NCBI RefSeq assembly: GCF_900660615.1
Contig: NZ_LR215023.1
Coordinates: 1-64,000 of the forward strand
Direction of reading: 5' to 3'
Source: Malacoplasma iowae
GTDB taxonomy: Bacteria > Bacillota_I > Bacilli_A > Mycoplasmatales > Mycoplasmoidaceae
DNA: 64,000 bases
Part shown: positions 1 through 64,000 of the stretch, one piece after another
Layout of the letters: every line of letters begins with the position of its first letter
How positions within the stretch are numbered: position 1 is the first letter of the stretch
Translations under genes and position numbers: made by a program
Notes under the pieces: model-generated
Told to the model about the DNA's origin: nothing
Databases searched by the model: none
Seen by the model: the letters and a program-made list of their open reading frames with translations, nothing else

Positions 1-1368
1 ATGAAAGACATATCTATTTATATTGATGCGTGAGATCAATTAAAAAAAGAAATTAAAAAAGATTTTTCAAATGAAATTTTTTATAATAATTTTTTTATTT
101 TCTCAGAGTTTTATAAAAACATTAATAAAAAGTGCTACATTATTGTTCAAAATGATTTTGTTAGAGAAACTTTAAACAAAGACTATTTAAAATTAATTGA
201 AGATAAATATTCTAGTTTATTAAACATGTCAGTTAATGTTGTTTTTATTTTAGATGATGAAAAAACTAATATTTCATTAATTAATAATGCTGAAAAAAAT
301 ATTAATTTAATGAAAGAAGAATATTCAGAATTAAATAAAGATTTAGACTTTAATAATTACATAGTTGGTAAATATAATAAAACTGTTTATGTTGCAGCCA
401 AAAACATTATAGAAAGTAATAGTGAATTATTTTTTAATCCTTTATTTATATGTGGAACTACAGGTCTTGGTAAAACTCATATATTAAATGCTATTGGTTT
501 GGAATTTAAAAATAAATATCCAGATAAAATAATTAAATATATTAATACTGAAGATTTTTTAAGAAAAGCATATGATGCTTTATCAACTGGTGGATTAAAG
601 ATTGAAGAATTTAAAAATAGTTTTGACAATATAGATTTATTATTAGTTGATGATATTCAATTTTTATCAAACAAAGATAAATTAAATGAAATATTTTTTA
701 ACATTTTTAATAACTTAATAAAAAATAAAAAAATAATTGTAATGACTTCAGATAAAGTTGCAAGTCAACTTGTAATTGATGAAAGAATGATTTCTAGATT
801 TAACTCAGGTTTATCAATAAGAATATCAAAACCAGATATAGAAACAATTAAAGAAATTATTATTAATAAAATTAATAAATCTAATAGAAAAAATCAATTT
901 ACAACAAATGCTGTTAATTTTATAGCTAACCGTTTTAATTCAGATATTAGAACCTTAGAAGGAATTATAAATAAAATATTATTTTATTCATTAAGTAATA
1001 TGGATGCAAATGAAATAATCAATGAAGATAAAGTAAAATATATTCTTGAATTTGATAGTGATTTATCCATTAAAAATATAAATTCAATAATTGATCCAAA
1101 TGTAATTATTGAAACAGTATGTATTTCATATGGAGTAAATACAGCAGCTGTAATATCTAAAAAAAGACAACAACAAATAACTTTTGTCCGTAAAGTTTGT
1201 ATGTATATATTGAGAGAAAAATTAAATTTATCTTTTAGTGAAATAGGTAGTTATTTTTCAAAAAGAGATCATACAACTGTAATGGATTCTTATAACTATA
1301 TAAAAAATAAAATTGAAGAAGATAGTAATTTAAAAGATTTTATTAATAATATTATAGAAAAAATATAG
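1..1368 (+). CDS. dnaA: Chromosomal replication initiator protein DnaA
   Basis: DnaA is the AAA+ ATPase that binds DnaA boxes at oriC, melts the origin and recruits the helicase. The frame from the ATG at base 1 encodes 455 residues with TGA as Trp (an early TGA at codon 11). Walker A is GTTGLGKTH at about residues 152-160 and Walker B is LLVDDIQ at about 214-220. The C-terminal DNA-binding domain IV carries the recognition signature RDHTTVM near residue 425. Length matches the family. The window begins exactly at this start codon, so its promoter and any upstream origin sequence are not visible. DnaA-box-like sequences lie directly downstream, followed by dnaN, the usual bacterial origin order. 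Confidence 0.98.
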
Positions 1369-1467
1369 TTTCCCACAGTTTTCCACAAAAATAACACACT
1401 TAATAAATAATAAGTTTAAAAATAAAATAAAATAATTAAATGAAACTAATGGAGAGGTTTTATTAAT
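1369..1467 (+). promoter_or_regulatory. dnaA-dnaN intergenic region with DnaA-box-like sites (part of oriC)
   Basis: Two nonamers related to the DnaA box TTATCCACA lie in tandem right after the dnaA stop: TTTCCCACA at 1369-1377 and TTTTCCACA at 1379-1387. They are in the same orientation and 10 bases apart, and an A/T-only stretch follows before the dnaN ribosome-binding site GGAGAGG at 1451-1457. The dnaA-dnaN spacer is a common oriC location, so this is probably part of the origin. Both boxes deviate from consensus, and upstream parts of oriC lie outside the window. Confidence 0.6.
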
Positions 1468-2577
1468 ATGAAAATAAAAGCTAATAAAAATGCTATATTG
1501 AATGTACTTAAATTTAATAACTCAATAATAGATAATACAGTTAGTTCACCTTATATACAGGGTATATTAATTGAAGCAATTGATAATAAAGTATATTTAA
1601 CATCTACTAATTCTTTTATATCAGCTAAAACAACTATAGATAAAGGTATACAAATAATTGAAGAAGGTAAACTATTAGTTAAGTCGAGAGTTTTCTTCAA
1701 TATTATAAGTAAACTTAAAAATGAAGAAATAATAATAGAAAAGGTTGATAACTCAGTATTAAAGATCAAAACAGAATCTTTTGACTCAAATATTAATATT
1801 ATGGATGAACAACAATATCCTAATATAAACTTTGATTATCATGATTGAAATGAAATTATATTACCTCCAATAACTTTTAAATCAGCAATTACTAAAATAA
1901 TGCAATCAGTATCTCAGAATAGAGAAAAAGTTAGTATATTGAATGGAATTTGTTTTCATGGGGAAAATGATAAACTTGAGGTTTATGCATCAGATGGATA
2001 TAAATTATCTTTTTTATCTTTTGAATACAAAGGACAAAATTTCAAAATTACTATAGATCAAAATATATTTCATATATTAAATGAAGTAATAGGTTTTAAT
2101 AATGATATAAAGGTTTATATATCAGACAATAATATAATGTTTAAATTAGATAACATTATTTTATCAACAAAAATAATGGATGGTGATTATCCAAACATTA
2201 CTAATATAATGAAAAACCCAAAAGACAATATGATTATTGTAAAAAGAAAAGAACTAATTGATGCAATTGAAAGAGGAATAGTTTTATCAATGGTTGAAAA
2301 GAAACCAATAGTAAAACTTGGAATAAGTAAAGAAGAATTATCTATTTCTTTTAGAAGTTATGAGTTAGGTAATTCAGAAGAAAAAATAAAATTAGAATCT
2401 TTTTCTGGTGAAGATATGACAATATCACTTAATGCAACATTCTTGTTATCTTTACTTAAAGTTTATAATAATGAAGACATTACAATATACACTTCAACAC
2501 AAGAAAAACCAATAATTTTAGAAGACAAAAAAGAGCAAAATTTTATTCAATTATTACTACCAATTAGAAATAGTTAG
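1468..2577 (+). CDS. dnaN: DNA polymerase III beta subunit (sliding clamp)
   Basis: The gene encodes the 369-residue ring clamp that tethers DNA polymerase III to the template and binds partners through their clamp-binding peptides. The start is the ATG preceded by GGAGAGG (1451-1457). An in-frame TGA at 1846-1848 must be read as Trp, otherwise the gene looks split. The C-terminal end runs into the typical short clamp ending (LLLPIRNS; family consensus resembles LxMPMRL). Size matches the three-domain clamp. It follows dnaA with a 99-base spacer holding DnaA boxes and ends at a strong hairpin terminator, so it is probably co-transcribed with dnaA. Confidence 0.96.
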
Positions 2578-2580
2578 TTA

Positions 2581-2637
2581 AAAAAACTCAAAATAAAGCA
2601 ATTTAATGGTCAAAATTAGCTTGTTTTGAGTTTTTTT
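2581..2637 (+). terminator. Rho-independent terminator after dnaN
   Basis: The arm around ACTCAAAA (2586-2593) pairs with TTTTGAGT (2624-2631); GC-containing inner parts (AGC at 2597-2599 and GCT at 2619-2621) extend the stem. A run of seven T follows at 2631-2637. It separates dnaN from the yaaA-gyrB-gyrA group. Confidence 0.75.
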
Positions 2638-2662
2638 ATTAATTTTTAAAGTTTTTAAAATG

Positions 2663-2668
2663 TATAAT
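2663..2668 (+). promoter_or_regulatory. Extended -10 element for yaaA-gyrB-gyrA
   Basis: A perfect TATAAT preceded by TG (TGTATAAT, 2661-2668) lies between the dnaN terminator and the next gene, 40 bases upstream of its GTG start. No clear -35 is visible, which is common in mollicute promoters. Confidence 0.55.
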
Positions 2669-2708
2669 TTATATATTGTTAAATAAAACTTTTTGAGGTT
2701 AAAAATCA

Positions 2709-2924
2709 GTGGAAATTAGAATAAAAACTGAATACATAAAGTTAGGTCAATTCTTGAAATTTTCTAACATTTTATCAAGTGGTGGAGATGTAAAAGAATT
2801 CTTACAAAATCAAAAAGTTTACGTAAATGGAGAACTTGAAAGTAGAAGAGGAAGAAAACTTTATCCAAATGATTCTATTTTGATTAATTCCATTCAATAT
2901 GTAATAAAAGGAGATAGAGATTAA
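2709..2924 (+). CDS. yaaA: S4-domain RNA-binding protein, YaaA/RlbA type
   Basis: This 71-residue protein is essentially one S4 RNA-binding domain. The segment [20 protein letters not shown] and the following [15 protein letters not shown] match the S4 fold, with the VNG turn typical of YaaA. Its place between dnaN and gyrB equals that of B. subtilis yaaA (then recF, absent here). Start is GTG at 2709; TGAGGTT at 2694-2700 is a plausible ribosome-binding site. The stop overlaps the gyrB ATG by one base, so the two are translationally coupled. The family is thought to act on ribosomal RNA or ribosome assembly; its exact role here is unknown. Confidence 0.85.
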
Positions 2925-4957
2925 TGCCAGTTTCAAAGAAAAAAAGCGATGAAGTTCAAGTAGTTACTAAAACTGAAGAAGCTAAAACTGAAGAAAAAAA
3001 AGCAAAAAAAGCTTCAGTTAAAAAATCAAGTGATTACTCATCAAGCAGTATTAAGATCTTAAAAGGATTAGAAGCTGTTAGAAAAAGACCTGGTATGTAT
3101 ATAGGTTCAACAGATACAAAAGGTCTACATCATATGATTTGGGAAATAGTTGATAACTCAATTGATGAGGCTATGGCTGGTTATGCAAATCAAGTTGATG
3201 TAATTGTTACTAAAGAAGGTTCAGTTGTTGTTAAAGATAATGGTAGAGGTATTCCAGTAGAAAAACACCCTGAAACAAAAAAATCTACTGTAGAAACAGT
3301 TTTAACTGTTTTACATGCTGGTGGTAAATTTGATAACGATTCATATAAAGTATCAGGTGGTTTACACGGTGTTGGTGCATCAGTTGTTAATGCATTATCT
3401 GAATACATGAAAGTTTGAGTTTATAGAGATAATAAAGAACACTATATTGAGTTTAGAAATGGAGGTCAACCTCAATCTGAACTTAAAGTAATAAGTACAA
3501 ACCCAACTATTAAAAACGGTACAGTTATTGAATTTTATCCTGATTTTACAATTATGGAAAAAGCTGAATTTGATCAAGAAACAATTGTTGATAGATTAAA
3601 ACAACTAGCTTATTTAAATAAAGGTATTCAAATAAATTTTGAAGATCAAAGAGATTCAACTAAAGAATCATTCTTATTTGCTGGTGGTATTAAACAATGA
3701 GTTGAAGAATTAAATGCAGAAAAAGAAGCTTTAACTCCAACAATTGTTTATGATGAAAAAGAAGAAACTGTAAAAGCTGCAAACTCTAATGATAAATACA
3801 ATATTAGAGTTGAAATAGCTTTTCAATATAACAAAACATATAACAATTCTACTTTCACTTTTTGTAACAACATTAATACAACAGAAGGTGGTTCTCACGA
3901 AGAAGGTTTTAAATTTGCATTAGCAAAAGTAATAAATAAATTTGCTATTGAAAAGAAATTATTAAAAGATACAGATGAAAAAATTTCTAAAGAAGATGCA
4001 ATTGAAGGTTTAACAGCTATTGTTTCTATTAAACACCCTAATCCTCAATATGAAGGTCAAACTAAGAGAAAACTTGGTAATAGTGAAGTTAGACCTTTAG
4101 TAAATAACATAACTAGTGATATATTTGAAAAATATATGTTGGAAAATCCAGAGGATGCTAACACTATTATTAAAAAATGTTTACTAGCTATGGAGGCTAG
4201 AAAAAAATCTTTTGAAGCAAGAGAAGCTACAAGAAGAAAATCACCATTTGAATCTAACTCATTACCTGGAAAATTAGCAGACTGTTCAACTAAAGATGCT
4301 GAAATTTCTGAATTGTATATAGTTGAGGGGGATTCAGCGGGTGGTAGTGCTAAACTTGGTAGAGATAGAGTATATCAAGCTATATTGCCATTAAGAGGTA
4401 AGATCTTAAATGTTGAAAAAGCAAAATCTGATAAGATTTTTTCAAGTGAAGAAATTATTAATTTAATTACTGCAATTGGTGCTGGTGTTGGACCAGAATT
4501 TAAAATAGATAAATTAAGATATAACAAAATAATAATTATGACAGATGCTGATGTCGATGGTGCTCACATAAGAATACTATTATTAACATTCTTATTTAGA
4601 TACATGTATCCATTAGTTGAAAATGGTAATGTATATATTGCTCAACCACCATTATATAAATTTAGTGTTGGTAAAAGTTTTAAATATGCTTATGATGACA
4701 AAACATTAGAAGCATTTAAAAAAGAAGCTAAAAATAACAAATTCTCAGTTCAAAGATATAAAGGGTTAGGAGAAATGAATCCTGATCAATTATGAGAAAC
4801 TACAATGGACCCAACTAATAGAGTTTTATTAAAAGTAACTATAGAAGATGCTTTAAAAGCAGATAAAAGCTTTTCATTATTAATGGGTGATGAAGTTGCA
4901 CCTAGAAAAGAATTCATTGAAAAAAATGCAAAATATGTGAAAAATCTTGATATTTAA
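2924..4957 (+). CDS. gyrB: DNA gyrase subunit B
   Basis: GyrB is the ATPase subunit of gyrase, which introduces negative supercoils with GyrA. The 677-residue product has a Lys/Glu-rich N-terminal extension of about 35 residues, then the GHKL ATPase domain ([11 protein letters not shown]; the magnesium-binding Asn in [26 protein letters not shown]). The C-terminal Toprim domain has [10 protein letters not shown] and the DADVDGAHI metal site. TGA is used as Trp at several positions, including 3417-3419 and 4793-4795. The start overlaps the yaaA stop by one base, and gyrA begins 12 bases downstream behind AGGAGAG, so the genes form one operon. The charged extension is unusual compared with B. 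subtilis GyrB. Confidence 0.97.
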
Positions 4958-4969
4958 TAGGAGAGAAAG

Positions 4970-7480
4970 ATGTCTACAAATAATATAGATAAAATTAAAG
5001 AAAATTTATCTAAAACTAAAGTTTATGAACAACCAATTTCAAAAGAAATTGAAACATCTTTTATGGATTATGCAATGTCTGTTATTGTTTCAAGAGCATT
5101 ACCAGATGTTAGAGATGGATTTAAACCAGTTCATAGAAGAGTTTTGTATGCAGCTTATAACTTAGGAATGACACATGATAAACCTCACAAAAAGTCAGCT
5201 AGACTTGTTGGGGAAGTAATCGGTAAGTTCCACCCACATGGTGATTCTGCAGTTTATGAAACTATGGTTAGAATGGCACAAGATTTTTCAATGAGATATT
5301 TATTAGTTGATGGTCATGGTAACTTTGGTTCAATTGATGGTGACTCTGCAGCTGCAATGAGATATACAGAAGCAAGATTATCTAAAATATCTAATGAAAT
5401 GTTAAAAAACATTGAAAAAGATACAATTGATTTTATTGATAACTATGATGGTAGTGAACAAGAACCATCAGTATTACCAGCTTTATTTCCAAATTTATTA
5501 GCTAATGGAACATCAGGTATTGCAGTTGGTATGGCAACTAATATACCACCACACAATTTATCTGAAATTATAGATGCAGTATTATTACTTGCTAAAAATA
5601 AAGATGTATCAGTTAGCGAAATAAGACAAGTATTAAAAGGTCCAGACTTTCCAACAAAAGCTGAAATTGTTGGTGAACAAGGAATTATAAGTTACTTTGA
5701 AACTGGTAGAGGTTCTGTAACTATTAGAAGTAAAGTTGATATAGTAAGAAAAGATACTGGTAAAAGTACAATTATAGTTAAAGAAATACCTTATATGGTA
5801 AATAAATCTAACTTAATTGAAAAAATAGTTGAATTAGTTAGAAGTGAAGCAATAGATGGAATAGCAGATCTTAGAGATGAATCTTCAAGAGAAGGTATCA
5901 GAATAATTATAGAAACTAAAAAAGATGTTGTTCCAGAAGTATTATTAAATAAATTATTTAAAATGACACCATTACAAACTAATTTTAGTGTTAACATGTT
6001 AGCTATTGTTGATGGTGAACCTAAATTATTAAACATTAAAGAAGTGTTGCAACAATACTTAAGACACCAAGTTAATGTTCTTGTTAGAAAAACAAAATTT
6101 GAACTTAAAAAGGCTAAAGAAAGAGAACACATACTAGAAGGTTTATCTATAGCTGTTAATAATATTGATGCTGTTATTAAAATTATTAGAAATGCTAAAG
6201 ATAATGAAGATGCTGAAAAACAATTAATTACAAAATATAAATTATCTAAAATTCAATCTAAAGCTATTTTAGATATGAGACTTAGAAGTTTATCAAGTCT
6301 TGAAAGACACAAAATTGAAGATGAATTAAAAGAAATTAAAAAGACTATTATTGAATTAGAAGGAATTTTAAAATCTAGTGATAAACAAATTTCAATTATC
6401 TCAAATGAATTAACAGAATTGAAAAAGTCATTTGGTGATGAAAGAAAAACTGAAATTCTATATGGTGCTTCAGCTTCAATTGATGATGAAGATTTAATTC
6501 CACAAGAAGATGTTGTTATTAGTATGTCAGCTAATAACTACTTGAAAAGAATTCCAATTGATACATATAGACTTCAAAGAAGAGGTGGTGTTGGGGTTAA
6601 AGGTGTTAACACATACAATGATGATACAGTTGATGACATTATCACAACAACAACCCATACAGATTTATTGTTTTTTACAGATACTGGAAAAGTTTATAAA
6701 ATTAGAGCTCATGAAGTTCCAGTTGGTACAAGACAAGCAAAAGGTGTTCCAGCAGTTAATTTAATAAATATTGAAAAGAATGAAAAAATTCTTGTAATGT
6801 TACCAATTGATGATTATTCTAAAGGTTTCTTATTCTTAGCTACAGTAAATGGTATTGTAAAAAGAACAAGTTTATCTGAATATAACTCAATAAGATCTAA
6901 TGGTAAAATTGCCATTACTTTAAGAGAAGGAGACAAACTTCTTTCTGCATTTGTTACTAGAGGTAAAGATGAAATTTATCTTGGTGCATCAAATGGTTTA
7001 TTAGCAAGATTTAATGAACAAGATGTTAGAATCATGGGTAGAACAGCTTCTGGTGTTAAAGGTATTAATATCCAAGTTAAAGCTGTAGGAAGAGGAAAAA
7101 ATAAAGTTGACACAAGCATTGTTGTAGTTGGTGCTTCATGTTCTCAGAAAGGTGACTTAATTCTATCTATAGGTGAAAAAGGTTTAGGAAAAATATCAGA
7201 AGCTGAAAACTATAGATTAACAAGACGTGGATCTAAAGGGGTTGTTACTTTAAAACAAAATGATAGAACAGGTAAAATGGTATTCTCATCAGCAGTTAAA
7301 GGAGATGAAGATATATTGATTGTTACAAGTTCAGGTAAGATTATTAGAACATCTTTATCAAAACTTAGAATTATTGGTAGATCAACATCAGGAGTTACAT
7401 TAGTTAAATTACAACCAAATGAAAAAATTGTATCTGCAGCTTTATTTAGACCTGAAGAAGAAGAACAAGAAATGGAATAA
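4970..7480 (+). CDS. gyrA: DNA gyrase subunit A
   Basis: GyrA is the 836-residue breakage-reunion subunit of gyrase. It begins with the typical winged-helix region ([20 protein letters not shown]) and holds the catalytic tyrosine in [10 protein letters not shown]. The quinolone-resistance region reads [10 protein letters not shown], with Ser at the position equivalent to E. coli Ser83 and Glu at that of Asp87. The C-terminal beta-pinwheel has a GyrA box of the form [10 protein letters not shown], which separates it from ParC. The acidic C-terminal tail ends EEEEQEME. It is the last gene of the yaaA-gyrB-gyrA operon and is followed directly by a terminator. Confidence 0.97.
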
Positions 7481-7489
7481 TTTATATTT

Positions 7490-7525
7490 AAAGTGTAATC
7501 TAATAATGATTACACTTTTTTCTTT
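7490..7525 (+). terminator. Rho-independent terminator after gyrA
   Basis: A perfect 11-bp stem, AAAGTGTAATC (7490-7500) with GATTACACTTT (7508-7518), a 7-base loop and a T-rich run starting at 7516. It lies 9 bases after the gyrA stop. Confidence 0.9.
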
Positions 7526-8075
7526 TCTTTTAAAAATAAAAATAATTTAATTAGTTAATTTTAAATTTATAAAAAAACAAACCAGACTTTAATTAATATC
7601 TACAGCAGCAAAATATTAATCTCATAAATCCTCAACTTTAAAAACAAGTTGAGGATTTTGTTAATTAATTAATCTTATTATTATGAAATGAGGCGGTTTA
7701 ACTTATCAAAACTAATTTGTTATTGTGTTTTTTGTTTAAAACCTAAATAATAAATATAAAAGAAAATTAACTTTGAATTTCAACTTTTAATTATAGTTTA
7801 TTGTATGAAATCTTTTAAAATTTTTGCTTATAAAAATTGATTTTAGACATACAAAATATAACTAATTGATTATTATATTTTTAAAAATTTATATAAAAGG
7901 TGTTTTGTGTTAGTTTATAAATATTTATTTTTAAAATTTAACTTTTAATAAAAATATGAAGTGCAATTTTCTATGTGTTGCACTTCATATGTCATTTCAA
8001 GTGATAATTTTAACTATTATTGTTTCATTAAATAAAATATGTAATAAAATTTTTTATTTGGTTGATATTAAAATG
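7526..8075. other. Intergenic region with a hairpin and an IS-end relic
   Basis: No gene is supported here. A perfect 12-bp hairpin sits at 7627-7657 (AATCCTCAACTT and AAGTTGAGGATT, 7-base loop). It may terminate transcription of the minus-strand surface-protein gene or be an older element. A remnant of an IS30-type end is at 7955-7994 and is listed separately. The rest is A/T-rich without recognisable signals. Confidence 0.6.
7955..7994 (-). mobile_element. Relic of an IS30-family left end
   Basis: Read on the minus strand from 7994, this begins TGACATATGAAGTGCAACAC, which differs at one base from the inner terminal repeat of the two intact IS30 copies (TGACATGTGAAGTGCAACAC). As in the intact left end, a self-complementary arm (TTGCACTTCAT type) follows, so 7955-7967 and 7978-7990 form a 13-bp hairpin. 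No transposase remains next to it. It is probably a solo end left after decay or deletion of a related element. Confidence 0.6.
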
Positions 8076-9575
8076 TTATTTTAAAGTAATAGGGTTTTTT
8101 GTTACAATTTTTTCCTCGTTTCCATTTATTTTTAATTCAAAACTACTATTTTGAAAATCGTCTATAGTCACTGTAATTCCATTTTTAAAAATTATTTCAA
8201 TATTCATTTCTCTAGGATTTGAACTATTAATAGATGAAAAAATATCAGTTCTATTAATTAATCTATATAAATTAGAAATTTTACTTAAAGATATTGTTAG
8301 TGCTTGTGTAATTACTGATTTATCTTTTAAAAAATCACCATATGTAAAATTATTAACTTTTATTGTTTCGTTAATTTCAGTATAAATTTTATTTTGTAGA
8401 TCCGTAGTTAAATTAAGATTTGTATCTATTGTTCCTTGAATACTTGTATAAATATTTGAAATAGTTAATTTATTATTTGAATTATTGAATGTATATCCAC
8501 TATCTAATTGTTCATAATTTGTGATAGTAAAACCATTTGTTTCAAATTCTATATTTATAATTGCTTCTTGTTTTTCATTTTTAGGATTATCAATTAATTC
8601 AATAGTTAAGTTCTTAATAGAAGATTTTAATTTTTCAGGTTTATTTAGTAAATCTTTTATTTGGTTTGCTATATTATCTTTTTGATTAGTATCTGAAAGA
8701 CTTTGAACTTTTTTGATTTCTTCTTTTATTAATTCTAAATTAGCTTTTAAATCTATTTGTATATTTTGTGTACCCTGAATATTTGTATTAATGTTTGAAA
8801 TAGTTAATTGTTTATTTGAATTATTAAACGAATACCCACTTTCTAAGTCATTGTAATTTGTAATAGTAAAACCATTAGTCTGAAACTCTATAGTTATAGT
8901 AGCTATTTGTTTTTCATTATTAGGTTTATCAGTTAAAACAATACTTATATTTTTAATAGAAGATTTAAATTTATCAGAATTATTTAAAGATTCTTTTATT
9001 TGAGTAGCTACACTATCTTTTTGAGTAGAATCAGATAAGTTATTAACTTTTGTAATTTCATTTTTAATTACATTTAAATTGGATTTTAAATCTATTTCAG
9101 CATTTAGTGTCCCTTGAATATTTGTAACAACATTTGAAATAGTTAATTTATTTTTTGAACTGTCAAATGAATATCCATTTTCTAATGCATCATAATTTGT
9201 AATAGAAAAACCATTACTTTCAAATTCTATATTTACATTAGCAATTTGTTTTTCATTTTGGGGTTTATCAATTAAATCAATATTTATGTTTTTAATAGAT
9301 GATTTAAATTTTTCTGATTTATTTAAAGAATCTTTTATTTGAATTTCTACTTCATTTTTTTGATTTGAATTAGTTAATTTTTTAACTTTTTCAATTTCAG
9401 TTTTAATTACGTCTAAATTAGCTTTTAGATCTATTTTAGATATATTTGGGTTTTTATTATTTTTAGTTGAACTACATAAAGTAATTGTTACTGGTAATGT
9501 AATTCCTAAAGTTAAAACAGCAATCGTAGGAACCAACCATTTTCAAATTTTTCCTTTTTTATTAGAATTTTTCAT
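8076..9575 (-). CDS. Surface protein with three tandem 113-residue repeats
   Basis: The product is about 499 residues and begins with a basic stretch and a hydrophobic segment ending TITLC, a signal sequence. The Cys could be a lipobox Cys, but Leu at -1 is unusual, so lipidation is uncertain. Three tandem repeats of about 113 residues follow, each starting IDLK(A/S)NL and ending near TISN..T.IQGT. A divergent fourth unit closes the protein. Repeats of this kind occur in mycoplasma variable surface lipoproteins (lipoprotein-17-related families). The start is the ATG at 9575, eight bases after the ribosome-binding site GGAGG (9588-9584 on the minus strand); another ATG at 9581 is too close to it. 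It stands alone, with a 12-bp inverted repeat upstream. Confidence 0.75.
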
Positions 9576-9627
9576 ATTCATATCCTCCACATATATTTTT
9601 TTTGTTTTGAAAACTAATTAAATATTT

Positions 9628-9679
9628 ATTTTTATGATTTTTTAATAACTGTTTTTCAATTGTTATGAATCATAAAAAT
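9628..9679. repeat. 12-bp inverted repeat upstream of the surface-protein gene
   Basis: ATTTTTATGATT (9628-9639) and AATCATAAAAAT (9668-9679) are perfect inverted copies around a 28-base spacer. The inner ends add a shorter complementary pair (ATAAC and GTTAT). The repeat ends about 50 bases upstream of the minus-strand start. On that strand a TTGAAA lies in the spacer and a CATAAA overlaps the gene-proximal arm, so a promoter may straddle the repeat. It could be a hairpin or a small invertible segment; the sequence does not decide. Confidence 0.4.
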
Positions 9680-10062
9680 GTTTTCAGTAATTTGAGTAAA
9701 AAATATATTTTTTTATTTATATTTATTGTTTTTAAAAATTTATATTTTTATATGTAACTTCCTTTATTTTTCCTTTCTTTTACAAATGTTTTTAAAAAAT
9801 AATATAAAAAATTTAAAACTAATAAGTTTATTAACTAAATATTATCGCGTCTTTATAATTGCGTCTTTATTATTTCTAAGTTATTTTTTATATTTTGTAT
9901 TTTCCTATTAAGTTATTTATTTCAGTTATTTGTAACTTTAGAAATTTACAAAGAATATTAAAACCATTAAAACAATAAAGGGATAATATCTTTTAAAAAT
10001 GTAAGAGAGCAAAATAATAATATATTTTTAAATTTGATCAAAAATGTAAAAAAATAAAAAAA

Positions 10063-10085
10063 ACAACTTTTGTTTTAAAAGTTGT
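10063..10085. terminator. Possible bidirectional terminator hairpin
   Basis: ACAACTTTT (10063-10071) pairs with AAAAGTTGT (10077-10085) around a 5-base loop. Read on the minus strand it runs into a long T-rich stretch, the better terminator direction. No gene feeding it is recognised. Confidence 0.4.
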
Positions 10086-10546
10086 GTGTTTTTCTTTGAA
10101 ATTGATATATTTGTTTAAATATTCATTTGATTTAACTTTTTTTTGTAAGTTAGTTATAGGTAACTTCAGTAATTAAATAATATTTTCAGATTTCATCTTA
10201 GTAATAATTAATATGGTCTTAGAGTAATATAAAATTTTCTTTACTATTTGTTTTATTTAAAATTTAATAATATGTTTAAACATAACAGAAAAAGTTAAGA
10301 TTTTTTTTACATATATAATCTAAACATTTTTTTAAAAAAGTAAAAAGTGTACTTTTATCTATATGAACAAGATAATACAAAACTTATCATAAAACCAAAA
10401 ATGTATTGTTTTAAAACATGCTTTATAAAGCAAAATAAAGCGTTTTAAAGCCCGAAAATATAAAAGTAGACATATCTTATTAGGTATCTTGTTTTTGGAC
10501 CTAAAACACTTTCGTTTTAAAAATTAAATTTTTGATTACTTTTATA

Positions 10547-10652
10547 ATTACGTAATTTTTAATAGTTATGTAATTAAATTTAACTATGTAATTGTAATTA
10601 ATTATGATTATGTAATTTCTAATAATTACGTAATTAATTGTAATTATGTAAT
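10547..10652. repeat. Left cluster of ATTAYGTAAT palindromes (putative centromere sites)
   Basis: Six copies or near copies of a 10-bp palindrome start at 10547, 10565, 10583, 10607, 10625 and 10643. Steps are 18, 18, 24, 18 and 18 bases. Two are perfect ATTACGTAAT (10547, 10625); the others carry a T in place of the central C and some changes at the first positions. The last two form the 28-bp unit duplicated by the adjacent IS. The same palindromes occur as a denser cluster just upstream of parA. Confidence 0.65.
10625..10652 (+). repeat. 28-bp target-site duplication, IS30 copy 1 (left)
   Basis: The 28 bases here recur exactly at 11815-11842, on the other side of the element. The unit is itself a near-perfect inverted repeat: ATTACGTAATTA and TAATTATGTAAT arms around ATTG. 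Confidence 0.92.
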
Positions 10653-11814
10653 GCTCGATTGACATGTGAAGTGCAACACTCAAAAAAGAGTGTGCACTTC
10701 ATTTGTTTTGTTTGTAAGTGTTCACTAATAAAAAGATAATGAATATTAGGAGTGCTTATGAAAACTTATAAACATTTAACAAAAGAAGAAAGATGCTTAA
10801 TTTATTTTCTTTGAAATAAAGAAAAATATTCTATGAATAAGATTGCAAAAATCTTAAATAAAAACAAATCAACAATATCAAGAGAATTAAAAAGAAACAC
10901 ATCTTCAACAGGGATTTATTATTCATCAACTGCTCACAAAAAATACATTAGAAGAAAATCAAATTGTCATATGTTTTTTATGTTGAAGTACAAAAACTTC
11001 ACAGATCTTTTTATTCAAAAATTTAATCCTAAATCTCATGGTGTAGAAGCTACAATTTTTTGAATAAAAGAAAACTATCCGTTAGTTAAAGTTCCAAGTG
11101 CTAGGCAAGTATTTAGATGAATCAATAGCAAGATTTGAAAGATACAAAGAAGAGATTGTTTAAGAAGAAAATATGTTAAAGGAAAAAGAAGAAAAATAGG
11201 TATATTTTCTAAAATTGATGGAAAATACTGCATTCCTTATAGTCTAAGACCAGAAAAGATAAACAATAGAAAAGAATTTGGACATTGAGAAGCTGATCTA
11301 ATAGTTAGTAAAAGGCAAAGTGGTTATTACCACTTATTGACATTAGTGGAAAGAAAAACAAGGTTGGCAATTATTAGAAAAATAAAAGGGAAGAACGCTA
11401 GATCAATGATGGCTAAAATGTATACCATTATTCGAGATGAAAAACTCCCAATAAAAAGCATCACTGTTGATAATGGGTTAGAGTTTCAAATGATGGGAAT
11501 AACTGCAAAACAATTCAACTTTAAAGTTTATTATTGCCAACCTTATTCTTCATTCCAAAGAGGGTCCAACGAGAACATAAATGGGATAGTTAGAAGATGA
11601 TATAAAAAAGGAACTGACTTCAGTTTAGTAAGTGAAGATAAAATAAAAACTCTTGAATGAAAAGTAAACAACATCCCAAGAAAAATGTTTGGTTATAAAA
11701 CAGCTTACCAAATGTATCAAGAAAATATTTAAAACAAAAAAACTCTCAACTTATATTTCAAAGTCGAGAGTTTAATGTAACATTGAAGTGTTGCACTTCA
11801 CATGTCAGTTAGGG
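10653..11814 (+). mobile_element. IS30-family insertion sequence, copy 1 (1162 bp)
   Basis: The element starts at GCTCGATT and ends at GTTAGGG. Its boundaries are fixed by comparison with the second copy at 35101-36262 and by the flanking 28-bp duplications. Terminal inverted repeats span 10653-10680 and 11787-11814; the inner 21 bp match perfectly and the outer 7 only partly. One transposase gene fills the element. A hairpin sits in the left end (around 10669-10701) and another follows the transposase (around 11741-11775), both able to stop transcription entering or leaving. The IS lies in the palindrome region upstream of parA. The intact frame and clean duplication suggest a recent insertion. 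Confidence 0.95.
10758..11732 (+). CDS. IS30-family transposase (copy 1)
   Basis: The 324-residue DDE transposase is complete only if TGA is Trp (for example at 10814-10816 and 11061-11063). The N-terminal HTH region reads LTKEERCLIYFL then MNKIAKILNKNKSTISRELK, the typical IS30 DNA-binding segment. The catalytic DDE residues lie in GHWEADLIV, TVDNGLEF and SNENINGIVRR. AGGAG a few bases upstream supports the ATG at 10758. Length fits the family (about 320-380). The copy at 35206-36180 has the same sequence as far as I compared it. Confidence 0.96.
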
Positions 11815-11842
11815 ATTACGTAATTAATTGTAATTATGTAAT
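11815..11842 (+). repeat. 28-bp target-site duplication, IS30 copy 1 (right)
   Basis: An exact copy of 10625-10652, directly after the element's terminal GGG. One more ATTAYGTAAT-like site (GTTATGTAAT, 11845-11854) continues the array beyond it. Confidence 0.92.
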
Positions 11843-12364
11843 TAGTTATGTAATTTATATACGATAAACCAAGTAAAAAACTAGGGGTAATTTTTAGCTA
11901 AATCTGAAAGACTTAAATTTTAGTGATCACAATATAACTTAGTTTCTAATTTTTCCCTATTACTACGTAATAGGGAAGTTTGTTATTTTTTCTAATTTTT
12001 ACCTGCTCCATAAGATTCTACACTTTAGATCTTGTTTTTTTGCAAGAAAGTTTTACAGCATGTTCTTTTAACCCCAAAAAATAATGTCTTTTACTATTAC
12101 TAAAGTAATAGTAAATTTATAACATATTTTTTTATTTTTACAACAAAAACAGATCAAAAAGCAACAAAAACCAAAAAGTTTAAAATAAGCTGTTTTAAGA
12201 CACTTTTTAAACTCAAAATGAATTACCCTACATAATTTCTTTTAAAGTCTCTTAAAACGCTTTAAAATTGCTTTAAACACAATATTTATACCTTAAAAAT
12301 ATTATTTTTCCAAATGTTTATAAAAAATAACACTTTTAGTAATTGGTCTAATTAAAAACTTATG
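11843..12364. other. Intergenic region with two long hairpins
   Basis: No gene is supported. A perfect 11-bp stem with a 3-base loop lies at 11953-11977 (TTCCCTATTAC / GTAATAGGGAA). Another perfect 11-bp stem with a TAAA loop lies at 12090-12115 (TTTACTATTAC / GTAATAGTAAA). The two share the inner CTATTAC / GTAATAG part. The first is followed by T-rich sequence and could be a terminator. Alternatively both are protein-binding palindromes belonging to the nearby partition region. Confidence 0.5.
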
Positions 12365-12744
12365 ATTACGTAATTATATAAAAAATAACATAATTAATTA
12401 CGTAATCATTATTCTATTTTAGGTTAATATAGTAGAATTTGCTGAGATTGGTACAATAATTACGTAATCATTATAGTTAGATAATATATAGACATAATTA
12501 ATTACGTAATTCTACATAATTACCTTAACTTTAAAAGAATTACATAATTATTAATAATTACGTAATCATTTTGGTTATTAACAAAAGTCCAATCTAACAG
12601 ATATACTATGTATTAGAACAATTACGTAATTTTATATTAATTACATAATTGTAAATAATTACGTAATTTTTATATATTAAATAAAAGTCTTATTTGATAT
12701 ACTATTAATTATGAATATTACATAATTGTAATTAATTACGTAAT
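12365..12744. repeat. ATTACGTAAT iteron array upstream of parA (putative centromere)
   Basis: Eight perfect ATTACGTAAT palindromes start at 12365, 12397, 12459, 12501, 12557, 12621, 12658 and 12735. Three are paired with ATTACATAAT exactly 18 bases upstream (12539/12557, 12640/12658, 12717/12735). This gives a 28-bp composite unit of two 10-bp sites and an 8-base spacer. The left cluster before the IS holds the same unit in inverted orientation. Direct repeats beside ParA and a ribbon-helix-helix protein are typical of partition centromeres that also serve as operators. The array ends 23 bases before the parA start and surrounds its likely promoter. An extra copy lies inside parA at 13120-13129. 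Confidence 0.75.
12698..12703 (+). promoter_or_regulatory. -10 element of parA
   Basis: TATACT in GATATACTAT, between the iterons at 12658 and 12717. A near copy of the segment (AAAAGTC ... GATATACTAT) occurs about 100 bases upstream, around 12584-12610. The position inside the iteron array suggests that proteins binding there could repress parA. Confidence 0.5.
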
Positions 12745-12767
12745 AGTAATTATTTATGGAGGTTCAA

Positions 12768-13778
12768 ATGATAATAGGTGTAGTTAATAATAAAGGAGGA
12801 GTTTTAAAAACTACTCTTTCAACTAATCTAGGTGCATGTTTATCTTTAGATTCAAAGAAAACAATTATAGTTGATCTTGATGGTCAAGGTAATGTTATTG
12901 CGACTTTTGGAAAAAATCCATTTAATCTTGAATATACTGTAATGGATTTTTTAAAAGGTGATTGCACATTAGATAAAGCAATTGTTAGAGAAAGACCACC
13001 ATATTTAGATATATTGCCTGGTAATGATGATCTTAACTTTTTTGATATGTATATGAGTAATGGTGAAGTTTCTCAATCAGGTTTAAGAAAATTATTACAA
13101 AAGCTTGATGAGATTTATGATTACGTAATTGTTGACACACCACCTAATATGTCAACTGTTGTTGCAACAGTCCTTTCAACTGTTAACTTAGCTATAATAC
13201 CTTTCGAACCAGATCAATATGCAACATTAGGGTTAAGAAGAATTGTTAATGCTTCAAAAGAATTTATAGCTAGAAACAATCCAAACATGAAAGTTATAGC
13301 AATTCCTACAAAAGTGAATACAAGGGTCACAATTCATAATGACATTATAAATGAAAGTATTAGACCAAAATTGACTGCTGAAGGTGTGTATGTAACTAAA
13401 AATTTCATTTCTCAATCAACAAAATCAACAGCAGCTGTTGGTTATGAAAGAGTTCCAATTTTATTTAGTGTTATAAAAAGTAAGTATCAAGATGAATATA
13501 TTGAATTAAAAAATGAGATTATAGATTATATAAAAAACAATATACTTTCAAATAACAACACTACTAACTCTATTAATAACAATAATTTTTTAAATAATAT
13601 TAACCAATCACCAATTAATAATACAAACTCAAATATAAATCCAAATAAACAAGAACCACAAGTATTACACACAACAGTTCAAGACAACAATAATAATGAA
13701 CTAAACAAAAATTCAAATGAACCTATACTAAGTTTTAATTACAGTATTAATGATAATAAAAAAGAAGGAGATAAATAA
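12768..13778 (+). CDS. parA: ParA-family partition ATPase
   Basis: ParA/Soj-type Walker ATPases drive DNA segregation with a centromere-binding partner. The start is set by GGAGG (12758-12762) before the ATG at 12768; an in-frame ATG at 12756 overlaps that site and is less likely. The N-terminus is MIIGVVNNKGGVLKTT, a deviant Walker A in which the usual Gly before Lys-Thr is Leu, as in M. genitalium MG470. Other motifs are DLDGQGN, VDTPPNM and PFEPDQYATLG. An Asn-rich tail of about 80 residues follows the roughly 250-residue core (336 residues in all). The stop overlaps the next start by one base. Proximity to dnaA and to a palindrome array supports a chromosome-segregation role. Confidence 0.92.
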   Translation: MIIGVVNNKGGVLKTTLSTNLGACLSLDSKKTIIVDLDGQGNVIATFGKNPFNLEYTVMDFLKGDCTLDKAIVRERPPYLDILPGNDDLNFFDMYMSNGEVSQSGLRKLLQKLDEIYDYVIVDTPPNMSTVVATVLSTVNLAIIPFEPDQYATLGLRRIVNASKEFIARNNPNMKVIAIPTKVNTRVTIHNDIINESIRPKLTAEGVYVTKNFISQSTKSTAAVGYERVPILFSVIKSKYQDEYIELKNEIIDYIKNNILSNNNTTNSINNNNFLNNINQSPINNTNSNINPNKQEPQVLHTTVQDNNNNELNKNSNEPILSFNYSINDNKKEGDK

Positions 13779-14446
13779 TGGCTAAGAGAAAATATAGTTT
13801 TACAGATTTATCTGATGATATAGTTGTTCAAAAACCTATTCAACAAGAAGAAAAACCAATTAAAAATGATCAAAATAATACAAATTCAAATAGTGAAACA
13901 AAAAATGATAACATTTCAGAAAATATAGAAAAAAATCCACAAAATCCTATAAATAATGAAATAAAAGAAGAAAAATATGTATCTAAATATGATATAGATA
14001 TCAACTATGACGATGATGAACCAGTAAAAAATAATACTAGTAGCAACAATGTTGATAATAGTAAAAATAATGAAGTTGAAAATAAAACATTTACAAATGA
14101 TCACCAAAACAAAAGCAATATTGATATAGCTGAAAAAAACGAAACATCAAAGCCAATATTTAATGAAAGACCCGTTGAAGAAAGAAATTCTAAAACTGTA
14201 ATTAGAACTTTTAATGAATCTTTAAATTATCAAACAAATAATGAAAATAAAACAAATGAACTATCTAATAATTCAAAAGCAAATGAATTATTTTCATCTA
14301 AAGAAAAACTTGATGTAAAAACAAACATTTATTTAAAACCAAAATTAGTTTTTAAAATAAAAGAACTAGTAGATAGAACAGGAGAAAGCAGATCTTCTGT
14401 GATTAATAAACTTATAGAATTTGCATTAGAAGAAATGGAAAAATAA
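13778..14446 (+). CDS. Ribbon-helix-helix protein, putative ParB-like centromere binder
   Basis: This 222-residue protein is coupled to parA by a one-base overlap, with AAGGAG upstream. Residues 1 to about 20 ([14 protein letters not shown]) are conserved-looking. Residues of about 20-175 are low-complexity Asn/Lys/Glu/Ser and presumably disordered. The last 45 residues fit a ribbon-helix-helix: a beta-strand TNIYLKPKL, then two helices around [16 protein letters not shown] and [16 protein letters not shown] partners replace ParB in many plasmid ParA systems, where they bind direct repeats upstream of parA and repress it. No HTH-type ParB is seen in the window. Function is inferred from fold and context; a simple repressor is the alternative. 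Confidence 0.75.
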
Positions 14447-14447
14447 T

Positions 14448-14927
14448 ATGCTCCATATTGTGTTATTTCAACCAGAAATACCTCAAAATACTGGTAATAT
14501 TGCAAGAACATGTGTGGGATTTAATGCAAAATTACATCTTATAAAACCATATGGTTTTATCTTAGATGATAAAAGGATGATTAGAGCTGGACTGGATTAT
14601 TGAGAACATTTAAACATTGAAGAGCATGATTCATGAGAAGAATTTGAAAACAAATACAACATTTCTATAAATTCTAATATTTATTTAATTAGTAAATTTG
14701 GAAAAAACAAACTAGAAGAAGTTGTTTTTAAATCAGATCAAGAGGAAACGTTTTTTGTTTTTGGAAGGGAAACAAAAGGTTTAAGTGAAAAAATAATGGA
14801 TAAATATAAAGAAAAACTTTATTCTATTAACATGTCAGAGAAAATCAGAAGTTTTAATTTATCAAATTGTGTTGCTATGGTAGCATATGATTTTAATAAA
14901 CAAATGCTAAAAACAAATAAAAAATAG
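14448..14927 (+). CDS. trmL: tRNA (cytidine(34)-2'-O)-methyltransferase TrmL
   Basis: TrmL 2'-O-methylates the wobble nucleotide of tRNA-Leu isoacceptors using S-adenosylmethionine. The 159-residue protein matches the minimal SPOUT methyltransferase length. Signatures are [17 protein letters not shown] at the N-terminus, [12 protein letters not shown] in the middle and [14 protein letters not shown] at the end, forming the trefoil knot that binds the cofactor. It begins two bases after the stop of the RHH gene, so it is in the parA operon, although nothing suggests a role in segregation. In-frame TGA at 14600-14602 is read as Trp. Confidence 0.93.
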
Positions 14928-14951
14928 TGATTTTTTAATTTAAAAACATTT

Positions 14952-15869
14952 TTACTTTTTGAATTGAACATTTTTCAATTCAAAGGTTTTTTTGTTTAAA
15001 TAAGATAAACAACTACTTTCTGGAATGTTAAATTCAATTTTTCATGAAGTTAAACAAGGAAATTTATAGCCCATATTTTCTATCTTGTTATATTTAGTAT
15101 CTCCAAGTATTGGATGATTAATACTTGATAAATGTAATCTTATTTGATGTTTTCTACCAGTTACTATTTCAACATTTAATAATGAAAAATTATCATATTC
15201 TTCTAAGACCTCATATTTTGTGATCATTATTTTGTTGTATTTATTTTCCTTATCAATTCTTGCTATCTTTTTTTGTTCGTCCAACATTCAGTAATTAACT
15301 AAAGTTTGCTTTTTATTTTTTAAAACACCTAAAACTAAACATTTATACATCTTTTTTATGTTGTTATTTTTCAGTAAAACATTAATCTCTTTCAATGATT
15401 CTTCATTTTTTGCAAAAATTATTAATCCATTTGTATATTTATCTAAACGGTGACATAAGTTAGGGATAAATGTACTATTTTGTTCAGGAATTCATTCTTT
15501 TTTTTGATATAAATATTTTCTTAATTGATTATTTAAAGTGTTAATTTTTTCATTTGCATCTTCTTGACATACCAATCCTTTTGGTTTGTTGGCTATTATT
15601 ATATTTTTATCTTCATAAACTATTTGGAAACTTTGTTTAGAATTTAAAAAATCATAATTAATCTTTTTTGGTTCAAGGTTAAAAAAACATTTTATCTCAT
15701 CACCAATTTTTAGTTGATAATTAAAACTTGATTTTTTATTATTCACTCTAACTTTGTTTTGATCAATGAGTTTTGCCGCTTTAGATGATGTTAAAGTAGG
15801 ATATTTGTTTAGTAGATATTTTTTTAAAGTAGTCTCTTCATATTTTTGTTGAATTTTAAATAATATCAT
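14952..15869 (-). CDS. RluC/RluD-family 23S rRNA pseudouridine synthase
   Basis: The 305-residue enzyme isomerises uridine to pseudouridine in RNA. An N-terminal S4 domain (about residues 14-70, with KAAKLIDQNKVRVNNKKS) is followed by the RluA-class catalytic core. The active-site Asp is in HRLDKYTNGL (about residue 143) and a C-terminal GRKHQIRLHLSSINHPILGD motif follows. Two internal TGA codons are Trp, and the frame ends at TAA on the minus strand at 14954-14952. It converges on the parA operon and diverges from the PH-like gene, with AAGGGG-type sequence upstream of its ATG. Which rRNA site it modifies cannot be told. Confidence 0.9.
14955..14993. terminator. Bidirectional terminator between trmL and the RluD-type gene
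   Basis: TTGAATTGAA and TTCAATTCAA form a stem between the converging genes, with T-rich sequence on the right and A-rich sequence on the left, so it can work on both strands. It overlaps the last codons of the minus-strand gene. Confidence 0.65.
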
Positions 15870-15933
15870 CTAAAAACCCCTTATTTTATGTACTTTTTGA
15901 AATTATTTTTTAGAAAAAAATGCTTAACACATT

Positions 15934-15939
15934 TATAAT
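15934..15939 (+). promoter_or_regulatory. -10 element upstream of the PH-like gene
   Basis: A perfect TATAAT lies 46 bases before the ATG at 15986, in the spacer between divergent genes. A clear -35 is not visible. Confidence 0.4.
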
Positions 15940-15985
15940 AATAATATTGTATATACCACAAATTTAAAAAAATATTGGAGAAAAA

Positions 15986-17380
15986 ATGTCTGAAATAAAA
16001 GTTAATCAATCTTATGATGTTACATCTCTTAAACCTACATTTAATAAGAGAGTTGACATAAAAAGAATTTACAACTTTATAGAAAAAAAATATTCATTAA
16101 ATGAGGTAACACAATTTGGTATTGTTTGTTATTACAAAAGAAAGTCAAATGTTGTGCTTATTACCTTAACTAATGAAAAGATTTTTATATTCTCTAATAG
16201 AAAAGACTTAGAAATTAATGGTGTATATTCATATAATGACATAGAAGACTTTGGTTTTTTAGAAAAAAAGAAAAAAACTTACTTAAATGTAACAGCAAAA
16301 GAGAAAAATTTTACTCTTAGAAACATTACAAAATATGATTATGATATTTTGTGTAGGGTTTTTCAACAACAAAAAGAGGCTTTTAATAATTCTAAAATAG
16401 GAAAAAATATAATTAGTAATTTTAGTACAATTTCTTCTATTGATTTCTTTAAGAAAAGAAATTTTTATAAAGATGAATTAATAGACGAAGTTCAAGATAA
16501 TAAGGATTCTGAAAACACAAATTCTGAATCTAAAATTGATAATCAAACAAACAATAAGAAAAATAAAAGAGTTGTTAATGATAAAAATATTAGTTCAGAT
16601 ACAACTTTTTCAAGTTTATTCATTTTTGAATTGTTATCTAGGCATGATAAAAAAATGCCAGGAGGAAACCCAACTGTTTTAACTGATCTATCAAATAGAA
16701 TAGTTAATTTAGAAAAAGCTAATCCTTTTGACAATCCAATAGATAGTGTAAGTTTTAAATTAACTTCTTTATCTAAATTAAACACAATTCCAGTAATTGC
16801 TGAATTTTCTAATATTCATGATAAATCAATTACTGAAAATAAGTTACTATTTGCTAGAAATTGAATTGAATACACAAAACATAATGTTAAAAATAAATTA
16901 TTGGGTGTTGACTCACACGGAAATGGAGCTTATATAGATTTATCAAACTATATAAGCAAAAAAATAATTTCATACAAAGCTGTTGAACAAAATGTAGATG
17001 GAATTAAGAGATATGGTTTGAGAAGTGGCCAAAAAGTTAAAATTCTTGAATCGAATAAAGAAATAGGGTTAGACAAACTATATGTTAATCCAACCAATGG
17101 AGAAGGATTGGATATTAATAAATATGATGGTTTAATATTTTTTGGCAAAAAATACTATTTTAATACTTTGAATGAATTTTCTAGAATTCCTAGAAAATAT
17201 TGCAGAGTTATAGATCATGAATGAAAAACAAATGGCTCTATAAATAAAACATTTGAAATTTTATTTGAAGATGATTTTGTTACATATAAAGTCTACAACG
17301 ATAGTGGCAACGTATTAAATGATGTAGACAAAACATCTAGCAACTTCGATATTAAATGACTAACTTTATTTAAAGATTAA
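15986..17380 (+). CDS. Hypothetical protein with a PH-like N-terminal domain
   Basis: A 464-residue cytosolic-looking protein without signal peptide or membrane segment. Residues of about 18-125 resemble a bacterial PH (YokE-like) domain: strands around VVLITLTNEKIFIFS and GVYSYNDIEDFGFLEKKKKT, followed by a C-terminal helix. A charged linker (about 165-200) leads to a second region with no family I recognise. GGAG (15977-15980) precedes the ATG, and two internal TGA codons are Trp. It stands directly upstream of the surface-protein operon but has its own terminator-like hairpin, so a functional link is only suggested by position. Confidence 0.65.
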
Positions 17381-17403
17381 GAAACAAAACCTTAATTTTT
17401 TTT
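17373..17403 (+). terminator. Terminator after the PH-like gene
   Basis: AAAGATTAAG and CTTAATTTTT arms around AAACAAAAC, with the T run continuing to 17400. The stem overlaps the stop codon. It is short but well placed. Confidence 0.55.
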
Positions 17404-17555
17404 ATTTGTTTTCTTTACAAAACTGAATTTCTTTTTATAATATTTTTGATTTTCTTATCATTTTTATCTTATTTTTTATATTTTTGTAAAAATAAACAAA
17501 TTTATCATTATATAACATAAACATCGAATTCGAACACTTTTTTTCATTTCAAAAA

Positions 17556-17584
17556 TTGATTTTCACTAGTAAGCAACTTATAAT
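17556..17584 (+). promoter_or_regulatory. Promoter of the first surface-protein operon
   Basis: TTGATT (17556-17561), a 17-base spacer and TATAAT (17579-17584), about 40 bases before the A1 start. The same TTGATT-17-TATAAT arrangement, with similar flanks, precedes A2 at 28252-28280, so the two operons look co-regulated or derived by duplication. The rest of the 17381-17555 spacer holds only the terminator above. Confidence 0.7.
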
Positions 17585-17623
17585 AATTAATATAATTGTA
17601 TAAATTGTGGATAGGTGATTGTT

Positions 17624-20179
17624 ATGAAAAAAAGAAAATTGTTAATTGCTCCTTTATTACTGTCACTATCAGCTGTTTCAGCTGGTGCAATAATTAGTGC
17701 TACATCAACAAATCAAAACCATTTAAACACTAGTATTAATAATATAAATACTAGAGGTTTTGAAACTGAAGGTGGAGGTGCTGAAACAAGTACAACATTT
17801 AGTTATCAAACGGATGAAGAAGTCAAGAAATTAGATTGATATGGAAAATATAATGTTGAAGAATTTTTACAATTACCAAATGCGAATGATTTAATAAAAC
17901 AATTAGTTAAACCATCTACAACAACAAATTTTACTGTTCAAGTTAATGAAGAAATTACTGAAGAAATGAAAACTACGCCGTATCTTGAGTTTTCTGTTAC
18001 ATGAAATAAAAATAATGGTAATGGATCTTATTCACAAGAACAAGTAAAACCAAATGGTTCTAAAGAAACAGGAACTAATAACACAAAATGAGACACTAAG
18101 AAATTTACTGGTTTATTTAAATCTACAAAATACCAAGTGGTTTGAAACGACAATGAAACTATCAAAAAATACATTCTTTCAGAAAATAGAAAAGTATCTG
18201 AAATACAACCAAGTGATGTAAAAAAATATTTAATATCACCAAGTTCTAATCTTCCTAGTGATTTTGAAACAATGATCAAAATAAATCAAAACAATTCTTC
18301 AAACGGAAATGGAAATAATTCCCAATATGGTGTTCTAGAAGTTAGTTTTCAAAACGGTAATAATAGTGGGTGAGTTGGTGACAAATTACCAGAAGCTAGA
18401 AAGTTTAGAGGGTTTATTGGTTCTGATAATCAAAGGCATCAGGTTGAAATAAAATCTGTTGTTAATAATATAACAGGAATAACAGCAACTAACCCTGCAA
18501 ATGGACAAGCAGATCCATTTGGAACTGTTTTTCAAGGATTAACTGATAGAAACATTTCATCACTTACACCATCTCAATTTGTAAGTGTAGTTGGTGACTC
18601 ACAAACTAATGGTAATGAAGCATTAATAAAAATGCTTACTGAGGGTAAATTTCTATCTAACAATAATGGTTCTAATGGTGGAACTCTTAAATTTATTGAC
18701 ATTCAATACATGAATAAAAGTTATACTGATCATGATTTTGAAACAACTACAGGAATTAAAGGTTCACCGAATACTAAAGACACAAAAAACGATGACAAAA
18801 TAGAAGTAATTGGTGTTAGAACTATTCCTAATGACACAGATGGAAGTCTTCAAATAGTTTATACAATTAAAACTTTTGATGTTTATACATCAAGTTATGT
18901 AACAACAGAATTTACTCAATCTTTTGCTGCAAATACTTTTAAAACAGCATCTACACATTCTGAAAATTTATCTTTTGAATGAAAAGATTCAAATTCTATT
19001 CCAAACAATTTAGGTGCTACTTTTGATATAGTTAATGAATTTAGAGCTAAATCTGATAATGATGAAACATTTAGAAAATCATTTACAAATATGTTTTTCA
19101 ATGGTAGTGATGATGTATATAACAAAAATAGAAGTGCAACAATAGATTATAGAACATCACATTCATCAACTGATGATAATGGTAATTGAATCTCTTCTAA
19201 TCAAGATACATCAATCACCGTTACTGTTACATTTGATGATTGAGGTGGAGCTGTTTATAAAGATGAAAAAGGTGAATACAAAAAAGGATTTAAATCTACA
19301 AGCACTTTTTATATAGGAATTTATCAATATGATACTCAATATCAAAAACCAAACTGAGTTGATAATTCTCAATTATTCAATTCTAATGCTGCATATAGAA
19401 AGATGACACCATCACAAGTTACATATAGCATAAGTCAATCAGAAAATGGTAATTCACCATTTTATGGCCAATATAGTCCTCAAGTTGGAACAACACCAAC
19501 AACAATTATGATTCCAAATGATTCTGAAGGAATAATTACAGTTAAATTAGTTTTAACTGTGCAAAAAGAAAACACTAGAGCGACAGCAGAAAATTTAATA
19601 TTTTCACAAACATATACGGGTTTTAAACAAGATAATAGTGATAATAATTTCCAAGAATTTGGTTGAATACCTGCATCAGATGTTGATCCACAATTATTAG
19701 CAATTCCAATATATCTTGTTAAAAAAAGTGATGTTATAGATTTATACCTAAACAAAATACCATTATTTGCTAGTTTAAATATTAGTGAAGATGATGTTGA
19801 AATTGATAGCTATGTAGACCCAAATACTAATGTTGGTGTATTAAGAGTTAGTGTACATATTAGTTCATTTAATCAAGCAGCAAGTAACCAATCAAATGTT
19901 GGTACTACTGTTCAAAACACCATATCAGGTTTTTCAACAGTAACCTCATCAAATCTTGCTAACATTAATCCACCAGTTGATAATACAGCACTAATATCTG
20001 TTTCTTGTGCTGTATTAGTATCAGTAATGATGTCAACAGTTTTATTAGCACTTATATCTAGACGTGCAAAAATTAGAAGTTTTAAAGTTAAAAAGGATAA
20101 GACTTTAAATCTTAATAAAAAACAAGGTAAATCATCATTAGATGCATTTGCTGATGAATTAGAAAATAAAGCTAAATAG
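17624..20179 (+). CDS. Surface protein A1, signal peptide and C-terminal anchor
   Basis: An 851-residue protein of unknown function. It starts with a basic, hydrophobic signal peptide (KKRKLLIAPLLLSLSAVSAG) and has no lipobox Cys. A long Asn/Ser/Thr-rich ectodomain follows, then one membrane segment at about 789-812 and a basic cytoplasmic tail of about 39 residues. The ectodomain repeats units with a G(T/S)L.V.V strand followed by a Y.GF turn, as in mycoplasma lipoprotein-17-related surface proteins. AGGTGA (17613-17618) supports the ATG at 17624. Many TGA codons are Trp. It is paralogous to A2 (shared EFGW...DVD/EVD motif and a matching central region) and is the first gene of the A1-B1-PGM-like-TIM-like operon. 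Confidence 0.8.
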
Positions 20180-20197
20180 TAGAAAGGAAATTAAGTT

Positions 20198-23100
20198 ATG
20201 AAAAAAAACAAATTAATTAAAAAAATATTTTATTCATCACTTTCATTATCGGTTTTGTCAATCGGTAGTCTTTCTGCTGTTTCTGCTTTTTTAAATAAAG
20301 ATAATGCAAATGTTCAAAATAACTACAACTATTCTAGAACATTGAATGATGATACTGTTGAAAGACGGCTAAATAGCAATAATAATGAGTCAACTAAAAA
20401 CAACCAACGTTTAATTTCTTTCAATAGAAGTGGTGATAATGGAACAGATTTTTCTGATGAACTTGCTAAACAATATAAAGCAACAGATTCATCAGGAACT
20501 TCTTATGCTATATTAACAACTTCTCAAAATGGAACAGATGCTGGTGCAAAAACAACAGCAAAACATGATGGAATAACTAAATATAATTTAACTGGAACAG
20601 ATGCTGGTAAAGCAGATTGATTAGTTAAATTTAGTGATTTACAAGCTCTTACTAATAGTGGTTCAGCATCTGAATCAACGCAAGCACAAACAACTAGTTT
20701 AAACATTACTTCTATAAAATATAGTTCTGGACAATTTGGTACAAATGGTTCATTGTTTGTTCTTGGTAATGATGGATCAAACAGTTATTTATTTAGAATT
20801 GTTTGAGGTGGTACTGATAAAGGTAAATATGAATTAGTTGCTAAAACTAATGATAGTAAAGTGTATAAATACATTAACATCACAAGTCAAACATCTAATT
20901 CAGTTGTTTTGTTTGGTGATATTAGTAGTAACAATGTTGATTATGCAACTGTTTCGGTTGGTACTGCACAAAATGCGAAACAAGAAACTTTAACTAAAAA
21001 AACTATAGATCTTTCTGCCACAACTTCTAATCTACCTAAAAATCTTATTATTCAAGACACTTTATATTACAATGGTGATAATTATTTAGTTGTTAAACAA
21101 AAAAAGAACGGAACTTCAACAGGTGCAAAAGAAGCTAATAATGGCTATTCTATAAATAAAGATGATGTATTAAACTCACTTGTTAAAATTAATTTATCAT
21201 CTAGTGGTGATTCTATTAGTGTTCCATTAAGTAATGTATTACCAACAAAAGTTACTCAAGAATTTATAGATAAAGGTCTTGTTGGGAACGATATTAAAGG
21301 ATTGCAAGTTACAACAACATTAGTTAACAGCAATTTAACATTAATAACATCATTTGAAGGGACAAAAATAAATAAAAGTAATGGTTTCCCATATGTTATT
21401 TCTAGTGTTTCTTTATCAAATAATTATAATCTCAACACTAATTTAGCAACTAATTATAATTCAAATAACAATTCATTTACAATTGATCAAGTTTCACCTA
21501 TGTATTCTAATAGTGCAATTGTTGGTTATATTGCATTAGATAGTTTAAATAGAGCTTATAAGCTTGATAATAATTTTCAACCATTAGAATTATTATATGA
21601 ATTTGATAGCACTGGTACTGGTGCAGGGAAAACAACAAAAAATAAAGTATTTAACATAAATACATACCCTAGTGTTGCAGATTGATATGCTCAATCAGAT
21701 GATTCAAAAATTGGTGATTTCTTTAATAACACATTAATTGGTGAGTTAGGTAGCGGATCATCAAACTATTCTGAAGTACTAGCTACTTTTTCATTTAAAA
21801 CAGATAGTTCAGTAACTGGTCTTGCGAAGTATGTTAAGGCAAGTGATAATGGTACTATTGCATCAACTGAATTAACTTCATTTTTAAATTCAACTGATGC
21901 ATATAAAAACTATATGAATATTAGTTCTTATGACCCAAGATTTGGCGAACCAAAAATTTCAGTTTCATCATCAACTATCACTAAAATTAATAATGATAAT
22001 AATGATTCTAAAAATTATAAAGTTGAATTAGAATTTAAACAAACAATTAGAAAAAATAGTGGTAATGGTTCTATTACAGATGGTGAACAAGTATCATTAG
22101 GTAAAAAAAGTTTTACTTTTATAAATACTGATGGCCAAATTTCACAAGTAGCAACTGAAAATATTCCATATTATTTAACTAATAAATATCCATCTCAAAT
22201 CACAGATGATGAAATAAGTAAATATCTAATTCAAACATCAAATGTTTCAGGATTAAATTTCATTAAAGAAAGTGATGATACAAAAGGAACTTTAACTGTA
22301 AATATTACTGCACCATATATGTGAAAAAATGGGGAACTAAAAACAAACGAAAATATGTCCCTTGTTTTTGGTGGTGAAAACAATCCTATTTTCTTAAAAA
22401 ATAATTTAGCTAATTATGATTTAAGCGTAACTAAAGTAGACAAATCATATTGAGAAGGTGAGTCTATGGATAGTGAATTAAAAGATAGACTTCAATTACA
22501 ATATTCAACTCTTCTTCCATCTGAAGTTAAAAATGAAAATTATCTAAGAGATTTTTTAATATTAGGATCAGATTTTTCTAATGCCTCATTGGTAAATTCA
22601 GGTGAAGTTTCACCACCAACAGTAAATGATATTACTGTAACTCCGTTTGATAGAGAAGGTAGTGCGTTAATTAGAGTTACTATTCCAAAAATTGGAACAC
22701 AGCAAAATGTTGTTTATCAATTTGAAACTCCTAACATATTTAAGAAAGATGCATCTGCAAATGAATCAGTTTACTACATGTTCAAAACAGATGAAGAAGT
22801 TAGAACTACAAGATTTAATGATAATAAATTCCAAAGAACAACGCCAACAGTTTTCACTAGTTTATTAAATGGATATATAGCAGCTAACCAACCAGATAAA
22901 ATTATTGAATGATTAGGTTATTTTGGTTACTTTAGTAATTATTTTTCAAATTTAATTTATGAAAGATATAGTTCAACTGGAAATTCAACAGATCCTGTAA
23001 TTAATATAACAACTAACACTAATTTACCAGTTGGTTCAATGACTCTTACTATAAGATTAAAAGATCCAATTGAAGGAATAGGAAATGTAATTTCAAAAAC

Positions 23101-24223
23101 ATTTGTTGCTTTCCAAGCTAGTGGTAGCATTATTAACCAAGAATCAACTTTTAGTTGAGGAAATATAGATGCTCTAAAATCTAGAACTCCAAGTTCTATT
23201 ACTTTAAATGACCTTAATTCAAATGGTGCTTTTGTAGAAGGTGGTTCTACATCATCACTTGAAAAAGAAGTTCAAATAAATCCTATAAATACAACAGGTT
23301 CACTTGAAGTTATTGTTTCTTATAAAAATTTTGTTCAGAAAAAAATTAATATAAATAATGGCCAACAAACAAATGAATTAGAAATTGTTCCTGTAAAAAC
23401 ATTTAGAAATGTGTATACTGGATTCCAAATTAGAGGAAACCCAGTTGATGTAATTATTTGAAAATCAGAATCTGAGTTAGATGCTCAATATAGAAACAAA
23501 ACACCTAGTGAATTATTAACACAAATATCAACAAATTCAGATGTAGATAAATTAAAAATATTTACTAAGGCTTCTGATGAGTTAGAAACATTCTTAACTG
23601 ATCCAAATAATGCTGACAAAATTAGTTTAAATTTTTCAGGAAATGATGTTAATGGAACTATTTCTATAGTTGGTATTTTAACTATTGATGGAGTTCAAAG
23701 ATCAATTAGTACAACTATTAGTGGTTTCAACACAAACAATAACAATTTCCCGATTGTTATGACAAATAAAGAAAGTTCAACATTAACAACACTTAAACAA
23801 ACTAAACTACCATCTGAAGTTACTGATAGTGATTTAACTATGTTCTATACAGTTCAAAATGGTAATAGTTTACAAAAAGTTATTTCAAAATCATTTGATG
23901 ATGTTGAAGGTACATTAACAGTAAAAGTTGAATTAATAAATTCTAGTGGATCAGTGAGTAGTGTGGTAGGTACTAGTCAAGAAACATATAGTGGATTTAG
24001 AACTAATGTACCAGTATATTCAGGTACTAATTGAACAATAGTTTCTTTATCTATAATTATTCCTGCTGTAATTATGATGATTCCAATTAGCTATATTATA
24101 TTTATTAAAAATAGAATTGATGTTAAAAAATTCAGCAAGAAACTTGATGATAGACTTTCTGAAGAAACTAAAAAGAAAAAAGTTAAAAACGTGAAATCAA
24201 TTAAAGACTTACTTGACATGTAA
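20198..24223 (+). CDS. Surface protein B1, large signal-peptide and anchor protein
   Basis: A 1341-residue protein with an N-terminal signal peptide (LIKKIFYSSLSLSVLSIGS), a large ectodomain and a single membrane segment at about 1279-1302. It ends with a basic 39-residue cytoplasmic tail containing KKLDDRLSEETKKKK. At least six C-terminal-half units of roughly PSxVxxxDL ... D..GTL.V.V ... Y.GF are visible. It is paralogous to B2: both share a YLFRI.W motif near the N-terminal third, KPSQVT/YPSQIT followed by KYLIQT, and the KKLDxRLxEExKK tail. A purine-rich AGAAAGGA site precedes the ATG, 18 bases after A1. Function is unknown; adhesion or cell-surface structure is plausible. Confidence 0.8.
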
Positions 24224-24256
24224 CCTTAATTGATGACCTTAATAGAGGAGAAATAT

Positions 24257-27238
24257 ATGAAAAAAAATACACTAATATTTTTAAGTGTAGAAGGTTTGGG
24301 ATTAAATAAGCAATGAAAAGGAAACTACTTTAAATTAGCTAATAAACCAAATATTAACCATTTGATATCTGGTATTTATCATTGAGCTATTTTAAGCAAC
24401 GATTCTAAAAAAAGTAAAATTGATGTGAATAAAAAGTTCAATGCAGTAAGTGCTGATATTGATAAAAATTTCTACCAAATGCTTTATGGTAATCCCGATA
24501 TTTTAACAGCAAACGAAAGGTTAAAAAAATTAATCGAAAACAAAGAACTACACAAACTAGATGTTTTTGAATCTTTAAGAAACCATTCATTAAAACATAA
24601 TTCTAAATGTGTACACATGTTCTTTTTACTATCAGATAATAAATATCATTGTGATATAGATAATGTAAAATACATTTCTAATATTTTAATTAAAAATGGT
24701 TTATATCCTATATTCCACTTAATATCTGATGGTAAAGATGACAAACAATTCTCTTTTAGTAAACATTTAGAATCGATTAGTAGTTTCTGTTTGAAAAGAA
24801 ATATTCCAATTGCAACAATTGCAGGTAGAGATAATGTTTTTATTAAATTAGGTCAAAGTTTTGAATACACAAAACATGTTGAAGATTATTTCTACACTAT
24901 TTGTGGTATTGGAACAAATGATTTTAATAACCCTAAAGATTATGCTGATTTAAATTTATATAATAAAACATATGATCAAAAAATAATCCCAGCTTACAAT
25001 AGTAGTTTAAACAAATTCTTTATAGAAAAAAATGACATGCTTTTATTCTTGGATTCAGATCAAGATAACTTTTCTCCTCTATTAAAATTGATAAAACAAG
25101 AAAAAAGACTTGACAATGTATTAATTACTTCTTTATGTGATATTTATGGTTCTGAAGTAGATGCAACTATTTTAAAAGATGATTTTTCAAAAGATAGTTT
25201 AATTACTTCAATGGCTTCTAAAGAAAATTTAAAATCTCTAGTTTTGAGCTTAAACCATAAAAGAGGTTTTGTTAATAAATTTTATGGATCTCAAAATGAT
25301 CCAAATACTATAAGAAAAGCTATATCTACAGATTTTGCAAATAGTGATGCTGATTATATTTTTGGAGCAAATAAGTTTTTAATTGATAAAACAATAAGTT
25401 CTATTGGTAAATATGATTTTATTATTGTTCATGTTCCAACAATTGCAGAAGCAGCACATACAAGTGATATGAAATTGTTGAAATTTGCAATTGAAAATTT
25501 TGATAAAAACTTGGGTAGATTAATTAATTATGCAAAATTTACTGGTAATATAATTACTTTTGTATCACCATATGGTGCTGCAGAAAAAATGCTTAATAAA
25601 AGGTTACATATTCTTCCTTATAACAAAACATCAGTTGTACCATTTATATTTACAAATGGATATTTATCTTCAAAGAAACTAACTAGTGACTTTTTTGGAT
25701 TGTATTCAACATTATTAGTTACTTTAGGTTTAGAAAATTTAGATGAGAAAACATACTTTAGATCTTTAATTACTAAAAACTTTAGTAAGAATGAAATTCA
25801 AAAGAATTTAGAAGATCATTATAATGTATGAAAAGATAATTTAGCTACACCTTTAATTGAGCAATTTGAAGAAAACAACCTATCTTTATATAATGACCTT
25901 AATAAAAGTGAAGAATATATTAACCAAAAACGTCAATACATAGTTTTAAAAGAAATTATTAAAGCACATGATAAATATTTTTCTACTCCAGAATCTAGAA
26001 AGAAATTATTTGATGTTTTATTAGAATACATTAAATATAATGATATTGATTTTGTTGGTTTTAAATATAACTACAACAGAGCAATAATGACATTATTTGA
26101 TGATGAAATTAAACTATCAAAAATGACAAAACTTTCAAATAGATTTTTTGATAGTTTCTTATGAAGAACTCAAATAAAAAGAAACTCTAATTGAGTTAAT
26201 AAAGTTAAAGATGAATTAACTCCTATCATTTCTAGAAAAATGCCAAAAATGAGCATTAAGAAAATTAATAAAATTCTAGATGAAGAAATACTACCTTATT
26301 CTTTCTTTACTAGATTATTTAAATCAGAAGTTGATATTTTAAACACAAATGATGCTTTTAAAATTGCAGAATTTTATGACAATGTTGAAGCTGATGTAGA
26401 TGATGTATATAACAAGTACTTTGGTCCTAAAGTACCTGGAGAAGATGAAGAAGTTCCACCTGATAGTCCTTTTAATGAATCTGATTTTAAAAAAGTTATA
26501 GCTTATTATGAAATTTTTAAAGAAACTTTATATATAGTTAAAGAATCTAAAAATGAATTAGAGCAAGCGAATAGAAAATATGCAGAAATGAAATCTCAAA
26601 TAGATGTATCTTATGATGATTTATTTGATGCAGAACCTTTCAAATTGAATCCATTAACTAGAAAAATTGTGAATAACTATTCAAGATGATTTAGATCTAT
26701 TAAAATGATTATTCAAGATAAGAAAAGAGAAATTAAAAAGAATATTTCTAAATATGATCTTAAATATAACAAACGTTATCAAAATGCAATAGATGGAATT
26801 GCTTATGAAGGTGAATTCTTAGAAGGAATTAACTTTGATAAACAAGAACAACTAAATCTTCAAATGATTGAAAAAGTTAAATATGATGGTTTTTTAGATT
26901 ATCCAACTATTGATATTCAAGAGGAAGAAGAATATACAAAAGTAACTAATCTTGGTGAAGAAGAAGTTGTTTTAGATGATGGTACAGTGTTAGTAATTCC
27001 AGATGTTTCTGGTTCTATTAGCACTAAAGGTGAATATGACTTAACTACTTTATGAAATGAAAAAAGAATTGAAGAATTTAAAGACAGAAAAAATTTCATG
27101 GAGTTTGTTGGTAACGATGCAGCAGATGCTGTTAAGGTAAATAAAAAAATTAGAGCAGCAGAACAAAAACTTGAAAAATACACTGAACTTAACTCTTTAT
27201 GAACTAAAAAAGAGAAACAATCAGTAAATAGTAATTAA
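24257..27238 (+). CDS. Degenerate iPGM-like protein with a long C-terminal extension
   Basis: The first ~505 of 993 residues follow the fold of cofactor-independent phosphoglycerate mutase: LSVEGLGLN with KGNYFKLANKPNINHL, then LLSDNKYHCD, SDGKDD, TIAGRD, AEAAHTS and FVSPYGAAE in family order. Key residues are lost: the NSEVGH serine motif is missing, the metal-binding ADHGN reads SPYGA, the Asp of NPDMVGH is Ala and RPDRA is gone. Enzyme activity is therefore unlikely. About 490 further residues are rich in Lys/Glu helices with an acidic proline-bearing loop (GEDEEVPPDSP). No signal peptide is seen, so it is cytosolic. GAGGAG precedes the ATG. It lies in an operon between B1 and a TIM-like gene, which suggests a structural or regulatory part of that surface system. 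Confidence 0.75.
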
Positions 27239-27251
27239 GGAGAAATAACTT

Positions 27252-28172
27252 ATGGATAGAAGAAAAAAACTTATAGCTAACTGAAAACTTAATGCAGACT
27301 ATGTATCTATGAAGAAATTCTTTGACAACGTTTCTTCAAATGAAGATGTAGATTTAGTTGTTGTTCCTTCATTACTTGGTATTTTGCCTGCTATGAATTT
27401 AAGTAGAAATAAACAAATTAATGTTGCTGCTCAAAATTGTGGAATTGTAACAGTTGGTAACCACACAGGTGATACATCTTGAATTGAATTAAAAGATTAC
27501 AACATAAGAAACATTATGGTTGGACACCCAGAAGTTTGTAAAGCTTTTGGTGAAAGTGATATTTTAATTAATAAAAAAGTTAAAACTTTTTTAGAAAATG
27601 AAATCAATGTTATTTTAGTTTTAAGTGAAGATAGAACTGATCTTTTAAAAGATTCAACTAAAGAATCATTAAAACTAAAACTTAAAAAATATTTAAGTGG
27701 TATAGATCCAACATTATTTGCAAATCATTTAACTATTGTATATAAACCTACATTTATTGGTGAAGTTGGGGTTCGTGCTACACCTGAATTTGTTGTAGGT
27801 GCAATCACTACTATAAGAAACTTTATTAGAGAAGAATATAGTTTCTATATCGGTAATAATATTCCTATATTATTTGGTGGTGAATTTTTAAGTGAAGACT
27901 TTGAAGAAATAGTAAATTCAAACCATGTTGATGGTGTAATGATAGATAATGAAAAATCTACATCACCAAAATATATTTCAATTCTAATGAAATATTTATA
28001 TAAAGCTTCAACAGAAACTTATCAAAAATTCTATGAGAACAATTTGATTATTGATGAACCATTAGAAATTGAAGGACAAAGACAACAAATCAATATCTCT
28101 CCATTTGAAGATTATGAAATTGATAGTGATATTTACTTCAAAGATATTGATATTAGTGAAGAAGAAATTTAG
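27252..28172 (+). CDS. Degenerate triosephosphate isomerase-like protein
   Basis: The 306-residue product keeps the TIM-barrel pattern: LIANWKLN (Asn10, Lys12), AAQNCG, a GHPEV segment with the equivalent of catalytic His95 at 92, and LFGGEFLSEDFEEI near the end. The catalytic Glu of YEPVW is Lys in YKPTF (residue 165), GHSERR is GHPEVC, the phosphate-binding GGS is GGE, and the final GG..S loop reads IDNEKS. The isomerase reaction should not work. It is about 55 residues longer than usual TIM, with an acidic C-terminus. AAGGAG precedes the ATG, 13 bases after the mutase-like gene, and a strong terminator follows. The true tpiA is presumably elsewhere. Confidence 0.75.
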
Positions 28173-28173
28173 T

Positions 28174-28204
28174 AAAAAATTGGTTAAAAACCAATTTTTT
28201 TATT
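28174..28204 (+). terminator. Terminator ending the first surface-protein operon
   Basis: A perfect 12-bp stem (AAAAAATTGGTT / AACCAATTTTTT) with a 3-base loop, beginning right after the stop codon and running into T-rich sequence. Confidence 0.88.
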
Positions 28205-28251
28205 TGTAAATTATCTATTATACCATGTAAGTAAAAAAAATTATCAAAAAC

Positions 28252-28280
28252 TTGATTTTGAGTTTCATAAAATTTATAAT
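28252..28280 (+). promoter_or_regulatory. Promoter of the second surface-protein operon
   Basis: TTGATT (28252-28257), 17 bases, TATAAT (28275-28280); another TATAAT lies at 28290-28295. Spacing and hexamers are the same as for the A1 promoter. Confidence 0.7.
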
Positions 28281-28309
28281 TTTAGTATATATAATGTGAG
28301 GATTGAGTC

Positions 28310-30925
28310 ATGAAAAAGTCATTAAAGATTTTAACTATAGGTCTAAGTTCAATAACAGCAATAGCTGTTGTTCCTTCAATAGCAACTATTAATAATAATT
28401 TGACTCAGTCTAATTTAAATTATAAAATTTCAAATCCTCAAACAAGGGCAATCCAGGATGGACAAGAAGCCACAGCTGGATTTAAATTTGTTAGCCAAGA
28501 AGATGCACAAAAAAATGAATGATGAGGAAAACAACGTGTTGATAATTTAACAAATGAACAAATTAAGTCATTGTTAGTTCCTTATGATACAACAAGCGGA
28601 AAAGATTTAGTTGGAGTTGAGTATAATGTTCAAATTCAACCTATTTCTAATGATGATAGAAGAAATGGTGGGGTTAGGTTCACAATAACTCAAATTGCAA
28701 AAAACTATAAAGATGGTGTGATAGATCCAGAAACTCCAACAATTGAAGTAAAAATTAAAAAACCAACTGCTACTGCTGCGTCTAAAGAAAATGAAACAGT
28801 CAATGAAGCTGATTATATTTGATCAACATATGAAGATTATTCAAAAAGTACCACAACAAAACCAGAAGGCGTAACAATAGGTGGTAATTTTAAAGGTTTA
28901 GCAATTATAGAAAAATTTAATTTTGCTTGAAATGATGATGAAATTATTGGTGAGTACATTAAGAAAACATTTGAAGATAGAGTTGAAGCCACTTCTGAAA
29001 ATATAACTCCTGAAGCAATATTTGCTAATTTCATAAAACAAGATGAAAATCACATAGTTCCAAGTGATTATGACATCACTATAAGAAATTCTACTCAACT
29101 ACCTTTACCAGAAGGTAATTATAGTGACTGAGATAAATATGGACTATTAGAAGTTTCTATTAAGTTTAATAAAACTGAAAAAACTGATTGAATTGGTGAT
29201 AAATACCCTGAAGGATCAAAAGAAGGTAATGACCAAACTGATGAAGGAAAAAAATGAATAGAAATCACTAGAGTTTTTAGAGGTTTCTATTCAAAAAATG
29301 GGCAAGTCAAAAACACTAATGTTTTTTTAGATGCAGCAAACACAGATACTATAAAAAATGCACAAATTAACAAAACTGGTGAAAATAACCCATTTTCTAA
29401 ATACTTATTAGCAAATGAAAATAAGTTATCAGATTTAATGCCAAGTGAATTAAAAGAACTAAGTTTAAATGATAATGCTTTATTAAACTTTATGTATAAC
29501 AACAGTTGAAGAAGTGCTACTGAAAAAAATAATCAAGAAAGTTTGATTAAATTATCTTATTTTGGTAAGGATATAAGAAAGTTTCAAGACAAAGAAGATG
29601 ATAACAAAATATTACCAAAAGATTTTAGAGATAATTCTGTTATTCAAAGTATAGATGTTACTCCTAATGACTCTGATGGTAGTGCAACATTTACATACTA
29701 TTATGATTATTATGATGTTTATACTGGAAAAGTTGTTAAGAATGCAGTTTATTCTCAATCATTCCCAGCTGGAACATTTAAGAAAAATCCAGATGCTGGT
29801 AAACAATTAATAATGTCTGCAAAAGGTCCTAATGATATTAGTTCATTTACATCATCAAAAGACTTAATGGATTTATATACTCAAAACCAAAAAGATAAAA
29901 CTTACCTAAAATCTTTATCTAACTTATTTGTTAATGGTACAAACGATGCTTTAGCTAAAGATAGAGATGTTAAATTTGAATACGTTAGTGATGATGGAAA
30001 AACTAGATCTAATTCACCAACTCAAAAAGTTAAAATGACTTTAACATTTGATTCATGAAATGGTGAATCTTATATGGAAAGTGGTCAAAAAAAAGAGGGT
30101 AAACAAATTATTCAAACTTTTGAATTTCCTTCAATGACAAGTTCAGTTAATGTAAATTGAAAAACTAATCAAACTGTAACACAAGATATTAACAACATTA
30201 TTAAATCAAACCCTAATGACCAAAATAAAACAATAGCCGATTTTTCTCCAAGTGAAATTGTTGACTTGCTTTATTCAAATGAAAGTTTAAACACTGCATT
30301 TACAAATGGAATACCAACTAATGCTACATTGTCATATTTTTCTGATAATGCAACAGGTAGTTTAATTGTTAAAGCACAATCAACAACTACAACTGTTAAA
30401 AGTAGATCATTAATAACTCTTAATGATTCTAGAGCTGTAAATTCAGGTGATATTCAAACAAGAATATTTACAGGATTTAAAGCTACAAATGAACAATTCC
30501 AAGAGTTTGGTTGAATTGGTAATTCAGAAGTTGATGCAAGTTTATTGCAAAAAGAACTTGACTCTATTACAGTACAAGATGTAATTGATTCATATTTGAA
30601 AAAAATTGACTTTTTTAAAGATATGGAATTATCAGAATCAAATGTTAAGATAGAAAAAAATTCTCAAACAGGTACATTAACTGTTTATGTTACTATAAAT
30701 GAATTTAATCAAGATATTCCAATGGCTAATAATAAGTTTTCAACAGTACTTAGAGGTTTCCCTGTTGGTACTATAAATGATAGAAACTCATACAAAGCAC
30801 CAGTAGATTTAACAATTATACTAAGTGCTGTATTGGGTGGATTAGTTGTATTGGGATTGGGTGGTTACCTAGGCAAAACTATTTTAAATAGAATTAAGAC
30901 AAATAAAATCAAAAACAAATATTAA
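28310..30925 (+). CDS. Surface protein A2, paralogue of A1
   Basis: An 871-residue protein with a signal peptide (LKILTIGLSSITAIAVVPSI), a long polar ectodomain, one C-terminal membrane segment at about 833-855 and a short basic tail. Shared features with A1 include D..GS...Y followed by a YDVYT stretch, a SQSFPAGTFK segment (A1: TQSFAANTFK) and NEQFQEFGWIGNSEVD near the C-terminus. Several TGA codons are Trp. GAGGA upstream supports the ATG. It leads the second operon and is followed 17 bases later by B2. No enzymatic motif is visible. The cysteine-free start argues against a lipoprotein. Confidence 0.8.
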
Positions 30926-30942
30926 TTTTTAAGAGGTTATAT

Positions 30943-33900
30943 ATGAAAAAGAATTTAAAGAATAGATTATTTAGAATTTCAACTTTAACACTTGCAACTG
31001 CTAGTGTTGCTTCAGCTGTTTCTGTAAGTTTAATCAACAATAGTTCTGTTGATTCTTTTTCATATAAAACATCTCTTAATTCTCAAGCAAGAGTAGCAAA
31101 TGCTGCTACAAAGGAAAGAAAGTTAACTACTAATAGTAATGAAAAGAAAACTAACATAATCCCATTAAATGATCTTATTTCAACCAATTCTCAAGTTCCA
31201 GCACAAAATACTGTATATGATTATGATTACAATGCTTATGCAACAATAACTTCAAGTCAAAAATATTCTGGCCAACCTAATGAAAAACAAACATTAAAAT
31301 TAGATGAAATAACAAAGTTTAACTTAGTTAACACTTTTAATACTTCTGGTCAAACAACTAGTTTAAAATCATCTGCTGGTTCTATTGATTGAGTTGTTAA
31401 AACTAGTGATTTAGCCAAATTAATAACTCAAAATGGTCAAACAGGGCAAAGCAAACAAGATGGACAAAGTAGTGTAACATTAACAATACAATCACTTTTA
31501 TATTCTCCGGGTGGTAATGGTGCAGGTAAATCGTTGTTTGTTTTAACTAAAGGTAATGATAACAAATTTTATTTATTTAGAATTCAGTGAGAAGATCAAA
31601 CATTAACAGGTCAAGCAGAAATGAAGGGTGGAGACTATGAGCTTGTTAAGGTTTTAAGTGCACCTAATACTGGAACAACAACGAAAGATGGTTCAGCAAC
31701 ACAAGACTATAATTTCATGGTATTAGAATCATCATCTACACACACTATGCAAATTATGAATGTTCCAAATATAACTAATGGTGCAAGTACAAGTGGCATT
31801 TCAATGAAATTTGTAAGTTTGAGTCAAACAGATTTTACTAATCCTAATAGTGAAGTAAGTTCTAAAACAAAAACCATAAATATTAAATCGAGCGTATTAA
31901 GTAGTTCATTTGTATCTAGCAAAAATTACAAACCAATTATTACTGTTAGAGATGGTGCTACAGTTTATTTAACTTATCAAGTAGAAGGATATACAAGCGA
32001 TACAAAAGATAAATTTTTGTCTTTGATAAAAATAGATGGTGTAAATACAGGGAATACTACTATTGAAGTTAGTGATTCAAAAAATTCAACAACATTTAAA
32101 TTAAATGACACATCAAATTTTTTAGTTGAAAATAATGAACAAACTCTTTCTGGAATGAATATTATTCAAAATTCTTCAACATCGTATGAATTATTTTATA
32201 CTTTCAAAAAAAATAGTGCTGCTGCATCGAATAATCCTTCTAAAATTGCATCTCTTTCTTTAAATTTATCTAATGCATTTTCACAAACAACTAAAAATAT
32301 TGATTTTTATGATTATTTATATTCAAATACAAAACTATATTCTGTTCAAAAATTATATAAAGCAAATGAAGATGCAATCGAAGGTTATGTTTTATTAGAT
32401 GAACAAAATAGAGTTGTTAGTTTAGATGCTAATAAAAAGAATCCTAAATTACTTTATGATTTTGAAACATCAACAATTAAACTTGGAAAAATTTATTCTT
32501 TAATTACTAGAAGAACTAATCAAAGTTGATTTGGTCAAATGGAAGATGGTACTTTTGGTCAATTTTTAGGAAGTACTTTAATTGGACAATGAGATAAATT
32601 ATCTTCAAAAGAAAATAGAGAATTACCAGCTTCTGTATCAATAAAATCTAATAGCGAAGTATCTTCTTCTGTTCTTTATCAAGAAGTGTTAACTTCTGAT
32701 GGTCAGTACACATCATCTTTTGAAAACTATATGAAATCAAGTACTGCGTATAGAGACTTTTTAAATGTAGAATTCATAGATCCTCGTATTACTACAAATC
32801 CTGAAATCACAATTTCTTATCCTGAAGCAACAACTTTAATGTCACAAAAAGAAGGAAGAATTTATTCTATTGAATTAACATTTAAACAAAAGTTAAGAAA
32901 AGTTGGAATTGATGGAAGTATCATTACTAATGATCCAAAAGAAATTGTAATTGCTAAGCAAACTTATACTTTTAATAATGCTGAAACTAATGTTGTTTTT
33001 GCAGAAAAACAAGGTGTTGGTGAAGATGGTCAATTTGAATTTGAAGTTCCAACATATATTAGAAATAAAAAACCTAGTCAAGTTACAGCTGATGAAGTTA
33101 AAAAATATTTAATTCAAACTAAGAATATTACTAACCCTATAGTGTCTTATACACCACATGATCAGAATGGTACTATGGATATAAATGTTACTATTCCTAT
33201 TGCATGAATTAAAGAAGGTGAAAGTTATAACAAACGTGAAAATTACACATTTTCAGGTACATTAGGTAGTGATATTGTTCCTTTCTTTAGAGTAGATAAA
33301 TATGGTGATCAAGGAAGTGTAACAGTTGTTGATACAAACTATGATAAAACATCAACAAAATATGAAAATTTAAGACTTAAATACTCAGATAAAGTTGCTT
33401 CTACTGTTTCTAAAAAAGATATTCTTGATGATTTTATAATTTATGGTTCTGCTTTTAATAATCAAGAAAATGAAGACTTGAAAAAAGCAGAAGAAAAAGA
33501 CATTACACTAACACCAAATGATAGTGAAGGAAATATTTTAGTTGATGTTACAATTCCTCAAATTGGTAGTCAAGAAAACGTAAGATATGTATTTACTACG
33601 CCTAGTTTCTTCTTAAAAAATGCTAGTGCAAATAGACCAATATACTTTACTTTTAAATCAAATGATCAAGCCCTTAGTACAACTTTAAATAGTGATAACC
33701 CAACAAAAGCTGAAAACACTATTCGTGATCAAAAACCATCTCAAATAGCAAGCATTTTAAATGGTAATGATGGGGAATCTAAAATAGATGTTCTTTCATA
33801 TTTTGCAGAATTTTCTTCTTTCTTTACAACTTATATAAATGAAAATAGTAATGTAGTTTCTGCAGTTGGAGATGACACACTAGGTACTTTATCAATTTCT

Positions 33901-35064
33901 ATTGATTTAACAAAAGCTAATATTAATGGTTTTGATAACAACATGATTCAAATAACTTATAGTGGTTTCACTGGTTCTGATTTAACTAATCAACAAGTTG
34001 ATAATTTTAGCTTTGGAAATTCAATAAGTGGTGCTGAAAATATGTTTGCTACAGAAATGACTGTAAATCAATTAGAAACACTTGACGTTCTTAATTGAGG
34101 ATCAAATAATGCAACAAAAAACAAAGCCACTGTGTCATTAGTTCCATCACGTTCTAGTGGTACTCTTGAAGTTAATGTTACTTTTAAAAACTATATTGAA
34201 CAGACTAATGGTCAAAAAACAGTGTATCCTACTAAAACATTTACTAGAATATATGGTGGTTTTAAAACAAGTAAAAACCCAGTTAATATTGTTGGTTTCA
34301 AATCATTTAGTGAAATAGCAGCTTCTGATGGTACTAATACTTCTTTCTCTAATTCAAATGTTCCATCAAGAACAAAAGAAATATTAACATCTAGATTTAT
34401 GTTAGAAAGTGAATCTCCTAACAAAAAAGACGCATTATTATATTTTGCAAATGTTACAAATAGTTTAGATATTGCAAATAGTGATATTTCTTCAGTTACA
34501 TTAATTGCTGATGATGTTGCTGGTACATTAAATGTTGCATTTACTATAGTTGATAATGGTGTTACAAAAACTATTTCTCCACCAACTCCATATAGTGGAT
34601 TTAGAAGCACTAGTACAGCTGAAACAACTATTACATTTAAACAAGATACATCATCAGAAGCAGCACTTTTAAAAAACAAACTTCCTTCAGAAATTACTGT
34701 TAATGATGTTGCAAGTTTATATACAATATCAAATAATAACAACAATAACCCTGTTGAAATTACTTTAGGTCCAGATGATGCAACAGGCACATTATTGGTT
34801 TCAATTACAATAAAAGATCCATTCTCTGGTAAAGTTACAACGAGCGATATAACATATACTGGAATGAGAGTATTCATACCAGCTAATGAAGGCACAAGAT
34901 GAGATATTGTTGTTTTATCAGTTATTATTCCTGCAATAGTTCTTCTAATTCCTATCCTAACTCTTGGTTATATCCAAAACATCAAAGATAGAAGAAAAAT
35001 TGCTAAAAAACTTGATAGAAGACTTGATGAAGAATTTAAAAAAAGAAAACCAAATCTTAGATAA
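30943..35064 (+). CDS. Surface protein B2, paralogue of B1
   Basis: A 1373-residue protein with a signal peptide, a large ectodomain with repeated PSxVxxxDV ... D..GTL.V ... Y.GF units, a membrane segment at about 1321-1344 and a basic tail with KKLDRRLDEEFKKRK. Colinear similarity to B1 includes FYLFRIQWED, EGYVLLDEQNR (B1: VGYIALDSLNR), LTFKQKLRK and KYLIQTKNIT. AAGAGGT precedes the ATG. The gene ends ten bases before the 28-bp hairpin that IS30 copy 2 has duplicated, so its terminator is the IS target. No associated mutase-like or isomerase-like gene follows this second pair. Confidence 0.8.
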
Positions 35065-35072
35065 TATTTTAA

Positions 35073-35100
35073 AAAAACATAACAACAAAGTTATGTTTTT
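35073..35100 (+). repeat. 28-bp target-site duplication / terminator of B2 (left copy)
   Basis: An inverted repeat with arms AAAAACATAAC and GTTATGTTTTT, identical to 36263-36290 on the other side of the IS. It is a typical rho-independent terminator hairpin for the A2-B2 operon. Confidence 0.92.
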
Positions 35101-36262
35101 GCTCGATTGACATGTGAAGTGCAACACTCAAAAAAGAGTGTGCACTTCATTTGTTTTGTTTGTAAGTGTTCACTAATAAAAAGATAATGAATATTAGGAG
35201 TGCTTATGAAAACTTATAAACATTTAACAAAAGAAGAAAGATGCTTAATTTATTTTCTTTGAAATAAAGAAAAATATTCTATGAATAAGATTGCAAAAAT
35301 CTTAAATAAAAACAAATCAACAATATCAAGAGAATTAAAAAGAAACACATCTTCAACAGGGATTTATTATTCATCAACTGCTCACAAAAAATACATTAGA
35401 AGAAAATCAAATTGTCATATGTTTTTTATGTTGAAGTACAAAAACTTCACAGATCTTTTTATTCAAAAATTTAATCCTAAATCTCATGGTGTAGAAGCTA
35501 CAATTTTTTGAATAAAAGAAAACTATCCGTTAGTTAAAGTTCCAAGTGCTAGGCAAGTATTTAGATGAATCAATAGCAAGATTTGAAAGATACAAAGAAG
35601 AGATTGTTTAAGAAGAAAATATGTTAAAGGAAAAAGAAGAAAAATAGGTATATTTTCTAAAATTGATGGAAAATACTGCATTCCTTATAGTCTAAGACCA
35701 GAAAAGATAAACAATAGAAAAGAATTTGGACATTGAGAAGCTGATCTAATAGTTAGTAAAAGGCAAAGTGGTTATTACCACTTATTGACATTAGTGGAAA
35801 GAAAAACAAGGTTGGCAATTATTAGAAAAATAAAAGGGAAGAACGCTAGATCAATGATGGCTAAAATGTATACCATTATTCGAGATGAAAAACTCCCAAT
35901 AAAAAGCATCACTGTTGATAATGGGTTAGAGTTTCAAATGATGGGAATAACTGCAAAACAATTCAACTTTAAAGTTTATTATTGCCAACCTTATTCTTCA
36001 TTCCAAAGAGGGTCCAACGAGAACATAAATGGGATAGTTAGAAGATGATATAAAAAAGGAACTGACTTCAGTTTAGTAAGTGAAGATAAAATAAAAACTC
36101 TTGAATGAAAAGTAAACAACATCCCAAGAAAAATGTTTGGTTATAAAACAGCTTACCAAATGTATCAAGAAAATATTTAAAACAAAAAAACTCTCAACTT
36201 ATATTTCAAAGTCGAGAGTTTAATGTAACATTGAAGTGTTGCACTTCACATGTCAGTTAGGG
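35101..36262 (+). mobile_element. IS30-family insertion sequence, copy 2 (1162 bp)
   Basis: Same length as copy 1, with the same start (GCTCGATT) and end (GTTAGGG), and no difference noticed in the regions compared. Terminal repeats are at 35101-35128 and 36235-36262. It is inserted between the B2 gene and cysS within a terminator hairpin, which is now present on both sides. Identity between the copies implies recent transposition, or gene conversion between them. Confidence 0.95.
35206..36180 (+). CDS. IS30-family transposase (copy 2)
   Basis: A 324-residue DDE transposase with the same predicted protein as copy 1: HTH segment KIAKILNKNKSTISRELK and catalytic motifs GHWEADLIV, TVDNGLEF and SNENINGIVRR. 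TGA codons are Trp and the frame is intact, so the element is potentially active. The hairpin after its stop (around 36189-36223) would limit readthrough toward cysS. Confidence 0.96.
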
Positions 36263-36290
36263 AAAAACATAACAACAAAGTTATGTTTTT
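36263..36290 (+). repeat. 28-bp target-site duplication / terminator hairpin (right copy)
   Basis: An exact copy of 35073-35100, immediately after the IS end and 63 bases before the cysS start. It keeps its T-rich 3' side, so it should still terminate transcripts leaving the IS. Confidence 0.92.
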
Positions 36291-36352
36291 TATTTGTTGT
36301 TATAAATATTAATAAACAATATATGATAATAAATATTGAGGTATTTAATAAT

Positions 36353-37666
36353 ATGAAACTCTATAATGCTATAAAAAAAGAATATGTTAATCTTGAAATA
36401 ATTAATAACAATATATCAATTTATTTATGTGGCCCAACAGTTTACAATCATGTTCATGTTGGAAACATTAGACCCATAATAACTTTTGATGTTCTTCATA
36501 GATTGTTAAAACAAAAAAATATCAATGTTAATTTTGTTCATAACATAACAGATATTGATGACAAAATAATAAAACAAGCAGCAAAAGAAAAAGTTTCAGA
36601 ACTTGGATTAAGCAATTATTACTATGAAAAATATTTAGAAATATTAAAGAAACTAAATATAGATCTAACAATTAAAATGCCAAAAGTTTCTGATCACATA
36701 AATGGAATAATAAATTATATTGAACAAATCCAACAAAAAGGTTTTGCCTATCAAGTTGATGGTGATGTTTATTTTAAAACATTGAACATTCCAAACTATG
36801 GTAGTTTATCTAATAAAAAAACAGATGAACTAGAAGTTGGTAGTAGAGTTGCAGATAATAATAAAAAATTATCTCCATTTGATTTTGTATTATGAAAACA
36901 AACAAATGAAGGTATTAATTGAGACACTATGTTCTCAAAAGGAAGACCTGGTTGACACACAGAATGTTCATATTTAATATCTCAATATATTGGCAAGCAA
37001 GTAGACATTCATGGTGGAGGAGTTGATTTAAAATTTCCACATCACGAAAATGAAAATGCACAAAATATTGCAATTAATGATTGTGAACTAGCAAAACATT
37101 GAATTCATGTGGGACACCTAAACATTGATAATAATAAAATGTCTAAATCATTAAATAATTTTATACTTGCAAAAGACATATTATCTAAATATAGTTCAAA
37201 TGATATTAGATGATTTTTCTATCAAACAAATTATGCAAATCCTATAAATTTTACAAACCAAGCAATTGATAGTGCTAAACAAAGTATAGAAAACATTTTA
37301 TATTCATTAAATATCTTTAAAAGTTATTTAATTCTTGAAAATAAATTTAATATGATAAATAACATAGATAAAGATAATTTATTTTCAAGTTTATTAAATG
37401 ATTTAAACTTTCCTAATGCAGTAAGTGATATTAACAAAATTGTTAAAGAAGCTAATACATTATTAAGACAAAAAGAATATGATCAATTAAATATTAAAGT
37501 TAATGAACTAATTCTTTATTTAGATGTTATGGGTATAACATATAGAGACGATCATTCAGAAGAAAACATTGAACTACTAAAAAAATGAAATGAATACAAA
37601 AATAACAAAGATTTTGAAAAATCTGATTTATTAAGAAAAGAATTAATTTATAAAAAACTAATATAA
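36353..37666 (+). CDS. cysS: Cysteinyl-tRNA synthetase
   Basis: CysRS charges tRNA-Cys. The 437-residue class I synthetase has the HIGH-type motif in [16 protein letters not shown] and KMSKS in [10 protein letters not shown]. Zinc ligands are in LCGPTV, HTECS and the later HHENE segment. TTGAGG about ten bases upstream supports the ATG at 36353. The frame also runs open upstream into the IS end, but that has no initiation signal. In-frame TGA codons are Trp. It is the first gene of a cysS-rlmB-sigma run equivalent to the B. subtilis cysS-sigH region. The IS insertion now defines its upstream border. Confidence 0.96.
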
Positions 37667-37737
37667 TATGAACATTCTTTTTATATTTTTTTAATAAAAA
37701 AACAATATTTTTTAACGGTAAGCTGGAGTTAATTGTT

Positions 37738-38466
37738 ATGGAAAAATATATCTTAGGGAAAAAATCTGTTATTGAAGCATTTAAAAGCAACAGATTAAAA
37801 GCTTTATATACTAAAGTTGTTTTCCCAGAAGTATCTGATATTAAAAAAAAGAATATTCCAGTTTATTTTGGTAACAATAAAATATTTAGTACTTTTAATA
37901 ATGTTAATCACCAAAATGTGATAGGTGTTGTTGATTCAAAAGAAAAACTATTTATAGAAGATATTCAAGAATTTTTAGAAATAGCTAATAATGTTTCATC
38001 TAAATTAACAAATAAAAAGATTGTTTTAGTTTTGGATGAAATTCAAGATGCTGGTAATTTTGGTTCAATAATGAGAACATCATTTGGACTAGGGGTTAAA
38101 AATTTAATTTTTAAAAAAGATAACCAAGTTCAAATAAATGAAACTGTGATGAAAACTAGCATGGGTTCATATGAACAATTAAATTTATTAAGAGTTACAA
38201 ATTTATCTAATACTATAGAAAAACTTAAAGATAATGGATATTGAATTGTATCATCAGCTTTAAATGATGATTCTATAGACATATCAAAACAAAAACTTAA
38301 TTTTGACAAAGTAGCTATTATATTTGGAAATGAAAATAATGGTGTATCACCAAACCTTTTAAAAAAATCAGATGCTATTATTAAAATTCCAATGGAAGAC
38401 AATTCTGTTCAATCATTTAATGTATCAGTATCTGTTGGAATAATATTGTTTTACTTATTATTTTAA
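37738..38466 (+). CDS. rlmB: RlmB/TrmH-type 23S rRNA 2'-O-methyltransferase
   Basis: A 242-residue SpoU (SPOUT) methyltransferase. Motif 1 is LDEIQDAGNFGSIMRTSFGLGV, motif 2 is VAIIFGNENNGVSP and motif 3 is IKIPMEDNSVQSFNVSVS. The N-terminal YILGKKSVIEAF segment is typical of the RlmB substrate-binding domain. The family 2'-O-methylates a guanosine in the 23S rRNA peptidyl-transferase region. CTGGAG upstream supports the start. It follows cysS by 71 bases and precedes the sigma-like gene by 9, so the three are probably one transcript. Confidence 0.92.
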
Positions 38467-38475
38467 AGGAGCAAA

Positions 38476-39114
38476 ATGACTGATTTAGAGCTTATTTATT
38501 TAATTAGAGAATCTAAAAATAAAGATGCTTTTAATTTATTGTTGGAAAAACATTGATATAAAGTTTTTTGTTACACGTTTAAGTGATATTCATTAAAATG
38601 ATTAATTTACAATATTGATGAAACTGAAATGAAATACATATTATATGATTCTTTTTTAAAACTTGTTTTAGAAACAAACATAAAAAGAGATTACTATACA
38701 CATGACTTTGTGCCAAAAATATGATTTGTTCTGACTAGAAATATGATTTTATCAATGAACAAAAATTTTTCATTAAACTTTAATAATGAAGTAAACAAAG
38801 AATTAAGTGATTATGAAAAATCAAAGATCAAAAATAATCATCTCATTTCTGCTAACTATTCATATATTGATAATTGCACATTTACCAATGATATTTTTGT
38901 TGAATATATTCTTGAGATAACTAATAAGTTTTTAAAAGCAAATAAGATAGCACCAAAAAACAAAAATTGAATAGTTGAAAAATTATCATCTGGTGGAAGC
39001 AGACTTTCTTTTGAAGATAAAGATTTTAATGAAGAAGAGAGAATTAACCTTTGAAGAGAATATAAAAAAACAAAAGCATATTTAAAAACACAGATCTCTA
39101 AAATTATTAACTAA
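38476..39114 (+). CDS. Putative alternative sigma factor at the sigH position
   Basis: The 212-residue protein starts like sigma-70 region 2: LELIYLIRESKNKDAFNLLLEKHWYKVF, then a helical stretch that would hold the core-binding and -10 recognition helices. The C-terminal third (from about 150) could be a degenerate region 4. Similarity is weak and Trp codons are mostly TGA. Support comes from synteny: between rlmB and rpmG-secE-nusG, Bacillus carries sigH. Mollicutes have few sigma factors, and diverged SigH/ComX-like ones are known in the group (for example MG428 of M. genitalium). AAAGGAG precedes the ATG. It could also be an unrelated helical protein. Confidence 0.6.
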
Positions 39115-39210
39115 ATTTTATTTAATAAAATTTATAACAAAATAGGATACACATAAATTAAATTTCTTAAAATTATTTTATTTAAATAAATAATTATGTA
39201 AAATATATAC

Positions 39211-39238
39211 AAATCTCTTTTGTGAAAGAGATTTTTTT
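39211..39238 (+). terminator. Terminator before the permease gene
   Basis: AAATCTCTTT / AAAGAGATTT, a perfect 10-bp stem with a TGTG loop and seven T. It ends only about 8 bases before the permease ribosome-binding site GAAAGGAG. No clear promoter lies between the two, so it may act as an attenuator rather than a simple operon end. Confidence 0.8.
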
Positions 39239-39259
39239 ATTAGTTGAAAGGAGATAATA

Positions 39260-40780
39260 ATGAGTGTTAACAAAGCAAGGAAAATTGGATTTTTCTCTGC
39301 ATTAGCTATTTTGATTGGTAGTGTAATTGGTATTGGAATTTTTTTAAAAAATCGTTCTGTATTTGCAGCTAACAATCAAAACGGATATGGAATATTAATA
39401 TCATGAATAATAGCAGCAGTAGTTTCAGTTTGTACCGCTTTTAGTTTTGCTGAAGTTTCATCAACCGAGCACTCAAAAGCAGGATTAGCTGGATGAGCTG
39501 GAAAATTAATAGGTAAAAGGACAGGATATTTTATAAAAGTTAACATGCCGTTTTTTTACTTCTCTATTTTAATGGTAACTATTTTCATATTTACAGGTGA
39601 AGCATTATTTAGTTTGTTTGATCCAAATCAAAAGATTCCATTTTATTGAGTTGTAATTGCTTCTATATTTATTTTTATAGGACTTGTTGCTCTAAATACA
39701 TTTGCATTTCATGCATCAAAACAAATGCAAATGGTTATTACAATAGTTAAATTTATTCCTATTATTTTAGTTATTATTTTAGGTTTTGCATTTTTTAATC
39801 AAGTACAAGGTGGGAATAGATTTGAGGTTATGGAAACACCAGGCAATGGCACACAACCAATAGGGCCAATAAACCCAGCTGGAATATTAAGTTCATTACC
39901 TGCTATTCTATTTGCTTTTGATTCATTCTTAGGTGTTGGTAATTTAAGTAAAGAAATGAAAAAACCACAAATGGTTTCAAAGGTTATAGTTGTGGGTATG
40001 ATATTCTGTTCTATTATCTACATTCTTATTACTGTTGTACAAATACTAGTAGGAAAAGGAATAGTATCAGATGTTTTCGCAGCAATATTTTCAGATAATG
40101 AAACTGCAAAAACAACTTTTAATTACATTGTTAAAATTTCAATGTTTATAGCTGTATTTGGGGTTGCTAACTCTATTACAATGACATCAATCAGATCTTT
40201 TGATTATGTTATTCATGAAAGAATTATATATAAAGCAGATGTTTTACATGCAATGTCTGGTAAAAGGGAAATGATACCCGGTGCTATACTTTTCACTCTC
40301 TCATGTATACCTTGATTTGCAATTAATTTAATTCTTGCAATTGTATTTAAACATGATGCGTTTACAGATGGAATTTCTAATTTCCCTACATTATTCTTCT
40401 TTGCAGTTTATGGAATAGTAATTTTATTTGGAATTATTAATAGACGCACTAAAAAAGTTAAAGTTGAAAAAGTTAAAGGATTTATGCCAATAGCAATAAT
40501 TGCATGTGTTGGTATACTTATAATCTTTGGTTATCAGTTCTTTTATGATTTTATGTACAATGCGTTTTCAAATCCAAATGGTACATTAAGTTGAGGTGTG
40601 TTTTATGGTCCATCAACAGCTGATAAAGTTAAGAACTGACAAGGGTCAATTGTGTTTTTTTCATTTATAATATTATTTATAGGGATGCCTTTTATAAATT
40701 ACTTATTAGTTAAAAAAGATAAGGAAAGACAAGCTATTAAGCTTAAAAAGGAAATAAAAAAATTATGTCTAAATCAATAA
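39260..40780 (+). CDS. APC-family amino acid permease
   Basis: A 506-residue integral membrane protein with about 12-14 hydrophobic helices. The N-terminal [20 protein letters not shown] matches the first helix of the amino acid-polyamine-organocation superfamily, whose glycine-rich break (GSVIGIGIF) helps bind substrate. Its substrate cannot be told. GAAAGGAG precedes the ATG. The C-terminus is Lys-rich, and its last 16 bases overlap the start of rpmG in another frame. The gene interrupts an otherwise conserved sigH-rpmG-secE-nusG order, so it is probably a later insertion or rearrangement. Confidence 0.9.
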
Positions 40781-40911
40781 TAATGATTTGTGATGAATGT
40801 CTCTCTAGAAACTATAAAACCAAAAAAAATCAATTCAAAAAAGAAAGATTAGAGTTGAAGAAATATTGCCCTAAATGCAATAAAAAAACTCTTCACAAAG
40901 AAACAAGGTAA
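40765..40911 (+). CDS. rpmG: 50S ribosomal protein L33 (bL33)
   Basis: A 48-residue zinc-type L33. It reads [16 protein letters not shown], then [20 protein letters not shown], with both CxxC pairs intact. It starts at 40765 inside the last codons of the permease gene in a different frame, so its start is coupled to the end of that gene. Its location before secE and nusG is the usual one in Firmicutes. Confidence 0.93.
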
Positions 40912-40917
40912 TAAATT

Positions 40918-41253
40918 ATGGAAGATAAAAAAAACAAAGATAATCAAGAACTTGTATTAACTGATATTTATACTAATGATGAAGATGTAGAGATATCAAA
41001 AGAAGAGAGAGTTGAAACTATAGTTGAAGAGAAAAAGAAAAATAAAATAAAAAAAAATAAAGTAAAAAAACAAGGTTTATCTTTAAAACTTAAAACATTC
41101 TTTTTTGGTTTAGGAAAAGAATTTGAAAGAATGTCATGAACAAGTAAATCAGATCTAATAAAAAATTTTATAGTTGTGATTTGTATTGTTGTAATACTAA
41201 CTGCAATATTTACAGGTGTTGGTATTGGAATGCAAAAATTATTAAGTTTATAA
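40918..41253 (+). CDS. secE: Preprotein translocase subunit SecE
   Basis: SecE clamps SecY in the translocon. The 111-residue protein has an acidic then Lys-rich N-terminal half, unusual in length, and the SecE core at the end: FGLGKEFERMSWTSKSDL followed by one membrane segment (IVVICIVVILTAIFTGVGIG). Core length matches minimal SecE. It starts 6 bases after rpmG, and nusG follows 13 bases downstream. Confidence 0.92.
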
Positions 41254-41266
41254 TTTGGAGTTGAAA

Positions 41267-42244
41267 ATGAGTATTGTTAATGAAGCTCAATGATATATAG
41301 CTACATGTATCATTGGTAATGAAGATGTTGTTTACAAAGAATTAGAAGATAAAATTAGAGCTTTTAGATTAAATGATGTTGTTAAGGAAATAAAACTTCT
41401 TAAATCTAGAGAAATCACTATTGAAGTTTTTGATAATAAAGATAACCCACCACCAAAATTAATGAGAAATACAAAATCAATAACTTGAACTACATTACCA
41501 GGTAATAGATATAAGAAAACTAGAATTAGAGAAATTAACAGATTCCCAGGTTACATTTATATCAAAATGATAATGGAAGAACAAGCTTGATATGTTATTA
41601 GAAACACTTTTGGTATTACAGGATTTGTTGGGTCATCTGGTAAAGGTGCTAAACCAATTCCAATGTCTGAATTTGAAGTTGAAAGATTATTCAATGAAGC
41701 AAGTAATGAGGACATTATCATTAATAAATCAGGAATGTCTTATGTTGAAGAAGGTTTAGAAAATTTAAAACCAATTGAAGATGTTGATACAAAATTTGAT
41801 GAACCAGAAATTGTTGCTGTTCACAACAAACCATATGTTGTAAATATCCCAAGTAATGATGATTATTTTGATTCAACTAAAAAAGAAGAAGACAATAAAG
41901 TACCAAGTGTTGATAACATAGAAATAAAATTGGAAAAAGAAGATGTTGTTGCTAAAGATATTGCAGAATCAAAACAAGATACAGACAACAATGAATCAAT
42001 ATATTTAAAAGATGAAAATGAACCACAAGTTTTTGATTTTGATCTTGATGATAAAGAAATTGATAACTTAAAAGTTGGAACATTTGTAACAATCAAATCA
42101 GGTGAAATGGTTGGCGAAAAAGGAAACATAATTTCAATTGATAAAACAAACAATATGGTAAAAGTTGAAATTGATATGTTTGGTAGAAAATCAATTATAG
42201 ATGTTTCAATTAAAGATATAGAACTAGGTTTTGAAAATAATTAG
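41267..42244 (+). CDS. nusG: Transcription elongation factor NusG
   Basis: NusG binds RNA polymerase and ribosome or Rho through its NGN and KOW domains. Here it is 325 residues, nearly twice the usual 180. The NGN domain includes QWYIATCIIGNED and INRFPGYIYIKM. The KOW domain lies at the C-terminus (VGTFVTIKSGEMVGEKGNII). Between them about 120 residues are acidic and probably disordered. TTGGAG precedes the ATG at 41267. It ends the operon at a strong terminator. Long charged inserts also occur in several ribosomal proteins of this genome. Confidence 0.93.
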
Positions 42245-42269
42245 TTATTAATGACTAATTATTTTTTTT
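42235..42269 (+). terminator. Terminator after nusG
   Basis: AAATAATTAGT / ACTAATTATTT, a perfect 11-bp stem around an 8-base loop, with T continuing to 42269. It overlaps the nusG stop codon. Confidence 0.85.
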
Positions 42270-42301
42270 AACTATTAATTTAATATATTTACAAATTGTT
42301 A

Positions 42302-42307
42302 TATAAT
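42302..42307 (+). promoter_or_regulatory. -10 element of rpsB
   Basis: A TATAAT lies 31 bases before the rpsB start, with AAGGAG at 42328-42333 as ribosome-binding site. The -35 is not clear. Confidence 0.5.
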
Positions 42308-42338
42308 TTTAAAGTATTTAATTTTATAAGGAGAAATA

Positions 42339-43397
42339 ATGCCTAAAAAAGCAGAAGAAAAAAAAGTTGGATCAGCAACTAAAACTGTTGCTGCAAAAGC
42401 AGAAAAAAAAGTAGCTAAAAAAACAACTACTACTACAAAAACAAAAAAAGAAAGTTCTGCATCTAAAAAAGTAGAAAAACCAGTTTCTACTGTTGAAACA
42501 ACAAGTGCTGTTAAAACAAATTCAGAACCTGTAAGTTATAAAGACAAAGCATCTGAAATTGAAAACAACATTATGTTAAAAATTAATGCAAATCCAGCTA
42601 TGGCAAATAACAAGTTTAGAAAACTTGTAAGTGTTAATAAATTAATGGAAACAGGGGCTCATATTGGATTAACTACTAGAAAATGAAATCCAAAAATGAA
42701 ACCATATATCTATGCCAAAAAAGGTACTAACCATATAATTGATTTAATGCAAACTGTTATGGCTTTAAGTGATGCTTATAACTTTTTAGTTAATTTAACT
42801 AAAAATGGTGGTACTGCATTATTTGTTGGTACTAGAGGAAAAATAATTAAAAATCATGTTAAAGAAGAATCTAAAAGAACTAAATCTTTCTACATTAATG
42901 AAAGATGATTGGGTGGAACTTTAACAAACTTTAGAACTATAAGTAATTCAATTAAAAAATTTAATAACTTATTAGTTATCCACAAAACTGGTGAAGTTGA
43001 AAAGTATCTTAAAAAAGAACAAGTTCAAATTAAAAAAGATACTGAAAAACTTGCTAAAGCATTTGGTGGTATTAGAACTATGAAAGAATTACCTAAAGTT
43101 TTAATATTAACTGACCCAGAAAATGAAAAGAATGCTTTAAAAGAAGCTAAGAAACTTGGAATTCCTGTTGTTGCTATTTGTAACTCAAATGCAGATCCAA
43201 CAGATGTTGACTATGTAATTCCAGCAAATAACTATTCTATTAAATCTGTTTATCTTTTAATTGGAATTCTTTCTGATGCTATTGCTGAAGGAAAAGGATT
43301 ACCAAAATCATTTGTTGGTAAAAAAGATGATGAAATCGTTTTACCTGAAGTTATTAAAAAGAAACCAGAATATAGAAAAGTTGTTTATAACAAATAA
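42339..43397 (+). CDS. rpsB: 30S ribosomal protein S2 (uS2)
   Basis: uS2 is part of the small subunit near the mRNA exit. The protein is 352 residues against a usual ~250, because the first ~95 are a low-complexity Ala/Lys/Thr/Ser extension. The core starts at [27 protein letters not shown] and includes FVGTRGK, WLGGTLTNF, FGGIRTMKELP and DPTDVDYVIPAN. TGA is Trp twice. Unlike many bacteria, tsf does not follow; it lies 3 kb downstream. A hairpin terminator follows the gene. Confidence 0.96.
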
Positions 43398-43414
43398 TCA
43401 TATTTTGAATTTTT

Positions 43415-43441
43415 GCACTCCAATTGTGGGGTGCTTTTATT
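43415..43441 (+). terminator. Terminator after rpsB
   Basis: GCACTCC / GGGGTGC (one G-T pair) around a short loop, followed by TTTTATTTTT. It lies 18 bases after the rpsB stop. Confidence 0.75.
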
Positions 43442-43557
43442 TTTACTTTATTCAAAAATAAAGATTATTTAACATGTTAAAAGTTATATTATTTTTGTTT
43501 TGCTAAATAAGCTAAATAAACTAAGGTTTATTTTTATGATTTTATAAATTTTAAAAA

Positions 43558-43563
43558 TATAAT
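43558..43563 (+). promoter_or_regulatory. -10 element abutting the MBL-hydrolase start
   Basis: A perfect TATAAT ends eight bases before the ATG at 43572. A transcript initiated from it would be leaderless or nearly so. Confidence 0.45.
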
Positions 43564-43571
43564 TAGAGTGT

Positions 43572-44246
43572 ATGAAAACAATAATTGAAAATAAAGTATA
43601 TTTTGTAACTAATCAAAATATAAATAACAATACATATGTTTTATTAAACAAAAACTCTGCTATTGTTATAGACATAAGTTGAAATTACAATGAGGTTATT
43701 AACTTTTTAAAAAATAGAAAAATTGATAATCTTGCTTTATTAATAACTCATTGTCATTTTGACCATATAGCTGATATTGATAAATTACTAAACGAATATA
43801 AAGATTTAAAAATATATGTTTCAAAACATGAGGGTGATTTTATAACTTCAAAACACACAAATAGAATTTTTAAAACACCAATTGTTGTTGATAAAAAATA
43901 TGTTCATTATATTGAAGACAATGAAACATTACATATTTTTAATGATGATTTTATTATTAAAACTATATACTCACCAGGTCACTCAATTGGTAGTACAGTT
44001 TATGAATATGAAAATATTTATTTTACAGGTGATTTCATTTTTTCAGATGCAATTGGAAGAGTTGATTTGCCAACATCAAACATTGATCAAATGGTGAGTT
44101 CAATAAAAAGATTTATGAAGTTATGCAATAAAAATTATTTAATATGTCCAGGGCATGAATCATTTTGCTATGCTAAAAATTTAAGAGAAAATAATATGGA
44201 AATAAAACAAGTATTTGATGTTTATGGAGATAAAGAAAATGAATAA
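43572..44246 (+). CDS. MBL-fold metallo-hydrolase (glyoxalase II-like)
   Basis: A 224-residue metallo-beta-lactamase-fold hydrolase. The metal motif is THCHFDHIAD, further ligands are in YSPGHSIGS, FTGDFIF and CPGHES, all in standard order. The family includes glyoxalase II and persulfide dioxygenases, and the substrate is not predictable. The last 8 bases overlap coaD. No good ribosome-binding site is seen, but a TATAAT sits just upstream, so the mRNA may be leaderless. It probably begins a short operon with coaD and ldh. Confidence 0.88.
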
Positions 44247-44673
44247 TAAAAAAAATGCTGCTATTTTTCCTGGAACTTTTGAAGTGTTTCACTTAGGTCA
44301 TGTTGATATATTAAAAAAAGCACTTAAATTGTTTAAAAAAGTTTATGTTGTTGTTTCAAATAATCCTGAAAAAGATCCAAAAACTTTAGACCAAAGATTT
44401 CTTAGGACTAAGATAGTTTTACAACAATTAAAACTAGCAAATGTTGAGGTTGTTAAAAATGAAGGAAGGACAATAGATATTGCTAATAAACTTGAGTGTT
44501 ATTATATAATAAGAGGTGTAAGAAATAATTTTGATTTGGATTATGAAATCAAATTATATGATTCTTACAAAGAAATAAATCATAATTTTGAAACAATTTT
44601 ATTGATTTCAGATTATGAGTTTCGTAAGCTATCTTCAACAAGGATATTAAGGAGTTTAAAAAATGAAAAATAG
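44239..44673 (+). CDS. coaD: Phosphopantetheine adenylyltransferase
   Basis: CoaD makes dephospho-CoA from phosphopantetheine and ATP, the fourth step from pantothenate. The 144-residue protein has the nucleotidyltransferase motif FPGTFEVFHLGH (HxGH), then RGVRNNFDLDYE and the C-terminal KLSSTRI. GGAG at 44226-44229 supports the ATG at 44239. The gene overlaps the hydrolase by 8 bases and ldh by 11, indicating coupled translation. Asp is replaced by Glu in the usual GSFDP segment, a common variation. Confidence 0.93.
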   Translation: MNNKKNAAIFPGTFEVFHLGHVDILKKALKLFKKVYVVVSNNPEKDPKTLDQRFLRTKIVLQQLKLANVEVVKNEGRTIDIANKLECYYIIRGVRNNFDLDYEIKLYDSYKEINHNFETILLISDYEFRKLSSTRILRSLKNEK

Positions 44674-45601
44674 AAAAGTGGTTCTAATTGGTTGTGGAGC
44701 TGTTGGACAAGCATTTTTATATGGGGCTTTAAACCAAAACCTATTTGATGAATATGTATTAATTGATGCATTTGAAAATGCAGCTAAAGGAAATGCAATT
44801 GATACATCTGATGCTATTCCTAACTTAGTTCAACCACCAAAATATGTTAAAGCTGGTACATATGAAGATTGTGCAGATGCTGACATTGTTGTTATTACAG
44901 CTGGTGTTGCTCAAAAACCAGGAGAAACTAGAATTGAACTAATTGGTAGAAATGCAAAAATTATTCAAGATATAGCTACTGAAGTAAAAGATTCTGGATT
45001 TGATGGAATTACTGTAATTGCTTCTAACCCAGTAGATATTATTTCTACAATTTACCAAAGAGTTACAGGTTTTGATGTTCACAAAATTATTGGAACTGGA
45101 ACATCACTTGATTCAGTTAGATTAAATAGATTAATTGCTGAAAAATATGATGTTTCACCAAAAAGTGTTTGTGCTTATGTAGTTGGTGAACATGGAGATA
45201 CATCTGTATCTGTATTCTCAAAAGCTACAATTGGTGGTATCCCATTATCTAAATTTGGTAAAAAAATGACTGAATCTCAACAAAGAAAGATGCACAATGA
45301 AGTTATGAGAATGGCTTATAAAATCATTAATCTTAAAAGAGCAACTTTCTATGGTATTGGGGCTGCTATTAACAAAATTTGTAGAGCAGTTTTACAAGAC
45401 GAAAACATTGTACTACCAGTATCTTGTGTAACTAAAGGTACTTTTGAAATGCAACTTGGTTGACCAGCAGTTGTTAATAAAAATGGTTGAAGCAAACCAT
45501 TAAAATTAGAATTAAATGCTGAAGAAAGAAGAAAATTCAACAAGTCTGCTAAAGAAATGAAAAAAGTTTTTGATGAAGCTATAAGTGAACTTGGACTTTA
45601 A
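44663..45601 (+). CDS. ldh: L-lactate dehydrogenase
   Basis: LDH reduces pyruvate to lactate and regenerates NAD+, the main redox outlet of fermenting mollicutes. The 312-residue enzyme has the NAD motif LIGCGAVGQAF, the substrate-specificity loop AQKPGETR with Gln (lactate rather than malate), the Arg of GTSLDSVRLNR, and the catalytic His in VVGEHGDTSVSVF. It overlaps coaD by 11 bases, with AAGGAG in the coaD end as ribosome-binding site. A perfect terminator follows. Confidence 0.96.
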
Positions 45602-45621
45602 GATTCGTTAAAAAAATATTC

Positions 45622-45656
45622 CACAATAAGGTCCAAAAACCTTATTGTGTTTTTTA
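45622..45656 (+). terminator. Terminator after ldh
   Basis: CACAATAAGG / CCTTATTGTG, a perfect 10-bp stem with an 8-base loop and six T. The next gene's ATG is only about 6 bases after the T run. Confidence 0.9.
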
Positions 45657-45661
45657 TTAAA

Positions 45662-46492
45662 ATGAAATTATTTATATTTGATATTGATGGGACTTTGTTG
45701 AATGACAATAAAAAAATAAATGATTCAACCAAAAAAGCAATTAAGCAATTATTAGCACAAAACAATAAAGTTATTTTGTGTACTGGTAGAACTCCAATTC
45801 AAGCACAAGGAGTTATAAAAGAACTTAATTTACAAGATTATATTATTGGTAATAATGGTGCTTGTTGATTAAACTTAAAAGATAATTCTTGTTGAAAATC
45901 AAATCATACAATCCCAAGTCAAACGAGAAAATTATTTTATAAGATAGCAAAAAAACTTAAAAGAGAATTATTATTTAGTGATGGGTTTAAATATTGAAGA
46001 GTTTATTTTGGTAATAATCCAAAACAAGATATCAATGACCCCCTTTATTTCATAGGGGGGACTAGTAAAGAACCTATCTATGATGATTGAAATAAGATCA
46101 AAAAAATTTACTTTAGATCAAAAGAAATTGTTCAAGTTTCAATTAAAATGGAAAGTAAACTGTTACCACAATATTTATCTATTGTTAAAGAAAAATCAAA
46201 AGAAGATATAGAAATTCTTGAAACATCAAGAGTTTATATACAAGCACTGAACATAAACAACAATAAGTGAAATGGAATTAAAGAAATTTTAAAAAAAGAA
46301 AATATAGTTAACAAAGAAAACATTTATTGTTTTGGTGATTCAGATAATGATTTGTCTATGATAAAAAATTGTGCTAATGGTATTGTTATGGGGAATGCAT
46401 GTGACAAACTTAAACAACATGCAAAAGAAATAATAGGAAATAATAATGAAGATGCAATTTTTAATTTTTTAAAATCTAAAAAATTAATTTAA
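45662..46492 (+). CDS. Cof-type HAD-superfamily phosphatase
   Basis: A 276-residue HAD-IIB hydrolase with the nucleophile motif FDIDGTLL, motif II in LCTGRT and motif IV FGDSDNDLSM. The IIB cap holds the family's middle region. These enzymes dephosphorylate sugar phosphates or cofactors, and the substrate is unknown. The ATG at 45662 is directly behind the ldh terminator and has no ribosome-binding site. A possible GTG at 45647 is inside the hairpin and less likely. Several TGA codons are Trp. Confidence 0.9.
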
Positions 46493-46557
46493 TAGTTAGC
46501 TCTTATAATTTAACTTTTATATATTTAAGTTTATATTTTGTTTTTCTATTTTTTCTT

Positions 46558-46563
46558 TATAAT
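46558..46563 (+). promoter_or_regulatory. -10 element of tsf
   Basis: A TATAAT 32 bases before the tsf ATG, in a spacer of about 100 bases (46493-46595) that holds nothing else. TGAGG at 46584-46588 is the ribosome-binding site. Confidence 0.5.
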
Positions 46564-46595
46564 AATTAAGATGAATTTTACAATGAGGTATAAAA

Positions 46596-47489
46596 ATGAG
46601 CAGTATTACTGAAAAAATTAAAGAACTAAGACAAAGAACACAAGCTGGTTTTATGGACTGTCAAAAAGCATTGAAAGAATGCGGAGAAGACGTTGAAAAA
46701 GCAATAATTTGACTTAGAGAAAAAGGTATAGCTAAAGCAGCTAAAAAAGCAGATGCTATTGCAGCTGAAGGTTTAACTAATGCTATTGTTAAAGATGATC
46801 TAGGTTTAGTTATTGAAGTAAATACTCAGACTGACTTTGTTGCAAAAAACGAAAACTTTACTGAATTATTTAATGAAATTGCAGAAGCTATTTTTAAAAA
46901 CAAAAAAACTTCTAAAGAAGAAGTTGAAGAAATGAAACTTCCAAGTGGTAATGATGTTAAGACTGCTTGTGTGGAATTAACAGCTAAAATTGGAGAAAAA
47001 ATTGAATTTAGAAGAGCAGAATTAATTTCAAAAACTAAAGACCAAACATTTGGTGCTTACCAACACTCAAATGGTAGAATTTCTTCTATAGTTTTAATTG
47101 ATGGTAAAGTAAGTGCTGATGTTGCTAAAGATGTTGCTATGCATTTAACAGCAATGAATCCAAGATTTTTAAATAAAGATTCTGTTGACAAAAATTGATT
47201 GGAAACAGAAAAGAAATTACTTTTAGAAAAATCTAAAGAAGAAGCTAAATCAGCTAAAAAAGATCCAAAATTTGCTGAAAAAATCGTTGAAGGAAGACTA
47301 AACAAAATTCTTGCAGAAAATTGTTTAGAAGACCAACCATTTTTCAAAGAACCTTCTTTAACTATTAAAAAATATCTAGAACAAAACAAAGGTAAACTTG
47401 TTAAAATGGTTCGTTTTGAATTAGGTGAAGGTATTGAAAAGAAAGTAGTAGACTTTGCTAGCGAAGTTGCTGCTCAAATGAAGAAATAG
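46596..47489 (+). CDS. tsf: Elongation factor Ts
   Basis: EF-Ts exchanges GDP for GTP on EF-Tu. The 297-residue protein opens with [19 protein letters not shown] and includes the signature [14 protein letters not shown]. Dimerisation subdomains are of normal length. It starts a cluster tsf-pyrH-frr-uppS-cdsA, the usual Firmicutes order but without rpsB at the front. TGA at 47196-47198 is Trp. Confidence 0.97.
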
Positions 47490-47547
47490 ATTTGATTTTT
47501 ATCAAATTTATTTTTTTAATGCTTTAAAATAAAAATGTAGGGAAAAT

Positions 47548-48270
47548 ATGAATAGTACTCAAACTAAAAAACAAACCATTATGTTAAAGTTAAGTGGAGC
47601 ATCATTAAAAGATGGTGATTCTGATAATCCTATTTCTTTTGATGTTTTGCAACATTTAGCAGAACAAGTTAAATTACTTACACCATATTACAATATTGCT
47701 ATTGTTTTAGGTGGTGGAAACATTTGAAGAGGAAAAATTGTTAAAGAAATAAACATGGAAAGACACCAAGCTGATTACATGGGTATGCTTGCAACTGTCA
47801 TTAATTCAATTGCTTTAGAATCAGCTTTCAAAAATAATGGAATAAAAACAAAAGTATATAGCAAATTAGAAATTACAAAAGTTTGCGATGACTATTTAAT
47901 TAGAAATGTATTAAATGATCTTGAAAATGGTGTTGTCACTATTTTGGCTGGTGGAACTGGTAGTCCATTTTTTACAACAGATACTGGAAGTGCAATTGCT
48001 GCAATTGAAATAAAAGCTGATGCAATATTAATGGGTAAAAACGATGTTGATGGTGTTTGCTCAGATGACCCTAAAGTAAATCCAAATGCTATTTTTTATC
48101 CAAAACTAACTTATGATGATCTATTTGTAAAAGATTTAAAAGTTATGGATGCTACTGCTATATCTTTATGTAAAGAATACAAAATATCTTTAATTGTATT
48201 TAAGATAAATGAAAAATGAAGTATTATAAAAACTTTAAAAAAAGAAAACAAATTTACATTAATTAATTAA
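47548..48270 (+). CDS. pyrH: UMP kinase
   Basis: PyrH phosphorylates UMP to UDP and belongs to the amino-acid-kinase fold. The 240-residue product has MLKLSGASLK, VLGGGNIWRGK, ILAGGTGSPFFTTDT and the DGVCSDDPK nucleotide segment. AGGGA precedes the ATG. Length and order match the hexameric bacterial enzymes. It is transcribed with tsf and frr. Confidence 0.96.
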
Positions 48271-48283
48271 AAGGAAATTATTT

Positions 48284-48835
48284 ATGGAATGAAATATTTT
48301 TAAAAAAGAATTTGAAGATAAAGCTAATGAAAAAATTGAATGATTTCAAAGTGAATTTGACAAAATTAAAACTGGAAGACCAAATCCTGCAATTTTAGAT
48401 TCTGTTCATGTTGAAGCTTATGGAGCAAAAAGTAAAATTATAGAAATAGCTAATGTTCAAGTTGTTGAAGGAAAACAATTAGTTATTAAACCATATGATA
48501 AATCTTTGATTCAAACAATAACTGCAGATATATTAAAAAGTAATTTAGGGTTAAATCCACAAGCTGATGCTGAATTAATTAGAATTAATTTTCCTCCACA
48601 AACTGAAGAAACAAGAAAAGCATCAGTAAAAAAAGCTAAAGAATTTGTGGAACAAGCTAAAATTGGAATAAGAAACATAAGAGCAGATGTTCACAAAAAA
48701 TATAAAAATGATAAAGAAGTTAGTGAAGATTTAATTAAATATTTTGACACTGAATTAGATAAAATAACAAAAGCTTACAACACAAAAATTGACGAAGCTT
48801 TTGCAAAAAAAGAAAAAGACTTAATGCACTTATAA
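48284..48835 (+). CDS. frr: Ribosome recycling factor
   Basis: RRF splits terminated ribosomes with EF-G. The 183-residue protein has the family pattern: [39 protein letters not shown], then the helical hairpin [27 protein letters not shown] precedes the ATG at 48284, 13 bases after pyrH. The stop (48833-48835) is followed one base later by the uppS start. Confidence 0.96.
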
Positions 48836-48836
48836 G

Positions 48837-49523
48837 ATGAATAATAGTTTAAACCATATTGCATTCATTATGGATGGAAATGGTAGATGAGCTAAAAAAA
48901 GAAACAAAAAAAGAATTTTTGGTCATGCACAGGGTGTTAAAGTAATTCCCGATATAATTAAAGAGTGCATAAATCAAAAGATTAAGTTTGTTTCTTTTTT
49001 TGCATTTAGTGTTGAAAATTGAAATCGTCCTAAAGAAGAAGTAAACTTTTTATTATCTTTAATAACTAAATATGCAACAAAAAAAATTATTAATGATCTA
49101 AATAAAATAGATGCAAAAGTTAATTGAATAGGATTTGAAGATAAGCTTGATAAAAAAACTTTGGATGCTATTAAATTAATTGTTGATAACACTAAAGAAA
49201 ATAAAAATATTATAGTAAATATATTTTTTAATTATAGTGGAACAAAAGATTTAAACAATGCAATCAATCTTGCTATAAAAGATAAAGACAATCAAAAAGA
49301 AGATATAAAAAAATATTTATTAACATCAAATTTACCACCAATTGATTTATTAATTAGAACGGGTGGCGAATATAGGATTAGTAATTTTTCACTATATGAT
49401 TTAGCATATAGTGAAATTATTATAGAGAATACGATGTGGCCAGATTATAATAAAGAATTGTTAAAAACTAACATAAATGAATATAATAATAGGCATAGAC
49501 GTTTTGGGAAAATAGAAGAATAG
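48837..49523 (+). CDS. uppS: Isoprenyl (undecaprenyl) diphosphate synthase
   Basis: A 228-residue cis-prenyltransferase that extends farnesyl diphosphate. Signatures are AFIMDGNGRWAKKR with the catalytic Asp, FSVENWNRPKEE, and RTGGEYRISNF near the C-terminus. In walled bacteria the product carries peptidoglycan precursors; mollicutes lack a wall, so here it may serve glycolipids, glycosylated surface molecules or be vestigial. It starts one base after frr, and cdsA starts two bases after it. Confidence 0.93.
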
Positions 49524-49524
49524 T

Positions 49525-50628
49525 ATGCAAATTAATAAACTTGATGACACTAAAAGAAAAACTTTAGCTAATAGAACTATTGTTTCTATAATCATTTTGT
49601 TTTACTACATTCTAACTTTACTTTTCTCTTTTTTATCTGATAGTACAATTTTGTCTTTAACATCAACTGATGTTATTAGTTCATTAAGTACTAGAGGTAT
49701 AATGGGAATTGTTTTTGTTGTATCTTTTTTTGTTCCATTACCAATGGCAATATATGAATTTAATAAATTAATTTTTGGTAAAAATATTAAATCATTTATT
49801 GTATTACTAATAGTTTCAAGTTTGTATTATCTTGCCCCAAACATAACCTATATAGTATTAAAAAACTTTGTACAAATAAATAGATTCCAAGTAACAGACA
49901 AATTATATTTGCAAACAGAACTTTATTTTTATTTGTCTTTTATATTAGTTCAATCTTTAATTTTATTTGTTGTTTTGAACACAACACTAATACTTAATAA
50001 AAAAAATAATGTTAAAAACACAGTAACTATTAACGGTTTGGGATTTGTAATTAATTTTGGATTTTTGTCTTTATGTTATATTGGATTGGCTAAGTCTTGA
50101 GTTTTATTATTGTTTTTATTTTTCATTATTTGATCAACAGATGTTTTTTGTTATTTGTGTGGTTCTTTTTTTGGGAAGAAACAACTTGTTCCAAAAATTT
50201 CACCAAATAAAACAGTAGAGGGTGCAATATATGGTGCAATAACAGCAACTGTTATAACATTAGCTTATCCTGGATTATTATTAATAAATACATCTAATTT
50301 ACTTTTCGACAAAATATTGTGAGTTAATATTGGATATTTAGTAGACAGCAAAAACCAAACTTTGTTAACTCAAGAAGCACCACTATATGTAAGTTGAATT
50401 TTATTAATATTTTTAATTTTATGTTTAGTTATCACTTGTATGATTGGTGATTTATTATTTAGTTATGTTAAAAGAGTTTATGAAATAAAAGACTATAGTA
50501 ATGTGTTAAGAACTCATGGCGGTGTTTTGGATAGATTAGATTCTATATTGTTTACTGGAACATGTTTTACAATATTTTTTATGGTAATCCAACCAATTAT
50601 GTTATTTTGGTTTGGCAAAAATATGTAA
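49525..50628 (+). CDS. cdsA: Phosphatidate cytidylyltransferase
   Basis: CdsA forms CDP-diacylglycerol from phosphatidate and CTP at the membrane, feeding phospholipid synthesis. The 367-residue protein has about eight hydrophobic helices. The C-terminal signature runs from SPNKTVEGAIYGA to GDLLFSYVKRVYEIKDYSN and HGGVLDRLDSILF. It is longer than E. coli CdsA because of loops between early helices. It ends the tsf cluster at a hairpin that overlaps its stop codon. Confidence 0.94.
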
Positions 50629-50674
50629 TTTATCTTGCTTGAATAAAACAAAGGATAAATTACATATTTTTTTA
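50621..50674 (+). terminator. Terminator after cdsA
   Basis: ATATGTAATTTATC (50621-50634) and GATAAATTACATAT (50654-50667), a perfect 14-bp stem around a 19-base loop and followed by T. The left arm includes the stop codon. Confidence 0.75.
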
Positions 50675-51033
50675 TTGTTCTATATTTTTAACCAAATACA
50701 AAAAACCATTTTTTGTTGTTTAATATATTGTTTAAAAAATGTAAAAGTTCAAAAGCAATATTAATAATATATTTTTGAACTCATAAAAACAGTTATTAGT
50801 TTGAGACATTTATGATCTTAAATATTTTATTTTAAAAAAACATAAAAAATAAAAAGCTATTTTTATTAACTTACATTTTGGTTGTAGTAAACACTTTATA
50901 ATATTCATTTTTAAATGGCATTAAATACAAAAAAATGCTAATAGCATTAATTTAAAAATTTTTTATATATATTTTCCAAATCACACGGAAAATTAATTAT
51001 TAAATATATTATTAAATTTTTCTATTTTTTTTG
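50675..51033. other. Gene-free spacer before the S10 operon
   Basis: No gene is supported. One hairpin (AGTTCAAAA / TTTTGAACT, 50746-50781) and the palindrome AATGCTAATAGCATT (50934-50948) are present. A TATAAT occurs at 50897-50902 without a good -35. I could not recognise a structured RNA. Confidence 0.5.
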
Positions 51034-51039
51034 TATAAT
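51034..51039 (+). promoter_or_regulatory. Promoter (-10) of the S10 operon
   Basis: TATAAT in TTGTATAATT (51031-51040), 136 bases before the rpsJ start. The preceding sequence is almost all A and T with no convincing -35. Confidence 0.55.
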
Positions 51040-51044
51040 TATAA

Positions 51045-51175
51045 AGTATTGTACCTATATGTTAAGATTGCTGATACACCAATATTAGTTGTCGAGTGAT
51101 CAGGTAACTTATAATAGGTCTTTATTTAACAAATTCGGATATTTGTTAAAAGTATTGAAAGGACAACTAGAAAGT
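51045..51175 (+). promoter_or_regulatory. Structured leader of the S10 operon
   Basis: The ~130-base leader has a perfect 10-bp hairpin (TTTAACAAAT / ATTTGTTAAA, 51125-51150, loop TCGGAT). Outside it TAGTTGTC (51086-51093) pairs with GACAACTA (51162-51169). The outer pairing covers the purine-rich ribosome-binding site AAAGGA just before the ATG at 51176, so folding could shield rpsJ translation. Ribosomal-protein autoregulation is an inference; L4-type control of S10 leaders is known in other bacteria. Confidence 0.5.
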
Positions 51176-51481
51176 ATGAAAAACGAATTGAAAATAAAAT
51201 TATTTTCTTATGATCATAGATTACTAGATGCATCTGTAAGAAAAATAATTAAAACTTCAAAAGATAGCGGGGCTTCTGTAAAAGGACCTATTCCGCTACC
51301 AACTAAAAAGGAAGTATTTACAATTTGTCGTTCTCCACACGTAAACAAACCATCACGTGAACAATTTGAAAGAAGAACGCACAAACGTTTAATTATATTA
51401 ACTAACACTACAGAAAAAACTAGAGAAGGTTTAAAGAATTTGATTATCCCGTCTGGTGTTGATATTCAAATTACTTTATAA
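51176..51481 (+). CDS. rpsJ: 30S ribosomal protein S10 (uS10)
   Basis: uS10 also acts as NusE in transcription complexes. The 101-residue protein starts [20 protein letters not shown] and carries the family signature [20 protein letters not shown]. The frame is open upstream, but family length and AAGGA near 51159 place the start at 51176. First gene of the S10-spc operon. Confidence 0.97.
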
Positions 51482-51508
51482 AAGATCTAATAAAATAGAG
51501 GTAACAAT

Positions 51509-52255
51509 ATGAAAATGTTATTAGGGAAAAAAGTTGGAATGACTCAACTATTCTTAGAGAGTGGTAAAGCAATTCCTGTAACTATTATTCATGCTGAACC
51601 TAATGTGGTGTTAGAAAATAAAACAAAAGAAAAAAATGGATACGTTGCTACTAAAGTTGGTTTTGGTGATGTTGAAGCTAAAAGAGTTAACAAACCAACA
51701 ATGGGGACGTTCAAAAAAATTAAACAAGATCCTAAAAAACACATTAAAGAATTTAGAGATGTTGAAGGATATAACGTAGGAGATAAAATCTGCGTTGATG
51801 TATTTTCAAATGGTGATTTAGTTGATGCTCAAGCAATAACTAAAGGTCATGGATTTACTGGTGCTATAAAAAGATGAAACTTTAAAGTTGGACCATTAGG
51901 TCATGGTGCTGGTTATCCACATAGATATCAAGGTTCTATTTCTTTTGGTCGTGGTGGTAGCCAAGGGCAAAGAGTACCTAAAGGTAAAAAAATGTCAGGT
52001 CACTATGGACATGAACTTGTAACTATTCAAAACTTAACTGTTGTAAATGTTGATAAAGAAAAAAACTTAATTTTAGTTCAAGGAAGTGTTCCAGGACCAA
52101 ATAAAGGTTTAGTTTTACTAAAAACTACTACAAAAGCTGTTAAGAAAATTGAACCTTTAAAATTGTCTACAGGAAAAGTTAAAGAATCAGCTGTTATTGC
52201 AGAAGCTGCTCACCACACAGAAGGTGCAGCAGCAGAAGCTGCGAAAGGAGAATAG
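51509..52255 (+). CDS. rplC: 50S ribosomal protein L3 (uL3)
   Basis: uL3 is a 23S rRNA primary binder reaching the peptidyl-transferase centre. The core has [12 protein letters not shown], the loop [13 protein letters not shown] and [12 protein letters not shown]. Length is 248 against ~210, because of an Ala/Glu-rich tail of about 35 residues. GAGGT precedes the ATG; a second ATG two codons on could also serve. Confidence 0.96.
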
Positions 52256-52258
52256 AAT

Positions 52259-52894
52259 ATGCCATCAATTACATTAATTACTGATTTAAATGGAAACACA
52301 AAAAGTGTTGATTTAAAAAATACTAAGTTAATTGAAAAGAAAATTAATAACCAAGTTATTTATGATTCTATTCTTGTAGCAAATGCTGGTGAAAGACAAG
52401 GAACTCACTCAACTTTATCAAAAGGTGAAGTTAGAGGTGGTGGTAGAAAACCATATAGACAAAAACACACTGGTAGAGCAAGACAAGGTTCTATTAGAAA
52501 CCCTCAATGAGTTGGTGGTGGTGTTGCTTTTGGTGTTACTCCAGAAAAAAACTATAAATTAAAACAAAACTCTAAAGCTAACAAATTAGCTTTTAGATCA
52601 GCTATAACTTTAAAAATTAATAGTAATTCATTAAATTTATTAGTTGATAAAGTTGATATTAAAAAACCATCAACTAAATCAATTGATGCATTACTTAAAA
52701 AATTAAAATATACAAATAAGAAAATTTTATTTGTATTAAATGATGAAAATGATAACTTACTTAAATCATGTAGAAATATTGAAACAGTTGAATCTAAATT
52801 ATGAAACCAAGTTTCTACAAGAGATATCATTGCAAGTGATTTAGCTATTATTCAAGAAGATGCTTTTAACAAAATTTCGGAGGTATTTGCATAA
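52259..52894 (+). CDS. rplD: 50S ribosomal protein L4 (uL4)
   Basis: A 211-residue uL4 lining the exit tunnel, with the basic loop [19 protein letters not shown] and [18 protein letters not shown]. In many bacteria it represses its own operon by binding the S10 leader, relevant to the structured leader here. AAAGGAG precedes the ATG and the stop overlaps rplW by one base. TGA is Trp in NPQWVG. Confidence 0.96.
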
Positions 52895-53223
52895 TGGATT
52901 TACTAAGTGTAATTGTTAAACCTGTTTTTTCCGAAAAAAGTTATGGTTTAAAAGCTGAAGAAATAAAAAAATACATGTTTGAAGTTAACAAAAAAGCTAA
53001 CAAATATGAAATTGCTTTAGCGTTTGAAATGATTTATGGAATTAAACCTGAAAAAATCAACATTGTTAATAGAAAACCTACAGCAATTAGAACTGGAACA
53101 AGAAATCCAGGATTAACTAAATTTAAAAAAATTGCATACATCACTTTACCAAAAGGTGTTGATATAGCAATGGATGAAGAAGAAGCTAAAGAAGCTAAAG
53201 AAACTAAAAAAGAAAATAAGTAA
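52894..53223 (+). CDS. rplW: 50S ribosomal protein L23 (uL23)
   Basis: A 109-residue uL23, the docking site near the exit tunnel for trigger factor and SRP. It reads VIVKPVFSEKSYGL, then VNIVNRKPTAIRTG. A Glu/Lys tail of about 16 residues extends the end. The start overlaps the rplD stop by one base, with CGGAGG upstream. Confidence 0.95.
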   Translation: MDLLSVIVKPVFSEKSYGLKAEEIKKYMFEVNKKANKYEIALAFEMIYGIKPEKINIVNRKPTAIRTGTRNPGLTKFKKIAYITLPKGVDIAMDEEEAKEAKETKKENK

Positions 53224-53270
53224 TTACTAATTATTAGGCGAAAAGCAAATTTAAGAAAGGATATGCATGT

Positions 53271-54110
53271 ATGCCAACTAAACGTGTAAAAAGTAGAAGT
53301 AGTGGTGTAAGACAAACAATTGTAATTGATTATAAAAAAGTTCTTACAACAACTTCTCCAGAAAAATCGCTTTTAGTGTCTTTAAGTAAAAATGCTGGTA
53401 GAAACAACCAAGGTAAAATTACTGTTAGACACCATGGTGGCGGTGTAAAACAAAAATACCGTATCGTTGATTTTAAAAGAGACAAAATTAATAAAGTTGC
53501 AACTGTTAAAACAATTGAATACGATCCAAATAGAACATCTTTCATATCATTAGTTGCATATGAAGATGGTGAAAAAAGATATATTATTACTCCAAAAGAT
53601 TTAAAGGTTGGAGACAAAATACTTTCTAGTGATCAATTAATTGATATTAAAGTTGGTAACGCTTTACCAATCAAATATATTCCAGAAGGTACTTTTGTAC
53701 ATAATATAGAATTAATACCACACAAAGGTGGTCAAATGATTAGATCTGCTGGTACATCAGCACAAATTCTTGGTAAAGACGAAACTGGAGAATACACAAT
53801 TGTTAAATTATCTTCAGGTGAAGTTAGAAAAATATTAAATGATTGTATGGCTACAATTGGGGTTGTTTCAAACGAAGACCACAATTTAGTTGTTATAGGT
53901 AAAGCTGGTACTAATAGACACAGAGGTATTAGACCAACAGTTAGAGGGTCAGCTATGAACCCTAATGATCACCCACATGGTGGTGGTGAAGGTAGAAGTC
54001 CAATCGGACATGATGCACCTAGAACTCCATGAGGTAAAAGACACATGGGTGTTAAAACTAGAAATTCAAAAAAATCTTCTACTTCATTAATAGTAAGACG
54101 TAGAAAATAA
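53271..54110 (+). CDS. rplB: 50S ribosomal protein L2 (uL2)
   Basis: A 279-residue uL2 of normal length, with [20 protein letters not shown], the conserved [20 protein letters not shown] and the essential His in [17 protein letters not shown] is Trp in TPWGKR. AGAAAGG about ten bases upstream supports the start. The 47-base gap after rplW holds no other signal. Confidence 0.97.
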
Positions 54111-54129
54111 TTAGAAAGGAAATTGTAAG

Positions 54130-54396
54130 ATGGCAAGAAGTTCAAAAAAAGGACCTTATGTAGAACCAAGTTTAATGAAAAAAGTTAAACTTATGGCTGC
54201 ACAAGATAAAAAGAAACCAATTAAAACTTGATCTAGAAGAAGTACAATTTTCCCTGAATTTGTTGGTTTAACTTTTGAAGTACACAATGGAAAAACTTTC
54301 TCTAATGTTTATGTAACAGAAGATATGATAGGTCACAAACTAGGTGAGTTTTCATTAACTAGAAACTTTAAACAACATACAGGGAATAGAAAATAG
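54130..54396 (+). CDS. rpsS: 30S ribosomal protein S19 (uS19)
   Basis: An 88-residue uS19 from the head of the small subunit: [33 protein letters not shown] and a closing [14 protein letters not shown]. It is too short to stand out among open frames because TGA (Trp) interrupts it at 54229-54231. AGAAAGGA precedes it. Confidence 0.96.
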
Positions 54397-54405
54397 GAGT
54401 AGAAA

Positions 54406-55425
54406 ATGAAAGCTAGAGCGATACAAAGACATATTCATTTATCTCCTAGAAAAGCTAAACTTGTATGTGACTTAATTAGAAATAAAAATGCTACTGTTGC
54501 AATCAACATTTTAGAGAATACAAGAAAAAAAGCAGCACCAATCGTTTTAAAACTTTTACATAGTGCGATTGCAAATGCTACAAACAACCATGCTTTATCT
54601 GGTGATAAACTTTATGTTTACCACATTGTTGCTAACCAAGGGCAAACATTAAAAAGAACAAATCCAAGAGCTAAAGGTTCAGCTGATTTGTTAAAGAAAA
54701 GACATTGTCACATTGAAATCATCTTATCAGATGATCCAAATGAAAGAGCTAAAGATTTAGCTTTAATTAAAGAACGTCAAGCTAAAAGAGCTAAAAATAA
54801 TAAAGGTTATTCAGCTAAACAACGTGCTGGAAAAGTTGAAAAGAAAAAAAGAGAAGACAAGCCAGTTGTTAAAAAACCAGCACCAGCTAAAAAACCTGAA
54901 CCTAAAAAGGTAGAACAAAAACCTGTTGTAGAACGTAAAGTAAGTGCTGAAGCTTTAAAAAGAGAACAAGAACAACTAAAAGTAGTTGAAACAAAACCAG
55001 TTGAAAAAACTGCTGATAAAAAAACTGCAAAACCAGTAGAGGTTGAAAAAACAGCTATTATTATGATTTCAGCTTCTCCAAAACACGCTGACATTTTGTT
55101 AGATGATCCAAGTAAAAAAGTTTTCTTTTATAAAGTTACTCCAGTTAACAAAGTTAAAAGAGTATTGATTTATGCAACTGCTCCAATTCAAGGTGTTGTT
55201 GGTGAATTCGATTTAGAAAAAATTGATATTAAAGCTGTATCAACAATTTGAAAAAATTATGGTGCAAATTCTGTACTATCTAAAAAAGAATACGATGAAT
55301 ATTATAAAGATAAAAAAGAAGCGCATGCAATGATTTCTAAAGAAGCATTTAGATATAGTAAACCTAAAAAACTTGAAGACTTTAATATGAAAAAAGGTCC
55401 AAGTGGTTTCCAATATTTAAAATAA
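54406..55425 (+). CDS. rplV: 50S ribosomal protein L22 fused to an ASCH-like domain
   Basis: Residues 1 to about 115 are uL22 ([20 protein letters not shown]; the beta-hairpin [20 protein letters not shown]), which lines the exit tunnel. A Lys/Pro/Glu linker to about 215 follows, then a folded domain at about 217-330: [48 protein letters not shown] and [16 protein letters not shown]. This pattern resembles the PUA-like ASCH family (YIYAT..I..VVGEF). Total length is 339 against ~110-150. The same linker and domain end the next gene, rpsC. An RNA-binding role is inferred. TGA at 55249-55251 is Trp, so the fusion is in one frame. Confidence 0.9.
55366..55425 (+). repeat. 60-base direct repeat, 3' end of rplV
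   Basis: Matches 56601-56660 (the end of rpsC) with one visible mismatch (T/C in a Gly codon). It encodes the shared last 19 residues. It marks recent duplication or gene conversion of the two C-terminal domains. Confidence 0.9.
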
Positions 55426-55445
55426 TTTAAGAGAGGAAAATTATT

Positions 55446-56660
55446 ATGGGACAAAAAGTAAATCCAAATGGATTAAGAATTGGGATTAACAAAAACTGAC
55501 AATCAAGATGAATTGCTTTAGATGGTAAACAAACTGCTAAGTGATTAGTTGAAGATGACAAGATCAGAAACCATTTAATTAAAAAATTCAAAGCTGCGCA
55601 AATCGCTAATATTGAAATTGAAAGACAACAGAAAAAAATTGATTTATTTATTCATTGTTCACAACCAGGTATTATTCTTGGAAAAGATATGGCAACTTTA
55701 AAAGTTGTGAAAAAAGATGTAAACCTAATTGTTGGTAGAGATGTTAAAGTTAATGTTAACGTTTTAGCTTTAGACAAACCAGCTTTATCAGCAAGAATAA
55801 TTGCAAGAGAAATTGCTGATGCAATTGAAAATAGAATTTCTTTTAGAAATGCTCAAAAAATTGCAATTAAAAAAGTTTTAATGAATGGAGCTAAAGGTAT
55901 TAAAACTCACGTATCAGGTAGACTTGGTGGGGTTGAAATGGCTAGAGAAGAAGGATATTCAGAAGGTATTGTTCCTCTAACAACTTTAAGAGCAGATATT
56001 GATTATGCTTTAGAAGAAGCTCATACAACTTATGGTTTAATTGGTGTTAAAGTTTGAATTAATCGTGGTGAAATTTTTGATAAAAAAGTTCAAAGAAAAG
56101 AAATGCCTGTTAAAAAAATGGAACCTAAAAAACCTATTCAACAAAAACCAGTTCAAAAACCTGTCCAAAAGCCAGTAGAACAAAAACCTGTTAAAGAAGT
56201 TGACCCAGAAGCTTTAAAAAGAGAACAACAACAATTAAAAGTTGTTGAAAGTAAACCTAATGAAAAGAATGTAAAAGTTGAAGAGACTTCAATCATTATG
56301 ATTTCAGCAAGTCCAAAACATGCTAACAAATTATTAGATGAAAAAGAAACAAATGTTCTTTTCTATAAGGTTACACCAGTAAATAAAGTTGAAAGAGTTT
56401 TAATTTATGCAACTGCTCCAATTCAAGCAGTTGTTGGTGAATTTGATTTAGAAAAAATCGATATTCATGCTCTATCAACATCTTGAACAAAATTTGGTAA
56501 AAACTCAGTTTTAACTAAAAAAGAATTTGATGAATATTATGAAGGAAAAAAAGAAGCACATGCTCTTATTTCTAAAAAATCATTTAGATATAGCAAACCA
56601 AAAAAACTTGAAGACTTTAATATGAAAAAAGGTCCAAGTGGCTTCCAATATTTAAAATAA
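55446..56660 (+). CDS. rpsC: 30S ribosomal protein S3 fused to an ASCH-like domain
   Basis: Residues 1 to about 220 are a normal uS3 ([17 protein letters not shown], the KH region with [30 protein letters not shown]), which lines the mRNA entry channel. A Gln/Lys/Pro-repeat linker follows to about 280, then the same ASCH-like domain as in the preceding rplV at about 281-395: [49 protein letters not shown] and [15 protein letters not shown]. Linker pieces [14 protein letters not shown] are shared with rplV, so the unit was duplicated whole. Total length is 404 against ~220. AGAGGAAAA precedes the ATG. Confidence 0.92.
56601..56660 (+). repeat. 60-base direct repeat, 3' end of rpsC
   Basis: Second copy of 55366-55425, 1235 bases downstream. 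Confidence 0.9.
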
Positions 56661-56690
56661 TATCTATCCAGACTTAATAAGGAGTTTATT

Positions 56691-57128
56691 ATGTTACAAC
56701 CAAAACGTACAAAATATAGAAAACCTCATCGTGTAAGCTATGAGGGAAAAGCTAAAGGTAACAATTATATTGCTTTTGGAACAATGGGTCTAATGGCAAC
56801 ATCTGGTAATTGAGTTACTGATAGACAAATTGAAGCTGCTCGTATTGCTATATCAAAGACTTTAGGAAAAACAGGAAAAATGTGAATTAGAATTTTCCCT
56901 CATATGTCTTTAACTAAAAAACCACTAGAAGTACGTATGGGTTCTGGTAAAGGTTCTCCAGAATTCTGAGTAGCTGTGGTTAAAGCTGGAACTGTTATGT
57001 TTGAAGTTGCTGGAATTCCAGAAGAACAAATGAGAGAAGGATTAAGAAGAGCTGGTCACAAATTGAATGTTAATTGAAAGATAGTTAAAAAAGAGGATTT
57101 TGTAAATGATCAAAGAACTACAAAATAA
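56691..57128 (+). CDS. rplP: 50S ribosomal protein L16 (uL16)
   Basis: A 145-residue uL16 at the tRNA-binding face: [38 protein letters not shown] and [23 protein letters not shown] precedes the ATG. Its end overlaps the start of rpmC by 23 bases in a different frame, so rpmC is translationally coupled. Several TGA codons are Trp. Confidence 0.97.
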
Positions 57129-57591
57129 AACAGATATTGAATTAGGTCAACTAATTTGTAAACTTAAAATCCAATTATTGGAATTAAGATTCAAAGCTGC
57201 TAATGGTGAATTAGAAACTACACACACAGCAAAGGAAATAAGAAAAACAATTGCTAATGCAATGACAGTATTATCTCAAAGAAATGTTAAAGTTTCTTTT
57301 ACAACTCACAGCACACAACTAATTAAAACTGTAAACAATAAACAAGTTATAAATTCAATTAACAATGCTAGCTTAATCTCATCAGTAGTTTCACAAAAAG
57401 CTCAACAAAACAGTAAAAAACCAAGTGGTAAAGTAACTACTAATAAAACAAAAACAAATGAACCTAAAAAACATATTCAAAATATTGATAACAAACAAAA
57501 AAAAGTTCAAACTAAACCTGCAACTAAACCAATTGAAAAAAAATCAACAAAACAATCATCAGTGCAAATAAGAAAGACTGCTAAAGGATAA
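57106..57591 (+). CDS. rpmC: 50S ribosomal protein L29 (uL29) with a long tail
   Basis: The first ~65 residues are uL29 ([60 protein letters not shown]). A further ~95 residues rich in Gln, Lys, Asn, Thr and Ser follow, so the protein is 161 residues rather than ~65. AAAGAGGA inside rplP is the ribosome-binding site. The tail looks disordered; uL29 sits at the exit-tunnel rim, so it could reach nascent chains or the membrane. Confidence 0.93.
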   Translation: MIKELQNKTDIELGQLICKLKIQLLELRFKAANGELETTHTAKEIRKTIANAMTVLSQRNVKVSFTTHSTQLIKTVNNKQVINSINNASLISSVVSQKAQQNSKKPSGKVTTNKTKTNEPKKHIQNIDNKQKKVQTKPATKPIEKKSTKQSSVQIRKTAKG

Positions 57592-57604
57592 TTAGGTATA
57601 TATT

Positions 57605-57859
57605 ATGGAAAGAAATAGAAGAAAAGTTTTACAAGGTGTTGTTGTTTCAGACAAAATGCAAAAAACTATTGTAGTTAATGTAGAAACTAAAACAAAACAT
57701 CCATTATATAAAAAATTAGTTATTACTCATAAAAAATACCATGCACATGATGAAAAAGAAGAATGCAAAATTGGTGATTTTGTAGAAATTATTGAAACAA
57801 GACCTTTAAGTGCTTTAAAACGTTGAAGACTTAACAGCATCATTGAAAAAGCTAAATAG
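57605..57859 (+). CDS. rpsQ: 30S ribosomal protein S17 (uS17)
   Basis: An 84-residue uS17 of normal length: [39 protein letters not shown] and [21 protein letters not shown] is Trp near the end. Short gap after rpmC. Confidence 0.96.
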
Positions 57860-57885
57860 TTTTTAATATAAGGAGATTTAATTAT

Positions 57886-58254
57886 ATGATTCAATTTATG
57901 TCAAGAATGAACGTAGCTGATAACACTGGTGCCAAAATAGTTGGAGTTATTAAAGTTATTGGTGGTTCAAAAAGAAGATATGCATCTGTTGGGGACATTG
58001 TAATAGTGTCAGTTAAAAAAGCTCAACCAGATGGGATAGTTAAAAAAGGTCAAGTTTGTAAAGCAGTTATAGTTAGAACTAAAAAAACAATTAAAAGATC
58101 TAGTGGAAACTATTTATCATTTGATGATAATGCATGTGTAATTATTAAAGAAGATAAAACTCCTAGAGGTTCTCGTATTTTTGGACCTGTTGCTAGAGAG
58201 TTAAGAGATAAAGGTTTTGCTAAGATAGCTTCTTTAGCACCAGAAGTATTATAG
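57886..58254 (+). CDS. rplN: 50S ribosomal protein L14 (uL14)
   Basis: A 122-residue uL14, an intersubunit-bridge protein: [34 protein letters not shown] and [17 protein letters not shown]. Family length is exact. AAGGAG precedes the ATG. Confidence 0.97.
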
Positions 58255-58266
58255 GAGGTAACTGTT

Positions 58267-58590
58267 ATGCAAAGACTTAAAAAAGGTGATAGAGTAAGAG
58301 TTATTTCTGGAAAAGAAACTGGAAAAGAAGGAACTATCTTACAAGTGTTTCCAAAACTAGATAAAGCAATAGTTGAAGGTGTAAACATTGTTAAAAAACA
58401 CCAAAAACCTAATCATCAAAAAGAAGAAGGCGGAATTGTTGAAAAACAATTACCAATTCATTTATGTAAATTAGCTTTAGTTGAACCTAAAGCTAAAACT
58501 AAAATAACTAAAGTTAGATTTGGTTATGACAAAAATAATAAAAAAGTTAGAATCGCTAAAGCAACAAATTCTGAAATAGGTAAAAAATAA
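58267..58590 (+). CDS. rplX: 50S ribosomal protein L24 (uL24)
   Basis: A 107-residue uL24, an early assembly protein, with the KOW segment KKGDRVRVISGKETGKEGTI and EGVNIVKKHQKPNHQKEEGG. AGGAGG precedes the ATG. Confidence 0.96.
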   Translation: MQRLKKGDRVRVISGKETGKEGTILQVFPKLDKAIVEGVNIVKKHQKPNHQKEEGGIVEKQLPIHLCKLALVEPKAKTKITKVRFGYDKNNKKVRIAKATNSEIGKK

Positions 58591-58602
58591 TAGGAGATAT
58601 TT

Positions 58603-59166
58603 ATGGCTATTAAATCAAGTTTATATGATAAATATAAAAAAACAGTTAGCAAAGAATTATTAAATGAATTCAAATATCAATCTGTTATGCAAATACCAAG
58701 AATTGAAAAAATTGTTATCAATTCAGGTTTAGGTGATGCTACAGCTGATTCTAAAATAATTGAGTTAGGTAAAAAAGAATTAGAAGTTATCACTGGGCAA
58801 AAACCAGCTGAAACTAAAGCAAAAAAATCTATTGCTACATTCAAATTAAGAAAAGACCAAGTTATTGGTGTTAAAGTTACTTTAAGAAAAGAAAATATGT
58901 GAAACTTCTTGGATAAATTAATTTCAGTAGCTATTCCAAGAATTAGAGACTTTAGAGGTTTATCTACTAAATCATTTGATGGTAGAGGTAACTACACTTT
59001 AGGTATTAAAGAACAAATTATTTTCCCAGAAATTGTTTATGATGATATTAAAAAAATTAGAGGGTTTGATATAACAATTGTTACATCAGCTAATACTGAT
59101 AAAGAAGCTTTGTTTCTTTTAAAAGCATTAGGCATGCCTTTTGTTAGAACTAAGGAGGCTAAATAA
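58603..59166 (+). CDS. rplE: 50S ribosomal protein L5 (uL5)
   Basis: A 187-residue 5S rRNA-binding protein: [55 protein letters not shown] and [13 protein letters not shown] at 58900-58902 is Trp. Length is typical. TAGGAG precedes it. Confidence 0.96.
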
Positions 59167-59168
59167 TT

Positions 59169-59354
59169 ATGGCTAAAAAATCATTAATTGTAAAACAAAA
59201 AAAACATCAAAAATTCTCAGTAAGAGAATACACAAGATGTGAAAGATGTGGAAGACCTAGAGCCGTATTAAGAAAATTCGGTATCTGTCGTTTATGCTTT
59301 AGAGACCTTGCATATAAAGGTGCAATTCCTGGCGTTAAAAAAGCAAGCTGATAA
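59169..59354 (+). CDS. rpsN: 30S ribosomal protein S14, zinc-binding type (uS14)
   Basis: A 61-residue short-form S14 with both CxxC pairs ([24 protein letters not shown]). The penultimate codon is TGA read as Trp, giving the usual C-terminal KKASW, before TAA. It starts two bases after rplE; GGAGG in the rplE end is its ribosome-binding site. Confidence 0.96.
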
Positions 59355-59372
59355 TAAGGAGGATTTAAGAAT

Positions 59373-59768
59373 ATGTTCATCGATCCAATATCAGATTTAC
59401 TATTAAGAATTAAAACAGGAACTAAAGCAAGAAAAGAAGAAGTTGTTGTTCATTCATCTAAATTAGTTGAAGGAATATTAACAATATTAAAAAATGAAGG
59501 TTACATTGTAGACTTCAAAACTAAAAAGCTTCCAAATAATAAAAAAGAAACTAAAGTTATTTTGAAATATAAAAATAACGTATCATCAATTTCTGGATTA
59601 AAACAAATTTCTAAACCAGGATTAAGAGTTTATAGTAAAGCAGAAAAACTTCCTAAAGTTTTAAATGGATTAGGAATTGCAATTATTTCTACAAGTTCTG
59701 GTTTAATGACAGATAAAGCTGCAAGAGCTAAAAGTATTGGTGGCGAAGTAATCGCTTTTGTTTGATAG
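59373..59768 (+). CDS. rpsH: 30S ribosomal protein S8 (uS8)
   Basis: A 131-residue uS8 that organises the central 16S domain: DPISDLLLRIKTGTKARK, SKPGLRVYSKAEKLPKV and the closing GGEVIAFVW, whose final Trp is TGA directly before TAG. AGGAGG precedes the ATG. Confidence 0.96.
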
Positions 59769-59777
59769 GAGTTTAAT

Positions 59778-60329
59778 ATGTCACGTATAGGAAATAGAAT
59801 TTTAGATATTCCAAGTGGTGTTAATGTTGATGTTCAAAAAGGTATTGTTAAAGTATCTGGTAAGAACGGAAACCTTGATATTAAATTCGATAGCAAACTA
59901 ATATCTGTCATTTCAAAAGAAAACAAAATATATGTAAAAAGAAATAATGAAGAAAAATTTACAAAAATGCTTCATGGTACAGTAAATGCCAATATTAAAA
60001 ATGCAATTATTGGTGTAGACCAAGGGCATTCAAAAACATTAAAGATCAGCGGGGTTGGTTATAAAGCTGCTGTTTCTGGTACAAATGTTGATTTATATTT
60101 AGGACATTCTCATAATATTTTGGTACCTATTCCTGCAGGTGTTAAAGTTGAGTGTCCAACAGCTACTGAAATAAAAATATGAGGTGCTGATAAAATAGTT
60201 GTTGGTCAATTAGCAGCTGTTATTAGAAGTAAAAGAAAACCTGAACCATATAAAGGTAAAGGTGTTATGTATTCAGATGAGCACATTGTTAGAAAAGTTG
60301 GTAAAACAGCTGAAGGTTCAAAAAAATAG
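59778..60329 (+). CDS. rplF: 50S ribosomal protein L6 (uL6)
   Basis: A 183-residue uL6 near the GTPase-associated centre: [30 protein letters not shown] and the C-terminal [23 protein letters not shown] precedes the ATG. TGA in the middle is Trp. Confidence 0.96.
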
Positions 60330-60347
60330 TTTAGGCGGTATTAAATC

Positions 60348-60707
60348 ATGAAAGATATTAATGTTAATAGAAAACTTAATAGAGAATTACGTCATAAAAA
60401 AGTTTTGAGAAAATTTCACAAAATTGATAATGGTTTACCAAGACTTATAGTAACTAAAACAAATGCTCATATATTTGCACAATTAATCGACGATAACAAA
60501 CACATAACAATTGCATCAAGTTCTTCTCTTCAACTTAAATTAAAAAATGGTAACATTGAAAATTCTAAAAAAGTTGGTGAAGATATTGCTAAAAAAGCAA
60601 TTGCTAAAAAAGTGAAAAAAATTCACTTTGACTGTGGTGGTTCTAAATACCACGGTAGAATTTCTGCATTAGCAGATGCAGCAAGAAACGCAGGATTAAA
60701 ATTCTAA
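60348..60707 (+). CDS. rplR: 50S ribosomal protein L18 (uL18)
   Basis: A 119-residue uL18, which binds 5S rRNA with uL5: LRKFHKIDNGLPRLIVTKTN, HIFAQLIDDNKH and KIHFDCGGSKYHGRISALAD. TTAGGCGG is its ribosome-binding site. Normal length. Confidence 0.95.
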   Translation: MKDINVNRKLNRELRHKKVLRKFHKIDNGLPRLIVTKTNAHIFAQLIDDNKHITIASSSSLQLKLKNGNIENSKKVGEDIAKKAIAKKVKKIHFDCGGSKYHGRISALADAARNAGLKF

Positions 60708-60719
60708 AAAGGATCTACA

Positions 60720-61358
60720 ATGGAAGAAATTAAAAATCAATCGACTGCTCAAAATGAGCAAGTAAAAGAAGACAAAAAAGTCTTAAAGAAAACAGAAACA
60801 AATAACAAGTTCTCAAGTAATAGATCTAATAAAGATAACAATAAAGATTCAAATTCTAGAGAAAAAGCTCCAAGAACATCAATGACTGGATATGAAGAAA
60901 AAGTTGTTGGTGTAAAAAGAATTTCTAAAACTACTAAGGGTGGTAGAAATATGAGATTTAGTGCTCTTGTAGTTATTGGAGATAAAAAAGGTAGCATTGG
61001 ATTTGGAATGGGTAAATCTATTGAAGTTCCAGTTGCTATTAAAAAAGCTTTAAAAAATGCTAAAAACAACATGGTTAAAGTTAAAATGACTAAAAAAGCA
61101 ACTGTTTTCCATGAAACTATTGGTAAACATGGTGCTGGTAGAGTTTTATTAAAACCAGCTGTTGAAGGTACTGGTATTATTGCTGGTGGTCCAATTAAAG
61201 TGGTGTTAGAGTTAGCTGGTTTTAAAGATGTTTATTCTAAAAACCTTGGTAAAAATACTTCTTTAAATATGGTTAGAGCTACAGTAAAAGGATTACTATC
61301 ACAAAAAACTCCTAAAGAAATCGCGCACCTTAGAGACAAAAAACTTAGTGAATTATAA
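60720..61358 (+). CDS. rpsE: 30S ribosomal protein S5 (uS5)
   Basis: uS5 is an accuracy protein near the mRNA entry. It has 212 residues: a charged low-complexity extension of about 55 residues, then [60 protein letters not shown] and [15 protein letters not shown] precedes the ATG. rpmD (L30), found after rpsE in many bacteria, is missing, as usual for mollicutes. Confidence 0.96.
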
Positions 61359-61376
61359 TAACTGGAGATTTAAATT

Positions 61377-61859
61377 ATGAAATTAAATAAATTATCATAC
61401 AACGAAGGTGCTAGAAATCATAAAGAAAAAAGAGTTGGTCGTGGTTTTGGATCAGGAATTGGTAAAACTTCTACAAGAGGTAGTAAAGGTCAAAACTCTA
61501 GAAAATCTGGTGGAACTCGTTTAGGATTTGAAGGTGGTCAAACACCATTATATAGAAGAATTCCTAAAGTTGGTTTCAACAACAAAAACTTTGAGAACGC
61601 ATATAATGTTATTACTTTAGATATGATCTCTAAATGAAATGTAACTGAAATAAATTACAAATCATTAGTTGAGAAAAAATTAATTCAAGACAATAATTTA
61701 CCAATTAAAATTATTGGTTCAACTGAGATCAAAAAACCACTAAATGTATCTGTTCACAAAATTTCTAAAGGTGCTATTGCAGCACTTGAAAAATCAAAAA
61801 GTAAATTCTCAATTGTTTCTGCAGAAAAAAGCAAAACTATTAAGTCAACTAAAAAATAA
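61377..61859 (+). CDS. rplO: 50S ribosomal protein L15 (uL15)
   Basis: A 160-residue late-assembly protein: [37 protein letters not shown] and [21 protein letters not shown] at 61635-61637 is Trp. TGGAG precedes the ATG. It is directly followed by secY. Confidence 0.96.
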
Positions 61860-61903
61860 TTCTTATTTTCAAAATATAAATTATATAGTATCATATTATA
61901 CAA

Positions 61904-63325
61904 ATGGCTAATATAAATAATAGAAATAAGAAGATATCAAACTGAACGTATCTAAAAAGAATATTTACAAATAAGCAAGTCATGATTTCTTTATTAGCAA
62001 CCATGATTTTGCTTTTGTTGTTTAGGATAGGTGCAAGTCTTACATTACCAGGGGTAAAACTTAATGGTGTGTCATCAGATACTGAACAATCATTTTTAGG
62101 TATTTTAAATATTTTGGGTGGTGGTGGAATCACCAGATTTTCTTTTATGGCTATTGGTGTTTCGCCATATATTACAGCTCAGATTATTATCCAGTTGTTA
62201 TCAAGTGACTTGATAAAACCGCTTACTAGATTAACCAAAGCTGGTGAAAAAGGTAAGAGAAAAATTGAGATTATTAACCGTATATTAACAATTCCTTTTG
62301 CCATAATGCAAGCTTATGCTGTTTTAAGTTTAGCTGCAAATAGTGGAGCTATAACTATTTTTGGACAAACATCTGTAGCAGCTGTTCCTGGTGGTCAATT
62401 ATTTTTATTGTTAATAGGAATGACAGCCGGTACTTTTTTAACTATTTTTTTAGCTGATGTTATATCTAAAAGAGGAATTGGTAACGGCATTACATTAATC
62501 ATACTTTCAGGTATTTTGTCATCATTATTTAGTAACTTCAGTAATGTATTTGAAGTATTGGTTAATCAATCAACATCAACTTATGAACTACTTAAATATT
62601 TCAGTTTTATTTTATATTTAGTATTCTTTATATTAATATTACTTGCTGTAGTATTTATGAATGGTTCTACAAGAAAAATTCCTATTCAACAAATTGGTCA
62701 AGGTTTAACAACAGAATCAGAAGAAATGCCATATTTACCAATTAAATTAAATGCTGCTGGTGTTATACCTGTTATTTTTGCAAGTTCATTAATGACTATT
62801 CCACCAACAATTGCACAATTCCTTTCTCCAACTAATGGATTTGTAACTTTTGTTAATGAGTTTTTAGCAATTGAAACACCTGTTGGTTTAACAATTTATG
62901 CAATACTTATTTTCTTGTTTGGTTTCTTTTATTCTCACATTCAAGTTAATCCAGAAAAACTTGCAGAGAATTTAAAGAAATCTGGTAAGTATATTCCTGG
63001 TGTTAAAGTTGGAGAAGAAACATACAAATATATAACTAGAACATTGAACAGGGTTAATTGACTAGGTGTACCATTCTTAGTTGTTATTGCAATCATACCT
63101 TATATCATTTCAATGACAACAAACATTCCTAATGGTTTAGCTATTGGTGGTACAGGAATTATTATTATGGTTAGTGGTTCTTTAGAATTCTGACAAGCTC
63201 TTAAAAGTGCTCAGACAAACTATGGTTATTCAAACTTGACAAAAGATATTAAATCATCTAACGAATCATATTTATCAAAAGGTGATGATGATAGTGATTC
63301 TAAAAAATCACAGCATTTATGATAG
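61904..63325 (+). CDS. secY: Preprotein translocase subunit SecY
   Basis: SecY is the channel of the general secretion pathway, working with SecE (encoded at 40918). The 473-residue protein has ten membrane segments. Family signatures are [51 protein letters not shown] and [20 protein letters not shown]. The last codon before the stop is TGA read as Trp. No ribosome-binding site precedes the ATG at 61904, and AT-rich -10-like hexamers (TATAGT 61884-61889, TATTAT 61894-61899) lie just upstream, so an internal promoter with a nearly leaderless mRNA is possible. Transcription probably also comes through from the ribosomal operon. Confidence 0.96.
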
Positions 63326-63334
63326 AGGTAGTGC

Positions 63335-63964
63335 ATGAAAATATTATTATTAGGTGCCCCGGGTTCAGGTAAGGGTACTTTATCTGAATATTTAGTTAAA
63401 GAACATAAATTTGTACATGTTTCTACAGGGGATATATTCAGAAAAACAATTGAGTTAAATTTAGAATTTGCTGATGAATTAAAAAGCTATATGTTAAAAG
63501 GTGATCTTGTACCAGATGAATTAACAAATAAAATTGTGAAAAATTATTTACAAGATCTTGTTAAACAAAACCATTCAATTGTCTTAGATGGATATCCTAG
63601 AACAATTGAACAAGCTGAATTTTTAAATAACATTTTAGAACTAGATAAAGTATTTTATTTAGATGTAAATCATGATGTTCTTGAAAAAAGATTAACTGGT
63701 AGAAGAACTTGTAGTGTTTGTAAAAAAATTTATAACATTTATTTCTCACCACCTAAGGTAGATGGAATATGTGATCTAGATAATGGTTTATTAACACAAA
63801 GAAAAGATGATGAAATTAACACAATTCAAAACAGATTATCAGTGTATAAAAAAACTACAGCACTATTGATAGAATACTATAAAGCTAAAAATAAACTAAT
63901 AACTATAGAAGCAAGTGATTCATCATCTAAAGTAAATCAAGAAATAGAATCATATTTAAAATAA
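63335..63964 (+). CDS. adk: Adenylate kinase
   Basis: Adk interconverts ATP+AMP and 2 ADP. The 209-residue enzyme has the P-loop LLLGAPGSGKGTLSEYL, the AMP-site VSTGDIFRK, VLDGYPRTIEQAEFL and a long LID. The LID keeps CSVCKKIYN and GICDLDNG, i.e. Cys-Cys-Cys-Asp zinc ligands as in B. subtilis Adk. GAGGTAGTGC gives its ribosome-binding site, 9 bases after the secY stop. The 36 bases after it to the window end hold no feature. Confidence 0.97.
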   Translation: MKILLLGAPGSGKGTLSEYLVKEHKFVHVSTGDIFRKTIELNLEFADELKSYMLKGDLVPDELTNKIVKNYLQDLVKQNHSIVLDGYPRTIEQAEFLNNILELDKVFYLDVNHDVLEKRLTGRRTCSVCKKIYNIYFSPPKVDGICDLDNGLLTQRKDDEINTIQNRLSVYKKTTALLIEYYKAKNKLITIEASDSSSKVNQEIESYLK

Positions 63965-64000
63965 TCAATTAAAATTATCTTGTTATGATATACATTAAAT

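Follow-up and report, generated by a model that had tools for sequence, protein, structure and literature searches.

The ribosomal proteins uL22 and uS3 encoded in the window, the 64,000-nucleotide stretch of Malacoplasma iowae DNA analysed here, end in near-identical C-terminal domains that are predicted to adopt the ASCH fold. About even chances are given here to the reading that these tails are copies of one mobile ASCH-fold module, most likely non-catalytic, that tethers one common partner near the ribosome. The descent of the module from a stand-alone bacterial ASCH protein is shown by fold, profile and tree.

Architecture and fold of the uL22 and uS3 tails

Both genes lie at the positions given in the preliminary description, on the forward strand in an ordinary S10/spc ribosomal-protein operon, and their frames are open under code 4: rplV (uL22; 54406-55425, +) encodes 339 amino acids and rpsC (uS3; 55446-56660, +) encodes 404. 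The cores of both proteins give normal scores, far above the Pfam cut-offs. In uL22, the conserved core (54406-54735, +; residues ~1-110; PF00237, E 1e-34 over residues 5-108) is followed by a linker (54736-54933, +; residues 111-176), made of a basic helix and a K/P/E/Q-rich stretch that is predicted to be disordered. Next come an 18-residue helix motif (54934-54987, +; residues 177-194), common to fused copies on different hosts and helical in AlphaFold2 (AF2) models, and the C-terminal ASCH-fold domain (55054-55422, +; residues 217-339), assigned by AF2, by structure match to 5guq and by the ZmASCH profile. The full-length AF2 model of uL22 (9 sequences; moderate confidence, mean pLDDT 67.8) places these parts in the order core, basic helix (113-132), low-confidence linker (pLDDT <50 at 141-176), helix motif (181-188), low-confidence stretch and domain; the docking of the helix in the AF2 models is to be taken as tentative. 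The parts of uS3 follow the same order, with a conserved core (55446-56084, +; residues 1-213; TIGR01009 rpsC_bact, E 2e-78 over residues 1-213; KH_2 and S3_C), a K/P/Q-rich linker recognised from its sequence (56085-56192, +; residues 214-249), an 18-residue helix motif aligned with that of uL22 (56193-56246, +; residues 250-267) and the C-terminal ASCH-fold domain (56289-56657, +; residues 282-404).

The two C-terminal domains, of 123 residues each, are 80% identical over 122 residues (E 3e-60), which bears out the near-identity described earlier; the bounds first proposed, 217-330 in uL22 and 281-395 in uS3, needed only slight lengthening. The uS3 domain is the best match of the module profile in the window genome (E 1e-57), and single-sequence and profile searches of this 1.28-Mb genome found module copies only on uL22 and uS3 and no separate ASCH gene. 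The double fusion is not a sequencing artefact, because the near relative G007 has both fusions (its uL22 copy is 95% and its uS3 copy 79% identical to the uL22 query) and, compared across these two genomes, the domain has a dN/dS of 0.044 in the uL22 copy and 0.088 in the uS3 copy. With the cores at ~0.01, these sequence comparisons indicate that the domain is under strong purifying selection. The uL29 of the window (57106-57591) is also extended, its 161 amino acids being far above the usual length, with a K/T/S/N-rich tail.

An AF2 model of the module, built from 31 sequences with no templates, has a mean pLDDT of 86.4, with the domain mostly at >=90 and the helix motif, a predicted helix, at ~81. 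Its top match among solved structures is ZmASCH (5guq; Foldseek E 1e-10; VIA Z 16.8, rmsd 1.6 A over 124 residues), followed in VIA by AF2351 (Z 11.8), TTHA0113 (11.1), the TRIP4 ASCH domain (8.9), YqfB (7.9) and YTH domains (~7 to 8). The β-barrel with flanking helices that typifies the ASCH superfamily of the PUA-like clan is thus predicted for the fused domain. Sequence agrees with structure, as the uL22 domain used as a single phmmer query recovers the Zymomonas ASCH protein (5gus/5guq; E 2e-9), and a profile of the fused domain matches 5guq at E 1e-19. The Pfam ASCH model (PF04266) gives no match over the window genome or in Pfam scans of 23 fused domains; a close stand-alone relative matches it above the cut-off (E 4.5e-6, 27.7 bits). 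By predicted structure and profile the fused domain is of the ASCH fold, though the Pfam ASCH model misses it. A folded ASCH/PUA-superfamily domain in place of a disordered tail, as first proposed, is therefore upheld by the model, the structure matches and the ZmASCH profile, and the profile comparison with ASCH succeeds through ZmASCH and stand-alone ASCH intermediates but fails with Pfam. In the same scans DUF365 stayed below threshold (24.8 bits vs 25.9), and the other matches were by chance.

Pocket residues of the fused domain

ZmASCH, from Zymomonas mobilis (5GUQ/5GUS), is a ribonuclease of single-stranded RNA (PMC5615036), and its functional residues, as given in that study, define the positions at which 23 fused domains were compared with 27 stand-alone ones. 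The ASCH lysine K27 (27/27 stand-alone, 20/23 fused) and the RNA-contacting tyrosines Y47 and Y90 (each 27/27 and 22/23) stay, and K53, which belongs with Y47 and S128 to the nucleic-acid cleft, is found in 13 of the 23 fused copies. R32 (27/27 stand-alone), E30 (25/27) and G25 (23/27) occur in none of the fused copies, from which the GxKxxxxR motif of catalytic, ZmASCH-type ASCH RNases is thus absent; in a column inferred from the PPQS motif, Q127 (27/27) and S128 (22/27) are replaced in all 23 by Ser and Gly, respectively. A new near-invariant set, missing or in the minority in stand-alone proteins, comprises F241, P246, R252-V253, G266, F268-D269-L270, Y285, H307, M328, K330-G331, S333-G334 and L338-K339, or, read as motifs, F-P, R252-V, GEFDL and KGPSGF-YLK. 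The pattern suggests that the domain dropped its old chemistry and took on a new, strictly kept binding task. At ~26% identity the fused copies share the fold of ZmASCH and mostly keep the Tyr47, Thr49, Tyr90 and Lys27 positions, but ZmASCH stands alone, retains the lost residues and motif, and differs from the fused copies in that these carry an extra N-terminal helix motif.

It is quite improbable, in our estimate, that the module is a ribosome-docked enzyme active as an RNase or in RNA processing. The close fold match to the ssRNA-cutting ZmASCH would fit such an enzyme, as would the retention in 22 of 23 fused copies of Y47, which ZmASCH needs for both binding and cleavage (PMC5615036), but R32, E30, Q127 and S128 are lost from all 23, and an S128A substitution already weakens nucleic-acid binding by ZmASCH (PMC5615036). 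The Escherichia coli ac4C amidohydrolase YqfB likewise shares the ASCH fold. It relies on a Thr-Lys-Glu triad and an essential Arg26, but in the fused copies the position of the catalytic Thr24 is hydrophobic and that of Arg26 is Tyr/Phe; a YqfB-type amidohydrolase is not supported at these two positions, on an inferred mapping that takes K21..R26 as the GxKxxxxR stretch (PMC6972931).

The preliminary description had further suggested that the domain could bind mRNA or rRNA, which the fold alone cannot show. RNA is a possible ligand, judged from the residues, because Y47 and Y90 are kept and the ribosomal copies have a net charge of +1 to +11, and the case is weakened because half of the tested RNA-contact residues of the pocket are replaced. 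The Pro-rich protein of g8 bears a strongly acidic copy (net charge -18), which means that RNA binding cannot be the same in every copy.

Host proteins and history of the module

On any host, almost every fused copy carries ahead of the domain the motif of consensus xExLKREQxxLKVV, whose conservation is highest on ribosomal proteins and lower on AtpA; helix motif and domain behave as one unit. It is rather unlikely that the ribosomal proteins merely serve to express the domain in ribosome stoichiometry, with cleavage at the linker releasing a free ASCH protein. Host identity would then be irrelevant, and the conserved LKREQxxLKVV motif directly preceding the domain, the presence of the domain on one protein per subunit in the window and the lack of a separate ASCH gene in the window genome would all fit, but no cleavage signature could be recognised, the motif belongs, by prediction, to the module as a helix, and the gene neighbourhood implies no protease.

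Fusions were surveyed in 149 relatives, then in 95 genomes of the family, 320 of the order and 392 sampled from the phylum, and hosts were called by reading the fused proteins and S10 regions directly; several of the genomes are incomplete MAGs, in which absences are weaker than presences. At least one ribosomal copy is present in all ten Malacoplasma genomes. The module is on uL22 and uS3 in the window genome (G000), G007 and G001 (1,358,633 bp; presumably M. penetrans HF-2), on uL22 and bS20 in G006, on uL22 alone in G009, and on uS3 alone in G002, G003, G004, G005 and G008. The same domain on both subunits, put forward earlier as a new ribosome architecture, is consequently not conserved, since five of the ten genomes have it on uS3 only, one on uL22 only and one on uL22 and bS20. 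Pairing of the uL22 and uS3 modules, which would bridge subunits or neighbouring ribosomes in hibernation or polysomes, appears very improbable; three genomes (G000, G001, G007) do have two copies, one per subunit, but five have a copy on the 30S subunit only and one on the 50S only, and the monomeric state of ZmASCH in solution (PMC5615036) leaves no pointer to dimerisation.

Beyond Malacoplasma, Ureaplasma, which falls in genus g11, has the module on uL22 and on AtpA, the ATP-synthase alpha subunit, in U. canigenitalium (G028), U. sp. ES3154 (G019) and G042, while U. diversum (G058) has it on uL22 and on a protein cut by a contig end that is probably AtpA. G067 carries it on bS16, and divergent copies in G016 and G025 have AtpA and a Pro-rich protein as hosts; the host assignments S20, S16 and F0F1 AtpA are confirmed by NCBIfam matches. 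No module was found in G036, G048, G054 or G061, in the haemotrophic genomes, or in G024 (580,076 bp), which we take to be M. genitalium. It is also absent from Malacoplasma AtpA wherever that protein was found whole, including the AtpA of the window (512 aa). A degenerate module on the window bS20 was considered and rejected, its tail being merely K/S/T-rich. Outside this branch (order, n=320; phylum, n=392), matches are nearly all stand-alone proteins of ~125-135 aa. Stand-alone ASCH genes of other Mycoplasmatales (L122, L123) lie near genes for proteins that, on visual inspection, resemble a GNAT-type acetyltransferase with a PUA/EVE-like part, in surroundings that look like small mobile islands.

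The module is always at the extreme C-terminus of its host, and module-free homologues finish in simple K- or N-rich tails that show no remnant of it. The chance of three independent ribosomal hosts in Malacoplasma is ~2e-4 for a random draw (~50 ribosomal of ~800 genes), a rough estimate that ignores any bias to tailed proteins. We consider it unlikely that the module is only a C-terminal cap shielding disordered tails from proteases, or a tolerated hitchhiker, a mobile gene fragment that stays folded so as to do no harm, with no binding partner in either case. Such a role would fit the K-rich disordered tails of its hosts in relatives, its extreme C-terminal position and its traceless loss from individual proteins, but relatives keep their tails naked, and both the near-invariance of GEFDL, GPSGF and YLK across hosts and genera and the ribosomal retention in 10/10 Malacoplasma genomes exceed the needs of folding.

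The domain tree sets all 27 fused rows apart, at 100/97, from the 11 rows of stand-alone ASCH proteins; owing to long branches, its inner placements are unsure. The uL22 and uS3 copies of G001 pair together in this tree, and they are 94% identical in nucleotides over the domain, with the similarity continuing through the helix motif and the linkers upstream diverged. The G001 copies have thus been homogenised, likely through gene conversion between the two genes. In a species tree from the uL22 and uS3 cores, Ureaplasma does not stand beside Malacoplasma, and g3, the sister of Malacoplasma, is without the module; losses or transfer must therefore have occurred. The order of genes around the fusions also varies, with rpsC moved behind rpmC in six Malacoplasma genomes (rplV-rplP-rpmC-rpsC; L082, L083, L085, L088, L089, L090) relative to the window (rplV-rpsC-rplP-rpmC). 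Similar K/S/T-rich repeats in the uL22 and uL29 tails of some of these six are a possible recombination substrate.

A proposed tether and the prior record

The comparisons above show the fold, descent, mobility, selection and loss of old pocket residues; the tether built on them is a proposal. The helix motif and the 123-residue domain form a mobile unit that descends from a stand-alone ASCH protein, with an active pocket rebuilt such that K27, Y47 and Y90 stayed, E30, R32, Q127 and S128 went, and a new invariant set arose; because of this rebuilding, the module would most likely be a non-catalytic binding domain. Long disordered linkers would attach it to any ribosomal protein with an exchangeable tail. 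The tether would then hold a common partner, whether RNA, a ribosome-associated factor or a membrane complex, near the ribosome, and the exact ribosomal position of the module would not matter. Copies move between genes and are homogenised, putatively by gene conversion, and in Ureaplasma the same module is borne by the ATP-synthase alpha subunit as well. That uL22, uS3, bS20 and bS16 can all serve as hosts speaks against a task tied to one place, such as the tunnel exit, the mRNA entry or a bridge between subunits, and favours one for which proximity is enough.

The uL22 fusion itself is already known, as NCBIfam family NF008917 / PRK12279 ('50S ribosomal protein L22/unknown domain fusion protein'); the identity of the domain, its mobility and its other hosts are absent from the sources searched. 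The window uL22 matches NF008917 over its full length (E 1e-134, 448 bits), under the cut-off of 526 that G042 (635 bits) and G001 (585 bits) pass; because these two pass it and G042 aligns from 1-311 to 1-311, the family was probably built from sequences of this kind. It leaves the domain unnamed, and its title is silent on the uS3, bS20, bS16 and AtpA copies. In the literature searched, no paper describing the module was found, none joining an ASCH domain with Ureaplasma or with mycoplasma and a ribosomal protein, and none on M. penetrans and ribosomal protein L22; one match on ASCH domains in mollicutes is about restriction systems.

In eukaryotes, ubiquitin is fused to eS31 and eL40 and so likewise places one small domain on one protein per subunit, but it is N-terminal, cleaved off, of unrelated fold and fixed in its hosts. 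In M. pneumoniae, of the same broad lineage, 11 ribosomal proteins carry extensions, C-terminal on L22, S3 and others, whose disruption affects fitness, but these are for the most part disordered, although S6, L22 and L29 have secondary structure in them, and no shared folded domain is reported; S3 is retained there with a 17-residue tail (Xue 2022; PMC9534751). That every Malacoplasma genome examined has at least one ribosomal copy suggests an accessory of the ribosome not described before. Few proteins are as conserved as those of the ribosome, and a folded domain that changes host among uL22, uS3, bS20 and bS16, undergoes homogenisation and stays on the ribosome in all Malacoplasma genomes would be an evolvable accessory. 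The purpose of mycoplasma ribosomal-protein extensions thereby becomes directly testable in the cultivable M. penetrans, M. iowae and Ureaplasma, and the 'unknown domain' of the NCBI family gets a name.

The Ureaplasma AtpA copies widen the ribosomal setting of the preliminary description and show that the function of the module is not purely ribosomal. This host points either to a link with the membrane or to an address tag of more general use. A wider proposal, which we regard as doubtful, is that the non-catalytic ASCH-fold tag gives ribosomes and the Ureaplasma ATP synthase a common docking partner, linking for example translation to the membrane or to RNA, and so acts as a transferable targeting module, an address label exchanged among ribosomal proteins.

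In the atp operon, an extra membrane-protein ORF (~270 aa) lies between atpA and atpG in three Ureaplasma genomes (L145 in G042, L146 in G019, L035 in G028), and one adjoins the module-bearing fragment of U. diversum (L149 in G058). Its homologues are limited to these four Ureaplasma of the 95 family genomes, with none detected in Malacoplasma or g8; at the same place, g8 (L037) has an ORF with hydrophobic stretches and no detectable relation to it. A fixed partner encoded in the atp operon was therefore rejected, and an ORF confined to Ureaplasma does not explain the ribosomal copies. Ion-channel-like membrane proteins L041 (G040) and L059 (G052), whose divergent matches were left out of the analysis, have weakly ASCH-like ends (profile E 2.6e-10 and 1.3e-6, respectively), which may be one more, remote case of the fold serving as a C-terminal tag.
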